The position numbers and the translations under genes are program-made. Under the pieces are notes generated by a model. It had not been told where the DNA came from and ran no database searches. It saw only the letters and a program-made list of their open reading frames with translations. Positions 1 to 64,000 of a stretch of DNA of 64,000 bases are shown piece by piece. The stretch's first letter is position 1; every line of letters begins with the position of its first letter. The stretch is taken from positions 1 through 64,000 of the IMG/VR virus record IMGVR_UViG_3300031787_009175, one strand, 5' to 3'. This DNA is from a virus.

Positions 1-711
1 TCCTCGAGCGATTGCTTCTAAATACTCAACAGGTTTTTTTGAATACACGTCAGCCCAAGTAAGTTCGTCACTTAACCAAGCCTTTTGAGTATCTTCATTT
101 TCGTGTAATGGTTGGGGGTCATCATACATAACCGCCTGAATTACGGTATAAGGTTTACCGTTGTTTGCTTTTGTTTTGGTAAGTTCCAATAAAAGGTCAC
201 GACCTTTTTCTGCGTCAGTGATATCACCTTTTGCTCTCCAAATTGGAATAATTTTGTCCAAGATACCTTCTTTTTTGTAGTTGTGTTTAAATCTCCAAAA
301 CTTCGGACCATCTTGTTCTGCGTCACGGTCAACCACTTTTACGATATAGAACAAACGTGAGCGGTAATTTCCTGCCAATTTCTTGTCCGATTCTTTACCT
401 GTTGCCATTAATTCTTCAAATAATTCATTAAGTGGTGAACGCTCATTGTCATTTTTACCTGGGTCATAAAGTTTTACCCATTTTCCGTCTACTTGAACTT
501 CGTGATACCATACTTCTTTGAAGGGTGAACTTCCATCACTTGTTGGGAGGATACGAAGACGTTTTGTTCCTTGACTTTCTTTGTCGCCGAGAACGGCTGC
601 AAAGTATTTTTTCATTCTCTCGTCTTGACTCATCTTTGAGCCAGAAGACGTACTTGACTTTTGTTGTTTTTCATACTGAGCCAAAACAGCATCCATTGCA
701 TTTGTCGCCAT
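1..711 (-). CDS. 32: Single-stranded DNA-binding protein, T4 gp32-like (3' end outside window)
   Basis: The reading frame starts at ATG 711 and runs off the left edge after 237 codons, so the C-terminus is missing. Proteins of the gp32 family coat single-stranded DNA and organise phage replication, recombination and repair. Visible support is the block around residues 50-90 (LRILPTSDG, PFKEVWYHEVQVDGKWVKLY), followed by a Lys/Asp-rich mixed region, which resembles the OB-fold core of gp32 homologues in large T4-like phages. The zinc-binding Cys/His set of T4 gp32 is not obvious in the visible part. The gene stands alone behind a terminator (780-802) and has a near-perfect Bacteroidota-type promoter at 744-774, consistent with early or middle expression by host RNA polymerase. 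Family assignment is fairly sure, exact orthology less so. Confidence 0.75.
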   Translation of the reverse strand, partial: MATNAMDAVLAQYEKQQKSSTSSGSKMSQDERMKKYFAAVLGDKESQGTKRLRILPTSDGSSPFKEVWYHEVQVDGKWVKLYDPGKNDNERSPLNELFEELMATGKESDKKLAGNYRSRLFYIVKVVDRDAEQDGPKFWRFKHNYKKEGILDKIIPIWRAKGDITDAEKGRDLLLELTKTKANNGKPYTVIQAVMYDDPQPLHENEDTQKAWLSDELTWADVYSKKPVEYLEAIARG

Positions 712-743
712 AAATTAAAATATTAAGTTGTTAAATTGTTTAA

Positions 744-774
744 GAAATATAAGTGTTTTAAGGAGGTTGTCAAA
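744..774 (-). promoter_or_regulatory. Bacteroidota-type promoter for gene 32
   Basis: Reading leftward, TTTG (771-774) is followed after exactly 19 bp by TATATTTC (744-751). The Bacteroidota primary-sigma consensus is TTTG, 19-21 bp, TAnnTTTG, so 11 of 12 consensus-relevant positions are plausible matches, with only the last base of the -7 box deviating. It lies between the upstream gene's terminator and the gene 32 start, leaving a leader of about 25-30 nt. Confidence 0.6.
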
Positions 775-779
775 TAAAA

Positions 780-802
780 AAGGGTGCTTTTGGGGCACCC
801 TT
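780..802 (-). terminator. Intrinsic terminator of the 1756-823 transcription unit
   Basis: On the minus strand an 8-bp stem AAGGGTGC/GCACCCTT with a 7-nt loop is followed by TTTTATTT. It sits 20 nt past the stop of the leftward gene ending at 823 and insulates gene 32 from read-through. Confidence 0.75.
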
Positions 803-822
803 CTAATTATGTGTTTGTTTGA

Positions 823-1536
823 TTACTTAACTTCGACAGGTTTTTCATTACCAGGAAAATCTCTAAAACTATCTCTAACCTCTGATGGTGAAAAATCTTT
901 TACCTCATCAGTTGTTAAAACATATTCATTTTTTCCTGATTTTTCCATTTCTTCTTCTTTATCTACGAAGAAATCTGAAAGTTTCTGATTGTAAGGTCCT
1001 GAATCCAAACTTCTTAGTTCAAGTTTTTCTTGAGCCGTTTTGGGTCTGTATTTTTCAACCTTGGCTTCTAATGCATCAATTTTGGAAACCAATTTGTCCA
1101 TTTCACCCAACTTACCTTGTAGGGTTTCTAACTGACTGAAGAGGTTGTTGAAATATTCTTCTTGTTTAGTTTCAATGTTTTTTTGTGAAGTTACCAAATC
1201 AGTTATGTCCAATTCTTCGGTTCCACTATCTTCGCCTTTTTCACCTTCAGATTCTCCGTCAGGTCCTAACTTTTCAACATCAGGGTCGGTTGCAGGGTCA
1301 ATAGGTGTTGGTTCAGCACCTGGTGCCGCTCCGCCTGGAGGTGGGGGTGGTGCTCCGCCGGGTGGTGGAGGAACCGCTCCTGCTGCTGGGTCTGCAGCGG
1401 CTAATGGGTCTGCTGGAGGTGCATCAGGTGGGGGTGGTACGTCCAAAGCATCCTGTTCTGTGATATATCGATTAATTTGATTATATCTTTTTAATTCTTC
1501 TAAAATTTTTTCGTCAACTCTCATTTTGTTATCCAT
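823..1536 (-). CDS. Hypothetical protein with Pro/Ala/Gly-rich linker and coiled coil
   Basis: 237 aa. Residues 1-30 form a charged helical start. Residues about 33-85 are a low-complexity Pro/Ala/Gly segment (runs of PPPP, PPPPGGA), then an acidic stretch (about 85-110). Residues about 110-165 show heptad-like spacing (LVTSQKNIETKQEEY, LFSQLETLQGKLGEMDKLVSKIDALEAKV), a likely coiled coil. The C-terminal 70 residues are charged and have no family I recognise. The start overlaps the preceding 75-aa gene by 8 nt, and the gene is the last of the leftward tail block before a terminator. A virion-associated or assembly (scaffold or fibre-linker) role is possible, but only from position. Confidence 0.8.
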   Translation of the reverse strand: MDNKMRVDEKILEELKRYNQINRYITEQDALDVPPPPDAPPADPLAAADPAAGAVPPPPGGAPPPPPGGAAPGAEPTPIDPATDPDVEKLGPDGESEGEKGEDSGTEELDITDLVTSQKNIETKQEEYFNNLFSQLETLQGKLGEMDKLVSKIDALEAKVEKYRPKTAQEKLELRSLDSGPYNQKLSDFFVDKEEEMEKSGKNEYVLTTDEVKDFSPSEVRDSFRDFPGNEKPVEVK

Positions 1537-1756
1537 TCAATAATTGTTTTATTCCTGATGCAGTCTCAACCTGAATTTTTTTTGATTGATTCATAGTGTT
1601 ATCAACTCTCTCGATTAGACCATCTTTCATTCTAACGGTATAACATTCACCGCTGTCTAAATCACAAACTTGTTTAGACCCATTTCCAAGGTCTTTTTCT
1701 GATATCCTTGTGTTTTTCCCAAGGTAACTGTCTAAAATATTTTTTACTGAGCCCAT
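1529..1756 (-). CDS. Small hypothetical protein (75 aa)
   Basis: 75 aa with no recognised family. It has a short helical N-terminus and a central segment with a CDLDSGECYTV pair of cysteines 5 residues apart, and it looks like a small beta-rich domain. An RTATTTAT element lies 14 nt before the ATG (1771-1778), so it probably heads its own late transcription unit with the 237-aa gene, which begins 8 nt before its stop. The gap to the giant gene ending at 1796 is 39 nt. Function unknown. Confidence 0.65.
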   Translation of the reverse strand: MGSVKNILDSYLGKNTRISEKDLGNGSKQVCDLDSGECYTVRMKDGLIERVDNTMNQSKKIQVETASGIKQLLNG

Positions 1757-1770
1757 AATTATTTTTCTAT

Positions 1771-1778
1771 ATAAATAT
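1771..1778 (-). promoter_or_regulatory. Candidate late-gene element ATATTTAT
   Basis: ATATTTAT on the minus strand ends 14 nt before the ATG of the 75-aa gene, a spacing shared with four other head-of-unit genes. See the finding on the shared element. Confidence 0.4.
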
Positions 1779-1795
1779 ATGAATAATCGATATTG

Positions 1796-4700
1796 TTATA
1801 TATTAGAGTTAACTAGTTCTATCATTTTTTTTGTTAATTCTTTATACACATTTTTATTTGTTGATTTTTCATAAGAACCTTCATTAATTACTGGCCAAAA
1901 ATCATACACAAACATAGATAGTTTTTCTGAATTATCATTCAGATTAGTATTATCTGTTGATGTTATATTATTTAGTGATTGTAGTTTTATTAATCTATCA
2001 CTCATTCTAGTTGCAATAAAATCAACACAATCTTCAAAATTGAAGAAGGTTGCTAAAGGATATTGTTCGGGCGGTGTGGTTGCGGTTGTCATGCAAATAT
2101 AATTTTGTTTCAATGAACTTTTGTTTGCAAATGTAACATCATTACCCGCAGAGTCTTTCAAGTTCAATTTCAAGCCGGCATAGTTATTTTCATAAGATTC
2201 AAAATATGTGTATTCGGGACTCACTGCGGTTTCCTGACCCATTATTGTCATTATGACATAAATTAAATCATTTGAGGTTCCGTATTTAGTTTTTATAAAG
2301 TTGATAACTTCAGAAGCGGTAACTTTAGTTTTTTGTGGTGATGAAATTAATGAAAAATCAGAAAAGGCCGTACTAGCTGAGCATGTTGGTGATTTAGCAT
2401 TTTCGGATTTACTTACCGTGTTGTTAACTTTTGAAGCATCTGCTTCGGTAGCATTATTATCTACGCTTTGATTTTCTTGAGTTGATTGTTGTTTGAAACT
2501 TGTTTTAAAATAGTCTATAAAACTTTTTCTTATTGTTTCAAGTGGGTCAGTTACTTTTGGATATGAATAAACACTTTGTCTTATACCATCAAATTTTGTT
2601 GTGAATGAGCCAGGATTTATCGAATGATTTACGGAAGTAATCATATATGGTCCGTTGAATAACGGTATGTGTTCCAAATTAAAATACATAGTAGGTTGGA
2701 TTAAGACATTACCCATCATTGTAATATCACATTTGTAAGACCTGCTACTGTAAATGTCATACATAGACAAATACTGGCTAGAACCTCCCCTTCCTTCACC
2801 CAAACTCGCTAACCTTGATAAGGCATCCAAAGTTTCTTTAGTTGGCTTCCCATTATCCTGACCTACAGAAATCTTGGTGAAAACACCTTGATTAATTGTC
2901 CCGAAATCTACCGTAAAACCTACCAATCTGTTTGATTTATCCCAATCTGTTTTGTTTGTCAAATCTTGGATACAAGGATTTTGGTTTACTCTTTTTAAAT
3001 TGAACGCATCATTTTTAAAATTACTAACGATATCACCACCATCTAAGTGTGTGCTTGGTTTACCACCGTATAAACAAACCATTTTTGGTGATGATTCAAC
3101 TAAATCAACATTCATATGAGTTCCAAATAAGTTATTAGCAAAATCATAACTACTATCTATTTTTGGGGTAGAGTTTTTTATTGGTGATTGAACCCCATAA
3201 AAATTTATATATGAAGGGTATGTAAAAACAACAAAGTTATTGGTTTTTATTAATTCATTTGAAAACGCCAATAAACTTACTTTGGGGTCCAAATCTCTTA
3301 TTCTTTGGTTCAGAGAAAAAACGTCAATATATATTTCACTACCGATATCTCTTCCAGCCCTATCTAAAAATAATATATCTTCAAATAAAGTTTTATAAGA
3401 TACATTAGTACCGGCAATCCATCTATCGTTGAGTCCTTTAAACGTTTGCCACAAAGCTATTTTAGTAACATCCCCCTTAAGTTCACTTGGTATATTACGG
3501 GTTGGTGTTTCGTTGACATTTGGTAACTCTTTTGTGAGTTTTTGCATCAATGAATTAAATATTTTGTCTTGGAAGTCAGAATTGTTATTTATTATATCGG
3601 TCAGTGTTCCAGTGAATTTTGATGCATTATACGAACTATCTTTTAATTTTTGTGTCGCATATATCTTAATCAATGGGTAAAGATTTTTAATTGTATCTTC
3701 TCCGAACTCAACATTGTTATCAATGAAAAAATCAAATATTGCAGACCCACTACTCGCATACTTAAGTCCTGTAAATTCTGAAAAACCTACATACTCTTGT
3801 AGTGCCTCCCAAGCTGTCGGGTAGGTTGTTTGTATTTGTTGTATCGGAAATTGATTATTGAGAGACGGTAATGCATTTGGACTATTAGTTGTATAAGGGT
3901 TATAAACGAATGGGTCGGTAAGATTACTTCCTAACCCCGCAAATGATTTAAATATTCTTTGGTCGAAATTATTTGGATTACCAAATTTTAAGTAATAATC
4001 ATAAGACAAAAACTTACCGATTACTTGATACATATTGTTCAAAACATTATTACCTAAATCACTTAATTCTGTTGGGGTATTGATTCCGTTAGTTGGGGTA
4101 ACTTTGAGAATATTCCTTATCAGATATTGGAAATTAGAAAACACCGCTTGGTCTACCGTAGTCGCAGTATCTTCAACCAAAGAAGTTATATTTGTATCGA
4201 AAATTGACTTCGAAAAATTCAAAAACTCTCTTTCGAATGAGTCCAATATATCTTTGTTAAAAACAGAAAACAATTCACTTATATCAGAATAGTCATCATC
4301 TCCGCTAATAGAAAAATTTTCTTGTTTTGCGGAAAAATCTGTGAATATTTTCTTCATGTATTTGGTTGGAGGTGGTATTAATAATTTGGAATTATCAAAA
4401 TATCCGTAATTTGGACTCGCCCAAGCAAGTCTTACAGAACCATCATATAATGTTGAATTATTATTGACCTCATTTACCATCCTTGGTTGAATTGGGTCGG
4501 TATATGAAAAATTTTCAATCAAGAATTGATTGGAGTTCAACCCAACAGATGGTAAAACAAAACCTAATGTGGAGTTAACTTTCAAAAAAGATGACCAAGA
4601 ACTTATATATATTGAACGATTGGGATTGTTTTCATCGACTCCGTTTTGTGCAGTCAAGTTAGCGTTTGGAAATCCATCTGTTATGAAAAACTCATTGTCT

Positions 4701-7700
4701 ATTTTTGATTGAATCGTAGCATCAGAATAATCATCAAAAAGTGGGGTCCCTTTAAAAAAGGATGAGAAATCATTTATCAACTTTGGGTAAAAACCTACAT
4801 TGATATCCGTTAGTGTTTGATTTCCTACTATTGTATCCGCCTGTAATCTTATTTTCTTCTGTATACCATTTATGGTTAATGTGTATAATTTTTGTGGTGA
4901 CGAATTTATAGGGTCGTAATTGAAGTTCCTATCGAAATTAGTCCAAATAGGACTCAATATATCACTACCATTTTTGATATATTCTTTGTATCTGTGCCAA
5001 ATGGAACCGTATCTCAGAATCCAAGCATATGGTATTTTATGGACTGCGTTGAATTTTTTTAATGTTGCGTAAATATAATCTAAATCTGTTGGGTTAGATG
5101 TTCCGTCTTGAGCAACTTCTAAAGATTTATACCTTTCTCTCAGAGTCGCTAATGGTAGGCTGTTTAGAAATAAATAAGCACCTGAAACATATGGGTAAGC
5201 CTCTGAGTTTCTAAATTTTACTAAACCATCTTGGATTGAATTAATGAAGTATGGTGTATTCAGAATCGATGTTGTTTGTGTTGCAGTGGTTGGGCCTGTA
5301 TAGTTTTTATATCTCAGATTTCCCTCTGTTGGGTGTTGTTGGGAAAACGAGGTGCTTCTTATGTTGTAAAGATTTTTTATATTTTCTGAAGTATACGGTG
5401 TAATCAAACTCAACAAAGGTTGGTTTACCGTTTTGTAATTGAAATTAGAAATTGGTCTTTTTTGAAATTCGGAGTCATCGTTTAGGAAATTACAAATTAT
5501 TTTGGAACTCTGATTGACTTGGATTACTTTTGATGTTGAATTTATAGTATTAACGTCATTGATGAATTTACCATTGGCTAAATTCATTTTACACCAATTT
5601 TTGTCCGTAAAAGGGTATATGTCATAATCTGTCAAGATATTAGTCGATGAGTCTACAACATATCCTGAGAACGATTCTATATTCGGAAAGTCAGTTAATA
5701 TTCTGTTAGTATCTCCAGAATTAAAAGGTTTCAGTGTAAACGTATTCGTAGTAATATTTCGTATATATGGTGTATTGTAATAACCTCTTATATGTGTTTG
5801 CCAACTTTCTCCTTGTCCTTCATTTGATATGTGTCTTAACACAGCCTCAAAGTTTCGTGAATTCAGTCCGTACTCTTTTAGTGCTTTAATTAAAAATGGG
5901 TTAGTATCTCCCAAACTTTTCAGAATATTATTTGATTCAATGGTGGCAATTGTGTCATATACTTGTTTGAAATTGGAACCTCCCCTGTTGAGATTTGTAT
6001 AATTAGATATCACATACAATCTTTCCCAAATTTCATAAAGATATTTTACTTGTTCCTTATTAAAATAAACTTGATTATCTATTGGAAATTCCAATGCATT
6101 TACTGAAGTATATTGACTTTGTGTTAAATTGTTTTCGAATATAGATGGTGTGGATGGAACCGAGTTTCTTAATACCGTTCCTGATATATATTCTTCAACA
6201 AATTCTACTTCCGGCCAAACTGAAAAGTCGTAAGCTTGAAATTGTTCTGCTAAATCCTTGTCACCAGGATATCTAACATCATATCTACTTTCTTTTTCAT
6301 CAGTAGTTAAAACACATATTTCGGGCCAAGGATATACAAATTTTTCTTCACCTGTTGTGGAATCTAATGTTTGGTCCCCTCCTTGTATCGCGCTATTTAT
6401 CGCATTAAACCTAATTGGATTACTTCTTTGGTCCCAAGAGTTTCTATGCACATCATCGATAAGTCTTAAATAAGCCTCCCCATTTGCATAAAAAACGGCT
6501 AAAACATTTCTTAATGTTGGAGCAAATCCAATTCCTCTATCACTAGTCTCTAAAAGTTTTATTAATTGGTCTGCTTTATACTTCTCAAATTGTAATTCAA
6601 GTTCTTTGGATTGTTCCTCCACTTTTCTGATGAATGATTTTTTCAAAATACCTATTTTACCATCAAAATAGTAGAGTATTTTTGGTGCTGGTGTAAATTG
6701 GTTTTCTCTGATATTATATATTTGATTATTAGAAACTTGTTGGAAATATAATTGTGTTTGTGCTTTATAAAATGTAAATCCACTAGTCTCTGTCCCACCA
6801 GAATCAATAGGCTGTAGACCTGTTTGTTGTATATAAGTTTTTTCGTAATTCAAATCTCCTTCACTAACTTCTATTTGGAAATCACTCAATTTCAATTTGA
6901 ATTCTGATGTTCTGTATTTATCATCCTTAGAGTTTGCCCCAAAATCAGGAACATTATTCATATTTTCTTTTCCTGTAGATTTAGAATATTTAACACAAAT
7001 AGATTCCAATTCTGAATTTACAATTGTTTCATTTATGTTACGTGGAGTCACTCCGCCAGAAATGATATTTTTTCCTAATAATTCATAGACTTTCAATCCA
7101 TTGTTCAGTATAAAATAATTTTTTTGGTCAATATATTTGACAAACCAAGAATCCGGATTTGTGGTTTCTGTGATTTCTTTAATTATACTATTTAATAAGT
7201 CTCTATATGTTTGAGCACTTGTGTAAGCGGTCAAATCTTGTTTTGGGAAATTGTTCAGAACATTTTGTATGAAGTTATCAAGTTTTCTTTGTAATTGAAC
7301 TATAGTTAGTGGTGGGAAATTTTCAGGAATCAATCCTTTGGACTTATAGTCATTATAAACCTCCAAAACCTTTTGATAACCTTTAGTTAGTTCTACTTTC
7401 GTGACTTCATTGGTTTTTATAATTGGGTTTTTGTTTGTGTCCACGTTAATGGTGGTTCTATACATATGTGGAACAGTTTGCATAGATTGCATACTGATTT
7501 CCGATAACATACTATATCTGTAAGTAAAAAATTTTAAATCTATCGTGAAATTTCCACTTTCAGAATCTACTTTAGCTTTGAAGTCTTGTAGCATCAATGG
7601 GTATTTCACCGCCTTTCCATAATACCCTTTTAACGTCAAATAAAAAATTGGATACGGATAACTAAAAAATGCTCTGTAGGGTGAGTTGTTTCCTGATTCA

Positions 7701-8233
7701 AATAATGCTCTTCCTTTTACGTCTTCTAATGTTACATTAATTACGGGTAAAAAATCCAAATTATATTGTATATTTATGGATGTCATACCCAACAAACCAG
7801 TATCTACCGAACCCAAGGCACCTTCTGTTGATTGTTGTTTTAAATTATAAAACTCATTTGGTTTGTCGGCTCTCCTTATAGATGTCTCAACATTTTGGTT
7901 AATACCCAAAAAATTACCATTTTCGTCTCGTTCTAATGAACCCTTACCTGTTATTTCATCTGTATAAGCATTTGTTAATTTGTCACCCTTTTGAGGTTTC
8001 AAAAAATTAATACTTGCAATACTGAGAGTTTGAACCGCATCTTGGGCTGAATTACCGACAGACAATTTTGTCCTTGGGGGAACTGTGCATTCTAAATTTG
8101 CATACATCACCAAGTTTTCTTGTTTGATGTATCTTTCTTTTACATTACCATTTTCATCAACTACTTTGTTTGGGTCAACAACTATAATATTTTGGTAATC
8201 AAAATCAACAAAAATATTTTCATTATTTACCAT
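1796..8233 (-). CDS. Giant baseplate/tail structural protein with a C-terminal hydrolase-like domain
   Basis: 2145 aa, one of the two very large proteins between the tape measure and the left end. The N-terminal 250 residues (for example INIQYNLDFLPVINVTLEDV, RAFFSYPYPIFYLTLKGYYG and DFKAKVDSESGNFTIDLKF) have the pattern of baseplate hub/wedge beta-domains in large Bacteroidota phages. The middle is long, Asn/Ser/Tyr-rich and of unknown fold. After a Ser/Thr/Asn linker (about 1915-1960), residues about 1970-2145 form a separate helical domain with IMGQET and ENNYAGLKL, which weakly resembles glucosaminidase or lysozyme-type wall-degrading domains; the catalytic assignment is not certain. The ATG overlaps the stop of the LysM gene (8223) by 11 nt, so the two are translationally coupled. 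Position after the tape measure and size argue for a central or peripheral baseplate component. Confidence 0.7.
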   Translation of the reverse strand: MVNNENIFVDFDYQNIIVVDPNKVVDENGNVKERYIKQENLVMYANLECTVPPRTKLSVGNSAQDAVQTLSIASINFLKPQKGDKLTNAYTDEITGKGSLERDENGNFLGINQNVETSIRRADKPNEFYNLKQQSTEGALGSVDTGLLGMTSINIQYNLDFLPVINVTLEDVKGRALFESGNNSPYRAFFSYPYPIFYLTLKGYYGKAVKYPLMLQDFKAKVDSESGNFTIDLKFFTYRYSMLSEISMQSMQTVPHMYRTTINVDTNKNPIIKTNEVTKVELTKGYQKVLEVYNDYKSKGLIPENFPPLTIVQLQRKLDNFIQNVLNNFPKQDLTAYTSAQTYRDLLNSIIKEITETTNPDSWFVKYIDQKNYFILNNGLKVYELLGKNIISGGVTPRNINETIVNSELESICVKYSKSTGKENMNNVPDFGANSKDDKYRTSEFKLKLSDFQIEVSEGDLNYEKTYIQQTGLQPIDSGGTETSGFTFYKAQTQLYFQQVSNNQIYNIRENQFTPAPKILYYFDGKIGILKKSFIRKVEEQSKELELQFEKYKADQLIKLLETSDRGIGFAPTLRNVLAVFYANGEAYLRLIDDVHRNSWDQRSNPIRFNAINSAIQGGDQTLDSTTGEEKFVYPWPEICVLTTDEKESRYDVRYPGDKDLAEQFQAYDFSVWPEVEFVEEYISGTVLRNSVPSTPSIFENNLTQSQYTSVNALEFPIDNQVYFNKEQVKYLYEIWERLYVISNYTNLNRGGSNFKQVYDTIATIESNNILKSLGDTNPFLIKALKEYGLNSRNFEAVLRHISNEGQGESWQTHIRGYYNTPYIRNITTNTFTLKPFNSGDTNRILTDFPNIESFSGYVVDSSTNILTDYDIYPFTDKNWCKMNLANGKFINDVNTINSTSKVIQVNQSSKIICNFLNDDSEFQKRPISNFNYKTVNQPLLSLITPYTSENIKNLYNIRSTSFSQQHPTEGNLRYKNYTGPTTATQTTSILNTPYFINSIQDGLVKFRNSEAYPYVSGAYLFLNSLPLATLRERYKSLEVAQDGTSNPTDLDYIYATLKKFNAVHKIPYAWILRYGSIWHRYKEYIKNGSDILSPIWTNFDRNFNYDPINSSPQKLYTLTINGIQKKIRLQADTIVGNQTLTDINVGFYPKLINDFSSFFKGTPLFDDYSDATIQSKIDNEFFITDGFPNANLTAQNGVDENNPNRSIYISSWSSFLKVNSTLGFVLPSVGLNSNQFLIENFSYTDPIQPRMVNEVNNNSTLYDGSVRLAWASPNYGYFDNSKLLIPPPTKYMKKIFTDFSAKQENFSISGDDDYSDISELFSVFNKDILDSFEREFLNFSKSIFDTNITSLVEDTATTVDQAVFSNFQYLIRNILKVTPTNGINTPTELSDLGNNVLNNMYQVIGKFLSYDYYLKFGNPNNFDQRIFKSFAGLGSNLTDPFVYNPYTTNSPNALPSLNNQFPIQQIQTTYPTAWEALQEYVGFSEFTGLKYASSGSAIFDFFIDNNVEFGEDTIKNLYPLIKIYATQKLKDSSYNASKFTGTLTDIINNNSDFQDKIFNSLMQKLTKELPNVNETPTRNIPSELKGDVTKIALWQTFKGLNDRWIAGTNVSYKTLFEDILFLDRAGRDIGSEIYIDVFSLNQRIRDLDPKVSLLAFSNELIKTNNFVVFTYPSYINFYGVQSPIKNSTPKIDSSYDFANNLFGTHMNVDLVESSPKMVCLYGGKPSTHLDGGDIVSNFKNDAFNLKRVNQNPCIQDLTNKTDWDKSNRLVGFTVDFGTINQGVFTKISVGQDNGKPTKETLDALSRLASLGEGRGGSSQYLSMYDIYSSRSYKCDITMMGNVLIQPTMYFNLEHIPLFNGPYMITSVNHSINPGSFTTKFDGIRQSVYSYPKVTDPLETIRKSFIDYFKTSFKQQSTQENQSVDNNATEADASKVNNTVSKSENAKSPTCSASTAFSDFSLISSPQKTKVTASEVINFIKTKYGTSNDLIYVIMTIMGQETAVSPEYTYFESYENNYAGLKLNLKDSAGNDVTFANKSSLKQNYICMTTATTPPEQYPLATFFNFEDCVDFIATRMSDRLIKLQSLNNITSTDNTNLNDNSEKLSMFVYDFWPVINEGSYEKSTNKNVYKELTKKMIELVNSNI

Positions 8234-8549
8234 AATAGAAGAAATGATTATTTAAGGCTGCCTTATAGTCCTGTAATGAACTTAATAAGGGAAAGGGAAT
8301 TGTCAATATAGAACTATCTGGTATATTATTTTCCAATCCTCCAAACTCGGGATTAGCCGCCAAAATAAGCCAACCAAAAAAAGGACTGTCGTAATATTGT
8401 TGGGATATTTTATCCATTCTACTTCTTCCAACTTTATAAATATAATTTTTATCGGTTGGTTTACTTGGAATATCCACATAAGGGACTACTGTCTGACTTC
8501 CGTTTATTACAAAACCATTATATCTGTTGTAGTAATTTAACCCCGCCAT
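8223..8549 (-). CDS. Baseplate wedge protein with LysM-like domain, gp53-like
   Basis: 108 aa. Residues about 37-92 read as a LysM-type fold: a YKVGRSRMDKISQQYY segment, FFGWLILAANPEF, then IPDSSILTIPFPL. This order (structured binding to a short helix, 'W..I..aN', and 'G..L.IP') is characteristic of LysM modules and of T4 gp53, the wedge protein that clamps neighbouring baseplate wedges. It is shorter than T4 gp53 (196 aa). It is overlapped at its 3' end by the 2145-aa gene and lies 2 nt after the 1596-aa gene, forming a baseplate operon. Family LysM-like: likely; gp53 equivalence: inferred from context. Confidence 0.65.
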   Translation of the reverse strand: MAGLNYYNRYNGFVINGSQTVVPYVDIPSKPTDKNYIYKVGRSRMDKISQQYYDSPFFGWLILAANPEFGGLENNIPDSSILTIPFPLLSSLQDYKAALNNHFFYYGK

Positions 8550-8551
8550 AA

Positions 8552-11500
8552 TTAATTGAATGTTGCTTTTCCGTCAAAGGTTTGTTTATCTTCATTAACA
8601 TTGACTGATTTATATATATCGGCCAATCTAGATTTTTGTTCATCAGTTCCTGCCGGTAAAGAAGAGTAATCGAAATTTCTATCCTTGTTACTTGTGAATG
8701 GTTTGTATTTTTTATATTTTTTGTTATAAATGTCTCGAGTAAACTGCTCAAAAGCATCTTTGTCGTTCTTATATTGTTTTCTGAAGTTGGTTTTCAATAT
8801 GTCTGTCGCCCTATCAAATACTTTTTTTGTTTCACCTTTGTTTATATCTTCGGTTAATACCGTATTTTCAAATTCATTATAATCACCTCTATCTGTGAAT
8901 ACTTGAGCCATCAATTGATAAAATCTACACTCGGTTGGTGTTAAACTCATGTCAGAAAAAACATATACAAAATTTGATGTATTGTATTTGTCGAGTCCCA
9001 AATATATATTGATTTCGTTATTGAAATTGTTGAGGTCTATGACTATTTGTCCGCTATCATTTTTCAATTCATCGTATGTATTTGTTGTGCTATTTTTACT
9101 TGTAGCACTCAAATTATAGACAATTTGTTCGTTTCTTGCATTTATCTTACCATCTGAATTTGTCAGAACGTAATTTAATTTTCTAACATATTGGACCCAA
9201 TTTTGTTGTTGTTGCGAAATATTTTGAATTATGTTGAATAGTTCAGTAGAGAAGTTAGTTATATATTTTTCTATATATGATTTGAGATTAGAAATCAAAA
9301 TTCTAGTTTGGGGGCTATCTAAAGCAAATTGATTAGCGATGAATGCCGCCACAATATCATTCTGTCCTGTGTCTATGTCTTCGATTACTTTCTTATATAA
9401 TTCCTCTAATCTTTCTTGAACTTGACTTGGTTTACCATAAATTTTTGCGGACTCACCAGTATTAAATTCATTGAATAGTCCTTGTGTGTATTCTCTTTCC
9501 AAAGAAGTTAGTTGAACAATTCCTAAATTATAATTTTCATAAATACTTTTAAGTTGATTAAGAATGTTTGAGAAATAATTATCTGTCTCGTCAACAAATG
9601 AATTAATAAATTTTCCATAGGAAAGTGTGCCAGTCTCACCGCTACTAGTCACTTCGATATCTGATTGAACCCCTATTGTCGTGCCGCCAGGGTTAGGTTG
9701 TTGTGTAAGTGGTTTTTCTATTTTAGGTTGGGAATCACTCAATAATTTTTTAACAAACTTTTTATCTAACTCAGAAGTATCCTCAGTAGGGGTTGCCCTT
9801 TCGTCATATATTTCAGTATTAGCGTAATAATTAAATGATAAAGCGTTTTGTAGTTCGTCTACCGGTGCAGCAAGTCCACTTCCACCTATATAATTGAAAT
9901 TCAAACTAACTTTTAAAATCATAGGCTGAACACCAATGCCTTCAGGATTCATATCATATGAAGTATTTTGGTCAGGTTGTATAGATAACGAAGTTGGGAT
10001 TATTTTTGTGTTATAAAAATCTCCGATTCTTAGTATTAAAACGGGCGGTGCCCCAAAAGCGGTGTTAGTCGCAACATTTTGTGTTGGAACACCATTAACT
10101 ATTGTTGGTATTGTTTGACCAGGTCTTATACACTGATTTAAGAAGGTGACTCTACTATTTAAACCTTCAGGTGTCATACTATGAAAACTAGGATTAAAAT
10201 ATTTCAGTTTTTCCTTCAAGTTATCATATATCATAGGATTATCTTTCTTAACCGCCTCGAAATAATCCCCTTCGTTCAGTAGTGCTCTTACAATTTTTTT
10301 TGCAATTCCTGGTCTGATGTTTTCTAATGAAGTGGTTGAAGTAGGTTTAGTTAAAGTGTTACCATTTGGATTGTCTGCAGTTGGGGCCGCTTGGTTAGTT
10401 GGAAGATTATTATTTTGGGTGTTATTTGGTTTCGGTTTTACTGTGATTTTTTTAATTATAACACTACGACAGGCCGTAGGAGTTAAGTTACTAAATTTTT
10501 CAGCGTCTGAAGCTGCAGGACTTATCTGTTGGTTACAATTAACACCTTCAACATTAACTATTGATGAAGAACTACCTAAATTTTTGAAACTCAATTTTTT
10601 ATCATTTATGTAGTTACTTAGAGTTATGGGTTGGTCTCCACCATTATTCATTTGGAATGTTTTGAAAAATTCAACAACCCTGTCAAATCTTAATTGTGTT
10701 AATGATGTGTCAGCACCTTCATTCGGTGATGAGTTAGATTCCATTTCGATTAGTATGTCTGTTTGTCCATCTTTCAATGCATCGTTAAGTTTCACTACTA
10801 AATCTTGGAAACTATTATAGTCTGGTGAAATCCTACTGAAAAAAAAGTTTTGAACTTGTGCAGGGTCTGTAGAATTACCAGCATAATTTAGTATATTGTC
10901 CTCAACCAAATATATACTCATCATCTCTTCGATTGACCCTATAGTTGCTATTTTGAAAAAAATACCTTTGGTTTCATAACTTGATAAATCAACGACTGAG
11001 TTGTCGCCAGTTTGTTTTTGTGTTGCGGTAGCATTTGAGGTATTAGCCCCTTGTTGCGCATTTTTAATTTTTTCTAATTCTTCTTTGGTGAGTCTAGGGT
11101 CATTCAGTTTTTGTTGATAAAAGGCCAACTGATTGACAGGAATTGTTGGATATTTTAGGGCTAGTTCATATAGGTCGAATTTAGTGCATCCAGCGAAAAA
11201 TGAATTTATGATACTATCAATCCGATTCGAATCTTTTTCATTTTCCAAAACTTTTTGGGCTATTACATCCAAAACAGATGGGTAATCAACAATTATTTTG
11301 AATGTTATTTGTCCTGTTCTTGATGTGTTTTTGTATGTGTAAATTGGTTCGGGTCTACCTAAGAAGGTTGTTCCGGGAAAATCAACACTACTGGTTTCAC
11401 TGTAAGTTAAATCATATGGTGGAAACCACATAATTCGACCCCCATTCGGACCTTTTTCACATGCGGGTAATTCAAATTGTAAACTTGTAGTTCTCCAAGC

Positions 11501-13342
11501 CAAATTTTCGATTGAGAACATATATTTTTTTACCTTACCATCAATTATGTTAGTTGAGGCAGTTTTTTCTGAGGCTTTAGTAGGTGTTATATTTAGATTA
11601 AATGGACTATCCAATACAGAGTATGTAAATGCTCTATTAGCGTTTGTAATACCTTCTGATTTTTGTAGCCTCGCATGAGTATAGTATGGACTATCCTTTG
11701 TGAATACTCTTGCATATTCTTCACCAACTAAATTTCCGTTCGTGTTAGTATATGCGATAACCTTTGAACCTTTTGTTATTTCTTTATATCCGTCGTGAAA
11801 AACCTTACTTACTTGATTTATTGCATTTCCAACGTGTTTTAATCTTCTCTCACCTCTTACTCTGTCTGCAGAATCAATCAATCTTTGTGTATCATCTAAG
11901 ATTGAACCTACTTTGAAAGTAACACTTTTTGATTCATTTTTTTTGTATTGGGTTCCTACACCATTTGTATTGAAGGATGGGTCTGATTTTCCTGCAGCTC
12001 CACCAGGTTTGGCAAACTTACCGGCATTTGGTGAATACTTTGGTGATGTCCACACAAAATTCCCATCTATATTATCATTGGTCCCAGGTTTTGAAGCTAA
12101 ACCAAAATTCAATCTGCTTTGATTACCTTCATATAATTCTGACAAATCGGTAGGTCCATATACAGGAGCTTCAACCGATTCTCCAAAAGCATTAATTGGA
12201 ACATCAGTTAATGGACTTGCAATATATGATGGTTCTATTACTGATGAACCTACGTAATAGGTTCCAGGAGCTTGTGTTCCAACAACACCTGCCAGTGAGT
12301 TTAATGCTGTTGCACCAACATTATTGAACAATCCTCCTGCTATACTATTACCATAAGCGGGTCTATAAATATTGTAGTTGATGTTCGAGAACAGAATACT
12401 TTTTTGCCCACTACCTGTTTGTTCCAAAAACAATTGTGAAGGGGTTATAAATCTGTTGGAGACCCCTGACAACAATCCTCCCAATAAAGTACTGGCTCCC
12501 GCAATAACATTTATTAACTGACCTGTTGTTCCAATATTTCTTACAGGTGAAGAAAAGTAATCACCTAATATTGGTGATGAGGGGAAATATGTTCCTGCTA
12601 ATGCGTTTAGATAGGTATCTTCAGCGGCGGGAATTGTTATCCTAAAATCATTTGCAGTAGATATGTTACCACTATTGAAATCGGTTGATTGAGAAAATGG
12701 GTCAGTTAAATAAGATAATCCAGTTTTATTTTTGATACCTGTTGAGGTGGCAATACCAGCGTTAATTGAAATGTGGAATTTCAAGGAGCTTGCTCCTAAT
12801 TGTGCTAAGTATGAGTCAGAACTTAAAGGACCGTTACTACCCTGTGGATTTTGTTGGGTAACGATGTCATAAGCATTATAATTTGATGTTGTGTAATATA
12901 AAGGTAAATAGGGTTGATAAACTTTGTTATTTAATTGGCTCTCCTGTATATTATAAATGAAACTATATCCACCAATTGGGGTCCATTTGTTTGACTTATT
13001 ATAAATTGTTTTCAGATAAAACTTACCTAACTCAGGTAACTCGGTGTCCGTAAAATCATATTCTCCTTGATTTGGTGTTGTAGGTAATGGGGGGCCATTG
13101 AATGTTATAACATCATTAAATCCTCCTTCAGGTCCATATTGATTGAGGGGGTAAAAGTTATTAGATAGTGAAGATATTTGTGGTGTATCAATTACTGAAT
13201 CCACAGTTTGAACTATCTCGTATGGGGTATTTTGGTAAGGGGAGGTAAATACACCAGGAACCGAGTAGGGTTGTAAATTCCTGCTAAGTAAATTATTTCT
13301 GAACTGTGAAGAATTAGATAAAGATAATGTGCTTTCAGCCAT
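8552..13342 (-). CDS. Giant baseplate/tail structural protein (1596 aa)
   Basis: 1596 aa, directly after the tape measure gene and before the LysM wedge protein. The N-terminal third is rich in Ser/Asn/Tyr/Gly with many short beta-like stretches. Around residues 640-760 a more compact block (FSIENLAWRTTSLQFEL, GRIMWFPPYDLTYSET, TGQITFKIIVDYPSVLDVI) resembles baseplate core proteins of Bacteroidota myophages. Residues about 860-895 (ILIEMESNSSPNEG, TQLRFDRVVEFF) are reminiscent of an OmpA-type peptidoglycan-associating helix but lack the full motif. The C-terminal 400 residues are helical and charged. No enzymatic domain is evident. A TATTTATT element lies 14 nt upstream of the ATG. Probably a hub or wedge scaffold, by position and size only. 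Confidence 0.65.
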   Translation of the reverse strand: MAESTLSLSNSSQFRNNLLSRNLQPYSVPGVFTSPYQNTPYEIVQTVDSVIDTPQISSLSNNFYPLNQYGPEGGFNDVITFNGPPLPTTPNQGEYDFTDTELPELGKFYLKTIYNKSNKWTPIGGYSFIYNIQESQLNNKVYQPYLPLYYTTSNYNAYDIVTQQNPQGSNGPLSSDSYLAQLGASSLKFHISINAGIATSTGIKNKTGLSYLTDPFSQSTDFNSGNISTANDFRITIPAAEDTYLNALAGTYFPSSPILGDYFSSPVRNIGTTGQLINVIAGASTLLGGLLSGVSNRFITPSQLFLEQTGSGQKSILFSNINYNIYRPAYGNSIAGGLFNNVGATALNSLAGVVGTQAPGTYYVGSSVIEPSYIASPLTDVPINAFGESVEAPVYGPTDLSELYEGNQSRLNFGLASKPGTNDNIDGNFVWTSPKYSPNAGKFAKPGGAAGKSDPSFNTNGVGTQYKKNESKSVTFKVGSILDDTQRLIDSADRVRGERRLKHVGNAINQVSKVFHDGYKEITKGSKVIAYTNTNGNLVGEEYARVFTKDSPYYTHARLQKSEGITNANRAFTYSVLDSPFNLNITPTKASEKTASTNIIDGKVKKYMFSIENLAWRTTSLQFELPACEKGPNGGRIMWFPPYDLTYSETSSVDFPGTTFLGRPEPIYTYKNTSRTGQITFKIIVDYPSVLDVIAQKVLENEKDSNRIDSIINSFFAGCTKFDLYELALKYPTIPVNQLAFYQQKLNDPRLTKEELEKIKNAQQGANTSNATATQKQTGDNSVVDLSSYETKGIFFKIATIGSIEEMMSIYLVEDNILNYAGNSTDPAQVQNFFFSRISPDYNSFQDLVVKLNDALKDGQTDILIEMESNSSPNEGADTSLTQLRFDRVVEFFKTFQMNNGGDQPITLSNYINDKKLSFKNLGSSSSIVNVEGVNCNQQISPAASDAEKFSNLTPTACRSVIIKKITVKPKPNNTQNNNLPTNQAAPTADNPNGNTLTKPTSTTSLENIRPGIAKKIVRALLNEGDYFEAVKKDNPMIYDNLKEKLKYFNPSFHSMTPEGLNSRVTFLNQCIRPGQTIPTIVNGVPTQNVATNTAFGAPPVLILRIGDFYNTKIIPTSLSIQPDQNTSYDMNPEGIGVQPMILKVSLNFNYIGGSGLAAPVDELQNALSFNYYANTEIYDERATPTEDTSELDKKFVKKLLSDSQPKIEKPLTQQPNPGGTTIGVQSDIEVTSSGETGTLSYGKFINSFVDETDNYFSNILNQLKSIYENYNLGIVQLTSLEREYTQGLFNEFNTGESAKIYGKPSQVQERLEELYKKVIEDIDTGQNDIVAAFIANQFALDSPQTRILISNLKSYIEKYITNFSTELFNIIQNISQQQQNWVQYVRKLNYVLTNSDGKINARNEQIVYNLSATSKNSTTNTYDELKNDSGQIVIDLNNFNNEINIYLGLDKYNTSNFVYVFSDMSLTPTECRFYQLMAQVFTDRGDYNEFENTVLTEDINKGETKKVFDRATDILKTNFRKQYKNDKDAFEQFTRDIYNKKYKKYKPFTSNKDRNFDYSSLPAGTDEQKSRLADIYKSVNVNEDKQTFDGKATFN

Positions 13343-13356
13343 CCAAATTTTTTCTT

Positions 13357-13364
13357 AATAAATA
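13357..13364 (-). promoter_or_regulatory. Candidate late-gene element TATTTATT
   Basis: CTATTTATT on the minus strand, 14 nt before the ATG of the 1596-aa baseplate gene and in the 39-nt gap after the tape measure stop. Confidence 0.35.
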
Positions 13365-13381
13365 GTTTTATTAAGATTTTT

Positions 13382-15295
13382 TTATGCGGTAAGATTAAAA
13401 TTAGAAACCGCTTCATTTATTTTCGATTTCAAATTTTGGACTGTGGTTGTTTCAAATAAAATTTCTTTTAATTTTTCTTTGTCCATTTCTTTGTCTGATG
13501 TAACATTAAGATTCAGGGTTATTTCTCCTGATATTGGAACTCTTACTTCTGGTTTTACTTGGTCTTTGAGTGCGGCGAACCTATCTTCCATTTCATTTAA
13601 TGGTGACATATCTGAAGATGGTGTTCCTCCCTTCAAATAACTTTCTTTTATACCCATTACTAAATCACCTTCATCAAAACTCACGACTGAACCATCCGAA
13701 CGAAATACGAAGTCACTCTGTTTCTTTAATCCCTCTATAAACCCATCAACACCGCCAACCGTAGATTTTCCAATTTTACCTATCTGGTCGACAATACCAT
13801 CGAAGTCTTTTTCTTGTCTCAATTTTATTAAGTCTTCATTTTTTCTTGCTGTTTCTCTGAATTTGTCAATGTTACCACTGACACCAGAAGCCCTATAGTC
13901 CTTGGATAGCTTGTTTCCAGCCTCAGTTAAAACGACTAATTGTAATAAGGAAGCATCGACTGAATATAATAAGCTATTTGTTAGTTCGTTAGAAGACATT
14001 TGTTTTTTTATTGCCTCATCTTGGTCCTTGATTGTCATCGTTTCTCCTAACCTTTTCAAATCCTCATCAGATAACTCCATTATGTTTTTTGTCATTTTTT
14101 TTCCATCTTTGTCGGTGAATTCAACTACAAAACCCTCACCCTCCTTGAATTGGGCTAACCCCTCTATAAGTTTTTTGTCTTCTTCACTGTATGGTTTAAA
14201 TTTTAATTCCTCACTAATCATTGCAGTTTCTTTCATCCTTTTACCAACTTTCATCAATTCCGCTTCTGATTGCCCCGTTAAATCCGATAGTTCTTTTAAC
14301 ATCCTTCTATTTCCTTTTAAGAAATCAACTTCACCTGTTTCCTTATTAAATTGAAACATGGATTCGGTCAACTTACCTATCTCCTGAGCAAATGCTTCAG
14401 GGTCGTTCTCTGCTAAAAACATAACTCTTATCGGGTCGGATAGTTCTGATGCCGCAAAACCAAGTTGTGAAAGTGAGTTAGAGAATTCAATAGCCTTGTC
14501 AGGGTCCATAAGTTCGTCCATTTTTTTGAATACACTTTCCATATTAATACCCAACTTTGCGGACTCGGCCGTCATTCTAGCTAATCCTTCGATACCCCCC
14601 TTGAAATTGTATAAATCTAACTTTCCAATATTATCAACTACGCTATCGGACACTCCGGCTACATTTACCCCCATACCTACTACGGTTTTTGCAACTTTAG
14701 CCATTTGTTCTCCAATATTGTTTACTGACCTACCAGCCCCCAAGAAATTTTTAACGAGTTTGTCTGTCGACACATTAGTTAGTTCAGAAGCTTTAGCCAC
14801 CTCAACTATGTTTTGCTTTGAAATGAATACGTTTCTTGCCAAGCTTTTACTGTAAGATTCCTGTATTTTAGCCGCATTTTCAAAGGCTTCTTTCGGGTCT
14901 AATGACCCTTTTGAAAAAGTAATCATCTCTTGGCCGGCTTCGTAAAGCCTTTCTTTTAACATTTCCACATTTTCTGAACCAACACCAAATTGGTCAAATG
15001 TTCTGAATGCCGATTCCTCAAATTCCATAAATTCTTCTATGGCGTTTGGAACAATCGCAGTCAATTTCTTGAACCCATCAAATGCTGCTGTGACTCCATC
15101 TGGGAGGTTACCCATATTAGGTATCTTATTTAAAAGCTTATTTAAGTCGGTAACTTGCCCAATTATCCCTTTTATGCTAAAACCCGTTAACCCCAAAACC
15201 TGAGTGGCAAATCTAAGTTCTTGGGCCATTGCGCTTTGAAAAGTACCGGTTGTGCCTTTACCACTAGCATCCGGTGTGGGTTCTGAATGAAACAT
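13382..15295 (-). CDS. Tail tape measure protein
   Basis: 637 aa. The protein fixes tail length and is held inside the tail tube before DNA ejection. Evidence is its position (after tube and gp26-family genes, before baseplate proteins), its predominantly helical composition with long Lys/Glu/Ala/Leu segments, and alternating hydrophobic segments in the N-terminal third (around LRFATQVLGLTGFSIKGIIG and VGMGVNVAGVSDSVVDNIG). At roughly 1.5 angstrom per residue, 637 residues would measure a tail of about 95 nm, close to T4 (gp29, 590 aa). The C-terminus (from about 540) switches to a beta-rich LNLNVTSDKEMDKEKLKEIL. It is preceded by a short ORF overlapping the gp26-family gene, the usual place of tail-assembly chaperones. 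Confidence 0.75.
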   Translation of the reverse strand: MFHSEPTPDASGKGTTGTFQSAMAQELRFATQVLGLTGFSIKGIIGQVTDLNKLLNKIPNMGNLPDGVTAAFDGFKKLTAIVPNAIEEFMEFEESAFRTFDQFGVGSENVEMLKERLYEAGQEMITFSKGSLDPKEAFENAAKIQESYSKSLARNVFISKQNIVEVAKASELTNVSTDKLVKNFLGAGRSVNNIGEQMAKVAKTVVGMGVNVAGVSDSVVDNIGKLDLYNFKGGIEGLARMTAESAKLGINMESVFKKMDELMDPDKAIEFSNSLSQLGFAASELSDPIRVMFLAENDPEAFAQEIGKLTESMFQFNKETGEVDFLKGNRRMLKELSDLTGQSEAELMKVGKRMKETAMISEELKFKPYSEEDKKLIEGLAQFKEGEGFVVEFTDKDGKKMTKNIMELSDEDLKRLGETMTIKDQDEAIKKQMSSNELTNSLLYSVDASLLQLVVLTEAGNKLSKDYRASGVSGNIDKFRETARKNEDLIKLRQEKDFDGIVDQIGKIGKSTVGGVDGFIEGLKKQSDFVFRSDGSVVSFDEGDLVMGIKESYLKGGTPSSDMSPLNEMEDRFAALKDQVKPEVRVPISGEITLNLNVTSDKEMDKEKLKEILFETTTVQNLKSKINEAVSNFNLTA

Positions 15296-15312
15296 ATTAA
15301 TATATTATAGTT

Positions 15313-15320
15313 ATAAATAT
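15313..15320 (-). promoter_or_regulatory. Candidate late-gene element ATATTTAT
   Basis: ATATTTAT on the minus strand, 17 nt before the tape measure ATG, in the short gap after the 59-aa ORF. Confidence 0.4.
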
Positions 15321-15328
15321 ACAGGATA

Positions 15329-15508
15329 TCACTTTCTGACTTTGTCTTCAAGTAGTTGTGTTATCAAGTATTTTCTAACATATGTTGGCATAGTCAAAAA
15401 ATCACTATATGATAAGTGATTGTATTTTGACAAATAATAAAACTCGTCTAAAATGTTTTTAGAATGCTCATATGAAAGGCCGAAAAAACTCCACCCCGAA
15501 AGCAACAT
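15329..15508 (-). CDS. Small ORF overlapping the gp26-like gene; candidate tail-assembly chaperone part
   Basis: 59 aa in the +1 frame relative to the gp26-family gene, overlapping its last 41 nt and ending 33 nt before the tape measure ATG. The translation (LSYEHSKNILDEFYYLSKYN, then MPTYVRKYLITQLLEDKVRK) is well formed, charged and helical, unlike random out-of-frame sequence. It can start at its own ATG (15506-15508), with AAAAGG 9 nt upstream, or be made as a C-terminal extension by a +1 (or -2) frameshift. Tail-assembly chaperones just upstream of tape measures are classically made in such overlapping arrangements; T4 has gp51 next to gp26. Coding status is fairly likely, mechanism unresolved. 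Confidence 0.6.
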   Translation of the reverse strand: MLLSGWSFFGLSYEHSKNILDEFYYLSKYNHLSYSDFLTMPTYVRKYLITQLLEDKVRK

Positions 15509-16229
15509 TAATCGTTACCTTTTCTCCTGACGGGGCTATTACATCTTTTCTTAAGTCCAATGAAGGTTCGTTTTCATCCATAAATTTACGAATGTGTTTA
15601 GAATCCATAATTGGCATCTGTTCTATAAATTGGACAATTTTACCTTTATCTGTATCCCCATCAATAGACGTAATCATTTTTTGTAAAGTCCAAGTGACCT
15701 TTGGTGCAACCCTACCTGTTGGGTAGTTATCAGCCTTATCACTAATATCTTGGTATTCGTAAAGTGTCAATGGTTTCAATTTTACTTCAACACCTGTCCT
15801 CGGAAGGGTTGTAACGAATTCACCATTTTCGTTTGGTTGGAATTCAGTTCTTTTCAGATTTATTTCATCTAAGAGAATTGTCCCTTCAAATTTTCTTCCG
15901 TCTGAAGGGTCTGTTACATTAAAAGTATATTCAGGACCAAAAGATGTATTCCTTAAAAAAAGTAAGATAGCTTGAACGTCCCCTGTTAGTAATTCTTCAG
16001 GTCTTAAATCAGGTTCATATAATTTACTTCTTATTAATGATAATGCTAATCCATCTTTATTTTTAGCCCCTGATAAATAATTAGCAATGATGTTTTCGTC
16101 AGTTGCGGTAAGATAGCCCACCTTCACTGTCTTCTTCTTTGACTTATAAAATAATCCTTTTGTTGGTAACTCTACCACGTCGTGTGGCAGATTAAAGTTC
16201 ATCTGTCCGTATGCCGATGCTTGGTCCAT
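15468..16229 (-). CDS. T4 gp26-family baseplate hub/tail-assembly protein
   Basis: 253 aa from the chosen start. The N-terminal half matches the family of T4 baseplate protein gp26 (Pfam T4_baseplate type): NLPHDVVELPTKGLFY, KVGYLTATDENIIANYL, LLTGDVQAILLFLRNTSFG and EYTFNV. It then continues with a beta-rich region and a helical C-terminus. An upstream in-frame ATG (16239-16241) encodes MVFF, but those codons are the 3' arm and T-run of the tube gene's terminator, so the second ATG (MDQASAYG, 16229) is preferred. The last 41 nt overlap a 59-aa ORF in another frame. The gene lies between tail tube and tape measure, as expected for a baseplate hub or chaperone component. Confidence 0.7.
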   Translation of the reverse strand: MDQASAYGQMNFNLPHDVVELPTKGLFYKSKKKTVKVGYLTATDENIIANYLSGAKNKDGLALSLIRSKLYEPDLRPEELLTGDVQAILLFLRNTSFGPEYTFNVTDPSDGRKFEGTILLDEINLKRTEFQPNENGEFVTTLPRTGVEVKLKPLTLYEYQDISDKADNYPTGRVAPKVTWTLQKMITSIDGDTDKGKIVQFIEQMPIMDSKHIRKFMDENEPSLDLRKDVIAPSGEKVTINVAFGVEFFRPFI

Positions 16230-16264
16230 AAAAAAAACCATAGGGATTTTGTGCCCCTATGGTT
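16230..16264 (-). terminator. Intrinsic terminator after the tail tube gene
   Basis: On the minus strand a 10-bp stem AACCATAGGG/CCCTATGGTT encloses a 9-nt loop and is followed by a run of T down to 16230. It lies 33 nt beyond the tail tube stop. The T-run directly abuts the ATG chosen for the gp26-like gene, so partial read-through probably feeds that gene. Confidence 0.8.
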
Positions 16265-16297
16265 ATAAAAATACTTTTTTTGAAAAAATTGTAAAGA

Positions 16298-16786
16298 TTA
16301 GTATAGTAAAATAGCTCTATCGTATTGTAACGTCAACGAAATTTCAGCCAGTTTGTCATCTGTGTAACCTAGAGTTCCGAAGTCAGCATTGGTGATGAAA
16401 GTTCCTTGAAGGTTCCATTTTTCCACAACCACCCCGGTTGGGTCCAACATTTCTAACCAACAATCTTTCTTATATCCTGCGGCATAACCCATACGACCTG
16501 TTACTGATTCAGCACACAATCTCACCCATTCCATAACAGCTTGAGCGGCAGAAGGTCCAATTGGGTCTCTCAGTTTAACATTTATTGTTTCCCAATTGAA
16601 TCTACCCGCAACATAAGTTTCTGTATTAAGGAATGGAATTGGAACGGAATTTATTTTAATTTTCGGACGAGCAGCAGTTTCTACAAACCACTCATTGATA
16701 CCCAAATCATCGGCGAATCTAAAAATGAATCTATTGTTCCTTTTAGGTTCGTAAGGTAAGGGCATTTTCATTAACAAATCAGCCAT
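16298..16786 (-). CDS. 19: Tail tube protein, gp19-like
   Basis: 162 aa, the same length as T4 gp19 (163 aa). The protein forms the inner tube hexamers through which DNA passes. The sequence shows the gp19/gpV-type order: an N-terminal basic lead (PLPYEPKRNNRFIFRF), a beta-strand region ending in KINSVPIPFLNTETYVAG, then WETINVKLRDPIGPSAAQAVMEWVRL with the conserved 'D.IGPSA...V..W' signature, and a C-terminal strand LAEISLTLQYDRAIL. It has its own terminator and an ATATTTAT element 43 nt upstream, as suits a protein needed in high amounts. Confidence 0.9.
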   Translation of the reverse strand: MADLLMKMPLPYEPKRNNRFIFRFADDLGINEWFVETAARPKIKINSVPIPFLNTETYVAGRFNWETINVKLRDPIGPSAAQAVMEWVRLCAESVTGRMGYAAGYKKDCWLEMLDPTGVVVEKWNLQGTFITNADFGTLGYTDDKLAEISLTLQYDRAILLY

Positions 16787-16829
16787 TTTATTTTGTGTTT
16801 TTAATTTCGTTTATTTTTATTTATATCTT

Positions 16830-16837
16830 ATAAATAT
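16830..16837 (-). promoter_or_regulatory. Candidate late-gene element ATATTTAT
   Basis: ATATTTAT on the minus strand, 43 nt upstream of the tail tube ATG. This gives a longer A-rich leader than at most other sites. Confidence 0.4.
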
Positions 16838-16853
16838 ATCTTTGAAGATTTTT

Positions 16854-17780
16854 TTATTTACTTTTATTTTTTTTTCGAGTAGGTTTCTCTAGTTCCGGTT
16901 TAGTTTTACTTATTACTATTTTGTTCTTTCCACCTTCTGATGTATCATAAACAACAAAATGTATTTCTGGATATTGTTTAGATAATTCTTCTTTTAAGAA
17001 TTCTACTGCGGCTTTTACATTCTTCTTGTCATCATCTGAAAAACCAAATGATATAGAACTATATCCACTATTAATCCAGTAATCCATTTCACTCCATATT
17101 TTTCTTACGAAGTCTGCAATCGCAACCTTTTTTGCATGTTCAGGATTTGCCGATGCACCTGAAACGTCTAATCCCATTCGTCTTCCGAATTCTTCTGAAG
17201 AAACCGAATAATACTCCCCCTTTTCGTCTAAATAAAGGTCAATTAATTGACTTTGCGAAAGTGAATCTAATTTGTCCGCAAATGATTGAGAAAACCTTTT
17301 TTCTTTTTTAAAGTTATCTTTTATGTTTTGAACCATTTTATTTTTTTCGTTTTCTGAAAATGAGTCAATAACTATTCTTACCCCTTTCTTTAAGATATCT
17401 GGTTTGTGTCCTCTAGCCGTGTTTATAGCAAATGGGTCTCCATAGATAAGCGTTTCTTTGAAATCGTCATAACTTGGTGCGTAGGATTTTCTTTTAATTG
17501 CGATTTTAACGTCACGTAAAAATGGTTCCGATTCTTTGAAATCTCTGAATGCGTCTGCAGCGCTATTGTTTCTTGGTCTATAATCAGGGTCATTTCTTAA
17601 TTCTGCAAAATCTCTAGTTGAGACCTCGACAGGTATCCAAACACCATCTTCTTTTTTGTCCATTTTTATTTTGGTCGGCATGTGTAAGATATTGTCGTCC
17701 CAATCCTTCATATAGGTTCTCAACTTTGTTTCTTTAAGAACACTCCTTATTATACCACGTAATTGTTTTCTATTCGTCAT
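16854..17780 (-). CDS. HAD-like protein with N-terminal basic helix
   Basis: 308 aa between sheath and tube genes. Residues 26-30 (DWDDN) fit HAD motif I with Asp26 as nucleophile and Asp28 as acid/base. Thr121 in NTARGH fits motif II, Lys130-131 could serve motif III, and SDDDKKN (248-254) resembles the acidic motif IV. Between motifs is a long cap-like insertion (about 135-240). HAD proteins are mostly phosphatases; the substrate here is unknown. The first 20 residues (RKQLRGIIRSVLKET) form a basic amphipathic helix like those on several unrelated proteins in this window, perhaps a targeting tag. The C-terminus is Lys-rich (TRKKNKSK). A HAD enzyme in the middle of tail genes is unusual and suggests a virion-borne or assembly-linked enzyme. 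Confidence 0.6.
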   Translation of the reverse strand: MTNRKQLRGIIRSVLKETKLRTYMKDWDDNILHMPTKIKMDKKEDGVWIPVEVSTRDFAELRNDPDYRPRNNSAADAFRDFKESEPFLRDVKIAIKRKSYAPSYDDFKETLIYGDPFAINTARGHKPDILKKGVRIVIDSFSENEKNKMVQNIKDNFKKEKRFSQSFADKLDSLSQSQLIDLYLDEKGEYYSVSSEEFGRRMGLDVSGASANPEHAKKVAIADFVRKIWSEMDYWINSGYSSISFGFSDDDKKNVKAAVEFLKEELSKQYPEIHFVVYDTSEGGKNKIVISKTKPELEKPTRKKNKSK

Positions 17781-17784
17781 AAAA

Positions 17785-17792
17785 ATAAATAT
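17785..17792 (-). promoter_or_regulatory. Candidate late-gene element ATATTTAT
   Basis: ATATTTAT on the minus strand, only 4 nt before the ATG of the HAD-like gene. At this distance a -10 box would give a leaderless transcript, or the element acts in translation instead. Confidence 0.3.
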
Positions 17793-17807
17793 CCATAAAT
17801 AAGAAAA

Positions 17808-17835
17808 GGTAGAAGGTGAATTAACACCTCCTACC
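17808..17835 (-). terminator. Terminator after the tail sheath unit (bidirectional shape)
   Basis: An 11-bp stem GGTAGGAGGTG/CACCTTCTACC with one G-U pair and a 6-nt loop is followed on the minus strand by TTTTCTTATTT. The plus strand also carries a T-rich tail. It ends the unit containing the sheath and the 33-aa peptide. Confidence 0.8.
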
Positions 17836-17842
17836 TAACTTT

Positions 17843-17944
17843 TTATTTTGAAAGTTTAACCATTAATCTTTCTAATTGTTTTTCACTAATCATAATTGAT
17901 TTAGGTTTTTTTTTCGTTTCTTTCTTTTTTTCGTTCTCTTTCAT
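17843..17944 (-). CDS. 33-aa Lys-rich peptide with ISExQ motif
   Basis: An ORF of 33 codons starting 3 nt after the sheath stop and ending 7 nt before the terminator hairpin. It has a very basic N-terminus (KENEKKKETKKKPKS) and then IMISEKQLERLMVKLSK. The second half resembles the N-terminus of the 386-aa protein at 28096 (LIISESQYRKLI), which makes chance less likely. Tight packing between sheath and terminator supports translation. Role unknown: it may be a sheath accessory or a packaged peptide. Confidence 0.5.
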   Translation of the reverse strand: MKENEKKKETKKKPKSIMISEKQLERLMVKLSK

Positions 17945-17947
17945 AGT

Positions 17948-20900
17948 TTATATGTTTTCGAATGATGCTCCTGTTGGAGTTATGTAGAAAGTTATGTCTA
18001 TGAACTCAAGTGACCTTGTTGGTTTGATATAGATAGAACCAACCAATTGGTTTTTATCTAAATCTTCAGGTGAAGAAGAAACTGTGACTCTGAAGTCATA
18101 CAAACCTCTATCTCTTCTGATTGAGTCCAAAATTGGGTTCACAGAATCCAAGAACTGCTGTCTTACAACATCATCATTTTGTTCGAACAACAATCTAACA
18201 GAAACTGCAGAAATAAGTTTACGAGCTTGGAGTAACAACCTTCTAACGTTCAGTCTATCAAGAGCGGATTCAGCGATTTGTAAAGTTTTATTACCCCAAA
18301 TTACTGTTCCTACATCAGAGAATGTTGCGATAGGATTGACTCTTCCTTTATATAAGATATCTCTATCTTCTTGAGTAAGTTTCTTTCTTGCTTTAATAGC
18401 GTTTACAATACCTCTTGTATAACCCGCAGCTGCGAACCAAGGGAATGCGATGTTGTCCGTAAGGGCCAAGTTTCTTGTTACCTCCGCAGTTGGTGGAATA
18501 TAGATTTGTGTATTGTTTACCGTATCTCTTGTAAGAACCCAAGGATAGTAAGTTGCTGTATAATTTGAATCAATTCCCGAATTATACAAGTTATCTACCG
18601 CTTCTTCAGGTAAAATTTGGTCAGCCTCAAAACCTGATGTTGGAACAAACATATTGTAGTCAGGTGTCGTTGTTATATAAACAGAGTCCGCTCTGTTGAA
18701 CTCGACCATCTCGATTGCATTTTCTACCAAGTTAGAATTATTTACATAATCAATACCTGGTGTAACAAATACGTTTATATTTACCGCTTCAGGGTTAGAG
18801 AATGTTTGAATACCTAATAGGTATGCGTAGTAGTCAGTGTTAGCCCAATCAACAGAATTTTGACCTATAGTAATCTGACGGAAAGCTCCCCATCCTGTTG
18901 CGGTAGGGTATCTGTCACTTGCACAAGCTCCTTTTCTATAACCTGCCGCTCCTAATACAAATCTATCACTATTTGTTCTATATTCTCTGTATATATCCCA
19001 TCCATCGAAACCTCCAGCAGGAATCACAGTAAATTTACGTGAGAACAATTTGTAATAAGGACTTGTTGAATCTTCGGGTTCAGATTGGAAAGTTGCATCA
19101 CCCACATAAAATGCCGGTGTTCCCGATGTTGAGAAATTATCAGCGATTGTTATACCGCTAGCATTTTTGTCCATATGGAAACCTCTTGTTTTAGTTACCC
19201 AATTAGATGGTTCACCAGGACTACACAAGTCAATAACAGGTTGTTTTCCTTTATAATCGAAGAAATCTTCATCGAAACCTATTGATGTTGAGAATCCTAA
19301 ATAAGTTCTTCTAACATTATCACCTGAACTTCTTATCGTATCTTCAGCACCTGATGATGTACCGAATGGTGGATTATAAACAATTTCGCCAGGGAAATCA
19401 TATTTGGTTTTGAAAACAGGGAAAGGTGAAGTGTTTGAACTATATTGTCTTGTTTGGTATCCTTCGAATCCACAAGGTAGAGTATCGACAGATGCATCAA
19501 CATTAACCTCTAACATTATGTATTTGGATAGTAGTGCGTATTCACCATCTTTGGTCCCTACCTTTTTAGCCACATAACTATTAAGAGAAGGGTCCATACT
19601 ACAATTTGTGAATTTTTCCAAAACAACAGGATTACTATCTGTATCGTAAAAATCTCTTACAATCAAGTCGAAAGTCATATTTACGAATGACAGGTTAGCC
19701 ACTGATATCTTCAATTGTCTGTTCGCTGAATTACCGTCGGAAATCGTGATTATTTTGAATAATCTTGATACAGTGTCGCCCTCAAGTTCAGAAACTAACC
19801 AAGGAGTTTCAGGAGTTTGGTATTGTTCTAAATAATAACCAATCGAATCCAATTGACCACTTCTCGCACTATCCAAAGCCAAGACATTACAATTCAACCC
19901 TCTGATATAACCTTTATTATATCCATAGTTAAGTAATGTTTGATATCTTTCCTCAACAAATAAAGGAACTGTTGTTCTTGGTTTGTCAAAGTTAGAAAGA
20001 CCGAATACCTTTGTTATATAATTTGTATTTGATGTAGATAAAGAAGTTTCGAATGAGAAATTTTTACTATCGTTTGTAACACCCGAGATAACAAAAGTTG
20101 CTCTCGGATTCTTTGTTACACCTGAATATGCTCCTGTGCAGACCATTTTAACATCTGATGTTCCCGATACTTCATAAACAGCACCATCATCATCACCATA
20201 TGTTGCAAGACCTCTTGACCTAAGAGTTGCGACTACCATATTATCATATTCTGTGTATGATGTACCAGTATAGTAATACAAAACACCTGCTATAGTTCCC
20301 GAGTAACAAGTTGTTATTGTTCCTACGTTTCCTGAACCTGTATTACCGGTTGTGACTGGATTACAAGGATTTAGAATAGAAACATTTACTGTGTATGTTT
20401 TTGTTACGGTTCCATCCTCAGAAACCAAGGTATAAACAATACTTCCACCACTGAAGTTGTTTGAGGTCACTCCACTTTGTTGAGTCACACCTGAAACTGT
20501 AACACCCGTTGTGCAAGCACTAAAGTTAGATACGAGACCTGACAAAGAACTCACTGTTGTTGCAGAAGGTAAAACTACCGATATTGTATTATTATTGTAA
20601 TTTATACTACCTGAGGTTCCACTTATACTATAAGAGAAGAAATCCGCACAATTTGAAGCTGTAGATGTTTGAGTTAATGCTGTCACGGTTGTGTAGAAAG
20701 ACGTTCCCGAATATTCATTATTGCCGTTGTTGTTGAATAATGCGTAATACCAAGCGTCGTTCAGTCTTGAAGTCAAATCAGTATCGGTCAAATTAACATC
20801 AGGAACACTAAACACATTAGTTTCAGACGTATAAGCAGTAAGACCCGAGTAACCAGTTTCGGGTATAGAACCGAAATAATTTATTGATGTCGCACTTGTT

Positions 20901-21508
20901 GAATTAGAAGAAAGGATTGCAAAAACTTGATTCTTTATGTCTGATGATAATGTAGAAAAAGTCCCATTGAACTTTTCATATGTATCACCTAAAATACTTT
21001 GAATTGGTGTTGGGAAACTTGTTTGGAACCCAACCGATGAAGATGAATTATTACATCCTGTGAAAGTAACCGTGTAGGGAACTTCCAAATAATCAACACA
21101 AGTAGATTCACAATTTACCGTAACTGAACTAGTACAGTATAGATTCACAGTAAATGGGTCGACGTTGGCCACTGTCATAATTGACCAAGAAGGACCAGCG
21201 TCATATCCCGATAAACCAAGAACCCTTGTAACAAAAAGTTGATTAGATTGTTGTAAATAAGCCTTTGCAATATATGAGGCTTCATACTTTGGGATTTGAG
21301 TGTTCACAAATTTTTCAGGTGAAGTATCACCAAAATAAACTGTGAATTCATCAAAATCCCTGATAAATATTGGTTCGAATGCAGGACCTCTAAGAGTTTC
21401 ACCCACAATACCCAATGTCGTTACCCCAACACTTTGGGATACAAAACTCAAATCCACCTCTGATGTATACACCCCAGGCGAAACGAATACTTTTGAATTA
21501 GATGCCAT
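17948..21508 (-). CDS. 18: Contractile tail sheath protein, gp18-like, with large insertions
   Basis: 1186 aa against 659 in T4 gp18. The N-terminal sheath domain (about 1-115: VFVSPGVYTSEVDLSF, RDFDEFTVYFGD, YEASYIAKAYLQQS, LFVTRVLGLSGY) and the C-terminal core (about 850-1186: IYIPPTAEVTRNLALTD, FPWFAAAGYTRGIV, NVRRLLLQARKLI, LVGSIYIKPTRSLEFIDITF) are canonical. About 500 extra residues lie between them, including an Ig/cadherin-like domain at about 286-386 with 'TISVVLPSATTVSSL...VSGVTQQSG...YTLVSEDGTVTKTYTV'. Such insertions sit on the outside of sheath subunits. The gene heads a leftward unit with an ATATTTAT element 34 nt upstream and ends at a strong terminator. Confidence 0.93.
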   Translation of the reverse strand: MASNSKVFVSPGVYTSEVDLSFVSQSVGVTTLGIVGETLRGPAFEPIFIRDFDEFTVYFGDTSPEKFVNTQIPKYEASYIAKAYLQQSNQLFVTRVLGLSGYDAGPSWSIMTVANVDPFTVNLYCTSSVTVNCESTCVDYLEVPYTVTFTGCNNSSSSVGFQTSFPTPIQSILGDTYEKFNGTFSTLSSDIKNQVFAILSSNSTSATSINYFGSIPETGYSGLTAYTSETNVFSVPDVNLTDTDLTSRLNDAWYYALFNNNGNNEYSGTSFYTTVTALTQTSTASNCADFFSYSISGTSGSINYNNNTISVVLPSATTVSSLSGLVSNFSACTTGVTVSGVTQQSGVTSNNFSGGSIVYTLVSEDGTVTKTYTVNVSILNPCNPVTTGNTGSGNVGTITTCYSGTIAGVLYYYTGTSYTEYDNMVVATLRSRGLATYGDDDGAVYEVSGTSDVKMVCTGAYSGVTKNPRATFVISGVTNDSKNFSFETSLSTSNTNYITKVFGLSNFDKPRTTVPLFVEERYQTLLNYGYNKGYIRGLNCNVLALDSARSGQLDSIGYYLEQYQTPETPWLVSELEGDTVSRLFKIITISDGNSANRQLKISVANLSFVNMTFDLIVRDFYDTDSNPVVLEKFTNCSMDPSLNSYVAKKVGTKDGEYALLSKYIMLEVNVDASVDTLPCGFEGYQTRQYSSNTSPFPVFKTKYDFPGEIVYNPPFGTSSGAEDTIRSSGDNVRRTYLGFSTSIGFDEDFFDYKGKQPVIDLCSPGEPSNWVTKTRGFHMDKNASGITIADNFSTSGTPAFYVGDATFQSEPEDSTSPYYKLFSRKFTVIPAGGFDGWDIYREYRTNSDRFVLGAAGYRKGACASDRYPTATGWGAFRQITIGQNSVDWANTDYYAYLLGIQTFSNPEAVNINVFVTPGIDYVNNSNLVENAIEMVEFNRADSVYITTTPDYNMFVPTSGFEADQILPEEAVDNLYNSGIDSNYTATYYPWVLTRDTVNNTQIYIPPTAEVTRNLALTDNIAFPWFAAAGYTRGIVNAIKARKKLTQEDRDILYKGRVNPIATFSDVGTVIWGNKTLQIAESALDRLNVRRLLLQARKLISAVSVRLLFEQNDDVVRQQFLDSVNPILDSIRRDRGLYDFRVTVSSSPEDLDKNQLVGSIYIKPTRSLEFIDITFYITPTGASFENI

Positions 21509-21542
21509 TTAGTAGAAATTTTTTATTTTTATTTATTTTCCT

Positions 21543-21550
21543 ATAAATAT
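21543..21550 (-). promoter_or_regulatory. Candidate late-gene element for the sheath gene
   Basis: ATATTTAT on the minus strand, 34 nt before the sheath ATG. It is mirrored by the same element for the divergent regulator gene 35 bp away. Confidence 0.4.
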
Positions 21551-21584
21551 TCTAAACAAAACCAAAAACTTTACTTGTCACAAA

Positions 21585-21592
21585 ATATTTAT
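21585..21592 (+). promoter_or_regulatory. Candidate late-gene element for the accessory cassette
   Basis: ATATTTAT on the plus strand, 35 nt before the ATG of the ribbon-helix-helix gene, in the 119-bp divergent spacer with the sheath gene. Confidence 0.35.
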
Positions 21593-21627
21593 AAATTAGG
21601 TAGAATATTTTCTGCCTTTATTATCTT

Positions 21628-21792
21628 ATGGATTCTAAGGACTCAGAAATTAAAAATTTAAAGATTTCCAAAGAGGTTCACGATATATTAAAGAGATATT
21701 GTGACAAACGAGGTATAAAAATTTATCGTTTCTTGGAAAGTATTATTCGTGAAAAGTGTGAAGAAAAAAAAGATATTTATGGTGAAAAATGA
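21628..21792 (+). CDS. Small ribbon-helix-helix-like DNA-binding protein
   Basis: 54 aa. The pattern LKISKEVHDILKRYCDKRG (strand then first helix) followed by IKIYRFLESIIREKCEEKK (turn and second helix) fits Arc/CopG/MetJ-type ribbon-helix-helix repressors, whose N-terminal strand pairs across a dimer to enter the major groove. Its stop overlaps the start of the secreted protein gene in ATGA, so the two form one unit. It may regulate its own cassette or the divergent sheath promoter. The fold is supported by pattern only. Confidence 0.65.
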   Translation: MDSKDSEIKNLKISKEVHDILKRYCDKRGIKIYRFLESIIREKCEEKKDIYGEK

Positions 21793-23153
21793 AATTATTT
21801 AAATCCATCATATTAATATTGATATTATCCAATCACACGAACTTGTTCGGACAAGGTTCGAACACTTGTACTGGTGCTTTATCTAATCAAGTCACACTCC
21901 CTTTTTTTACAAATAACCAAACTACCTGTGGTGACCTGAATGATTATACGGGATTGAACGCTTGTGCAACAACAACAAGTGGAAATTACTACGGAGGTCA
22001 AGATTGGTTATATAGTTTTACACCACCACAAGATGGATTAATTAACATAACTTTAAACGATATAGTATCAACAGGATTTGCATATCCAAGTATATCATTG
22101 TTAACATCTTGTCCAGGAACTGCAGGAGCATGTTTGGGCTTTGTATTATGCGACCCAACACAAGGAGGTGGTTCATTAGTCAGACAAGTCCAAGGAGGTC
22201 AAACATACTATGTATTAATAGATGCGTTCACTTGGTCTAATTTTTTTTCAAATTGCTACCAATTTGACCTAAGTATAAACTTAACAACTGTTATTCCACA
22301 ACAAGGTTGTAATAACATTAATTTTAACTCAGGAACTTTCAATGGATGGTATGGAACTACCGGTTTATCAACAATGTCACCTAATGGGTCTCCAACACCT
22401 AACTACAACTCCAACTCAATTGGTATCGTAAATGGTAGACATACAATAATGACAGGTGGAAATGACCCATGTGGTGGATTTCCAAGGGTTGACCCACTTG
22501 GTAGTCCTCGTTCTGTAAGGTTAGGGAACAATAATGTTAATTCAGAGGCAGAACAACTTATTCAAACATTTATGGTTACCTCAACTAATAATAGTTTTAC
22601 ATATAGATATGCTGTTGTTTTTGAAGACCCTGGCCATAACTCAAATGAACAACCTTTTTTTAGGGCATTATTAAGAGACCAAAACGGAAATGTAATTCCT
22701 TGTTCAGAATTCGTTGTTTCAGCGGCAGGAAATCTACCTGGATTCTTCAATTCAGTTACTTGTTCAGGTGTTGTATATAAGCCTTGGAGTTCGGTAAATG
22801 TTGATTTAACAAACTATATCGGACAATCGGTAACTGCCGAATTCACAACAGGAGATTGTAGTCAAGGGGCTCATTATGGGTATGCCTATATTGATGCAGA
22901 ATGTTCACCATCCGTATTACAATTATTACCTGATACTATTTGTCTTGGTGAAAGTATTACGTTAAACGCCCCGCCTGGTTATCAATCATATCAGTGGTTA
23001 CCAGGTAATGAAACCACACAAAGTATAACAGTAACACCGAACAACACAACTAACTATCAATTAAATTTGACCGCATTTAATGGTTGTGTCACCTCCACCC
23101 AAGTCCCAATTACAGTTATCCCATATCCCACGGTAAGTGTTTTTACTAATTAA
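21789..23153 (+). CDS. Secreted Bacteroidota-type protein with signal peptide and Ig/PKD-like domain
   Basis: 454 aa. Residues 1-21 are a clear Sec signal peptide (MKLFKSIILILILS, then NLFGQ). Residues about 25-165 form a beta-sandwich like bacterial pre-peptidase C-terminal domains, typical of secreted Bacteroidota proteins (QDWLYSFTPPQDGLINITL, GGQTYYVLIDAF). Residues about 170-375 resemble a MAM or carbohydrate-binding-type module, and about 378-450 an Ig/PKD-like repeat (PDTICLGESITLNAPPGY, YQWLPGNETTQSITVTPN). No C-terminal type IX sorting domain follows; the protein ends abruptly and its last 8 bp overlap the stop of the convergent gp15-like gene, so it looks truncated. It is on the strand opposite to the tail genes around it. 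Probably acquired from a host and acting outside the cell or on the virion. Confidence 0.75.
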   Translation: MKLFKSIILILILSNHTNLFGQGSNTCTGALSNQVTLPFFTNNQTTCGDLNDYTGLNACATTTSGNYYGGQDWLYSFTPPQDGLINITLNDIVSTGFAYPSISLLTSCPGTAGACLGFVLCDPTQGGGSLVRQVQGGQTYYVLIDAFTWSNFFSNCYQFDLSINLTTVIPQQGCNNINFNSGTFNGWYGTTGLSTMSPNGSPTPNYNSNSIGIVNGRHTIMTGGNDPCGGFPRVDPLGSPRSVRLGNNNVNSEAEQLIQTFMVTSTNNSFTYRYAVVFEDPGHNSNEQPFFRALLRDQNGNVIPCSEFVVSAAGNLPGFFNSVTCSGVVYKPWSSVNVDLTNYIGQSVTAEFTTGDCSQGAHYGYAYIDAECSPSVLQLLPDTICLGESITLNAPPGYQSYQWLPGNETTQSITVTPNNTTNYQLNLTAFNGCVTSTQVPITVIPYPTVSVFTN

Positions 23154-24189
23154 TTTGAGTGGTAAATGTCAACGAAGAATCTAAATTTGAATCTGTCTTA
23201 GTTACAACCATTCGGACTGAATCTCCGGTATTCAAAAGTATGGTGGATAAAGACTGACCATAATAGTTATTGTTTATATACACGTCGTATGAGGAAACAT
23301 TTACATCCCCCACAAAAGATAGTGAAACATTCAATTCGAAAATTTTTGTAACCTCTGTGGTACCTGATGGAAAATTATAGGTCGAATCGTAAATATTAGG
23401 ATTCGAATTAAGTTTATTCTTTGTTGACCTTTTTGATTTACTTGTGTCAATTTCCAAAACCTGTATCAATCTATTCACAGCGGGAGACACTGTGAACTCA
23501 TTCTCATCTATCAGAAATCCCTGTAATAAAAATTCGTAGCTTTGCACATAATACTTTCTCTTATCCAAATCCATCACAGATTCATCGGTAATGTTATTCC
23601 AAATAATTGGAATATAATGCCCCTTAATCGTTGCGTAAGCCTGTCTAGAAGCGAATTTATCTAAAACCAATTTGTTGAATTGATTTAATTCTCTCATCCT
23701 ATTACAGATTATTTTAACTTGGTATGTTATGTCAACAGGTATTGGTTGGGGTATTTTATATACATCAGCACCCAATCTATTACCATCCCAAGAAGGGACC
23801 GTGGCATAAAAATATTGTCGTTTGTTTGGTATGTTATATTTGGTTGATGGATTAGTTCCGAACTTGACCTCAGGAACTCTAACGGTAGTAACAAAGGGTG
23901 GTTTCACGTTGAAGTCTAAATCCACAAAGTTCCAAGTTTCGGTGAATTGGGCCCAATTTTGTGTGGTTATAATTATGTCGACCACAGGCACCGTAACACC
24001 ATCAACTGATAAATTCAATTCGTCTTTAACAAAATCCAAGAAACCCCTATCCAGGTCTGCGTGTAAAATAGATTTAGGTAAGAATGTCCCATCTTGATTA
24101 ATTTTTTGTAATAACTCTTCACGTCTTGGATATAACGTTTTTGAAGTCGTTAATGGTAAATTTTTTTTAATTTTTTTTGGAAATCCCAT
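23146..24189 (-). CDS. 15: Tail terminator / sheath stabiliser, gp15-like
   Basis: 347 aa against 272 in T4 gp15. The central block shows the family pattern: PIPVDITYQVKIICNRMRELNQFNKLVLDKF resembles the T4 gp15 'yELsiftRyeDdm.qIveqIlp.F', followed by a strand region and YEFLLQGFLIDENEFTVSPAVNRLI, where T4 has the 'w.LtFeVng.myP' segment. gp15 caps the tail and stabilises the sheath before head joining. The C-terminal 70 residues add an Ig-like tail (LNVSLSFVGDVNVSSYDVYI). It starts 1 nt after the next gene's stop (24191), consistent with a neck/tail-completion pair. Its 3' end overlaps the convergent secreted-protein gene. Confidence 0.65.
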   Translation of the reverse strand: MGFPKKIKKNLPLTTSKTLYPRREELLQKINQDGTFLPKSILHADLDRGFLDFVKDELNLSVDGVTVPVVDIIITTQNWAQFTETWNFVDLDFNVKPPFVTTVRVPEVKFGTNPSTKYNIPNKRQYFYATVPSWDGNRLGADVYKIPQPIPVDITYQVKIICNRMRELNQFNKLVLDKFASRQAYATIKGHYIPIIWNNITDESVMDLDKRKYYVQSYEFLLQGFLIDENEFTVSPAVNRLIQVLEIDTSKSKRSTKNKLNSNPNIYDSTYNFPSGTTEVTKIFELNVSLSFVGDVNVSSYDVYINNNYYGQSLSTILLNTGDSVRMVVTKTDSNLDSSLTFTTQIN

Positions 24190-24190
24190 T

Positions 24191-24703
24191 TTATAATCCT
24201 CTAAATTCGTTATCCGTTACAGGAGCGGCCGTTATTGTTCGGTAAAAGGGTTTGTATCCTGCATAAGTATGTTTATTATCTGAAACAACACGACCATCAT
24301 CAGTCACCGTATAGTATCTAACACGGGACTCGGATTCGTAATAACCTATATAATCACCAAAGGCGATGTCAATACCAAGTTCCTGTAAGTGTTTAGTATA
24401 TACTGAAACTTTTAAATTACCTGGCTCAGTTTGTTCTATCTTTGAATTACCATAAGCCTTTGCTGTTGGAGCCGCAACCTGAACATAACCTTTGAATTCA
24501 ATTGGAGGGTCAAACTGAATTCCGTCTTTAAGGGTTTCTCCGTATACATCATCTTTTTTTGTTTTGATTCTGTTGACACGATATAATACCAAAGTGAAGT
24601 TCATATCACCCTCCAACCACTCTGAACCCATACCGATGTCCAAATCGTAGTCTTCGGCTCCAAAAAATTTACCTAATCTTGTAATTGGGACTTTCTTAGC
24701 CAT
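24191..24703 (-). CDS. Neck protein, possibly gp14-like
   Basis: 170 aa. Visible features are NFTLVLYRVNRIKTKKDDVYGETLKDGIQF with PPIEFKGYVQV, then KVSVYTKHLQELGIDIAFGDYIGYYE and RYYTVTDDGRV. The 'yRvN.iktkkDdvYGE...k' segment resembles T4-like gp14 neck proteins, which join the portal/gp13 to the tail, although T4 gp14 is longer (256 aa). Operon context with the gp15-like gene supports a head-to-tail junction role. An ATATTTAT element lies 7 nt upstream. Orthology is uncertain. Confidence 0.55.
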   Translation of the reverse strand: MAKKVPITRLGKFFGAEDYDLDIGMGSEWLEGDMNFTLVLYRVNRIKTKKDDVYGETLKDGIQFDPPIEFKGYVQVAAPTAKAYGNSKIEQTEPGNLKVSVYTKHLQELGIDIAFGDYIGYYESESRVRYYTVTDDGRVVSDNKHTYAGYKPFYRTITAAPVTDNEFRGL

Positions 24704-24710
24704 AATATTG

Positions 24711-24718
24711 ATAAATAT
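24711..24718 (-). promoter_or_regulatory. Candidate late-gene element ATATTTAT
   Basis: ATATTTAT on the minus strand, 7 nt before the neck gene ATG, inside the 52-bp divergent spacer with the helicase. Confidence 0.35.
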
Positions 24719-24755
24719 TTACTCATTTCTTATTTTTAGTTATAAAACTATTTTT

Positions 24756-26510
24756 TTGGAAAACCTAATCTCAATAGAACAAAAGGCGATTGATATTTTA
24801 TCCTCCTATGAAGGAGGCAATAATTTTATATTGAGATTAAAACAACAACATTTGGTTAATAAAAAGTTCTTTCCAACAAGAACACAATCTGATTATATAA
24901 TTACATACCATAACGAAAAACCAAAGGTTGCCAAAAAGTGGGTTGATTTGGACCCCTATTTTGCAAGAAAGTTTGCGGATGAAAAATTGTTTCGTGAGAT
25001 TCCTGATAAAATCTATGTTGAGAAACTATTGGTAGAAAAGGAGAAATCCTACCATATTTGGGGTAAGTTTTTTGAATCAGAACATTTAAGTGACTTTTGG
25101 GTTCCAAAAGGTGCCTTAATTAAAACACACACCATAGAAAAAGTTGATATTGATTACTCAAAATACAGTAATAGACCACCACTTTCACATCAAAAAGAAG
25201 CGATTGAGAAATTGGCAGGAAGTAAAAGATTTATATTGGCAGATGATATGGGTTTGGGTAAAACAACATCAACAATTATCGCCGCTTTAGAGTCAGGAGC
25301 GAAAAAAGTATTAATCATTTGTCCCGCATCACTTAAAATAAATTGGTCAAGAGAAATTGAGAACTACACCGACAAATCAATTTATATATGTGAGGGTAAG
25401 AATTTTTCATCTGACCACGATTTTGTTATCGTTAATTACGATATCATCAAAAACTTTCACGACATTAAAGATAAAGAAACCTCACAAATTATTAATTCAA
25501 AATTTGATTTGGTTATCATAGACGAAGCCCATTACATTAAAAATTCACAGGCACAAAGAACAAAACTTATAAATCATTTTGTTAAGAATATTAATAGAGT
25601 GTGGTTATTAACAGGAACTCCGATTACATCTCGTCCAATTGATTATTATAATTTATTATCTTTGGTTGAGTCCCCTGTCGCTCAAAATTGGATGGCTTAT
25701 GTGATTCGTTTTTGTGAGGGTTATCAGTTTAGAGCAGGTCAAAGAAAAGTGTGGAACGTAAACGGAGCGTCTAATTTGGATGAACTTCGTGAGAGAACCT
25801 CAAAACAAATACTTCGTAGATTAAAAACTGATGTGTTAGATTTACCTGAAAAGATTATAAATCCTGTTTATTTGAGATTAAAATCACGGGAGTATGAAAA
25901 TCTTATGGGTGAGTATTTTGATTGGTTTAGAAATAATAAAGAGGAATCATCATCTCTTACAGTTCAGTTCTCAAAACTGATGAAAGTAAGACAGGTAATC
26001 GCAGAAGAAAAGGTTTCTCAAACAATCGAACTTGCAGAAAACATTTTAGAACAAGGTAAGAAAGTTATTATTTTTTCAAACTTTACTGAACCACTCAAAC
26101 GGATTCACGAACACTTCGGTAAGATGTCTGTTTACTTGGATGGTTCTACTACCAAACCAGCAAGACAAAAGGCCGTTGATGATTTTCAAGATAACGACAA
26201 GGTTAAAGTTTTTTGTGGGAACATAAAAGCCGCAGGTGTTGGTATCACACTCACATCCGCTGAAGTTGTAATATTTAATGACTTATCTTTTGTTCCGTCG
26301 GACCATTCACAAGCGGAAGATAGGGCTTACAGATACGGTCAAAAAAATAGTGTTTTAGTTTATTATCCCTTGTTTGAAAATACCATAGAAGGTGCTATAT
26401 ATGACATCTTAATTAGGAAAAAAGGGATATTTGAAACTGTAATGGGGGACAACTTAGACAAGGGTAGTGTAGCCGAACTAATACTCAATTCAATCAATGG
26501 TCACGAATAA
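24756..26510 (+). CDS. SNF2-family DNA helicase/translocase (SMARCAL1-like)
   Basis: 584 aa from TTG 24756. No ATG is available before the core; a TTG at 24708 would add 16 hydrophobic residues that look non-native. Superfamily 2 motifs are complete: ADDMGLGKTT (motif I, about 161-170), ICPASLKINW (Ia), IIDEAHYIKN (DEAH, about 255), LLTGTPITS (III), VIIFSNFTEPL (IV), GITLTSAEVVIFND (V) and QAEDRAYRYGQ (VI, about 520-530). The 'DRayRyGQ' form is typical of SNF2 proteins such as SMARCAL1/HARP that reanneal or remodel DNA forks. It may stand in for T4 UvsW. It is divergent from the neck gene and followed after 45 bp by the SOD fusion gene. Confidence 0.88.
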   Translation: MENLISIEQKAIDILSSYEGGNNFILRLKQQHLVNKKFFPTRTQSDYIITYHNEKPKVAKKWVDLDPYFARKFADEKLFREIPDKIYVEKLLVEKEKSYHIWGKFFESEHLSDFWVPKGALIKTHTIEKVDIDYSKYSNRPPLSHQKEAIEKLAGSKRFILADDMGLGKTTSTIIAALESGAKKVLIICPASLKINWSREIENYTDKSIYICEGKNFSSDHDFVIVNYDIIKNFHDIKDKETSQIINSKFDLVIIDEAHYIKNSQAQRTKLINHFVKNINRVWLLTGTPITSRPIDYYNLLSLVESPVAQNWMAYVIRFCEGYQFRAGQRKVWNVNGASNLDELRERTSKQILRRLKTDVLDLPEKIINPVYLRLKSREYENLMGEYFDWFRNNKEESSSLTVQFSKLMKVRQVIAEEKVSQTIELAENILEQGKKVIIFSNFTEPLKRIHEHFGKMSVYLDGSTTKPARQKAVDDFQDNDKVKVFCGNIKAAGVGITLTSAEVVIFNDLSFVPSDHSQAEDRAYRYGQKNSVLVYYPLFENTIEGAIYDILIRKKGIFETVMGDNLDKGSVAELILNSINGHE

Positions 26511-26524
26511 TTCAAATTAAAAGG

Positions 26525-26532
26525 ATATTTAT
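26525..26532 (+). promoter_or_regulatory. Candidate late-gene element ATATTTAT
   Basis: ATATTTAT on the plus strand, 23 nt before the ATG of the SOD fusion gene, inside the 45-bp gap after the helicase. Confidence 0.35.
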
Positions 26533-26555
26533 GATAACGAACATATAATTTTATA

Positions 26556-28094
26556 ATGAAAAAACTTCAAGAGAAAGTAGAACAAATAGCCAATCAAATA
26601 AAAGAAATAGACACAAAGGAAAATGAAAAATTGTTTATAAACGAAATGAAAAAAATAGGGATTGAGAAACTACCATATTCCTATTCTGCTTTAAAACAAT
26701 TTATTGACCCTGAGACGATGTCTTACCACTACAACGGACATTACAAAACTTATGTAGACAAGTTAAATGATGCATTAAGTAAAAAAGATTACGGTGATGT
26801 TGAGTTAGAGGAAATAATTAAATCAATTGGTAAGTATAACAAAACAATTAGAAATAACGCTGGTGGTGCTTTTAACCACGCCTTATTTTGGAAAATGTTA
26901 TCTCCAACGGAACAAAAATGTGGTGGTCAGATTTATGAAAGAATAAAAAAAGACTTCCATAACTTTTTGGGATTCAAACAAGAATTTACCGAAAAAGCAA
27001 AAAAGAATTTCGGGTCAGGCTGGATTTGGTTAGTTTTGAATAAGACGGGTAGTTTAAAAATTATGACTACACAAAACCAAGATAATCCACTTATGAATAT
27101 TGTTAGAAATGGTGGTTATCCACTTTTAGGTCTTGATTTGTGGGAACACGCATATTATTTACGATACAAAAATAAAAGAGATGATTATATCAAAAACTTT
27201 TTCAAGGCAATTAATTGGAAGTTTGTAAATAAAATGTATACTATGAGAGTTAAAACCAAACTTGATGAATCATTGCAAACCAAACAAATATTATCTGAGG
27301 GTATTAGTGAATCATGCTCAAAGACCGATAAAGAGGGATACAGACTCATATTCAATGTAAACCCACAAGTCAAAAATATTTACAAAGAAGGTATTGGGTC
27401 GATTCTAAAAGTTGTTTTTTCTGACAGATATTATGAAGAAGGAGAATATCACGAAGGAGAAGGTTATGGTGTATATGATTTAGAGGGAGCCGGAAGGTCA
27501 GTAATTAATTATCTTAATACGAATTATACTTGTTTTTGTATTTTGGTGAATGACATAAATAAACTATTAAGGTCGCAAAGTCAACCTTTATTACAATTCA
27601 TAGGTCAACCACCATTGATTCAAATCCAAGAAGTTCAAAGGATGGTTTCTATTATGGAACAGTTCAAATTTAGAATTTTTTCCACAAAGTCGAATACATT
27701 CAAAAATTTGATGGCGACATTAGGTAAAACCAGTGATTTGGGGGATATCAGAGAGAATGTAGCAATAAATATTCTGAAAAGAGTATACGGAAAAGAAAAT
27801 GTTCGCCGTATAGGTGGATTAGGTGTTGTGGACGATATGAAAGCAGGAATAGATGCTATTATAAAAGTCGATGGAATCAATCATACCGCACAAATAAAAG
27901 GTTTCGGTGGCGTAGAATTATTAGATGATAAATATATAATAACAAATACAGGTCAGGTTAAAAAGTATAAAACAAAATGGATGATTTTCATAAATGCTAA
28001 ACACACGATATTTATTTTTGATAATTCAGATACTGAAATAGTTGATGGAAATTACTCATTCCCTAAATCGAAACTCTTGAGGAAAATAAATTAA
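26556..28094 (+). CDS. Fe/Mn superoxide dismutase fused to a PD-(D/E)XK nuclease-like domain
   Basis: 512 aa. Residues about 36-228 are a full Fe/Mn superoxide dismutase: metal ligands His58 (YHYNGHYKTYV), His108 (NHALFW), Asp194 and His198 (DLWEHAYY). The invariant NFGSGWIWLV (151-160) and second-sphere His62 and Tyr66 are also present. Gln175 in NQDNP with GG before FNH fits the manganese-type arrangement. After a linker (about 232-255) comes an unfamiliar region (260-390). Residues about 395-490 then look like a restriction-endonuclease fold: Glu400 in a helix (DIRENVAINIL), Asp433 in AGIDAIIKV and QIK (446-448) give E...D...QxK. SODs convert superoxide to peroxide and oxygen; the nuclease assignment is by motif only. 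It is 1 nt from the next gene. Confidence 0.85.
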   Translation: MKKLQEKVEQIANQIKEIDTKENEKLFINEMKKIGIEKLPYSYSALKQFIDPETMSYHYNGHYKTYVDKLNDALSKKDYGDVELEEIIKSIGKYNKTIRNNAGGAFNHALFWKMLSPTEQKCGGQIYERIKKDFHNFLGFKQEFTEKAKKNFGSGWIWLVLNKTGSLKIMTTQNQDNPLMNIVRNGGYPLLGLDLWEHAYYLRYKNKRDDYIKNFFKAINWKFVNKMYTMRVKTKLDESLQTKQILSEGISESCSKTDKEGYRLIFNVNPQVKNIYKEGIGSILKVVFSDRYYEEGEYHEGEGYGVYDLEGAGRSVINYLNTNYTCFCILVNDINKLLRSQSQPLLQFIGQPPLIQIQEVQRMVSIMEQFKFRIFSTKSNTFKNLMATLGKTSDLGDIRENVAINILKRVYGKENVRRIGGLGVVDDMKAGIDAIIKVDGINHTAQIKGFGGVELLDDKYIITNTGQVKKYKTKWMIFINAKHTIFIFDNSDTEIVDGNYSFPKSKLLRKIN

Positions 28095-28095
28095 T

Positions 28096-29256
28096 ATGAA
28101 ACTTATTATTTCAGAGTCGCAATACAGAAAATTGATTGAGAGTCAAGAAGAATTGATGTCTCTGTTTCAAACCAGCCATTTGCATTTGTTATGTAAAAAA
28201 TTCAAAAATGATGAAAGTTCTGCTGCTTGCAGATTACTTAATTTGAAAAATTCGTTAAAAAACAAAAAACTTGAGGACCAACTCGAGGATAGTATTGAAA
28301 TATTGTTCAAATTCTTCCCTAAGAGAACTGTTGGGGTTTTACCCAAAATTTTAGAACTTTCTTTGGAATATCCCGAAAGAACAATCAATACTCTCAAATT
28401 AATAAGTGATTTTATCGTTGACCCCAAATTCAAAGATGATGAAACAAAAAGAAGATTACTCAAATTGAGAGACGTGACAACGATGCCTGACGATTTGGAG
28501 GATTTACTTAAAAAAGCAAGAGAAAAGCAATATTTGAAATATGAAAAAGATGTTGTTGGTAAGGAAACTCAGTTTCAAATGAAACGAACATCATTGTCTT
28601 TACAATTTAGTTGTGGCGACGACATAGACAAAAAGTTTTTGGACAAAATTGAAAAATTCAAATCATCAAAACCAAAAGAATTCATTAACTTGCTTGAGAA
28701 AATGAAATCTTGTATAACTGATTCTCTTGTAAACTCAAAGCCCATAAAGGCTGACGTTGTTTCTGTCACTCCACTGTATTATATGGAAGGTGATGAAAAA
28801 ATAAAAGTTTTCGACGCCAATTCTAATTTCGAAATTAAAAAAATGGACACTGAAATTGATAGTTACTTGTCTGAGTTTTTTTCGATATTCAAAAATACTA
28901 ACTACAAAAATCTAAAACAAACTCATTTGGAAATTTACAATAAAGTAATTGATGGTGTATATAATTGGATTAATGGAACGAGTGAGGCGAAACAATATCT
29001 AAATAAAATAAAAGATGAAATGGCTGGTGTTTTCTATGACAACTTTACTATTGTTCCATCAGAGTATATAGATTTGTATTGGTCTAATGTTGGACAACGT
29101 GGTTGCAAGGAAAAAAGACTTTCCATAAGGTTCAGAATAAATCCCGATTTAGTTGGTAGGGTCATTCCAATATACATATACGATAGAAATTCTGATATTT
29201 TAGAGAAAAAAGATTATGTGGTTAGTTCAGTAAACACTCAAAAAGTTATTTGTTAG
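28096..29256 (+). CDS. Hypothetical protein with ISESQ N-terminal motif
   Basis: 386 aa, no family recognised. The N-terminus LIISESQYRKLIES resembles the end of the 33-aa peptide at 17843. The first 200 residues are helical and very rich in Lys, Leu and Glu; residues about 290-330 are also helical, and the C-terminal 60 residues look beta-rich (RLSIRFRINPDLVGRVIPIYI). It starts 1 nt after the SOD fusion stop, so both are one unit, and gp13 follows 22 nt later. A virion-internal or injected protein is conceivable from the tag-like start and the late-gene company, but this is inference. Confidence 0.7.
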   Translation: MKLIISESQYRKLIESQEELMSLFQTSHLHLLCKKFKNDESSAACRLLNLKNSLKNKKLEDQLEDSIEILFKFFPKRTVGVLPKILELSLEYPERTINTLKLISDFIVDPKFKDDETKRRLLKLRDVTTMPDDLEDLLKKAREKQYLKYEKDVVGKETQFQMKRTSLSLQFSCGDDIDKKFLDKIEKFKSSKPKEFINLLEKMKSCITDSLVNSKPIKADVVSVTPLYYMEGDEKIKVFDANSNFEIKKMDTEIDSYLSEFFSIFKNTNYKNLKQTHLEIYNKVIDGVYNWINGTSEAKQYLNKIKDEMAGVFYDNFTIVPSEYIDLYWSNVGQRGCKEKRLSIRFRINPDLVGRVIPIYIYDRNSDILEKKDYVVSSVNTQKVIC

Positions 29257-29264
29257 ATATTTAT
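29257..29264 (+). promoter_or_regulatory. Candidate late-gene element ATATTTAT
   Basis: ATATTTAT on the plus strand, 14 nt before the gp13-like ATG and directly after the preceding stop. Confidence 0.4.
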
Positions 29265-29278
29265 ATAAAAATATCAAA

Positions 29279-30403
29279 ATGGCTGTAATCCCTGAACCCG
29301 ACAGAAGTAAACTTTACACACAAGTAAAACATTTACTTGGAGCACCACTACGTTCTATCGAAATAACTGATGAACAAATGGATACTCTATTGGAATTTTC
29401 TATTGGAGATTATTCACAATATGTTCAAGATTGGTTGATTGAATCTCAGTGGACCTCATTGTATAATTTAAATTTGGACACACAAAGTTTATCAAGAGCC
29501 TTTCTAACCAAAAGTTTGGATTGGGAAACGAGATATACTTACGCATACTCTAAAATTGTAGGACTACAAAATAGCGGTGATTGGGTATTAAAAAAAGATT
29601 TTATACAACTTGTAAGGGGTCAACAGATTTATGAAATTCCTGCGGGAAGAGAAATCAATGAACTTTTGTGGTTTACTCCAGCAACACTAAATAACATATT
29701 TTTTGACCCTTGGTCTTTCGGAGGTATTGGTTCAGGAGGATTAGGTGGTCCAGGTGGATTTGCACAAATGGGCACCACTGTTGGTTCATATTTTATGATG
29801 CCGGCTTTTGATATGTTGTTACGAATGCAAGAAGTTAACATACAAAGAAGGATTATAGCAGGAGATTTAACTTATCGTGTTACGGCCTTACCTGATGGTA
29901 AAAAAGCAATACATTTGATGCAAACACCCGGTGGTAAATTTGACTTTGGTAATGCACAAGTGATGCAAGGACAAGTATGGTATTGGTATTATGACACAGA
30001 AGGTGCTGACAGAGATTCTTGTTTGAAGGATAATCCTGATATAATTAAACTACCTTCTGATGTTCCATTCGACGAATTGTCTTGGGTCGACTTGAATAAC
30101 CCATCAAGACAGTGGATTCGTAGATGGTTTATTGCTTATGTAAAAGAAACCTTATCAAGAGTAAGAGGAAAATACAGTGGTAACTTGAAAACTCCTGATT
30201 CTGAATTAACTTTGGATTATACTTCTTTGGCAACTGAAGCTAAAGACGAAAAAACGAAATTAATTGAAGAATTAATTGGAACTGAGGGAAGGTTAACCAG
30301 ATTAAAACCTGAAAAAGTAATGGAAAGAGAAGCGTTAATCGCTGAAAATCTTAACAAACAATTGAAGTTCAGAGCATTCCCAAGACAAATATATGTAATT
30401 TAA
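29279..30403 (+). CDS. 13: Neck / head-completion protein, gp13-like
   Basis: 374 aa against 309 in T4 gp13. The N-terminus HLLGAPLRSIEITDEQMDTLLEFSIGDYSQYV carries the recognisable 'LGaP...IElTdeQld..l..Ai..Y' pattern of T4-like gp13, which seals the packaged head and forms the neck with gp14. A Gly-rich loop (about 142-165) interrupts the middle. The C-terminal part has RQWIRRWFIAYVKETLSRVRGKY, the helical segment found near the end of gp13 homologues. It is followed 1 nt later by a 111-aa gene. The strand is opposite to gp14/gp15-like genes, so the neck genes are split between two units. Confidence 0.75.
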   Translation: MAVIPEPDRSKLYTQVKHLLGAPLRSIEITDEQMDTLLEFSIGDYSQYVQDWLIESQWTSLYNLNLDTQSLSRAFLTKSLDWETRYTYAYSKIVGLQNSGDWVLKKDFIQLVRGQQIYEIPAGREINELLWFTPATLNNIFFDPWSFGGIGSGGLGGPGGFAQMGTTVGSYFMMPAFDMLLRMQEVNIQRRIIAGDLTYRVTALPDGKKAIHLMQTPGGKFDFGNAQVMQGQVWYWYYDTEGADRDSCLKDNPDIIKLPSDVPFDELSWVDLNNPSRQWIRRWFIAYVKETLSRVRGKYSGNLKTPDSELTLDYTSLATEAKDEKTKLIEELIGTEGRLTRLKPEKVMEREALIAENLNKQLKFRAFPRQIYVI

Positions 30404-30404
30404 T

Positions 30405-30740
30405 ATGGCAATAATTCGTTCGATACCATCAGAAAAAGTAATTGGCGGTAGAATTATAAAATCATCAGAAATTGTAATTGTATCAGAACCTGAATACACG
30501 TCAAATGGTGAGGGTTTAATAATTGTCAAAGGGGTCAACTTTTGTAAGTTAAAATTAAATCATTTAGCAACAGACCACGTTAGAGTAAAATCTTTGACTA
30601 ATACACTCATAATTCCTGACATTGGTTTATTTGATGAAAAATATGACGAATTATCAATAAATTCAGAGTCCTGCGTTGAGTTTTATTTCGCCCAAGGTAA
30701 TTGGTATATTACCTCGAGTGATGGAATAAAATTATCTTAA
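30405..30740 (+). CDS. Small beta-rich virion-type protein (111 aa)
   Basis: 111 aa, probably one beta-sandwich domain. Strands alternate with short loops (RIIKSSEIVIVSEP, GLIIVKGVNFCKLKLN, SVEFYFAQGNWYITSSDG is the likely C-terminal strand pair). The 'nWYI.SSDG.K' ending occurs in small fibre or decoration domains of large phages. It is one nt from gp13, and its stop overlaps the convergent DNA polymerase stop by 4 bp, leaving no room for a terminator. Function unknown. Confidence 0.65.
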   Translation: MAIIRSIPSEKVIGGRIIKSSEIVIVSEPEYTSNGEGLIIVKGVNFCKLKLNHLATDHVRVKSLTNTLIIPDIGLFDEKYDELSINSESCVEFYFAQGNWYITSSDGIKLS

Positions 30741-33526
30741 ATATATTTTTCCCACCCCTGTTCGGCTAACTCATACATGTAGTTCGGTTCGAGTCCTCTT
30801 TTTTCCCAATACTTAACTTCGGGTTCAGAAATTGTCAAAACTTCCTCTAACGAATCTTGGTCTTCGGGTTCAAAAGGAATACCATTAACCAAATCACACT
30901 GCTCTTTTGTGAATAACCCACGATTTTCAGGGTCAGTAATCAAAAGACCTTCTCTAACTTCTTGTTTAAACACAACAAGTAATGGTTCGATTCGTTTGTT
31001 AAATACACTAATTGCTCTTGGGACATTATATTCTCCTTTTAAATCGGGGTTGTTTTCTAACTCCTGTTGGTCCAACATATAACAATTAAGTTTAACATAT
31101 GAATCCAACACTTCCAATTGAGTTTTACTGTAACTCTCCATCAGATTATCCAAGTCCTCTTGTGTCCAACCCTTTTTTGGTTTGTTTACCTTTTGAACAT
31201 CTCCGTGAGAAGCCTTCACACCGTTGTTAACGTAATAGATAACATCACCAAGATTTACCTTGATTTTATTTTTGATTGCGAGTTCCATATGTGCCATTCT
31301 TGACATAGCATTTCCCGCCTTTGTTTTTTCATTACATCTTTTTTCGTAGTCACTCAAAGATAGTTTTACCTTAGCCCTTTGAGCGATTTTCATAAGTGGA
31401 ATCTGTTGGTCAAATATCTGTTGTATGTATTCATAATACCACTCGACAAACTCTTGTCCTTTACCCTCCAATAACATTTTAATTCCCTTATCCAAAAAGT
31501 CCTCAATATATAGTGGAAGTTTCTTTGACTTAATGGTGTTTCCCGTAAGTTTGATTTTACCTTTATCGGTCATCAAGGCGTAGTTTTTTCTTGCCAAATT
31601 AATACACGAAGGCCAAGTTCCGTCTGTATCTAACGCCATTTCACCTTTCATAAACATATCGTTAAATTCTGCAACATCGGCGTCAGCACCTTTATATTCC
31701 TTACCTTTTTTAACTTTCCAATTGTTTCCTTTACCGATATAAATTCTATCGTCACACCCCTCAGGTTTTGAGAAGTTAACACCGTCCGTATCCATTACAA
31801 GTGGCATATAACCTCGTTTCATAAAAAACTTAATCATCATACGAAGATATTGTCTTCCTGTACAAGTGATTTGTTCACCCATATACATATCTCCCCAATG
31901 AAACACCTGTGGCGCTGAAAGGGCACCGAACATCGAGTTGATAAAAATTTTAATCGGTAATTGTTTTCGGTCGTAAGATAATGACTTTTTCTTATCAGTT
32001 TTTTCAAACTCCCCTGCCAAGTTCTTATACAAAATACGAGTATCTCTGAAATACTTTAACATCGCTTTCATTCCTTGTAATACATCACATTCAGGAAATA
32101 CATCGTGAACAAGTTGTATTGATGGGTATAGTGATGAAAAGTCGAGTTTGAGAACATCTTTTGAATAACCAACTCTTAATAGTCGAGATAATCCACCAAC
32201 GAAGTCCTGTTTTGATTGTTTTTCAGGAACCGCTAATTTGTATTTATAAGACCAAGCGAGCATCAACATCTTCCAAAGAGTTGCTGTCCCCATCGTTGAT
32301 ATCCTCTCGTATGTTGTTGGTACCATAGAAGCAAGTAAGAATGTTCCCTGATTGAACTCTTCGTCCACCAAAAGGGTTTCTTCCAAGTCGTCGTCAAGAT
32401 ATCTCTCAACAATTTCATCACCTTTTACTTTAATGTATGTACCAGGAAATCGGGTGTCCAAGTTTTCAAATGCGGGGTTATCGGCTCTTTTATATTTACC
32501 ATTTTTAATGTTTAGCCAAAACTCTTCTTTTTTGGCATACATAGGACCAATCTTATCGTGGTCAATATATACTCGGTCCTCGGCTTCGGCATCGATATAT
32601 TGAGTTATGTATTTAAGTCCTGCCGACTTGATGTTCGAGTTGATTGCTTGAGCCCTTCTTACGGAGTGTAATATATCAATAATATTATAACCCCACATTC
32701 CAATTTGGTTATACTTCTCAACTTCGTTTGCCAATTTTAGTAAGTTCTCTTTTTGGGAGATATTGTAATTGGGGTTTAGGGTTTTACAAGTTTTCTTTAC
32801 ATCGATGTTCAGTACTTTACATCTTTCAAATATCCAAAACCAGTCGAAGTTAAATGAGTTATATCCACCGATAATTGAAGGTTTTAGAGCGTCTATTAAT
32901 TTGAAAAAGGTAATCAGACCTTCTCTTTCTTGCTCAGGAGTTGCACATTCGATTACTTGTTGGAATCCTTTATTTGTTTTGATTCCAATCATAAAGATAC
33001 GACCGTCTTTAGGTTCCAAAGAGGTCGTCTCCAAGTCGAATACAAACCTTGTGATATCGTTATATTCTTCAAACCCTTTGAACAATCTTTTTTCTTTTGA
33101 TATGAGAAATTGTTCTACTGGTGGTAAAATTAATATGAGGTCTTTTGTTTTTTCTCCCCAAGGGTCTAATCCACCATCTCTAAAAAAACTGATTAATGAG
33201 CGGTAACCCTTTAAGGATTTTACCATATATTTTAATCCTCGTTCTAACCTTTCATTACCTTTTGTTTCCAATTTTTCTATAACGATGCCATATTTTGACA
33301 TCGCTTCTTTTTGTAAGGCTTTTGAGGATTTGTAGAAGTTTTGGTCTTTTAGGTCACCAACCCATGCAAAAGGAGTAAAACTTTCTTTTTGAATTGTTTT
33401 ACCTTTAATTGGGTCTTCTTTGATTTTGAATATTGAGTCAGATGCGTAGTCAAATTCTACTGCTACGATATATTGCTCGGGGTCATTTCCTTCTAAAAAG
33501 GATTTAATTTCTTCTTGTGATAACAT
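30737..33526 (-). CDS. 43: Family B DNA polymerase, gp43-like
   Basis: 929 aa against 898 in T4 gp43. The 3'-5' exonuclease is intact: FDLETTS with the DxE pair near residue 163, GGYNSFNFDWF (ExoII) and the later Asp/Tyr region. Polymerase motifs are DFSSLYPSIQ (A, about 462), KIFINSMFGALSAP (B, about 527) and MDTDGVNF (C, about 577). Motif C reads DTDG where most family B enzymes have DTDS. The protein replicates the phage genome with gp32 and the clamp. The leader contains a 12-bp hairpin ending 8 nt before the ATG, reminiscent of the T4 gp43 autoregulatory operator. The gene lies alone on its strand between a rightward neck unit and a fibre unit. Confidence 0.95.
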   Translation of the reverse strand: MLSQEEIKSFLEGNDPEQYIVAVEFDYASDSIFKIKEDPIKGKTIQKESFTPFAWVGDLKDQNFYKSSKALQKEAMSKYGIVIEKLETKGNERLERGLKYMVKSLKGYRSLISFFRDGGLDPWGEKTKDLILILPPVEQFLISKEKRLFKGFEEYNDITRFVFDLETTSLEPKDGRIFMIGIKTNKGFQQVIECATPEQEREGLITFFKLIDALKPSIIGGYNSFNFDWFWIFERCKVLNIDVKKTCKTLNPNYNISQKENLLKLANEVEKYNQIGMWGYNIIDILHSVRRAQAINSNIKSAGLKYITQYIDAEAEDRVYIDHDKIGPMYAKKEEFWLNIKNGKYKRADNPAFENLDTRFPGTYIKVKGDEIVERYLDDDLEETLLVDEEFNQGTFLLASMVPTTYERISTMGTATLWKMLMLAWSYKYKLAVPEKQSKQDFVGGLSRLLRVGYSKDVLKLDFSSLYPSIQLVHDVFPECDVLQGMKAMLKYFRDTRILYKNLAGEFEKTDKKKSLSYDRKQLPIKIFINSMFGALSAPQVFHWGDMYMGEQITCTGRQYLRMMIKFFMKRGYMPLVMDTDGVNFSKPEGCDDRIYIGKGNNWKVKKGKEYKGADADVAEFNDMFMKGEMALDTDGTWPSCINLARKNYALMTDKGKIKLTGNTIKSKKLPLYIEDFLDKGIKMLLEGKGQEFVEWYYEYIQQIFDQQIPLMKIAQRAKVKLSLSDYEKRCNEKTKAGNAMSRMAHMELAIKNKIKVNLGDVIYYVNNGVKASHGDVQKVNKPKKGWTQEDLDNLMESYSKTQLEVLDSYVKLNCYMLDQQELENNPDLKGEYNVPRAISVFNKRIEPLLVVFKQEVREGLLITDPENRGLFTKEQCDLVNGIPFEPEDQDSLEEVLTISEPEVKYWEKRGLEPNYMYELAEQGWEKYI

Positions 33527-33534
33527 ATTATAAA

Positions 33535-33596
33535 ATTTGGTTCATTAGCTGCCGAACAGGTCGACATTCACCTTACAGTGTAAAAATAAACCAAAT
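33535..33596 (-). promoter_or_regulatory. Leader hairpin upstream of DNA polymerase
   Basis: On the minus strand, AUUUGGUUUAUU (33596-33585) can pair with AAUGAACCAAAU (33546-33535) in 12 consecutive pairs including one U-G. The 38-nt apical part is more G+C-rich than its surroundings. The 3' arm ends 8 nt before the polymerase ATG, so the structure could block ribosome access. T4 gp43 represses its own translation through a hairpin at this place; the analogy is inferred. Confidence 0.45.
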
Positions 33597-33611
33597 ATTA
33601 TCTTTTGTCAA

Positions 33612-34676
33612 TTAGGTTAGCCTAATTCTTAAAATTCCGTTATCGTGATAAATTCCACCTATTGGGACACCATAGTTTCCAGCATCAGTGTCACCCGAGA
33701 AATTCAAATAAACTACTTGCTCCATTTGTGTTGTAGCCGTGGTCCCACTTATTTGAACTACTTTCAACGCATCTGCTCTTGCACTTGTTGAGGTCCCACA
33801 TCCAATTATAAACAATGAAGTTGTGTCACCTGTTGTATTAAACTTACCTGAAACGTGTTGGTATGAACCATCTGCCACAGTTCCGTAACCCTCTGCATGT
33901 GAATATGTTGCGTTTGTTTTGGTATCCCTACCTTCTGCGTGGGAATAAGATGCGTTTGCCTGAGTTTGTCTACCCTCTGAGTGTGAAGCAAATCCACTTG
34001 CCACAGTAGAATATCCTTCTGCGTGTGAATAACCACCCTGAGATGATGTGTTGAAACCTTCAGCATGTGAGTAATCTCCACTACGAGTTGTTAATCTATA
34101 TACTGATGTTCCTGAATATCCCGGTTCAAAAGTTATTGTTGTATTAGTTCCATCGAATGTTGAGTTACCTGAAACAGTCAATCTCACAGTTGGCTGACTT
34201 ATAACCGATACTGTCCAAGTGATAAAACCATCGATATATGTACTAGTGTAATCACCAGCAATTACCACCTGATTTGATGATGATACCGAAGAATTGATTA
34301 CGTCTGTAACTCCAACTGACCTTGTGTTCTGGCCTTCTGTGTGAGAATAGTCGGCAAATGCCAAAGTTCCACTTCCTTGAGCATGTGAGTATTGTCCTTC
34401 TGTAATATTTTGATAACCTTGTGAAACAGAATTAGTTCCATTTGACTGTCCACTCAAACCTTGAATTATCTTATCTTGTATAGTAATTCCACTTGATGTA
34501 TATCCTGAAATTTGATTTGTAAACACGGGAGCACCTACTGATAGTAGAGCTGGCGCCATTTCACCAATTGTTGATTGAACGGTTGTGTCGGCGGTAATGT
34601 TCACCATAGGTATTGCGTGACTTGAAATCGGGGAACTGTCCGATGGTAGGTCTGTTATTCTTATAATATCACTCAT
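33612..34676 (-). CDS. YadA-head-like fibre protein with SHAEG repeats
   Basis: 354 aa. Residues about 90-280 contain repeats of about 14 residues centred on YSHAEG (YSHAEGFNTSSQ, YSHAEGYSTVAS, ASHSEGRQTQAN, YSHAEGRDTKTN, YSHAEGYGTVAD), the signature of the trimeric left-handed beta-roll in YadA/Hia heads. A non-repeat insertion (about 125-195) carries Thr-rich strands. The C-terminus (YLNFSGDTDAGNYGVPIGGIY, then ILRIRLT) resembles trimeric fibre tips. It probably forms a trimeric receptor-binding or decoration fibre. It starts 4 nt after the BppU-N-like gene, and the three genes form a leftward adhesion unit. Confidence 0.75.
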   Translation of the reverse strand: MSDIIRITDLPSDSSPISSHAIPMVNITADTTVQSTIGEMAPALLSVGAPVFTNQISGYTSSGITIQDKIIQGLSGQSNGTNSVSQGYQNITEGQYSHAQGSGTLAFADYSHTEGQNTRSVGVTDVINSSVSSSNQVVIAGDYTSTYIDGFITWTVSVISQPTVRLTVSGNSTFDGTNTTITFEPGYSGTSVYRLTTRSGDYSHAEGFNTSSQGGYSHAEGYSTVASGFASHSEGRQTQANASYSHAEGRDTKTNATYSHAEGYGTVADGSYQHVSGKFNTTGDTTSLFIIGCGTSTSARADALKVVQISGTTATTQMEQVVYLNFSGDTDAGNYGVPIGGIYHDNGILRIRLT

Positions 34677-34680
34677 TTTA

Positions 34681-35205
34681 TTATGTATTTAACGTTATTA
34701 TATATTTTGTGGTTGCCGAAAATCCCTGATTAGTGACTAACTTCATTTCATTTTGAGTTGATAAAAACTTTGCCAATTTATCAGGTCTCACATTATCACC
34801 GCAACAAGAATAATCTATATTATAATTATCAACAAAATTACTTTCATCTAAACCAAAACTTTCAATTACATTGATGTATAATTTATCGGTAAGTGGTAAA
34901 AAAATCACACCATCTGAATTCTTAATCATAAATTCACCAATGTATCTTCCTTCTTTTTTTGTGTTTTGTTTTGTAAATTGGAACTCTAAATAATATTGTG
35001 TCAGACCATTTTCATCTATCTCACTTGTTACTTGAGCGTCCTTAGTTGATATTCTTGGAATGGAAGTTTCGGCATCAATCATAGAAAAAAATATTGTAGA
35101 ACCAGACAATTCTGAGTATTGTTTGTGAAAGTCACTCCTCCCATCTTTCATCACTTTGACTTTTAGTTTTGGTAGAGTTGAATTTTTTTTAATGAACCAT
35201 TCCAT
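34681..35205 (-). CDS. BppU N-terminal-domain-like baseplate protein, copy 2
   Basis: 174 aa. It is homologous along its first 125 residues to the 125-aa protein encoded just upstream: both begin ME(W/F)..(K/R)KN.TLP.LK..V..DGR, continue with FFSMID..T, then GRY.GEF..K..DG....P...KL.INV..S. This order matches the N-terminal domain of lactococcal phage upper baseplate proteins (BppU), which anchors receptor-binding proteins to the baseplate. The last 45 residues are extra, with a CC pair (YSCCGDN). It may be the adaptor for the SHAEG fibre that follows after 4 nt. Confidence 0.6.
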   Translation of the reverse strand: MEWFIKKNSTLPKLKVKVMKDGRSDFHKQYSELSGSTIFFSMIDAETSIPRISTKDAQVTSEIDENGLTQYYLEFQFTKQNTKKEGRYIGEFMIKNSDGVIFLPLTDKLYINVIESFGLDESNFVDNYNIDYSCCGDNVRPDKLAKFLSTQNEMKLVTNQGFSATTKYIITLNT

Positions 35206-35225
35206 AATAAATCTTATTTTTGTTT

Positions 35226-35600
35226 TTATGTTTCATCACTTGTATAGCTATCCAAAACATTAATAAATAACTTTTCTCTTATAGGTATAACCAAAGTACC
35301 ATCTTCAGTTTTCAAAACGAACTCACCTTGGTATCTACCAACTCTATTTAAGTGTTTTTTTAAGAACTTAAAATAAATATAATACTCTATTTTCGCATTT
35401 GGTTCTTCGAAGGTTTTTTCTACAAAACCAGCCGGACTCATATAAATTTTATATGAACCTGTATCCACATCAATCATTGAAAAATACAAAGAAGATGTTT
35501 CGATTAAGTTCGAAAATGAATCTAATCCACCCCTGCCGTCGTCAACAACCTGCATTTTTAACACAGGCAGAGTTGCATTTTTTCTTATGTTAAATTCCAT
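35226..35600 (-). CDS. BppU N-terminal-domain-like baseplate protein, copy 1
   Basis: 125 aa from MEFNIRKN. The upstream in-frame ATG (35615) would add MYLLC, which is absent in the paralogue, so 35600 is preferred. Domain content is only the BppU-N-like fold (ATLPVLKMQVVDDGRGG, YFSMIDVDTG, GRYQGEFVLKTEDG, LFINVLDSY). Tandem duplication with the 174-aa gene is evident. The minimal single-domain form suggests a capping or linking subunit. A GTATTTAT element is 5 nt upstream. Confidence 0.6.
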   Translation of the reverse strand: MEFNIRKNATLPVLKMQVVDDGRGGLDSFSNLIETSSLYFSMIDVDTGSYKIYMSPAGFVEKTFEEPNAKIEYYIYFKFLKKHLNRVGRYQGEFVLKTEDGTLVIPIREKLFINVLDSYTSDET

Positions 35601-35604
35601 ACAT

Positions 35605-35612
35605 AATAAATA
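35605..35612 (-). promoter_or_regulatory. Candidate late-gene element GTATTTAT
   Basis: TATTTATT preceded by G on the minus strand, about 5 nt before the BppU-N-like ATG; one half of a divergent pair with the element at 35635. Confidence 0.35.
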
Positions 35613-35634
35613 CAATCAACTATTGTAATTGGAT

Positions 35635-35642
35635 ATATTTAT
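35635..35642 (+). promoter_or_regulatory. Candidate late-gene element ATATTTAT
   Basis: ATATTTAT on the plus strand, 8 nt before the ATG at 35651; the divergent spacer is only 50 bp and carries one element facing each way. Confidence 0.35.
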
Positions 35643-35650
35643 ATTAAGAA

Positions 35651-36277
35651 ATGAGAAAACTAATAAAACAAATCTTGGAGGAATATTCGAACGAATTTTT
35701 TGAAATAAAACCATATTGTTCTTTGGATGATTTACTTTTGGAGGAAATAAGGGCTAATCAAAAAGAGATTAGTGAATTAGGGTATATACCAACACCTATA
35801 TCTGATGATGAAGAGAATATGATTAAATCATATTTATTCACTGTAAACCAAGGTCAAGGCCCTTCGGTACAAAATTTTAACCCGAATCAAAGTGGTATAA
35901 TAGGTATATCTAAAAATAAAAAAGGGGTAGAGACTAAAGTACTATTCAAAATACGGTTAACAAGACATTGGTATTTCAGATTACATAGAACAGAGGACCC
36001 AAAGTTCAAATCAAATCCTAGAGTTATAGACCCAAAACCATTCGAATGTATCGATGCCATAGATAGAAATGCTGACCGATTAGCTAGATTTGTGTTACAA
36101 AGAGACCCAAGCCCAAGAATTGTTTGGGAGGCAAATACTACAGGTATGTTGAGTTTTCTTATGGTTTTCGAACCAAAAAATGCCCAAGGAACAGAATATG
36201 ACATAGTCCTAACAAATCAAATAAAAGGGGTCAGTTTTTTTGACCGAATATCACAAAACAAAATACCCCTCCGTTAG
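35651..36277 (+). CDS. Hypothetical protein with N-terminal basic helix
   Basis: 208 aa. The start MRKLIKQILEEYSNEF is a short amphipathic helix like those on the HAD-like (16854) and WYL-like (59908) proteins. Residues about 100-205 form a compact alpha/beta domain with LTRHWYFRLHRTEDPKF, ECIDAIDRNADRLARFVLQ, MLSFLMVFEPKN and YDIVLTNQIKGVSFFD. This is loosely reminiscent of RelE/ParE-type folds, but no catalytic signature is visible. The last codons lie inside the terminator hairpin of the convergent RNA at 36253-36460. Function unknown. Confidence 0.7.
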   Translation: MRKLIKQILEEYSNEFFEIKPYCSLDDLLLEEIRANQKEISELGYIPTPISDDEENMIKSYLFTVNQGQGPSVQNFNPNQSGIIGISKNKKGVETKVLFKIRLTRHWYFRLHRTEDPKFKSNPRVIDPKPFECIDAIDRNADRLARFVLQRDPSPRIVWEANTTGMLSFLMVFEPKNAQGTEYDIVLTNQIKGVSFFDRISQNKIPLR

Positions 36278-36290
36278 ACGGTTAGGGGTA
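36253..36290 (-). terminator. Terminator of the candidate RNA
   Basis: On the minus strand TACCCCT (36290-36284) pairs with AGGGGTA (36270-36264), with an inner CCGT/ACGG stem and a CTA loop, followed by TTTTGTTTTG. It may also end the convergent rightward gene, whose stop codon is within the hairpin. Confidence 0.75.
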
Positions 36291-36460
36291 GAATGTTTCA
36301 TACGGATTCTCATCTTCGCCGTACCTTCGCCCGATAAGGTATATCCGGGAGACCTACTTAACCACCCCCTCATCGGGGTACCTCGTGCCCTTTCTTTCGG
36401 TTAAGGTTTTTCTTGTTCGCTATTTCAGAACAAGGCAAATGTCTTTGTCTATTATTAGAA
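36253..36460 (-). ncRNA. Candidate structured non-coding RNA, about 205 nt, no known family recognised
   Basis: The 235-bp gap between convergent genes is clearly more G+C-rich than the surroundings and holds no ORF of note. On the minus strand it has a perfect Bacteroidota promoter (36466-36496), then five stems: 36412-36418 with 36428-36434 (7 bp), 36357-36363 with 36399-36405 (7 bp) enclosing 36364-36368 with 36375-36379 (5 bp), 36330-36336 with 36342-36349 (7 bp, one bulge), and 36301-36305 with 36319-36323 (5 bp). It ends in an intrinsic terminator. I do not recognise tmRNA, RNase P, SRP, 6S, a group I intron or a small ribozyme in it. Likely expressed early by host polymerase. Exact ends are estimates. 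Confidence 0.6.
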
Positions 36461-36465
36461 CACCA

Positions 36466-36496
36466 CAAAGATATAAATAGTTTTTGATTCTACAAA
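36466..36496 (-). promoter_or_regulatory. Perfect Bacteroidota -33/-7 promoter for the candidate RNA
   Basis: On the minus strand TTTG (36496-36493), a spacer of exactly 19 bp, then TATCTTTG (36473-36466). Both boxes match TTTG and TAnnTTTG without mismatch. Predicted start of transcription is near 36458-36461. Confidence 0.7.
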
Positions 36497-36512
36497 CTTT
36501 CACAGAAAAAAA

Positions 36513-38213
36513 TTAACACTCTTTTCTTAAAGACGCCTCATAGTGTTCAAAACGATTGTGTTCCGTCGGTGTTAAAAGTAACAAAGCTGGTTTTATTTCG
36601 TTTTTTACTGTTTCTTGGAATATGAACGACATCAATGTTTGTTCATAAGGTGATGCAAACTTGGTGTTAATAAAACACTTTCTATTTCCTTCTTTGGACA
36701 TAATCTGTGGCCAATTACAATAAAACACTTCACCTGTCGTATATGGTAATCCTTCGAAAGATTTTATACTTTCGTATCTTGTCTTAGGAGAATTTGGGTC
36801 TAATCCTTGTTGTGGTAGCCTTGGATTGTTTGGCCATTGTAGTTCTCTAAAATGTTGTGGTACATTATACCAAGCCCACTGAGTTCCATTATCTCCGAAA
36901 AATTCAGAATAATTCATTTTGATAAAATCAAAATTTTCTTTTTTGATTAATCCGATTAACTTGTCGTATAAATTCGGAACATATCTTGCAAAACCATTTC
37001 TGCAGTGACCGTATTTGTCTTCGCTGAAAAACATATCGTCTTCGAAAAAGAAATAATATTTGTGATTACTTCCTTCGAAATGTTCCGCAATCCACTGTCT
37101 TCCACCCGTTATTCCTATATTGTCCTTTTTAACATGTTGGAATCCATATGCTTGGCATAATGCCACATATTGTTCTGTTGTTGATAAATCAGTTGAGTTA
37201 TTTAATAAATACTTTTTTGGTTTATCGATAAAGTTTTTATCATAACTTAACATTGAATGTATAAGTGTTTTGAATTGGTTTGGTGAATTGAAACCGATGA
37301 CATATAACGCGACCTCTTCGTCTGTAAACTTAATAGGTTCAGGTTGTAAGTTCAAAATATTTTCCAAAAATAAATTTGGGTCTGATTGTTTCATATATAC
37401 GTCGTTTTTAACATCTTCGAAAAATTTACCTAATAGTCCGTTGGATTCTATAAAGAAGGTATCAATCAATTCAGGATTCAGATAAGTCATAATAGTGAAA
37501 ATAGACTCCTCTGTTCCCATATAACCATTATCTAAAGTATCTTTCATAAGATGATAATAAATGGAATTTAACTCTGCTATCGAATCTTTTTTTCCTCCGA
37601 AAAAACCCGCTCTCGCAACTCTATCAACTCTATTTTTTGAGTATTCGTTCATAGCATTTATTTCAAAACCGTGAATTTCAGAATTGGTTTCATAAGGAAA
37701 ACAAATGAACATAAATTTATTTGTTAGTTTTTGAATTTTTTCCAAAATATTGTCGTGTGTAAAATAACCTGGATGAACCGTATTTGATAAACCGGCATCA
37801 ATCCAAAACATATATTCAGAATCAAACTTGTCCAAAATTTTTGCATCGTGTAATAAGAACATCTTGGACATAACAAGTGGATTGTACATCTCCAATTTTG
37901 CCTGTGTTGACTCAGATAACCAACCGATTTGGTTGTACCACTTTGGATTTGTTCTTATTTTTTGAATTTTATGATAAAAATCATTATTGACGAACCAAGT
38001 TAAGTCTCTTGTGACAAATTGTGTGTTAGTATCGCTTCTTCTTTCGGATACAAATTTTTTCAATTCCTCATCGCCAAAAATTATTAAGTTACAATCTATT
38101 TTTAATAAATCTTCTAATTTATTTAAATAGTGTTGGAAATTTCGTGACCATCCGTCTTGTAGTTGCTCACGACCTATTTCCCATAAACCTGTTACTAATG
38201 TTGTTTTATTCAT
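36513..38213 (-). CDS. Two-domain glycosyltransferase: HtrL/YibB-like plus GT-A-like
   Basis: 566 aa. Residues 1-290 match the HtrL/YibB/WlaTC family: TTLVTGLWEIGREQL, then LIIFGDEELKKFV, and FDSEYMFWIDAGLSNT with the D.G.. signature near residue 137. Residues about 300-566 are a second nucleotide-sugar transferase-like domain: EVALYVIGFNSPNQFKTLIHSML, YLLNNSTDLST, NIGITGGRQWIAEHF and FFFEDDMFF (EDD near 388-390 as candidate metal/sugar-nucleotide site). It is the last gene of the leftward glycan cluster and follows the methyltransferase after 1 nt. It could add two different sugars in one chain. Confidence 0.75.
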   Translation of the reverse strand: MNKTTLVTGLWEIGREQLQDGWSRNFQHYLNKLEDLLKIDCNLIIFGDEELKKFVSERRSDTNTQFVTRDLTWFVNNDFYHKIQKIRTNPKWYNQIGWLSESTQAKLEMYNPLVMSKMFLLHDAKILDKFDSEYMFWIDAGLSNTVHPGYFTHDNILEKIQKLTNKFMFICFPYETNSEIHGFEINAMNEYSKNRVDRVARAGFFGGKKDSIAELNSIYYHLMKDTLDNGYMGTEESIFTIMTYLNPELIDTFFIESNGLLGKFFEDVKNDVYMKQSDPNLFLENILNLQPEPIKFTDEEVALYVIGFNSPNQFKTLIHSMLSYDKNFIDKPKKYLLNNSTDLSTTEQYVALCQAYGFQHVKKDNIGITGGRQWIAEHFEGSNHKYYFFFEDDMFFSEDKYGHCRNGFARYVPNLYDKLIGLIKKENFDFIKMNYSEFFGDNGTQWAWYNVPQHFRELQWPNNPRLPQQGLDPNSPKTRYESIKSFEGLPYTTGEVFYCNWPQIMSKEGNRKCFINTKFASPYEQTLMSFIFQETVKNEIKPALLLLTPTEHNRFEHYEASLRKEC

Positions 38214-38214
38214 A

Positions 38215-38895
38215 TTATTCTTTTATTTTGCAAACCCATCCAACGTTTATGAATTCATCAAACATATATTCAGAAAGATTATTTGTTTCTGAACATTCAC
38301 TAATATCAGAATTTTGGATTTCCATCCAATTCCAAAATCTATTTTTCATTTTTTCTTCAAAAAAAATATTATTGGGAGCGTAATCGTGAGCCATAATAAC
38401 GTCCCCTTTCTTAAGCAATTTAGAAATTAATCTGAATTCATTTTTTTTACTCCCTCCATCACATAACACTAAAGTTACGCCTTCACCTTCTATAAAATCG
38501 GACAGTTCTTTTTCGCATGAGTTGTCTTTGAAAGATTGATAATCTTGCGAAAATAAATTTTTACCGACATATCTAATGTCTTCATTTTTTAACCTGTCGA
38601 TTACATAGTCCGGACTACTGACATCATAAGTTCTAATTTCCGTGATTGGGAGTGAATTAAAATTCATTAAGTCCTTAATTATTAATGTAAGCCCACCGTG
38701 AAAAGTTCCTATTTCTAACACTCTTTTGGGTTTTATTTCTTTAATTAATTTGTCAAATCTATAAAGAATGTTAGGATTTTGTTCAATAGCCAACCCTTTG
38801 TAACTAGCATGAGTTATTATTCCATTTCTGAAATTAGTATTAAAATAATCGTTTTCGAAACAATTATAACCTGAGCAGATAAAATGTTCTTTCAT
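38215..38895 (-). CDS. Class I SAM-dependent methyltransferase (CmcI-like)
   Basis: 226 aa. KRVLEIGTFHGGLTLII (about 56-72) is the SAM-binding motif I; VTLVLCDGGSKKNEF and VIMAHDYAPNN follow as in cephalosporin hydroxylase/rhamnosyl O-methyltransferase-type proteins, where the DGG and HDY acidic residues bind a metal. Likely methylates a sugar hydroxyl in the glycan made by the neighbouring transferases. It is 16 nt downstream of the preceding gene and 1 nt upstream of the two-domain transferase gene. Confidence 0.75.
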   Translation of the reverse strand: MKEHFICSGYNCFENDYFNTNFRNGIITHASYKGLAIEQNPNILYRFDKLIKEIKPKRVLEIGTFHGGLTLIIKDLMNFNSLPITEIRTYDVSSPDYVIDRLKNEDIRYVGKNLFSQDYQSFKDNSCEKELSDFIEGEGVTLVLCDGGSKKNEFRLISKLLKKGDVIMAHDYAPNNIFFEEKMKNRFWNWMEIQNSDISECSETNNLSEYMFDEFINVGWVCKIKE

Positions 38896-38911
38896 TGTTT
38901 ATGTTTTTATG

Positions 38912-39868
38912 TTAGTATAATATATCTAAATTATTTAATAATGAAAATATTATTTTGTATTGGTTTTCAGGTAAACAATTTTCTACAAACCATTTCTTTG
39001 ATTCCGAGATAATATTCTTACACTCTTGTGTATTATAAAAATCTATGAGTTCACAAACTTTACTGTTTATAATTTTTTCCAAATTCTCACCGTTATTATA
39101 AATAATTTTATTTGTCAAATCATCATCCAAAAATTCTATATAATGAATGTTTTTTTCTAATCTATTATGGGTCAATGAATTTAGAGGTTGTCTTAAATTC
39201 AAAACCCCTAACCCAAATAATTCTAAATCCCTATAACAAATATTAGCGGCACCATTTAAACTTAAACCAAATTTGTAATTTGATAATTCTTCATAGTATT
39301 GTTTTTTTTGTCTAAAATCCGAAGGGTTCGTTTTAGATTTTATATCAAAAAATTCATTTTTGGCCAAAAAATTCATAATATTCTGCCTTAACCCGTGATT
39401 TAATCCATTAAAATAAGATTTGGTCAATTTTCTCTCTTGAGGTTTTATATTTTGTATATATTCAACATCACTCCAATTTTCTAAATAATATACTGAAGGT
39501 TCTACTGAAATAATATCTTTGTATTTTTCTATAATACCTTGTGTTAAATTAGAAACACAAGACAACATCACGATGTTGAAATTATTTTGTATTGAGTAAT
39601 TTATTATTTCAGGGGCATAATCATACCAACTATGAACAAACATTTTTTCATTTGATGGGTTGTATATTACCAAATTAAACCAATTGAAAATACTGGTGTA
39701 GTGATTGGATATCTCTTTACCGAATTTTGTTGCTAAATCCCTCAAAGAGATATACTCTAATTCGAATTCAGTATCGAACTCTATTTTTTTATGAAAAAAT
39801 TTATAGAACTCGCTTACATACCAATTATGGTATCCTTGCTCATAGGAAATTATAAGTTTTTTTTTCAT
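38912..39868 (-). CDS. Glycosyltransferase, exostosin/GT90-like C-terminus
   Basis: 318 aa. The C-terminal half has the retained pattern of GT-B transferases that act on surface glycans: YKFGLSLNGAANICYRDLELFGLGVLNLRQPL (about 206-240), similar to 'sKfvLc..G....sYR..E....G.iPv', and a closing helix with SKKWFVENCLPENQY. The N-terminal half shows a Rossmann-like start but little else. The ATG overlaps the previous stop (39865) by 4 nt. The sugar and acceptor cannot be read from the sequence. Confidence 0.6.
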   Translation of the reverse strand: MKKKLIISYEQGYHNWYVSEFYKFFHKKIEFDTEFELEYISLRDLATKFGKEISNHYTSIFNWFNLVIYNPSNEKMFVHSWYDYAPEIINYSIQNNFNIVMLSCVSNLTQGIIEKYKDIISVEPSVYYLENWSDVEYIQNIKPQERKLTKSYFNGLNHGLRQNIMNFLAKNEFFDIKSKTNPSDFRQKKQYYEELSNYKFGLSLNGAANICYRDLELFGLGVLNLRQPLNSLTHNRLEKNIHYIEFLDDDLTNKIIYNNGENLEKIINSKVCELIDFYNTQECKNIISESKKWFVENCLPENQYKIIFSLLNNLDILY

Positions 39869-40725
39869 TTCTCTGTTGCATGTATTATACCCCCTCTAGG
39901 ACCTGTTTTATATCCATTAGGTGTGAACACTTTGGACCATATTGGATGGGAATATGATATATCAAAATCTTTGAATCCTGCCAAATAAGCGGAAACCCCA
40001 ATCTCGAAACCCTCGGCCCAAGTCCCATATGTAAAATCTTTATTAACTAAATAATCGTGGAACCATTTCCAATTATCTACCATTTTTTTTAGTTTACCAT
40101 CTTTATTGATAAAGATAAGTAAATATTCAGAAGGTAAACCGGCGCCTGCCCAACCGTGATTCTCAAAATCCTTGATAGTTTTTTTATCAAAATCAATCAT
40201 ATCGTAGTTGTATAATTTGTGCCAAAAAACCGTACAATTCGCATAATCGTATTCCGACTGATTTATTTTTGAAAGACAGTTCGTGTTAAAAGTATTCAAC
40301 AAGTTTCTAACTTTATAATCCGTTCTTGGTCCGAAAAAATCAAAACCATCTGATACCATTTTTTCATAGAAATTTTTAATTTCAGATTCATCCCACCAAT
40401 CAAAGGAGTTGTCGCAATCTGTAAAGATAATCAAACTATTTTCTAGTTCTTTTACGTGGTCTAAGCAGAGATATCTCATATTAAAATTGAAATCATCCGC
40501 GCCTTTATTTGGACCAATTGGTAACCTTACTTTTAAATCATCACGATTCAATTCTTTTATTTTAATACGACTATTTTCACCGAATTTATCTCTTATCAGT
40601 TGTGAACAATCTGTCGTGACATATATATCGATTTTTGAAAGAGATAACACATCCTCTATCATCCTCAATGTGTAATCCTTTGTATAATTTTGACCTAAAC
40701 TTAAGGTAGTTATTGCTATTTCCAT
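39865..40725 (-). CDS. GT-A-type glycosyltransferase with DxD motif
   Basis: 286 aa. LIIFTDCDNSFDWW holds a DxD-type motif (Asp103, Asp105) that binds the metal and nucleotide sugar. HGWAGAGLPSEYLLIFIN and EGFEIGVSAYLAGF are consistent with the acceptor half of a small GT-A enzyme. No signal peptide or membrane segment. Position inside the glycan cluster, with 4-nt overlap to the next gene and a 6-nt gap before, supports the assignment. Confidence 0.6.
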   Translation of the reverse strand: MEIAITTLSLGQNYTKDYTLRMIEDVLSLSKIDIYVTTDCSQLIRDKFGENSRIKIKELNRDDLKVRLPIGPNKGADDFNFNMRYLCLDHVKELENSLIIFTDCDNSFDWWDESEIKNFYEKMVSDGFDFFGPRTDYKVRNLLNTFNTNCLSKINQSEYDYANCTVFWHKLYNYDMIDFDKKTIKDFENHGWAGAGLPSEYLLIFINKDGKLKKMVDNWKWFHDYLVNKDFTYGTWAEGFEIGVSAYLAGFKDFDISYSHPIWSKVFTPNGYKTGPRGGIIHATEK

Positions 40726-40731
40726 AATGTT

Positions 40732-41280
40732 TTATTTTGTTTTTTTGAAGGCACAATAATAGTAATAATGGGTCCCCATATCTATCGGAATTTTTAGTTC
40801 TCTCCCATCTAAATTTATCAATTCTAACATAGGATAATATTCTTTCATAAGATTATCATCCAAATCAGGCTGTAAATGAATTTCATATTTGTTACCAAAA
40901 ACTTCTCCCTGTGGTAAATAATACGGAACTACGACTAACAACTCCTTACATTTATCCTTTAACCTATTCAAAAGTAACACGGCATCCTCTCTAGATAAAT
41001 GTTCTAATATGTCACCCATAATGATAATATCGTAGTATTTGAATTCAAAATCCATAATATTTACGTTGTAAACATTATCATACATCGATTCTAATTCATA
41101 TTCTTGAATATACGGTTTCCATATTTCTACAGCATCAAATTTTTGGAAATGGTTATTAAGTAATTTGAAGTAAAAACCATGTCCGCAACCAACATCTAAT
41201 ATTGATGAATCTTTATCAAAGTTTCTAGTTAAATATTCTTTTACGTCGGGTCCTAAATATCCCCAATTTCCTGGCATCAT
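40732..41280 (-). CDS. SAM-dependent methyltransferase
   Basis: 182 aa. SILDVGCGHGFYFKLL (motif I, about 26-41) and IIIMGDILEHLSREDAVLLL (motif II/post-II) are the Methyltransf_11/12 type. VVVPYYLPQGEV fits the strand-5 region. The substrate is probably a sugar in the same pathway, since both neighbours within 6 nt are transferases. Confidence 0.8.
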   Translation of the reverse strand: MMPGNWGYLGPDVKEYLTRNFDKDSSILDVGCGHGFYFKLLNNHFQKFDAVEIWKPYIQEYELESMYDNVYNVNIMDFEFKYYDIIIMGDILEHLSREDAVLLLNRLKDKCKELLVVVPYYLPQGEVFGNKYEIHLQPDLDDNLMKEYYPMLELINLDGRELKIPIDMGTHYYYYCAFKKTK

Positions 41281-41283
41281 TTT

Positions 41284-42156
41284 TTAAAAAAATTTACTAA
41301 GTTTATTAATTATTGGTTTTATGTTTTCAGATTCTAAAATTTCCTTTAATAAAAGTTTAGAATTTACTTCAGCATTCAAAAATTTACCGTGTCTCACAAT
41401 CTCAATATAATCAATTAATAAAAAATCTGAACCAATTTCTCTCTCGTCGGCATGGTAAGTTAGAGTAGGATAATGATAGCAATAGTTTTTGAATCCAAAA
41501 TCGAAAAAATTAATTTTTTTTTCGTAGAATGAGTAGTTATAAAACTCTTGTAACTTCCTTTTTTCTCCTTTAGTATTTTTAATATCAGTATTATCTAACT
41601 GATGTAGTGAAATCATAGGGTTCGAATTTAATAATTTAATCAGAGAATCTTTTTTCCAAATACATGGCTGAACTGAATACATATGTCTAGCGGATTCATC
41701 GAATTCATAGAAACAATCCTTAGGGTAGTTGTATTTTTCATAATCTATTTCGGATTTCTTCCAATTACGTATAAACGCTTCCAAATGTTTTTGGGTGCTG
41801 AATGAAATAAAATCCGCTTTCAAATCCTCACAAATATTTACCAAGTTTTCGAACCTTTCTTTTTTAATTGGCGATTTGACCAAGTAATCATCGCATAACC
41901 AAAAAATATATTCTTCAGGTATTTCACTTAAACATTTAGTCATTGTTGGCCCAAAATGACTACCATCTATAGAAAACGGCGTTCCTGATTCTAAAAAAAT
42001 GACATTTGGATTAACAATCTGATATGGTATCTTGTTTGACACAACATAGATTTTTTTACCTAAAAAAAAACAATTGTCAACAACAAATTTTAATGTTAAT
42101 TCTAGTAATTCAAAATAATTCTCATTAGTAAAAATAATAAAACAAATATCTCTCAT
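41284..42156 (-). CDS. Putative glycosyltransferase (GT-A-like)
   Basis: 290 aa. The start ICFIIFTNENYFELLELTLKF and the CDDYLV segment (about residues 90-95, candidate metal-binding DD) followed by a helical region fit a GT-A fold without the full family signature. DISFS-type strand (ADFISF) and AFIRNWKKSEID are similar to capsular transferases in Bacteroidota. It is 3 nt from the methyltransferase gene and 6 nt from the HAD/nucleotidyltransferase gene. Assignment rests on context and partial motifs. Confidence 0.55.
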   Translation of the reverse strand: MRDICFIIFTNENYFELLELTLKFVVDNCFFLGKKIYVVSNKIPYQIVNPNVIFLESGTPFSIDGSHFGPTMTKCLSEIPEEYIFWLCDDYLVKSPIKKERFENLVNICEDLKADFISFSTQKHLEAFIRNWKKSEIDYEKYNYPKDCFYEFDESARHMYSVQPCIWKKDSLIKLLNSNPMISLHQLDNTDIKNTKGEKRKLQEFYNYSFYEKKINFFDFGFKNYCYHYPTLTYHADEREIGSDFLLIDYIEIVRHGKFLNAEVNSKLLLKEILESENIKPIINKLSKFF

Positions 42157-42162
42157 AAAATC

Positions 42163-43530
42163 TCAATCCAAACTTAGAAAAGTGTTTAAATCCTCAGGAG
42201 TTCCTAATCCGAACATTTTATTAACATTGAATGTTTTAATTTTTTTTGAGTCTTCAATTGCTTGATTAAATACAGGACAGACATAAAATTCATTATTTAC
42301 TCTTATATTTTTTTCTATCATTTGTTCTGCATATTTAACATAATCTGAACCTTTTTTCCAAAAATAAATACCTACAGTAGCAACATCTGATATCGGTTTT
42401 TTTTCCGCAACCTCAGTCACTAACCCAAATTCATTCAATTTAACAAATGACCATTTTGGGTGAGTCGATTTAAATGTAACTATACCCGCATCACACTCCG
42501 TTTCATTCATTTTATACATAAATTCATTGGAGTCCCACTCGATGAATTGGTCTGAATTAGCAATTATTAATGGATTATCGTTATCAATGAACTTAGTAGC
42601 TAATAATGTAGTACACGCAGCACCTTCAGTTATTCCGTCAACCTCAACAATCTGACACGTTGGGGTTACTAAATTTAACAATGTATCTAAGTTATATTTT
42701 TCTCTGTGTCTTTTTTGAACGATAAAAATATAATTACCGTCAATATTTAAATTATCGACAACTAATTTAATCATTGGCTCACCATTAACGTCAATCAATG
42801 GTTTTGGAAATGTATAACCCGCTCTCTCAAATCTACTTCCGGCTCCGGCCATAGGTATCAATATGTTTAATTTTTTATCTGACCATTTTGGTGATTTAAT
42901 AGTTTTTGAATTATTTAATTCATTTAACTTTTTTATGATTTTATCATAAGTTACATCATCAGCGTTTTTAACTCTTAAAACATTTGAGTAACTTCTATTT
43001 GCGGCCAATAAACCGTAAGGTGAATCCTCAATAATTAATGTTTCTTCGGGTAAACATTCCATCATAGAAATCGCTTTCCAAAAAATTTCAGGATGAGGTT
43101 TACTGTTTTTAACATCTTCATTAGATAATACCAAATCAAAAAATTCAATAATTTCTAGTTTAGATAACACGGTTAATACAGTTTTTCTGACACTGTTACT
43201 GCAACAAACTATTTTATATTTTAATTTTGATAATTCAGATAAACAAAATATTAATTTTTGCGATTTTTCTAAATTAAGAATTTTTTTTAAAGTGTATTTT
43301 TGTTTTGTTTCCCAAACCACATTAAATGATGATGTAGGTAAACCTTTATTAGTGTGTAATAATTTTAATTTTTGATTTGTTTTTAAACCATCATATAAAC
43401 TTAAATGTTCATTCCATTCAATTACATATTGTTCTCCAACATCTTTTAAAGCCTTATTTAAACTTTCATAGTGTATTTCTTTAGCATCTAATAAAACGCC
43501 GTCTAAATCAAAAATTATTGTTTTAATCAT
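42163..43530 (-). CDS. Fusion of HAD phosphatase and sugar-nucleotidyltransferase
   Basis: 455 aa. Residues 1-210 are a beta-phosphoglucomutase-type HAD hydrolase: IIFDLDGVLLDA (motif I), CCSNSVRK (motif II), NSKPHPEIF (motif III Lys) and IIEDSPYGLLAA (motif IV). Residues about 220-455 are a nucleotidyltransferase: LIPMAGAGSRFERAGYTFPKPLI contains the GxGxRF...PKP signature, and NSDQFIEWD supplies the catalytic Asp. Such enzymes make NDP-sugars from sugar phosphates, and the HAD part could supply or remove the phosphate. It most likely provides activated donor for the surrounding transferases. No frameshift between the domains. Confidence 0.85.
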   Translation of the reverse strand: MIKTIIFDLDGVLLDAKEIHYESLNKALKDVGEQYVIEWNEHLSLYDGLKTNQKLKLLHTNKGLPTSSFNVVWETKQKYTLKKILNLEKSQKLIFCLSELSKLKYKIVCCSNSVRKTVLTVLSKLEIIEFFDLVLSNEDVKNSKPHPEIFWKAISMMECLPEETLIIEDSPYGLLAANRSYSNVLRVKNADDVTYDKIIKKLNELNNSKTIKSPKWSDKKLNILIPMAGAGSRFERAGYTFPKPLIDVNGEPMIKLVVDNLNIDGNYIFIVQKRHREKYNLDTLLNLVTPTCQIVEVDGITEGAACTTLLATKFIDNDNPLIIANSDQFIEWDSNEFMYKMNETECDAGIVTFKSTHPKWSFVKLNEFGLVTEVAEKKPISDVATVGIYFWKKGSDYVKYAEQMIEKNIRVNNEFYVCPVFNQAIEDSKKIKTFNVNKMFGLGTPEDLNTFLSLD

Positions 43531-43531
43531 A

Positions 43532-44227
43532 TTACTTTTGTATATAAGCGGTAGGACATAAAAAATTTATAGATTTTAACTCTAAGTTTTTTTCTTGGAT
43601 AAAACGGTCAACCCCTTTAGATTCACTCCACTTGTGGTAACCATATTCATCAAACACGATAATACCTCCCTTAGTCATATTGCCCCAAAAATTCGATAGT
43701 GTGTCATAAGTTGGTTTTTCTAAATCTAAATCCATATACAATAATGAAATTTTAAAACCAGGATTCTCATTTGAGAACATGTGAGTCGTAACAGATACGT
43801 CACCCTTAATTAAGTCAAATTCGTTAGGTAAAAAACCATCATTTAAAATCTTATTATATAAAATATCTCTATAATTTTCATCATGATTAAAGTTTCGTTC
43901 TTTAAATAAACTATTCATATAAGTTTTATCTAAATCGTTTGTTAAGGTTGATACTAAACCATCATTATCAAAATAATCAAACCCAATTACTTTTTTATGA
44001 GTATTCGGATTAAAGACCCTCTTCAATTTTAAAAAAGAATATAAACCAGTACCTTTAAAAACACCACATTCAACTATATCTCCAGGAATATTTTTAACTT
44101 TATTATATATAAGTGTTCTTGCGATTAATTTATTAAAGATTTTAGTGTCCTCACTTAAAATAAAATTATTAAACGAATCGAACAATTCTTGAGGTGTTTC
44201 AGTTAATTCTAAGTTTTTTATGTTCAT
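43532..44227 (-). CDS. TylF/MycF-like O-methyltransferase
   Basis: 231 aa. PGDIVECGVFKGTGLYSFL (about 48-66) is motif I in the TylF (macrocin O-methyltransferase) form; LLYMDLDLEKPTYDTL and GGIIVFDEYGYHKW give the metal-binding Asp residues and the E/H tail. These enzymes methylate sugar hydroxyls on glycosides and occur in surface-glycan clusters. It overlaps the GDPD-like stop by 4 nt. Confidence 0.8.
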   Translation of the reverse strand: MNIKNLELTETPQELFDSFNNFILSEDTKIFNKLIARTLIYNKVKNIPGDIVECGVFKGTGLYSFLKLKRVFNPNTHKKVIGFDYFDNDGLVSTLTNDLDKTYMNSLFKERNFNHDENYRDILYNKILNDGFLPNEFDLIKGDVSVTTHMFSNENPGFKISLLYMDLDLEKPTYDTLSNFWGNMTKGGIIVFDEYGYHKWSESKGVDRFIQEKNLELKSINFLCPTAYIQK

Positions 44228-44670
44228 ATTTTTTTGTTATATTTTTCTATAACATCACTACATATACCAATACATAACGATGTATTATCATCGTGCAATT
44301 CAGGTAAAACTGATATACTATTTTTAATGGGTTGTTTACCTGGATAAACCCATATGTGGTTATGCGATGTTAGTGTTATAGTATCTGTTTCATGCCAAAA
44401 ATAATTGAACTCATATTGATTTGTTTTAAAAAAAATTAATGAGTTAATATTCTTACAGTGAATCCATAATTTAGATTTTCTATCTTCTAACCAATCAAGA
44501 TTTATATCGTAAAGTGGTTTATCGTGTCCTAAAAATATATTGTCATTAACAACCCACACATCTATCTCAACATCATAACCGGAATAGATTGCTTCATCTA
44601 TGTATTCAGGATGGTTTTCTCTTAATTTATTTTCACCATTTATATTTCCTCTATGAGAAATCAATATCAT
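44224..44670 (-). CDS. Glycerophosphodiester phosphodiesterase-like protein
   Basis: 148 aa, about half the usual length. It begins ISHRGNINGENKLRENHPEYIDEAI and YDVEIDVWV, which reproduce the first catalytic segment of GDPD enzymes (HRG with the following NxP, and ExD: Glu35, Asp37). The third catalytic His region may be HDKPLYD (about 49-55). The remainder of the TIM barrel is missing or highly reduced, so activity is doubtful unless the barrel is completed by another chain. It is coupled by 4-nt overlaps on both sides. Confidence 0.65.
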   Translation of the reverse strand: MILISHRGNINGENKLRENHPEYIDEAIYSGYDVEIDVWVVNDNIFLGHDKPLYDINLDWLEDRKSKLWIHCKNINSLIFFKTNQYEFNYFWHETDTITLTSHNHIWVYPGKQPIKNSISVLPELHDDNTSLCIGICSDVIEKYNKKI

Positions 44671-45917
44671 AAATTCCCCGTTATTCTTTCACACCATCCC
44701 TTAGATGTGGAATATGGCCATACAACCCAATACTTTGGTTTGTGAGATGTTTGGAATTCTCTCCAAACCTTACAATATCCATCAGGGTCATTTTTCATTC
44801 TGTTAATTTCATTTACATCAGCATCCTTTCTGAAAATTGTTTCGTCTTGTTCGTTGTGAAATGCAACTACCCAAAATTCATAATCTTCTTCCGGAACTTG
44901 AGAATAACCAATATCAATACAATGTTTGAAAATTGATGCAAAACTATTTTTCCAATCCTCTTCGTTCTCAAAATTATATGTGTTTGGGGGATATGTTTTA
45001 TCGATTGTTTCCTGTTGGATTGCCCTTCTTTCGAATAACAATCCTGAATATTTTTCATAATCCCTTAATGTTCTTTCAGTACCAAATCCATAAATTCCAA
45101 ATTCATCGGGATTATAAGTTTCACCGTCCATAGAAAATAATTTTCTATTCTTAAGATGTGCTCTGTTGTTTTTTGAAACCCAATCTCTATCATCGTCCCA
45201 TTGTTTAGTTCTACCTTTTCTTGTATATTCGTGCCAAATTAATGCTTTATGTGGGTGAAACAAATCATATCCGTGTGTGTAAGCTCTTGCTGCGATTGAA
45301 ATTTCTTCTCCGTGAAAATAGAATTCGGGGTCGTGTTGAACTTCTTTAGAAAATTCACCTAATGTGAAGCAGTAGTGTGCTGAGTAAAATCTCGCAGTAA
45401 CAGGTTCCTTCAATTCCTGCCAATTTGGTATTGTTTCAGGTAAAAAGAAAACCGCCCCCTCAGGTATAAATCTATCGAACACCATCCTCCAAGGTTCTTG
45501 AATTCTTTCTTGTGGGTCGTTATCAGGATTAAACGATGAAACATATCCCGTTAGAAGAGGTTTTTTATGACCTTTCTTTTGTAATTGTTTAATCATTTTA
45601 ATCATTTCATCATCCCAATTTGGTGCAAACCTCATATGTGAGTCAATTTGTAAGGTGTATTCTTCACCTTGATATAGTTGTTGAATTTGATTTCTTGCCC
45701 AACAAGCGCCATTTGACTCTAAATAAAAAATATCAAGTATTCTAAATCTTTTATCTTTTCTATATTCATCTAAAGTGTCAAATTTATCATCAGGATGATA
45801 TTGACGGGCAATTCCAAAAACTAAATTTTTTGGTTTTTTTGCATTTTCGATTGCTGATTTAATTGTTTTTTCTAATTCGGGGTCCCTATAAGACGCAATT
45901 TGAATAAAAATTTTCAT
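44667..45917 (-). CDS. GlcNAc-transferase-like protein (GT60 / Skp1-type, polypeptide acceptor)
   Basis: 416 aa. IFIQIASYRDPELEKTIKSAI at the start, SNGACWARNQIQQLYQGE, then YTLQIDSHMRFAPNWD with the DSH motif (about 90-95), and FYFHGEEISIAARAYTHGYD are the hallmarks of the Glycos_transf_GlcNAc family (GT60). Eukaryotic members attach GlcNAc to hydroxyproline of Skp1 or to threonine of mucin-type proteins; bacterial members are poorly characterised. It is the first gene downstream of the 3289-aa Thr/Pro-rich protein (72-nt gap), which gives an obvious potential acceptor. It overlaps the GDPD-like gene by 4 nt. A CTATTTAT element lies 47 nt upstream. Confidence 0.8.
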   Translation of the reverse strand: MKIFIQIASYRDPELEKTIKSAIENAKKPKNLVFGIARQYHPDDKFDTLDEYRKDKRFRILDIFYLESNGACWARNQIQQLYQGEEYTLQIDSHMRFAPNWDDEMIKMIKQLQKKGHKKPLLTGYVSSFNPDNDPQERIQEPWRMVFDRFIPEGAVFFLPETIPNWQELKEPVTARFYSAHYCFTLGEFSKEVQHDPEFYFHGEEISIAARAYTHGYDLFHPHKALIWHEYTRKGRTKQWDDDRDWVSKNNRAHLKNRKLFSMDGETYNPDEFGIYGFGTERTLRDYEKYSGLLFERRAIQQETIDKTYPPNTYNFENEEDWKNSFASIFKHCIDIGYSQVPEEDYEFWVVAFHNEQDETIFRKDADVNEINRMKNDPDGYCKVWREFQTSHKPKYWVVWPYSTSKGWCERITGNL

Positions 45918-45964
45918 ATATTATTGTTCTATTTTGATATAAAAATAATACTTGAAAAAAACAA

Positions 45965-45971
45965 ATAAATA
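45965..45971 (-). promoter_or_regulatory. Candidate late-gene element CTATTTAT
   Basis: TATTTAT preceded by C on the minus strand, 47 nt before the GT60-like ATG and between the giant adhesin stop and that gene. Confidence 0.25.
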
Positions 45972-45989
45972 GATTATTTAAGTGATTTA

Positions 45990-48900
45990 CTATGGTAATC
46001 CCCACGGAGCGCATTTAGGGTCGTGAGTTAAATCTGTAATTGTTGTGTATGTTGTACCAGGAGGACCTGGTATCATATCTCCTGATACAAGTGTGAATAC
46101 GTAGTTACCGGATGAAAAAGTTATGTTGAACACTGCACCATTGACTGTTGCAACATAAAACTGAGGTAAAGTAATGCCTGGGAATGGGAAAAACGGTCCT
46201 GACGCTCCATTAGATACAGGTAAGTTTAACTTTTGGGTTGTAGATTGTACCGAGTAAGTAAATGTGAATTGGTTGTAAATTATATCCACTAAATAAGTGT
46301 CAACGCCAACTTTGATTGGTAAAACAAAACTAGAAGGTTCTTCGTACAAATGTATAGAACCGTTCAATGTACCACCACTAGGTAAGTCAAATAGGAAAGT
46401 TTCTACAGGTGTTGAGGTTGCTATATTTACTCTATACATTTTCTGAACCCCTAAAACAGATTTTACATAATGTAGGATGTTGTTTGTACCAGGTTGGTTG
46501 TTTGCGATTTTTATTATATTACCACCAGTTACGTTTATAGTTCTATTATATATCGGATTGAAATTTGTGGCTGTAGTTGTAAATTCATATATATTATTCA
46601 TATCCGCAAAATACATTTTGTTGGTAGGACTATAAATGTTGGCAAAAGTGGTCAAAGAACCTGATGATAATTGAACCTCAATATCTTCATACCAAATATT
46701 AGTTGCTAAAGAAGTGGGAGGTTGAGCGTATCTCGAAATGTTTGTCAGAGTTGTATATCCCAATGGTTCTCTTGTCATACTATAGATATTACAACCCTGA
46801 ATTCTTGTGATTGTATATGTATTAGAAAACCCTGATACTTGTTGACAAATAACTGAACTTCTATCACCCGCTGGAGGACAAGCACCTTCTGAAAGTGGGT
46901 CACAACAAATTTTCACAACTCTGAAAAATAAGTTTGTGAATGAATTCGGAATTGGTCCATTGTTTACTGTTTGGGGAGATGTACAAGAAAAATTAACACT
47001 TCCGATAAAACCTAACCAAGGACCATTCGGACTCACTGTAGAATATTGGACATTTACATCACAACAAGAATTACAATCAATTAAATCAAAAAACACACTA
47101 TAAGTCCAACCACCATTTTGCTGGAATGAATAAGTTATATTAGTTATGTTCGGTCCGCAACAACAATCACTCGGTGTGTTAATAAAAATACATTCATCAC
47201 AATCACGACTAACTTTATATGATGCTGATAAAGATGTTGTTATGTCAGGAGAGTTACTACTTAATCCAAGCACCTGTAGACACATGTTATTTGGTGGTGC
47301 TAAGTAAATTTGGAACACTTGTGCGGTTATAAATTCATTATATTGTAAAGAAGTTAAACCGGTCAACCTTACATAATATGTCTGTGACGTACAACAACTT
47401 TCTGTTTCTAGAGTGACCTCAAAGTTCGTTTGAGTTGGAGTCGGTGTGACAGTAGGTGTTTTTGTAACTGTAGGTGTTTGAGTTGGTGTTTGAGTATTTG
47501 TAGGGCTCTGCGTTAAAGTCGGAGTTTGTGTCGGCGTTTGTGACTTTGTTGGGGTTGGTGTTTTTGTCGGTGTTTTAGTTTGTGTAACAGTAGGGGTTAC
47601 TGTTTTTGTTGGGGTAGGTGTCGGAGTAGGTGTCGGAGTAGGTGTTGGTGTTGGGGTAGAACTAACAGGTGATAAGCAGTTCGCGCAATCAACATAAGGA
47701 CCTCCGTTTACCGTTGCTGTAAATTGTGAATTAACGCAACCTGTGAGTGTATCGATAACGGTGAAACAATTTTCTTCGATTCTTTCTATCCCTATTATAT
47801 TGTTTGCATTATATGTTACGTTATTAATTGTAATACTACTAAAATTACCACCAACTAAATATCTTCCACTTTGATTGTCTATTTTGATGATATCGTAAAA
47901 CTCACTATTTGTACTACCTGTCATAGTTTGAAGAAGAGAACCATCTGAGTTAACATAGTACAATTTGCCAATATTCTTGTTAGTACCAACTAAAAATTTT
48001 CCATCACTCAAAAGAAGGATTTTCAAAAAAATTTGGGTCGAGGTAAATCCACTAGACCAAGATTGGGCGTTGAATGTATTGTCGATTGTCCCGCCAGAAT
48101 CGAATCGTACGATATTTACAATATTTTGGGTATTTGCCGATGAAAATCCACCAACCACAACAATCTTACCGTCGTTTTGAATCACTAAGTCTATTGCACC
48201 TCCTAAACCTCCAACGTTGTTTACAGTACCAGAGAATGTAGTGTCCAAAGTACCATCCGTATTTAACCTCATAATACCTTTAAGAGGGTTGGAATTATAA
48301 CCAGTTATATTTCCACCGACAACAACTTTATCGTCAGATTGTAATTTGATTGTAAAAATATCTCTCATTTCAGCACCATTACCATAATTGACAAAAGAGG
48401 TATCTATTTCCCCATTGGATTTCAACTTTATTAATCCTGGACTTGAAAATCCTGAATATGTGGTAAATGTACCTCCAACAAAAAATCTATCTTGTACTAA
48501 TGTATCTAAAGTTAATACATAAACCTCTTGGTTAAATCCTGTACTTGAAGAGAATGTATTATCGTAAACCCCTGCATCGGTTGTTCTGACGATATAGTTA
48601 ACGTTATTTACTCCATAACCTGTAAATCTACCACCCAAAATTATATTCCCTGTTGACTGTTCAATTGTATCGAAAACATAAGAATTGGCACCACCCGCAT
48701 CTGTATAATTTTGGAACTCATTAGAATCAAATAAAGAATCGAAAGTTCCAACACCATTTGTGGATGTGTACAAATAAGCGATATTTCCGTTGTATGCTGA
48801 AAAAGAACCACCATAAATTATTGTATCGGCTTTCTGAGTGAGTTGTAATAAACTTGAAACCTGTGCATTCAGACCGCTAAAACCTATCCCATATACAAAT

Positions 48901-51900
48901 TCTTGGTCTTTGTAAAATACATCAGGGAATCCTGTAATGTTATATGTGTTATTTTCCAACAAAGTTGTGGTACTGTCGGCGGTAAAGGTCAACCCACTCA
49001 CTGTACATGAACTCAAAACGTACGATTCTAAATTCACACTTGTACAACCATTACAATCACTATAACCTGTCCAAGCAATTGTTGCACCTGTTGTTTCAAC
49101 ACTACCCCCACCTCTACTATAACACAAATCATTATAAACAATCACAGGTTGGAAATATATAGAATATCCCGCATCATAAATAGGGATTATATCTCCACCA
49201 TCACAACAATTTGTGTAATCCCTAACTCCAAACCCACACGGGTTACCTAGATTGTTTAACGCTACCGTACAATTGATATAGTCGTAATTTATAAAACAGT
49301 TAGTACCGAAGTTACCTGTTGAAGCACTTACCATAGAATATGGTAGACTGTCATCAGGATTAATAACAACATTACCCGCCACGAAGTTTTCAGGAACAAT
49401 TCCAAATGTGACTAAAGTTGGAGTACCGTATGGGTCATCGCAACAAGATATAAAATCATAAGCGGTAAATCCACACTCACACTTGTTTTGTTGTTGACAC
49501 TGAAGACATTCTCCAGTTTGGAAATCCGGAATTTCATAACTGAAAACACCTGATTGACTATTATCAAATGCAACCAATTTAAAACATTTTGTGCCTGTTA
49601 TGGTCGGGTCTTCATATTGTACAATATCACCAATATCCCAACCTGTATTATTTACATTGAAATAATATGTTAGTGTTTCGGTGCAACAATCTGTAAATCT
49701 TGCTCTTGTACAATATTGATTTAGATAATTAGACTCGCATGTTGAGCAATCACTTAAGAATGAACTAACAGGGAACGGTACTTGTGGGTTTACAGACCCA
49801 ATGGTTGAACTTCCATTGAAATATAAACAAACTCCGACGGCCGTACCTCCACCTAATCCTCCCGTACCTTGAGTTGTTGTAGTATTTCCTATTTGTAAAT
49901 CATAAGAGAATTGAGTACCATATTGTGTTGTTTGTCCCGTCGGCACGACATTAACAACAAATTGTGTATCACCTGAACAACAATCTAAAAATATCATAGG
50001 ACAACCAACAGTTTGTACACATTCCCAACAAGTTGTATAAGCGGTAGTTGTATAGCTTTCACTATAAGTGCCCTCCTCAGGCAGATACTGATAAGCACTA
50101 TAACATTGATTATTTGTTGTATCGGTGACTACATCTCCGACAGACCAAGAGTGTGTGAAAGTATCTAATAAATAATATTTTACATCGGTTTGAGTACAAC
50201 AATCTCTGAATTCCCAAACTTGGAATTGAGGTGCGGGGGTTGGGGTCAAAGTCGGTGTCTGAGTAACCGTTACAGTTGGTGTTACGGTTGGGGTTTGAGT
50301 ATTTGTCGGTGTTTGAGTATTTGTAGGAGTTTGTGTGTTAGTAGGTGTGACGGTTGTGGTTGGCGTTTGTGTCTTGGTTGGTGTAGGAGTTGGAGCTGGT
50401 GTTTTAGTTGGAGTTTGGCTTACACAATTTATTGTACCATAAATGTCCAATTGGCATGCATCACAATCGTTATAGACTGATGATAATGCAGGTGGATTAG
50501 TTAATGTGTAGATTGTAGTTGGATTGGATTCTATTATCGTTGCACAACCAACAAACAAATCCGAAACAATATATAACGTTTCTCCTATTTCATAGTTATA
50601 TGGTATGGATGCAAATTCATCAGCAAAAATGAACTTTATTGAATTACAACAAGAGCTGAAACATCTAGTAACTTGGGCGGAACATAATTCACAATTATCA
50701 AATGTAGCACCTGTAATATAACTGCTTATGACAGATGGTGATGAATCAATAATATCTACCAAAGTCCAACAACCAGATAAATTAGACAATCCTACAACAT
50801 CACCTAAGTTTATCGGAAGTGGTTCATCTACAAATACACAATTATCCGTAGGTTCGTTATATGAAATAATTCTATTGAATGAATTTGTGATATTTGTTGT
50901 CGAGAACCCTGTTACAGTTGGGTCAATCTGCCAATTAAAGTTTTTCAATCCTACACCATCTTGTAATGATGGAGTCAGGTTTTGATAAACCGTACTAGCC
51001 GTAAACGCTGTAATAGGATTTATTGTTTCCAAAGTAACAAATGTCCAATTAGGTGACATAACAGGATTTATAAACGGCCATACACCACCATTGAAATTGT
51101 ATTTGTTACCAAAATATGTCGATGTATTTGTCTCGCCTTCAATTATAGCCAAAGAAGTTAAAATGAATTGATATCCAATAGGTAGGTTATATGGTTGAGG
51201 TAATATTCCTGCAAAAGAAGGTTCAGGATATAAAAAGTTTTCTATTTCCCCTAAAGATACATATTTCAAATCATACCAAACATTCAAATATGCCTCATAA
51301 TCATCTAACACATTAGTTAAATTGAAATTAAAATTATCCGGTTGATTAGTTGTATTACCTGATGTATTATATCCACTAGTGTTGGTAGTATAAGCGTTTT
51401 GAGCCTCATTTATGATATTAATAGTGATATAGTTAGTATCTCTGAATGAATCTACGTTTCCACCATAGGTATATATCGGTGATGAATTTACCGTGTCAGA
51501 TGAGAAAGAATTTCTTATACCACTCGAATATTGGTTTTTTGTCCCATCGAAATTTAAACCTCTGTTGATATTATAGTTCACTGTACCAACACCCCCATCA
51601 ACAACATAACAGTTCAAAGGATTACTTATAAATCCTGATGACAATGTTCCTCCCAATAAAGACCCCAAATACGGATAGCAAGACCACCACATCCAATTCA
51701 TACCGTATACCACCATTTCGTATAAATTTCCAGTGTAACCGCTATTGTTTACTAAATCCGAATACCAAGACCTAATATTTTGAGATGCCCCACTTAATGT
51801 TGACGGTGAGTACGAAGGACTTGCATCATAAAAAACATAAATGTTTTTTGTTAAATCGGTTGTCGCCGAACACTGACACATTTGATAAATTGGATTGAAA

Positions 51901-54900
51901 GAACATTCACCTTGTGAGTTTGTACAACCACTACAACTTGCAAATGTAGAACCTGTATTTGAATTTAGGTAATATAAATTTTCAGCCGGTTGATTTACAA
52001 TTCTGAAACACCCTTGTAATCCATTTCCATCAAAATAATACGTAAGATTTTGGTCAAGACCATAAATTGTATTATATGTCATACCAAAACCACTGAAATT
52101 GTATGTGGTACCTGATAGTAAATCACAACAAGCGCTGAATGATTTTTGATTCGATGTTGGTGTTACGGTAGGTGTTGGGGTTGATGTTGGTGTTGCAGGT
52201 GGAGTTGGTGGAGGTGTTTCAGTTGGTGTCGGTGTTACGGTATTTGTCGGTGTTTGTGTGTTTGTTGGTGTCGGAGTAGGTGTAGGACAAACACCCCCTA
52301 CGCAAGCACCAATTAATTCAGCAGTCCCAGAACCGAAACTAGTTATACTCCTTACACAAAAATTACCTGAAACTCCTGGTGCGACCGATTGAGATACACC
52401 ATTACAATCAACATATACTAATGCTGTCGAAGTCCTACCAATACTAACTGTTATAAAATAACAATCACAAACAGGGGTTGTTGGTGTCACAGTCGGAGTC
52501 ACAGTACTCGTAGGTGTGGGTGTTGGTGTTGGGCATGGATTTGTTGATGTACAATCCTCACAAGAAGATTGTAACAAAATACTTTGATATTGAAAGTTTT
52601 CAGGTATGCCGATTTTATTCACACATCTAACGCATCCACTGAATCCTATCGTTTCTACGTAATAATAGTTACCAACTAATGGGGCAAATGCAAAAGGTAT
52701 ATCAAAAATTCTTATTTGTCTGTTATCACAACAACCAGTAAATAATCCAACTACGGGTGGAAATTGTGTAATAGTCGGAGTTGGCGTCAATGTTGGTGTT
52801 TGCGTGACAGTATTTGTTGGTGTGGTAGTATTGGTAGGTGTAACAGTATTGGTAGGTGTAACAGTATTAGTTGGAGTTACAGTATTGGTCGGCGTTTGAG
52901 TTGGTGTTTGTGTTGATGTGGGACTTGGACTTTGACCAGGTGTAGGGGTAGGTGTTGGGGTCGTAGTTGAAGTAGGTGTTGTTGTAGGTGTTATAGTTGG
53001 AGTCGATGTTGGACTCGGACTAATGTCAACACAAGGAGCTAGTATTCCTGAATTATTAGACTGGCAAGTAAAACAGTCGTCCTCTAAAATGTAACCCACA
53101 ATTGAGTAATTCAGATTAGGGGAAACGTTGGACGTGATTGTCACACAAGCATAGTAAGGATTGCCACCCACGGTAAACTCCATCAAGTAAAAATCTCCAA
53201 CATCACCAGCAGTAAACAAAGCTCCTGTTTGATAAATTTTACCATTTCCACAACAATCAACAGCCGCAATTTGTAGAGGAGTTGTTGGTGTAGGAGTTAT
53301 AGTTGGAGTTTGTGTTTTAGTAGGTGTTACAGTTTGAGTTTGAGTATTCGTTGGTGTATTAGTTGGTGTTTGGGTTGTAGTATTTGTAGGTGTTTGTGTG
53401 TTGGTTGGTGTATTTGTAGGCGTCTGCGTTGAAGTATTTGTAGGAGTGTTTGTTGGTGTTTGTGTCGAAGTGTTTGTAGGGGTAGTAGTAGGGGTATTAG
53501 TAGGCGTTTGCGTGTTTGTAGGTGTTTGAGTTGTTGTGTTCGTAGGAGTATTTGTAGGAGTATTTGTAGGGGTATTAGTAGGTGTTTGAGTATTTGTTGG
53601 TGTATTTGTTGATGTTTGGGTTTGAGTGTTAGTTGGTGTATTAGTTGGTGTTTGTGTATTGGTTGGCGTGACAGTGTTAGTCGGAGTTTGTGTGTTAGTC
53701 GGAGTTTGTGTGTTAGTCGGAGTTTGTGTTGTCGTAGAAGTTGGAGTGTTAGTTGGAGTTTGAGTAGATGTTGGCGACGGGGTTGCACCTGGTGTTGGTG
53801 TGTTAGTGGGAGTTTGAGTATTAGTTGGAGTTTGTGTGTTAGTCGGAGTAATAGTATTTGTGGGTGTAACAGTATTAGTTGGCGTTTGTGTGTTAGTCGG
53901 AGTAACAGTATTCGTAGGTGTTTGAGTATTCGTAGGTGTTTGAGTATTGGTAGGCGTTTGAGTATTCGTAGGAGTCAGCGTATTCGTTGGCGTTTTAGTA
54001 TTGGTAGGTGTTTGGGTATTAGTTGGTGTAACCGTATTTGTTGGCGTTTGAGTATTTGTAGGTGTTTGAGTATTCGTAGATGTTACAGTATTAGTTGGGG
54101 TATTAGTAGGTGTTTGAGTTGTGGTATTAGTTGGGGTATTAGTAGGTGTTTGAGTTGTGGTATTAGTAGGGGTGTTAGTTGGGGAAGGGGAAACTGCTGG
54201 GGTAGGAGTTTGTGTATTAGTAGGGGTTATTGTCGGAGTATTGGTTGGGGTGACAGTGGATGTATTTGTCGGTGTCTGTGTATTTGTCGGGGTGATTGTA
54301 TTAGTTGGCGTTTGTGTATTTGTCGGGGTGATTGTATTAGTTGGGGTTTGTGTATTGGTTGGTGTTGTAGTGGGAGTTTGTGTCTTAGTGCTAGTAGGTG
54401 TAACAGTATTAGTCGGGGTATTAGTTGGTGTTGTTGTGTTCGTTGGTGTGTTAGTCGGTGTCTCAGTATTCGTTGGTGTGTTAGTCGGTGTCTCAGTATT
54501 AGTTGGTGTGTTGGTTGTTGTCTGAGTTGGTGTAGGTGTTGGAGTTTCACCTGGTGTTGGAGTTACAGTAGGTGTAACTGTTGGAGTCACGGTTGATGTT
54601 GGTGTTTTTGACGGGAATGGTGTTTTTGTTGGAGTTCTAGTTGGGGTACTTGTTGTGGTTTCAGTTGGAGTATTTGTTGGAGTGAGAGTTATGGTCGAAG
54701 TATTAGTTGATGTTATTGTATTGGTAGGTGTTATAGTGTTAGTTGGTGTCGATGTATTAGTTGGTGTATTAGTTGGTGTTTCTGTATTTGTAGAAGTATT
54801 TGTCGGAGTGTTAGTTGGTGTCTCTGTATTTGTCGGGGTATTAGTCGGCGTATTGGTTGGTGTGACAGTATTTGTCGGTGTTGGAGAAGGGGTTGGACAA

Positions 54901-55859
54901 GTAGCACTACCTGTCGTTGCACTTAAACATTCTGTACATCCTGTATATATAACTACTTTCTGTAAGTTGTAATAGAAATTTGTAAACTCCCTTGCAACCA
55001 CAGAACATCCACTAAATGCGTCAGTTTCGAAATAATAAACTTTTGTGGGGTCCACCTTATCTATATAACCAACATTATCTATCAGGTTGAATATATATCC
55101 CCCACAACAAGAGCTAAATGTTAGAGGTAATAAAGTTGAGGTTGGAGTTACCGTTGGTGTTGGTGTTGTAGTAGGTGTAGGACATACACTAGAACCTGTC
55201 TCGGCCGACAAACATAAATCACAAGTATTATATTCAGTTAGAGCGGTGTAAGTATATGTTGCACTCGGTCTACCAAACCCAACTGTTGCACAAGTACTAA
55301 AACCTGAGTCAGTTTCAACATAGTATGTTTTAGTTTGGTCTAACACATCCTCTATTTTACCGTTAGATACAGCAAAAACAAAATTACCACAACAAGATAT
55401 AAAAGATAATGTTAAATTTGTTGGTGTTATTGTAGGAGTTGGTGTTTGGGTTGGTGTTGTTGTTGGCGCTGGCGTTCTTGTCAGTGTTGGTGTTGCAGTA
55501 ATTGAAGGTGTAACTGTTGGAGTAACTGTATTTGTGGGGGTTACTGTTGGAGTATTGGATGTTGGTGTAACTGTAGGGGTTACAGATGGAGTTACGGTTG
55601 GTGTTGGTGTAAATGTGGGGGTTGGTGTTTGTGATATTGTACAATCTATCACTTGGAATGTTTCGCAACCAACCCCATCGACAATTTTCAAAATCAAAGG
55701 ATTCAACCCCTCGAACTCTGCCGGTATAGGGTCTTCTATTGTCGGTGGAATTGTTGTTAGAATTTCAGACAATAGGTAACAGGTTGTGAGAGTTAAATCA
55801 CAAATACTTATACTATATGGTGGGGTTCCCGTTACATTATTAACCTGAATTATATTCAT
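45990..55859 (-). CDS. Giant mucin-like adhesin: Cys-rich modules, Thr/Pro repeats, VWA-like and delta-60 domains
   Basis: 3289 aa, the largest gene here. After an N-terminal SprB-like segment (about 1-75) come Pro/Thr/Asn arrays (units [16 protein letters not shown]) alternating with modules of 70-85 residues, each with a CC pair near the start and a C..C pair at the end, usually CPTP. The longest array is about residues 320-861. A VWA-like segment begins near 1341 ([15 protein letters not shown]). Residues about 2320-2640 hold delta-60-type propeller repeats ([35 protein letters not shown]). A final array (about 2730-2815) precedes a C-terminal beta region. No signal peptide or membrane segment is seen, so it is probably a virion fibre. 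Thr is extremely frequent in the arrays, ideal for O-glycosylation. Confidence 0.85.
47420..47665. repeat. Low-complexity TPT array near the adhesin C-terminus
   Basis: About 80 codons of [24 protein letters not shown] and QTPTQTP. The DNA alternates GTTGG/GTGTT-like 15- to 18-bp units. It lies between the delta-60 domain and the C-terminal region. Confidence 0.7.
50230..50425. repeat. Low-complexity TPTNTQ array
   Basis: About 65 codons (KTPAPTPTP, then three exact QTPTNT units, then [10 protein letters not shown]) between two Cys-rich modules of the adhesin. Confidence 0.7.
52765..53030. repeat. Low-complexity TPTNTV array
   Basis: About 88 codons with four TPTNTV(T) units in succession and flanking SPSPTSTP and [10 protein letters not shown] stretches. 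Confidence 0.7.
53270..54900. repeat. Main mucin-like repeat array, about 1.6 kb
   Basis: About 540 codons of nearly pure Thr, Pro, Asn, Gln and Ser, built from 18-bp units reading (Q/T/S/E/V)TPTNT with synonymous and single-residue variation. There are few bulky or charged residues. On the plus strand the repeats make long Trp/Cys/Gly/Val-rich open frames that are artefacts. Expect replication slippage and length variation between isolates. Confidence 0.85.
55410..55630. repeat. N-terminal TPTVT array
   Basis: About 74 codons ([17 protein letters not shown] and related units) directly after the N-terminal domain. It resembles the tail of the neighbouring 136-aa protein (55932-56130). Confidence 0.7.
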
Positions 55860-55863
55860 ACCG

Positions 55864-55870
55864 ATAAATA
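55864..55870 (-). promoter_or_regulatory. Candidate late-gene element GTATTTAT
   Basis: TATTTAT preceded by G on the minus strand, 4 nt before the giant adhesin ATG. Confidence 0.3.
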
Positions 55871-55931
55871 CACCTTTTACTGAATTTAATAATAACCAAA
55901 CATATTATGAATTAAATATTTACTTTGTCAT

Positions 55932-56342
55932 TTAACACGTTGGTGTTGATGAAGGTGTTCTTGTTACTGAAGGAGTCATTGTTGGGGTTTTAGTTTGTGT
56001 AGGCGTTTGTGTAGGCGTTTTAGTTGGGCAAGGATTTATTGTTGGTGTAACGGTCACAGTCGGTGTTGGGGTCGGAGTTTGGGTTCTTGTAACCGATGGG
56101 GTAGGTGTTGGTGTTGGAGTTGGCATCGGCACCGAAATTGTATAAGAACAATCCTTGTTAACTATATAAATCGAATAGTCACCATAAATATATTGAGGTG
56201 GTGATAAAGTATTGGAACTAAAAACGTAAGGTAAAACTTGTTCACCAAGATAAAATGAAATTGTTTTTCCATACGGAGTGAACATAATCTGAGCAGTTTC
56301 CCCTGAAAAATTTACACTTTCAATCGTTATAACTTGTTGCAT
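55932..56342 (-). CDS. Small companion with beta N-domain and mucin-like tail
   Basis: 136 aa. Residues 1-70 are a beta-rich domain ([37 protein letters not shown]); residues 72-136 are a Pro/Thr tail ([16 protein letters not shown] and [13 protein letters not shown]) ending in a lone Cys. It looks like a short version of the giant protein's array, perhaps its binding partner. It follows the 640-aa gene after 2 nt and precedes the giant gene by 72 nt. Confidence 0.75.
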
Positions 56343-56344
56343 TA

Positions 56345-58267
56345 TTATGGTAGATTATAGGTTATATCGTTTGTATCACAAACAGGGTAACACTTTGGAC
56401 AATCAGGATTAAACATATCAAACTTATCTTTTAACAAAAGGAAATTATGTTTGACCTCTGGTGCGGTTAATGGACTAACATACATTCTGAATTGACTTAT
56501 ACCACCCTCGAATGTTCCTGCAAAATTTTGTTCAATCAGTATGTTAGTTGTTAATGACGATAAAGATGTTGCACTCAAAACGTTATTAGGAAATAACTCA
56601 GGGTCCTGTATATAAGAATTTGTCAATCCTGTTGGACATGCTGAAAAAACTAAATTCTCTCTTAGTCCTTGCGTCCCACCTCCCCAAGATATATTAAAAG
56701 GAACTCCAATTTGTTTTTCTTTGTCAGCATTTAGAGCTCTTGGTATTATCTCTTCTACATCTTCAATGGTGTAAAATATTCTTCCATTTACGTAGATTTT
56801 CAATCTACCGTTTCTGTAGTGTTTGTCTATCAACCATTTTTCATTTAACTGAACTATTTCAATTTGCTCAGGTGTTAGATTTTGATGTGTCACAGGTGGA
56901 CTTATCAAATAAACTGAATTGTTTGCCAACGAATCCAAGTAAACCAATTTTGTGATATCACCTAATCCTCCTCTAAAATATAAATCACAAGTATCAAGCC
57001 ATGTGTAACGTTCCCAAACCACATCAACCAAAAACCAATGTTCAGAGGTTGTATAAGCAGAATTTACACCCAAACAATAATCATATATTCCATTTGGAGA
57101 ACAGTAATTATCTATTGTATATCCCGTCGAATAAGTAATACCACTTGTTTCACAAGAACCCGTTGTTTCACAGTCGCCAGTAAATCTCAAAATTCTCACA
57201 CCAATTTTAGGATTCCCATCTTCACCACACAATCTCAGAGAAATTGCGTTTGACATCGAATCATAGATTGGGTCTTTATCAGGAATATTTGATATCGTTC
57301 CTGAATTACATCCGCACCCACAACCTACTGCGTGAGAAACCGTAATTCCTGTTGGTTCATATACGTCAACACATCTTGAATTTGTGACACCAGTATTTGA
57401 ACAAGCACAAGTTTTTAAACAATCTGCTAATGATTCCGTAACTCTTGTATATCCTGTGTCAGATGATGGAACACCGTTTGCGTGATGACCGTACTTGTTT
57501 TCGGCTCTTGTTCCCATATAAAAGAACATATTTCTATTATCAGGATAAATTTCATTTAATGTTGTTTGGCCTGTCGTTGCACTAAATTCGTTTGTCAAAC
57601 GAGGTTTAATAATCATTTCCACGGACCATCCTTTATTCATTCTTGATGGAAATAGGTCATAATCATAACCAAATAACTTGTAAAACCCTTGGTAAAATCC
57701 ACCATATAACTCTTGGTAATAACCAATGTAGGGGTCTATCTTTGATACTATTTCATATATTGTTTGGGCCGATATTCCTGAAAACCTAACATTTGGAGAT
57801 GATGTATATCCTGTGACTTGAGTTAGTTTTAATCTTCTATCGAAATTATATCTACCAAACTTATCTGAATCCGAAAATAATCCTTGAGTTATTGTGATGG
57901 TTTGTCCGGTCATTCCCGTTACCAAACCATTATCAATACCTGTTAAACCTATGTCACACAAAGTTTCCGAACTAAAACAAGTTAAATCCAATCCATTAGG
58001 ATTATAATAATTTTCAGAAATCAGAACATTGTTGAAATTATATTCACCATAAGATAAACTCAACCTTTGATTTGACGACAAACTATTCAAATCAAAATAA
58101 AATGGCAGTCGATTACCGTATGTTTGGGCAATCAAATAAGGTGAAAAAACTACTTCTTGATTGAAATCCAACTCGTCGGAAGCTAATGATATATCATTCA
58201 AATCGTAGAAATGACTATCTAAATAAAACTTCTTGAAAACATACTGATTAATGTTTTGTTGTGCCAT
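56345..58267 (-). CDS. Large virion-surface protein upstream of the mucin-like genes
   Basis: 640 aa from MAQQNINQY. The ATG 24 nt upstream would add MYLSIKNK; the second ATG is preferred because it gives a 14-nt spacing to the GTATTTAT element. Residues about 200-330 and 390-560 resemble LamG/concanavalin-like beta-sandwich modules ([57 protein letters not shown]). A cysteine-rich part (about 290-325: CLKTCACSN and CGCGCNSG) and a terminal CPKCYPVCD suggest disulfides or metal. Probably an adhesin or adaptor of the fibre complex. Family not established. Confidence 0.65.
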
Positions 58268-58281
58268 TTTATTTTTTATAG

Positions 58282-58288
58282 ATAAATA
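58282..58288 (-). promoter_or_regulatory. Candidate late-gene element GTATTTAT
   Basis: TATTTAT preceded by G on the minus strand, 14 nt before the ATG at 58267; paired with the divergent element at 58301. Confidence 0.4.
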
Positions 58289-58300
58289 CACAACATCAGA

Positions 58301-58308
58301 GTATTTAT
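58301..58308 (+). promoter_or_regulatory. Candidate late-gene element GTATTTAT
   Basis: GTATTTAT on the plus strand, 11 nt before the ATG at 58320; the 52-bp divergent spacer carries one element facing each way. Confidence 0.4.
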
Positions 58309-58319
58309 TGTAAAAAACT

Positions 58320-59156
58320 ATGATAAATTACAATCAAGAATATTATAGTTCGCCTTATTATTTCTTTTTGAGAGATATGGGGGATAAAGTTTCTTTGTAT
58401 TATTCAGTGGGGGAAACCTTGAATGAATCAAGACGAAGCGATAGGAAGAGAGATTTTGATAAAAAAGATTCACCAAAAATAAAATCTTTGATTTCTAAAA
58501 TTCTTTCTAAGAAAAAGAAACCACAATCAACTGATGAAGTTGAAAAGGAACTCGATGAATTAATTGAACCTGATGGGTCTTTTGCAACTTCTTCTACTCC
58601 AATATTAGACTTATCTTTTCATCCTCGTAGAACGATGGACCAAACTGTTATTACAACAAGACAAACCAACAATCCTGTTACAAGAGGTTATAGTCGTATC
58701 TATTATGGCGAATCAAAAGAAGAAGAACCTGTTGTCAATGAGGTAGATTATTCTGAAGCGTTTGGTTATGAAGAAACAAAAAATTTGGATGGTAAAAAAA
58801 CCTACAAAACTTTAGTTAAAAAAATGGGTATGGAACCCGAGGAGGCGAAAGCTAGAACAAAACAATTTGGTAAAGACCCAACAGGTAAACGAGACAAAAA
58901 ATCTAAATACAGAAATAAAAAAGGATTCATCGCCAAACTCACTCTATCTGAAATGGAGAAACTTGAGATGAAAAAAATGATTGAAAATCTTTTATCTAAA
59001 AAAAATTCTGATGATGCTGATGTTATAAGAAAAGATATGGCCGAGGATACTCCCGTGTCTAGAATGGTAAAGAAAAACTTAGATTCAATAAAAAAAATGG
59101 CAGAAAAAGGGGGTATCTCGATTAACCAACTAATCAAAATGTTGAGAAGTGAATAA
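58320..59156 (+). CDS. Charged helical hypothetical protein
   Basis: 278 aa, unknown. The first 19 residues (MINYNQEYYSSPYYFFLRD) are aromatic; an internal Met20 could also start the protein. Residues about 30-75 and 195-275 are very rich in Lys, Glu, Asp and Ser, with coiled-coil-like LTLSEMEKLEMKKMIENLL. Heads a unit of five small rightward genes. Highly charged helical proteins near structural genes are often prohead-core or internal proteins, but this is inference. Confidence 0.7.
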   Translation: MINYNQEYYSSPYYFFLRDMGDKVSLYYSVGETLNESRRSDRKRDFDKKDSPKIKSLISKILSKKKKPQSTDEVEKELDELIEPDGSFATSSTPILDLSFHPRRTMDQTVITTRQTNNPVTRGYSRIYYGESKEEEPVVNEVDYSEAFGYEETKNLDGKKTYKTLVKKMGMEPEEAKARTKQFGKDPTGKRDKKSKYRNKKGFIAKLTLSEMEKLEMKKMIENLLSKKNSDDADVIRKDMAEDTPVSRMVKKNLDSIKKMAEKGGISINQLIKMLRSE

Positions 59157-59613
59157 GGATTTGTATAATAAAAAAGTCAAAGTTCCTGATGAAATACGTG
59201 AACATATGCGTAATTCATTCAACTCAGTAAGTTCCGAGTCAACTGATGAAGGTCACAAACGAAATACTGAACTTCAGAATGCAAACGAAATCACATACCA
59301 ACAACTAAAAAGAATCAAAAATTACTTCGATAACTTCAAAGGAGATGTCCAAGAAAAATCTTATGTATTGAATGGTGGTGATTATATGAAAAAATGGGTA
59401 GATGAAACCTTAAGATATTTGAGAGATGATAATTATAATTCAAAAAAAATTGCATCGGATACTGGAATGCCAAACGAATTCAATCAAGAAAAACAACAAG
59501 ATGATATTTCATCTATGAATAGACCAAGTAAATCACACAGAAAAAATAACGATGACGTAAAAATCACCGAAGCCCTGAAAAGGATAAACGAATTGATGAA
59601 AAAAATTATTTAA
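59149..59613 (+). CDS. Hypothetical protein, GTG start
   Basis: 154 aa, starting at GTG 59149 and overlapping the previous stop by 8 nt. Helical and charged (IREHMRNSFNSVSSE, QLKRIKNYFDNF, MKKWVDETLRYL) with a helical end DVKITEALKRINELMKKII. The stop is 1 nt before the next ATG. No family recognised. Confidence 0.65.
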   Translation: MNKDLYNKKVKVPDEIREHMRNSFNSVSSESTDEGHKRNTELQNANEITYQQLKRIKNYFDNFKGDVQEKSYVLNGGDYMKKWVDETLRYLRDDNYNSKKIASDTGMPNEFNQEKQQDDISSMNRPSKSHRKNNDDVKITEALKRINELMKKII

Positions 59614-59614
59614 T

Positions 59615-59908
59615 ATGTCAGTCAGAATTCCAATCGATACTGCACAACCAGCAAATAAAATGACTGCGGTTGCAGACGAACAAAGAAGAAAAATTAAGGC
59701 AATCAATGATTATTTGGACCAAAATCAATACACGAGCACAAATCCTGATGCTTTGGCTGATGGTGATAATATGGGTCGTGGAACTGGTCAATTTTTGGAT
59801 ACAAATAATTATAACGCAGGAACATCAGATGATATTCTTAAAAGAAAAGAAGCGTTTGCCGGCGCGAAATACAAACCTCAAAGTCCATATACAACACCAA
59901 GCGCTTAA
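59615..59908 (+). CDS. Small hypothetical protein (97 aa)
   Basis: 97 aa, polar and Asn/Asp/Gly-rich after a short helix (ADEQRRKIKAINDYL). Ends PYTTPSA, overlapping the WYL-like gene in ATGA-type fashion (59908). Function unknown; gene packing supports translation. Confidence 0.65.
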   Translation: MSVRIPIDTAQPANKMTAVADEQRRKIKAINDYLDQNQYTSTNPDALADGDNMGRGTGQFLDTNNYNAGTSDDILKRKEAFAGAKYKPQSPYTTPSA

Positions 59909-60297
59909 TGAAACTTTACAACTCCCTCAAAACTCTTATTTTAGAAGTGGCGTCTTTAGGTGCTGTCAGGGATGCTATTTCCAAAAAAAATAAATGTGTA
60001 ATTTACTATATCGGAGATGAACCAGGAGGAAAAGGATTAAGAGAAATTGAACCTGTTTGTTTAGGATATAGTAAAGCCGGTAACTTGGTTTTAAGAGCTT
60101 GGGATTATGAAGGAGCGTCACATACGGCATATAAAGGAAAACAACCTTTACCTGGTTGGAGGCTTTTCAGATTAGATAAAATTACTATGTTTAGACCTTT
60201 GGATATTAAGTTTTTTGACCCTAGACCTAATTATAATAAAAATGGAGATAGGAGTATGACAAGAGTTTTAATAAATGCACAATTTGACCAAGAATAA
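59908..60297 (+). CDS. WYL-domain-like small protein
   Basis: 129 aa. After a tag-like start (MKLYNSLKTLILEVASL) the sequence reads CVIYYIGDEPGGKGLREIEPVCLGY, NLVLRAWDYEGASHTAY and WRLFRLDKITMFRPLDI, which follow the WYL pattern 'Y.......R.IeP..l......l.A.d......FrldRI'. WYL domains bind nucleic acids or nucleotide-like ligands in many bacterial and phage regulators. Here there is no HTH, only the WYL-like core. It might be a small RNA/DNA or ligand sensor. Moderate confidence. Confidence 0.65.
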   Translation: MKLYNSLKTLILEVASLGAVRDAISKKNKCVIYYIGDEPGGKGLREIEPVCLGYSKAGNLVLRAWDYEGASHTAYKGKQPLPGWRLFRLDKITMFRPLDIKFFDPRPNYNKNGDRSMTRVLINAQFDQE

Positions 60298-60299
60298 TT

Positions 60300-60902
60300 A
60301 TGAGAACAGAAAATGATTTGATACAAAAATTGATGATATCAAAAAAAATAATGGATAAACATAAAGAAATGCCAAGAGGTAGTGTCAGCGAAAGTGATGT
60401 TATGATGATGTCAAATCCTGATGTAGAAACTTTTACACCAGTACCAGCAAAATATAATATCCCATCAGAGTTCATGCAAGAACAAGAAATCAGTAGACCC
60501 GTTAATACAAATCCTGGCCCTATCACGGAAGATAAAATCAGAAATTCAAAATTACCTGATGAAATTAAAAGGTTAATGATGGAACACCCAATTAATCAAC
60601 CTCAACAAACTGGCCCAACTTTATCAGATGATTTAGTGGCTAAAGCATCACGACTGATGGGAACTAATAAACAAAATGTGGTCGAATCTAAAAAAACAAC
60701 AGGACCACTTCCTAAGCATATTGAATCTCCATCAATTGACAAAAATGAAATTGCTGCAATTGTAAGAGAAACAGTAGAGGAAGTCCTAAGAGAGAACGGA
60801 TTATTAATAGAATCAACTCAACGAACCAAAGATAACTTTACTTTCAAAGTAGGTAATCATATTTTTGAAGGGAAGTTAACTAAGATAAAAAAGGTTAGTT
60901 AA
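60300..60902 (+). CDS. Hypothetical virion/assembly protein with charged C-terminal helix
   Basis: 200 aa. Disordered Pro/Asn/Gln-rich first two thirds (PVNTNPGPITEDK and NQPQQTGPTLSDD). Then NEIAAIVRETVEEVLRENGLL and NFTFKVGNHIFEGKLTKIKKV at the end, a helix plus strand module that I have seen as a recurrent ending in large-phage structural regions but cannot assign. Last gene of its unit, followed by a terminator at 60927. Confidence 0.6.
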   Translation: MRTENDLIQKLMISKKIMDKHKEMPRGSVSESDVMMMSNPDVETFTPVPAKYNIPSEFMQEQEISRPVNTNPGPITEDKIRNSKLPDEIKRLMMEHPINQPQQTGPTLSDDLVAKASRLMGTNKQNVVESKKTTGPLPKHIESPSIDKNEIAAIVRETVEEVLRENGLLIESTQRTKDNFTFKVGNHIFEGKLTKIKKVS

Positions 60903-60926
60903 GTTTTAGTATTATTTTTAGGAAGA

Positions 60927-60959
60927 AACCCCGACACATTAGTTGGGGTTTTTTGTTTT
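60927..60959 (+). terminator. Intrinsic terminator of the 58320-60902 unit
   Basis: A 9-bp stem AACCCCGAC/GTTGGGGTT with one G-U pair and a 6-nt loop is followed by TTTTGTTTT on the plus strand. It ends the five-gene unit 24 nt past its last stop. Confidence 0.85.
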
Positions 60960-60965
60960 AGGTGT

Positions 60966-60997
60966 GTTGATATTCTGATAGATAATCTTTATATTTT
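60966..60997 (+). promoter_or_regulatory. Possible host-type promoter for the 61016 unit
   Basis: GTTG (60966-60969), a 20-bp spacer and TATATTTT (60990-60997) on the plus strand. One mismatch in each box relative to TTTG and TAnnTTTG, with spacing within range. The unit it would serve carries nucleotide-metabolism genes, and no RTATTTAT element is present. Confidence 0.4.
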
Positions 60998-61015
60998 TCA
61001 CAAATCAATTCATAT

Positions 61016-62278
61016 ATGAGCGAAAAAATCAAAGTGTTAGTGCTCCCATCAGACAAAACTGGCGTGGGCAAATTTAGGTCTGTTGACCCCCACGTTATGT
61101 TACAAAATATGTATCCTAACGATTTTCACGTAGACATTGACTACGAACCACGTATCAATGACATCAACTATTGGAGACAATACCAAATTGTTCATATTCA
61201 CAGAAATATCGGCAATATGTATGAACATACTCCGAATATCATTAGGATGTTAAAATCATTAAATATTGTAACAATAATTGACATCGATGACTATTGGATG
61301 CCAGGCAAAGAACATCCAATTCACGATATTATACGTCAAAACAAAATCAATGAAAAGATTGTCGAAAACCTGAAACATCCTGATTATGTAACAACAACGA
61401 CATCTATCTTCGCAAAAGAGTTAAAGAAGATTAATAAAAATGTTGAGATTTTCCCAAATGCGATTGACCCATCTGAACCACAATTTAACGAACCAACAGA
61501 AAAGTCTGATAAGATAAGAATTGGTTGGTTAGGAGGCTCTTCACACTTGCATGACCTTCAATTGTTAGAAGGTATGGTTTCTAAATTATCACCTATTCAA
61601 GATAAAATCCAATATGTAGTGTGCGGATTTGACACAAGGGGAACTATCACTGAAATTAACAAACAAACAGGTGAACAAAAACAAAGACCAATTCAACCTC
61701 ACGAAACGGTTTGGGCAAAATACGAAGAGATATTCACAAACAGATATCAAATTATCACACCTGAATATAAACTTTTCTTAGATAAATTTATTGAGCAACC
61801 TTTCGAGAATGAAAAAAATGAAAATTACAGAAGAGTTTGGACAAAAGATATTACACAATATGCTAGAAATTACTCTAAATTTGATATCTCAATTGCACCA
61901 ATCAAAAGTCATATGTTCAATATCGTCAAATCTCAATTAAAAGTTATTGAAGCAGGTTTTTATAAAAAGGCACTTATCGCATCAGAAGTTGGTCCATACA
62001 CGATTGATTTGAAACATGCTATTAAGAACGGACAATTTACAGATGGGAACGCACTATTGGTTCCTGAATCAAGAAATCATAGTGATTGGGCTAAAAACAT
62101 CAAAAAGTTGGTAGATAATCCAAATATGATTGTAGATTTGGGTGAACGTCTTTATGAAACCGTAAAAGACACTTATGATTTAAGAAATGTAACGAAGGCT
62201 AGAGCCGAATGGTATAAATTAATAGTTGATAAAAAAAACAATGTTGAACATACCCTTAACCAAAATTTTGTTTCTTGA
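61016..62278 (+). CDS. GT4-like glycosyltransferase
   Basis: 420 aa. KIKVLVLPSDKTGVGKFRSV is a GT-B N-terminal start; IRIGWLGGSSHLHDLQLL begins the C-terminal Rossmann half, and SQLKVIEAGFYKKALIASEVGPY is the donor-binding 'EA...g.PvIas..G..' segment. LLVPESRNHSDWAKNIKKLVDNP is the family-typical ending. The acceptor is unknown: it could be phage DNA, virion protein or host surface glycan. It precedes exonuclease, dUTPase and HAD genes with overlaps, so it is coexpressed with nucleotide metabolism. Confidence 0.8.
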   Translation: MSEKIKVLVLPSDKTGVGKFRSVDPHVMLQNMYPNDFHVDIDYEPRINDINYWRQYQIVHIHRNIGNMYEHTPNIIRMLKSLNIVTIIDIDDYWMPGKEHPIHDIIRQNKINEKIVENLKHPDYVTTTTSIFAKELKKINKNVEIFPNAIDPSEPQFNEPTEKSDKIRIGWLGGSSHLHDLQLLEGMVSKLSPIQDKIQYVVCGFDTRGTITEINKQTGEQKQRPIQPHETVWAKYEEIFTNRYQIITPEYKLFLDKFIEQPFENEKNENYRRVWTKDITQYARNYSKFDISIAPIKSHMFNIVKSQLKVIEAGFYKKALIASEVGPYTIDLKHAIKNGQFTDGNALLVPESRNHSDWAKNIKKLVDNPNMIVDLGERLYETVKDTYDLRNVTKARAEWYKLIVDKKNNVEHTLNQNFVS

Positions 62279-62942
62279 TATTGAAACCGTAGGTATTACC
62301 TATGATTACAATCAATGTAAGGAAAAATATCCGAGACTTGCGGAACAGTTTTCAAACTACTTCGATTGGTTTCAGAAACGTTTTCCTGAGGATGACGGAA
62401 AATCTTTTGACTACGTTTTCAGTTTAAGGTCCTCTCTTGTTCCCGAATTCGCAAAAGTTGTTTGTGTAAGTGCATCATTTGTTACTGATAAAGGTGAAAT
62501 AAAAACTCAAACATTTTCATCCGATGATGAATCAGAAGTTTTGAGAGATACACAAAAACTATTGGACAGATGTGGAAAACTTGGATTTTATCTTTGTGGT
62601 CATAACTTAAAAAACTTTGATATTCCGATGTTATCAAAACGCATGGTTATCAATGGAATTTTACCTCCACAAATATTACCAAGTTATGATACCAAACCTT
62701 GGGAAATAAAGGCGATTGACACAAAAGAACTTTGGCAGTTTGGGGCTTATTCATCCATTGGTTCACTTGATTTAATGTGTGCAAGTATGAATGTTGAGTC
62801 ATCAAAAGATGGCGAAATAACAGGTAAGGATGTTCACGAAGCTTATTGGAAAAAATCAAAATTGAAACAAATTGCTGAATACTGCGAAAAAGATGTTAAG
62901 GTATTAATAGACGTAATAAAAAAATTTAAAGAATTAAAATAA
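62241..62942 (+). CDS. DEDDy-type 3'-5' exonuclease
   Basis: 233 aa from MLNIPLTK. An ATG 15 nt earlier adds MIKKT and deepens overlap with the transferase gene. ExoI FLDIETVG, ExoII GHNLKNFDIPMLSKRM and ExoIII YCEKDVKVLIDV with the Tyr give the DEDDy set found in predicted PolB-like exonucleases. It could proofread, process recombination ends or degrade host DNA. It overlaps the previous gene by 38 nt and touches dUTPase (62942) by 1 nt. Confidence 0.8.
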   Translation: MLNIPLTKILFLDIETVGITYDYNQCKEKYPRLAEQFSNYFDWFQKRFPEDDGKSFDYVFSLRSSLVPEFAKVVCVSASFVTDKGEIKTQTFSSDDESEVLRDTQKLLDRCGKLGFYLCGHNLKNFDIPMLSKRMVINGILPPQILPSYDTKPWEIKAIDTKELWQFGAYSSIGSLDLMCASMNVESSKDGEITGKDVHEAYWKKSKLKQIAEYCEKDVKVLIDVIKKFKELK

Positions 62943-63559
62943 TGGATATTTCACAACAACTTAAAGATTTAGAAAAATCTCTCAAAAGTTTACAAGAAGA
63001 TTTGGGAGTATCGGACGATGAATCATTGAATATGACGGATGTCGAGTATGATTTCATAAAAAGTAATTATGGGATTGACATCAAACAACTTGATGAAGAA
63101 CTAATGAATCCGAAAACATTGATGGATTTAAAATATCAAACAATAAGTAAAGATGCTACTATACCGAAGTATAACTATGGCTCCGATTCAGGATTTGACT
63201 TACATTCAACCGAAGAAATAACAATAGATGGATTTGGCAGAGCTCTTATTCCAACAGGATTGAGATTTGATATTAAAGATGGTTATGAAATCCAAGTAAG
63301 AACCAAAAGTGGTTTAGCTATCAATCAAGGTTTAATGGTTTTGAATTCACCCGGTACTGTAGATAGTGGATATAACGGAGAAGTTAAGGTTATAATTTTT
63401 AATACAAATAAAGAACCTTTTACAATCACAAAAGGAATGAAAGTAGCACAAGCAGTTTTATGTCCCGTTGTTAATGGAAATTGGGTTGATTTAATTAAAG
63501 TTGAAGAAATAAAAGAAAAAGATAGAAATGCAAACGGTTTTGGTTCAACTGGACTCTAA
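62942..63559 (+). CDS. dut: dUTPase with N-terminal helical extension
   Basis: 205 aa; trimeric dUTPases are about 140-150 aa. All five motifs are present: SGFDLHS (about 83-89), the PTGL strand, RTKSGLA, GTVDSGYNGE (about 138-147, catalytic Asp), KGMKVAQAV and NGFGSTG (end). It hydrolyses dUTP to dUMP and pyrophosphate, keeping uracil out of phage DNA and feeding thymidylate synthesis. The first 75 residues are an extra coiled-coil-like segment (QQLKDLEKSLKSLQEDL), unusual for the family. Flanked by exonuclease and HAD genes. Confidence 0.93.
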   Translation: MDISQQLKDLEKSLKSLQEDLGVSDDESLNMTDVEYDFIKSNYGIDIKQLDEELMNPKTLMDLKYQTISKDATIPKYNYGSDSGFDLHSTEEITIDGFGRALIPTGLRFDIKDGYEIQVRTKSGLAINQGLMVLNSPGTVDSGYNGEVKVIIFNTNKEPFTITKGMKVAQAVLCPVVNGNWVDLIKVEEIKEKDRNANGFGSTGL

Positions 63560-63935
63560 TGTGAGTCCCGAATTAGCTTTCGGATTAAAAAATTATTTAA
63601 TTGACATTGATGGGACAATAACAGAAGATGTTCCAAATGAACAACCTGAACGTATGTCAATTGTTGAACCATTTGAGGGTTCAGTAGAAACAATAAATGA
63701 ATGGTATAATGAAGGTCACGTAATAACATTTTTTACATCAAGAACTGATGAACACGAATTGGTAACAAAACAGTGGTTAGATAAGTGGAATTTTAAATAC
63801 CATAATATTATATTTAACAAACCAAGAGGAGGAAACTACCATTGGATTGATAACCATATTGTAAGGGCAACTCGTTATAACGGCAGGTGGTCCAAATTGG
63901 TAAACAAAACCCATAATATTGAAGTATTCGAATAA
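63528..63935 (+). CDS. Small HAD-type phosphatase
   Basis: 135 aa. YLIDIDGTITED (Asp26, Asp28) is motif I, FFTSRTDEH (Thr70/Ser71) motif II, and FNKPRGG (Lys98) with HWIDNH (Asp108) match motifs III/IV of small phosphatases. The ATG overlaps the dUTPase gene by 32 nt; a GTG at 63561, just after the dUTPase stop, is an equally possible start. Such short HAD proteins act on nucleotides or sugar phosphates. It is one nt from the next gene. Confidence 0.75.
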   Translation: MQTVLVQLDSNVSPELAFGLKNYLIDIDGTITEDVPNEQPERMSIVEPFEGSVETINEWYNEGHVITFFTSRTDEHELVTKQWLDKWNFKYHNIIFNKPRGGNYHWIDNHIVRATRYNGRWSKLVNKTHNIEVFE

Positions 63936-64000
63936 TGATAACAATTGGATATAGCACAAGAACCTCAAATCCAACTCTACGAGAATACTTTAAAAAAACT
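63935..64000 (+). CDS. Start of a glycosyltransferase-like gene (cut by window edge)
   Basis: The ATG overlaps the HAD stop by 1 nt, and 22 codons are visible (ITIGYSTRTSNPTLREYF). The 'IGYSTR....i.eyfk' opening resembles a family of phage/bacterial GT-A-type transferases. Only the beginning is seen, so the product is tentative. Same unit as the exonuclease, dUTPase and HAD genes. Confidence 0.5.
   Translation, partial: MITIGYSTRTSNPTLREYFKKT

Follow-up and report, generated by a model that had tools for sequence, protein, structure and literature searches.

A widespread phage protein joining a Mn-type superoxide dismutase to a PD-(D/E)XK-fold domain, with candidate prohead-protease sites around the dismutase

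The locus and the phages carrying it

The window, i.e. the whole stretch of 64,000 nucleotides analysed here, is part of a 94,783-base IMG/VR virus record. At 26556..28094 it carries a gene with an ATG start and no internal stops, encoding a protein of 512 aa in which a superoxide dismutase (SOD) is fused to a nuclease-type domain; this gene, its parts and the genes of helicase, 386-aa protein and adaptor described below lie on the plus strand. The protein begins with a short N-terminal helix, part of a leader (aa 1–30, 26556..26645) that is variable save for E30 and its P3 residue and that we propose to be a capsid-targeting propeptide. The leader is followed by the Mn-type Fe/Mn SOD domain (aa 36–229, 26661..27242), a linker, a helical middle domain (aa 255–385, 27318..27710), which always accompanies the nuclease, and a PD-(D/E)XK nuclease domain (aa 386–512, 27711..28091), assigned by a predicted model, fold matches and alignment.

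Upstream lies the gene of a SNF2-family helicase (24708..26510; Pfam SNF2-rel_dom, E 4.5e-32), a conserved partner located less than 200 nt away in 109 of 111 loci with SOD and in 19 of 20 loci lacking it. Downstream follow a gene for a 386-aa protein with the leader-like start MKLIISES (28096..29256), present in some relatives only, and the conserved gene of an Ad2-like head-tail adaptor, or connector (29279..30403; PHROG 211, E 1.7e-9), which is found less than 150 nt downstream in 119 of 136 SOD-bearing loci. SNF2 helicase, SOD-nuclease and Ad2-like connector thus form a fixed gene block, and the gene for DNA polymerase B comes next past the adaptor, on the opposite strand. The major capsid protein matches Pfam Gp23 (E 1.9e-73). 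The record containing the window encodes a Peptidase_S77 prohead protease, as do 4 of 6 relatives, in all cases over the cut-off. The combination of Gp23 capsid protein and S77 prohead protease, which occur together in the same phage, identifies the phages as T4-like. Those carrying the fusion are large, uncultured and widespread as a group. Elsewhere in the window, positions 21789–23153 encode a protein of 454 aa whose N-terminus is hydrophobic and which gave weak PKD/Ig-like (CHU_C-associated) matches; proteins of this type are seen in Bacteroidota, which hints at the host phylum. Past the window, record positions 64055–75474 (L167, 55–11474) hold a long run of genes that appear glycosyltransferase-, methyltransferase- and sugar-epimerase-like.

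An assembly chimera was considered and ruled out, since every complete sequence among the best 80 of at least 598 relatives in IMG/VR represents the whole fusion; these 80 match over the full length with 54–100% identity, except for one contig-end fragment. At least for this lineage, the number of relatives also gives no support to the assumption of the initial annotation that phage-encoded SODs are uncommon. Median dN/dS was 0.044 in the SOD, rising to 0.048 in the middle domain and 0.064 in the nuclease, while leader and linker had higher values of 0.13–0.14. Constraint of this kind in all three folded parts makes the fusion a feature far beyond chance, and the architecture is therefore real: one protein combines an intact SOD with a domain of the PD-(D/E)XK fold.

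Each component is known, and the fusion as such is present in UniProt, where it is recorded as SOD only. Entry A0A6J5L953 (UniProt/BFVD; "superoxide dismutase [uncultured Caudovirales phage]") is evidently the same fusion with 501 aa, and its C-terminal half superposes on that of the window protein with a TM of 0.94, but this half is unnamed there. No paper describing a SOD–nuclease fusion was found in the open-access literature. The earlier impression that the fusion was undescribed consequently holds for its nuclease half, but not for the fusion itself.

The dismutase and the nuclease-fold halves

Pfam recognized the SOD half by two domains, Sod_Fe_N (aa 36–116, E 1.5e-22) and Sod_Fe_C (aa 124–226, E 5.1e-38), and the scan of the 512-aa protein returned nothing significant outside of these. 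Matches by sequence in the PDB are Mn-, Fe- or cambialistic SODs, the nearest being Staphylococcus aureus SodA (E 2.3e-55). The four metal ligands H58, H108, D194 and H198, which had been reported as intact, are indeed present and unchanged in 101 of 101 distinct full-length relatives, and both Pfam domains together with these ligands place the protein among the Fe/Mn superoxide dismutases. Y66 and W112 are likewise invariant across the 101 sequences, as are the second-sphere residues typical of Mn enzymes (G103-G104; Q175 in NQDNP). Of the NFGSGW signature noted initially, the FGSGW core was confirmed, while N151 is not conserved and is replaced by R in most sequences. By fold, ligands and constraint this is an ordinary Mn-type SOD, which would be expected to be enzymatically active.

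Compared to Fe/Mn superoxide dismutases (PF00081/PF02777) such as S. aureus SodA, the window SOD shares the whole fold, the ligands and the Mn-type second sphere, but it is encoded by a phage and linked to both a leader and a nuclease domain. The SODs of Vibrio phage 2.275.O and Pseudomonas phage PA5oct are phage Fe/Mn SODs as well; however, identity is ~26%, the match is limited to the SOD part and the nuclease half is missing. A pattern search for the nearest bacterial SODs retrieved two, too few for inferring a donor.

For the C-terminal half, the initial fold search listed SOD matches only, and we therefore modelled this half by itself, using an alignment of 50 sequences. The resulting AlphaFold model has a pLDDT of 92.6 and a pTM of 0.85. 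In Foldseek searches, its best PDB match was the homing endonuclease I-Ssp6803I (2ost, E 4e-4, probability 1.00), Hjc resolvases were retrieved with a probability of 0.99, and several of the viral matches are annotated as PD(D/E)XK proteins. In the model, the catalytic-type residue E400 (27753..27755) lies within a long helix, D433 (27852..27854) opens a strand and Q446-x-K448 (27891..27899) resides in the next strand, which is the arrangement required for the PD-(D/E)XK fold. These four residues and D427 are invariant in all 101 distinct sequences and are also kept in distant paralogues of ~20% identity in the alignment of 50. Even a 25%-identical standalone homologue encoded by a 735-kb phage (LR756501; L082, 7743–8615) retains E, D and QxK. 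With a core fold bearing E, D and (D/E/Q)xK, the domain belongs to the PD-(D/E)XK superfamily, as the initial annotation had surmised from the E...D...QxK arrangement; both checks proposed there, structure prediction and conservation of residues 433, 446 and 448 in homologues, yielded the anticipated result. From the predicted fold and its residues, the C-terminal part would be a metal-dependent DNase.

No curated Pfam family was found for the nuclease half, the matches remaining sub-threshold (e.g. RE_MjaI, E 0.002 in 2 of 50 sequences). Membership of the PD-(D/E)XK superfamily as a whole does not depend on recognition by curated Pfam families, and as no curated family covers it, the nuclease half represents an undescribed branch of this superfamily. 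A sequence-profile search of the PDB with the C-terminal half gave no significant match, 84,980 cellular genomes contained no homologue, and PADLOC matched no toxin or defence family. The PD-(D/E)XK core is common to the window nuclease, I-Ssp6803I and Hjc resolvases, but identity is ~20% with a TM of ~0.4, and the window nuclease is not intron-borne, occupies a fixed genomic place and possesses the extra middle domain. Assignment as a homing endonuclease was rejected on account of the fixed syntenic place in nearly all loci and the vertical inheritance of the fusion, and likeness to Holliday junction resolvases appears to be a resemblance of predicted folds only. Irrespective of how the protein is used, a PD-(D/E)XK family is thereby named in a very common phage protein hitherto annotated as superoxide dismutase only.

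Evolution of the fusion

Across all loci fetched, 137 ORFs comprise SOD, middle domain and nuclease, and 22 comprise middle domain and nuclease, the latter including the frameshift case described below. In a tree built from the nuclease half, forms without SOD sit at two separate places within the SOD-bearing ones, and therefore the fusion is ancestral and the SOD was lost on two occasions. After its loss, leader, linker site and nuclease were all retained. One SOD-less group reads SINEMKKIEIEKL-KSIISEGKSERCS, indicating that the SOD was cleanly removed between leader and linker. In one locus (L115, 5051–6591) SOD and nuclease appear as two ORFs. Their interpretation as independent genes was rejected: the upstream frame reads KEFLTEAVKSEPCS, which points to one frameshift within the linker that may stem from a sequencing error. 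Paralogues consisting of middle domain and nuclease (L043 2160–3638, L014 1851–3338, L186 1480–2514 and L188 1468–2544, all on the minus strand) are either joined to a Zn-ribbon and Phage_L5_gp82 (PF25735) or occur as free-standing proteins that have a leader.

The two halves differ in their divergence. Within the window's own subclade the SODs are 94–96% identical, but the nuclease halves only 50–57%. In 16 pairs, SODs of 93–97% identity are accompanied by nuclease halves of at most 65%, while the reverse pattern was seen in 0 pairs. Moreover, DNA similarity to the close kin L003 is lost between ~27737 and 29186, with flanks that are 85–86% identical. Both observations indicate that the nuclease end is exchanged or diversifying. 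The island of divergence from L003 (27737–29186) takes in the nuclease C-terminus and the 386-aa gene.

Candidate prohead-protease sites and possible fates of the protein

In T4, gp21 cleaves after L/I-X-E and removes propeptides of 7–65 residues, and the targeting leader of the internal proteins comprises 10 residues (PMC9026906). New here are three (L/I)xE motifs of this T4 prohead-protease pattern, one placed right ahead of the SOD and two between it and the nuclease. Proposed site 1, I-N-E|M (aa 28–30, 26637..26645), has E in 92 of 101 sequences and L, I or V at P3 in 92 of 101; most sequences without E30 possess IDE or IQE a few residues off. Proposed sites 2, L-D-E|S (aa 236–238, 27261..27269), and 3, L-S-E|G (aa 246–248, 27291..27299), lie in the linker. 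At site 2, which is modelled with a pLDDT below 50, both E and a P3 residue L, I, V or M occur in 100 of 100 ungapped sequences; at site 3, E is present in 99 and such a P3 residue in 100 of 101. Among 46 non-redundant proteins, E30, E238 and E248 are conserved to 93–98% and P3 is nearly always L or I, while the linker near E238 and E248 is otherwise poorly conserved (0.45–0.52) and disordered in the model. As would be expected of a protease motif, P3 switches from L to I and back among the sequences, and X is unconstrained. The family has ten conserved Glu columns, three of which show L or I (rarely V or M) at P3 in every sequence having the Glu; these three all lie outside the folded domains. 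In five neighbouring families, such a P3 residue occurs in 11 of 64 conserved Glu columns (17%), a background at which three of three sites would arise by chance with p ~0.005.

Leaders of this kind are not confined to the full fusion. The SOD-less variants have (L/I)xE directly ahead of the nuclease, nuclease paralogues likewise begin with leaders ending in (L/I)xE, and the propeptide of the capsid protein ends with INE|A at residue 60 in 8 of 8 phages, the sequence being variable thereafter. Of 320 ORFs in a 322-kb relative (G001, L191–L206), 28 have an [LI]xE ending at residue 7 and 17 have one ending at residue 9, as compared to ~5 ORFs per position elsewhere. Dozens of small unknown proteins in this genome share short leaders such as MKIIITES, MKKVVRLSES and MKKVIRLTES, and the products of L168 5513–5881 and 5884–6372 as well as that of window 28096–29256 were grouped with them. 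It is possible that these short-leader proteins form a set of capsid-targeted proteins.

These features suggest that the fusion is a late, capsid-targeted polyprotein that is cut within the head into free SOD and free nuclease, which would probably be ejected along with the DNA; in our estimation this reading is as probable as all others combined. The N-terminal helix would take the chain into the prohead core in the manner of T4 capsid-targeting sequences. There, the gp21-type protease would cut past (L/I)xE at ~E30 and at E238 and/or E248, removing the leader and parting the SOD from middle domain and nuclease, as the conserved motifs and the presence of protease and capsid protein suggest. 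The SOD would fold as an ordinary Mn-type enzyme and the C-terminal part would act as PD-(D/E)XK metal-dependent DNase. In the weakest step of the scheme, both might stay inside the head and, along with the DNA, pass into the host, where the SOD may clear superoxide early in infection, or otherwise shield packaged DNA, and the nuclease may target host or competing DNA. The initial annotation had suggested functional coupling of SOD and nuclease. Given the conserved sites flanking the SOD, the two are probably co-delivered and then separated rather than forming one machine. The broader view, according to which this two-enzyme virion polyprotein is one of dozens of leader-tagged, head-loaded proteins per genome in widespread large T4-like aquatic phages, falls a little short of an even chance.

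In addition to the three inter-domain sites, the S77 protease and the INE|A propeptide of Gp23, the leaders in SOD-less forms, paralogues and G001 ORFs as well as the neighbouring head-tail adaptor speak for a capsid-processed polyprotein. As in T4 internal head proteins (IPI–III, Alt), which are processed by gp21 (PMC9026906), a conserved (L/I)xE follows an N-terminal leader in phages with Gp23 capsid protein and S77 protease; however, the window protein comprises two enzymes per chain with internal sites, and its packaging is a proposal. A precedent for a virion SOD is the packaged, active enzyme in the virion of chlorovirus PBCV-1 (PMC7019647), although this is an unfused Cu/Zn SOD of an unrelated family from a eukaryotic virus. 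Against processing in the head speak the shortness of the (L/I)xE motif, which also arises by chance, the 30-aa helical leader, which exceeds in length the short leaders typical of these phages, and the lack of enrichment of short leaders in the window's own 94.8-kb record (11 of 80 ORFs vs. 5–12 in control windows). Furthermore, if a nuclease shares the head with the genome, something would have to restrain it, for which no candidate was identified. If the polyprotein reading is true, phages can load and separate several enzymes by one targeting signal, the SOD packaged in virions of algal viruses has its counterpart in phages, and a leader ending in (L/I)xE becomes a simple rule for predicting injected unknown proteins in large T4-like phages.

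The main rival is a bifunctional DNA-processing enzyme outside the virion: a nuclease resembling Hjc and I-Ssp6803I would team up with the neighbouring SNF2 helicase to process branched DNA from replication before it is packaged, the SOD would protect replication from oxidative damage, and the linker would stay uncut. The helicase is the nearest gene partner and, being maintained with and without SOD, fits DNA processing equally well; the fold matches to Hjc and the fact that the nuclease was never lost point in the same direction. In the large relatives, a search covering two resolvase families detected no RuvC and no Endonuclease VII above the cut-off. The top fold match is a homing endonuclease rather than Hjc, and neither the conserved (L/I)xE at both SOD borders nor the survival of the leader after SOD loss is explained, so that this alternative appears rather unlikely to us. 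The leader and the protease-like sites would equally lack an explanation if the protein were a nuclease for host takeover or competition that is produced in the course of infection, the SOD relieving stress, the fusion serving coordinated expression only and neither part being packaged. The diverged nuclease halves next to near-identical SODs are expected of an arms-race part, and several nuclease paralogues with differing N-terminal parts exist in the lineage; considering also the negative PADLOC result, we regard this role as improbable. Finally, the C-terminal fold might be non-catalytic and serve DNA binding or structure, leaving the SOD as sole active part. Replacement by Q of the acidic residue in ExK is compatible with this idea, but none of E400, D433, Q446 and K448 varies, homologues of 25% identity still have E, D and QxK, and it was the SOD that was lost twice and not the nuclease, rendering a non-catalytic domain very improbable.

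Patterns derived from the standalone nuclease homologue of the 735-kb phage retrieved no relatives of it. Small proteins encoded next to this homologue start with MKKYNEYLLEE and MLTKFELFLEG, reminiscent of the leaders of T4 internal proteins.
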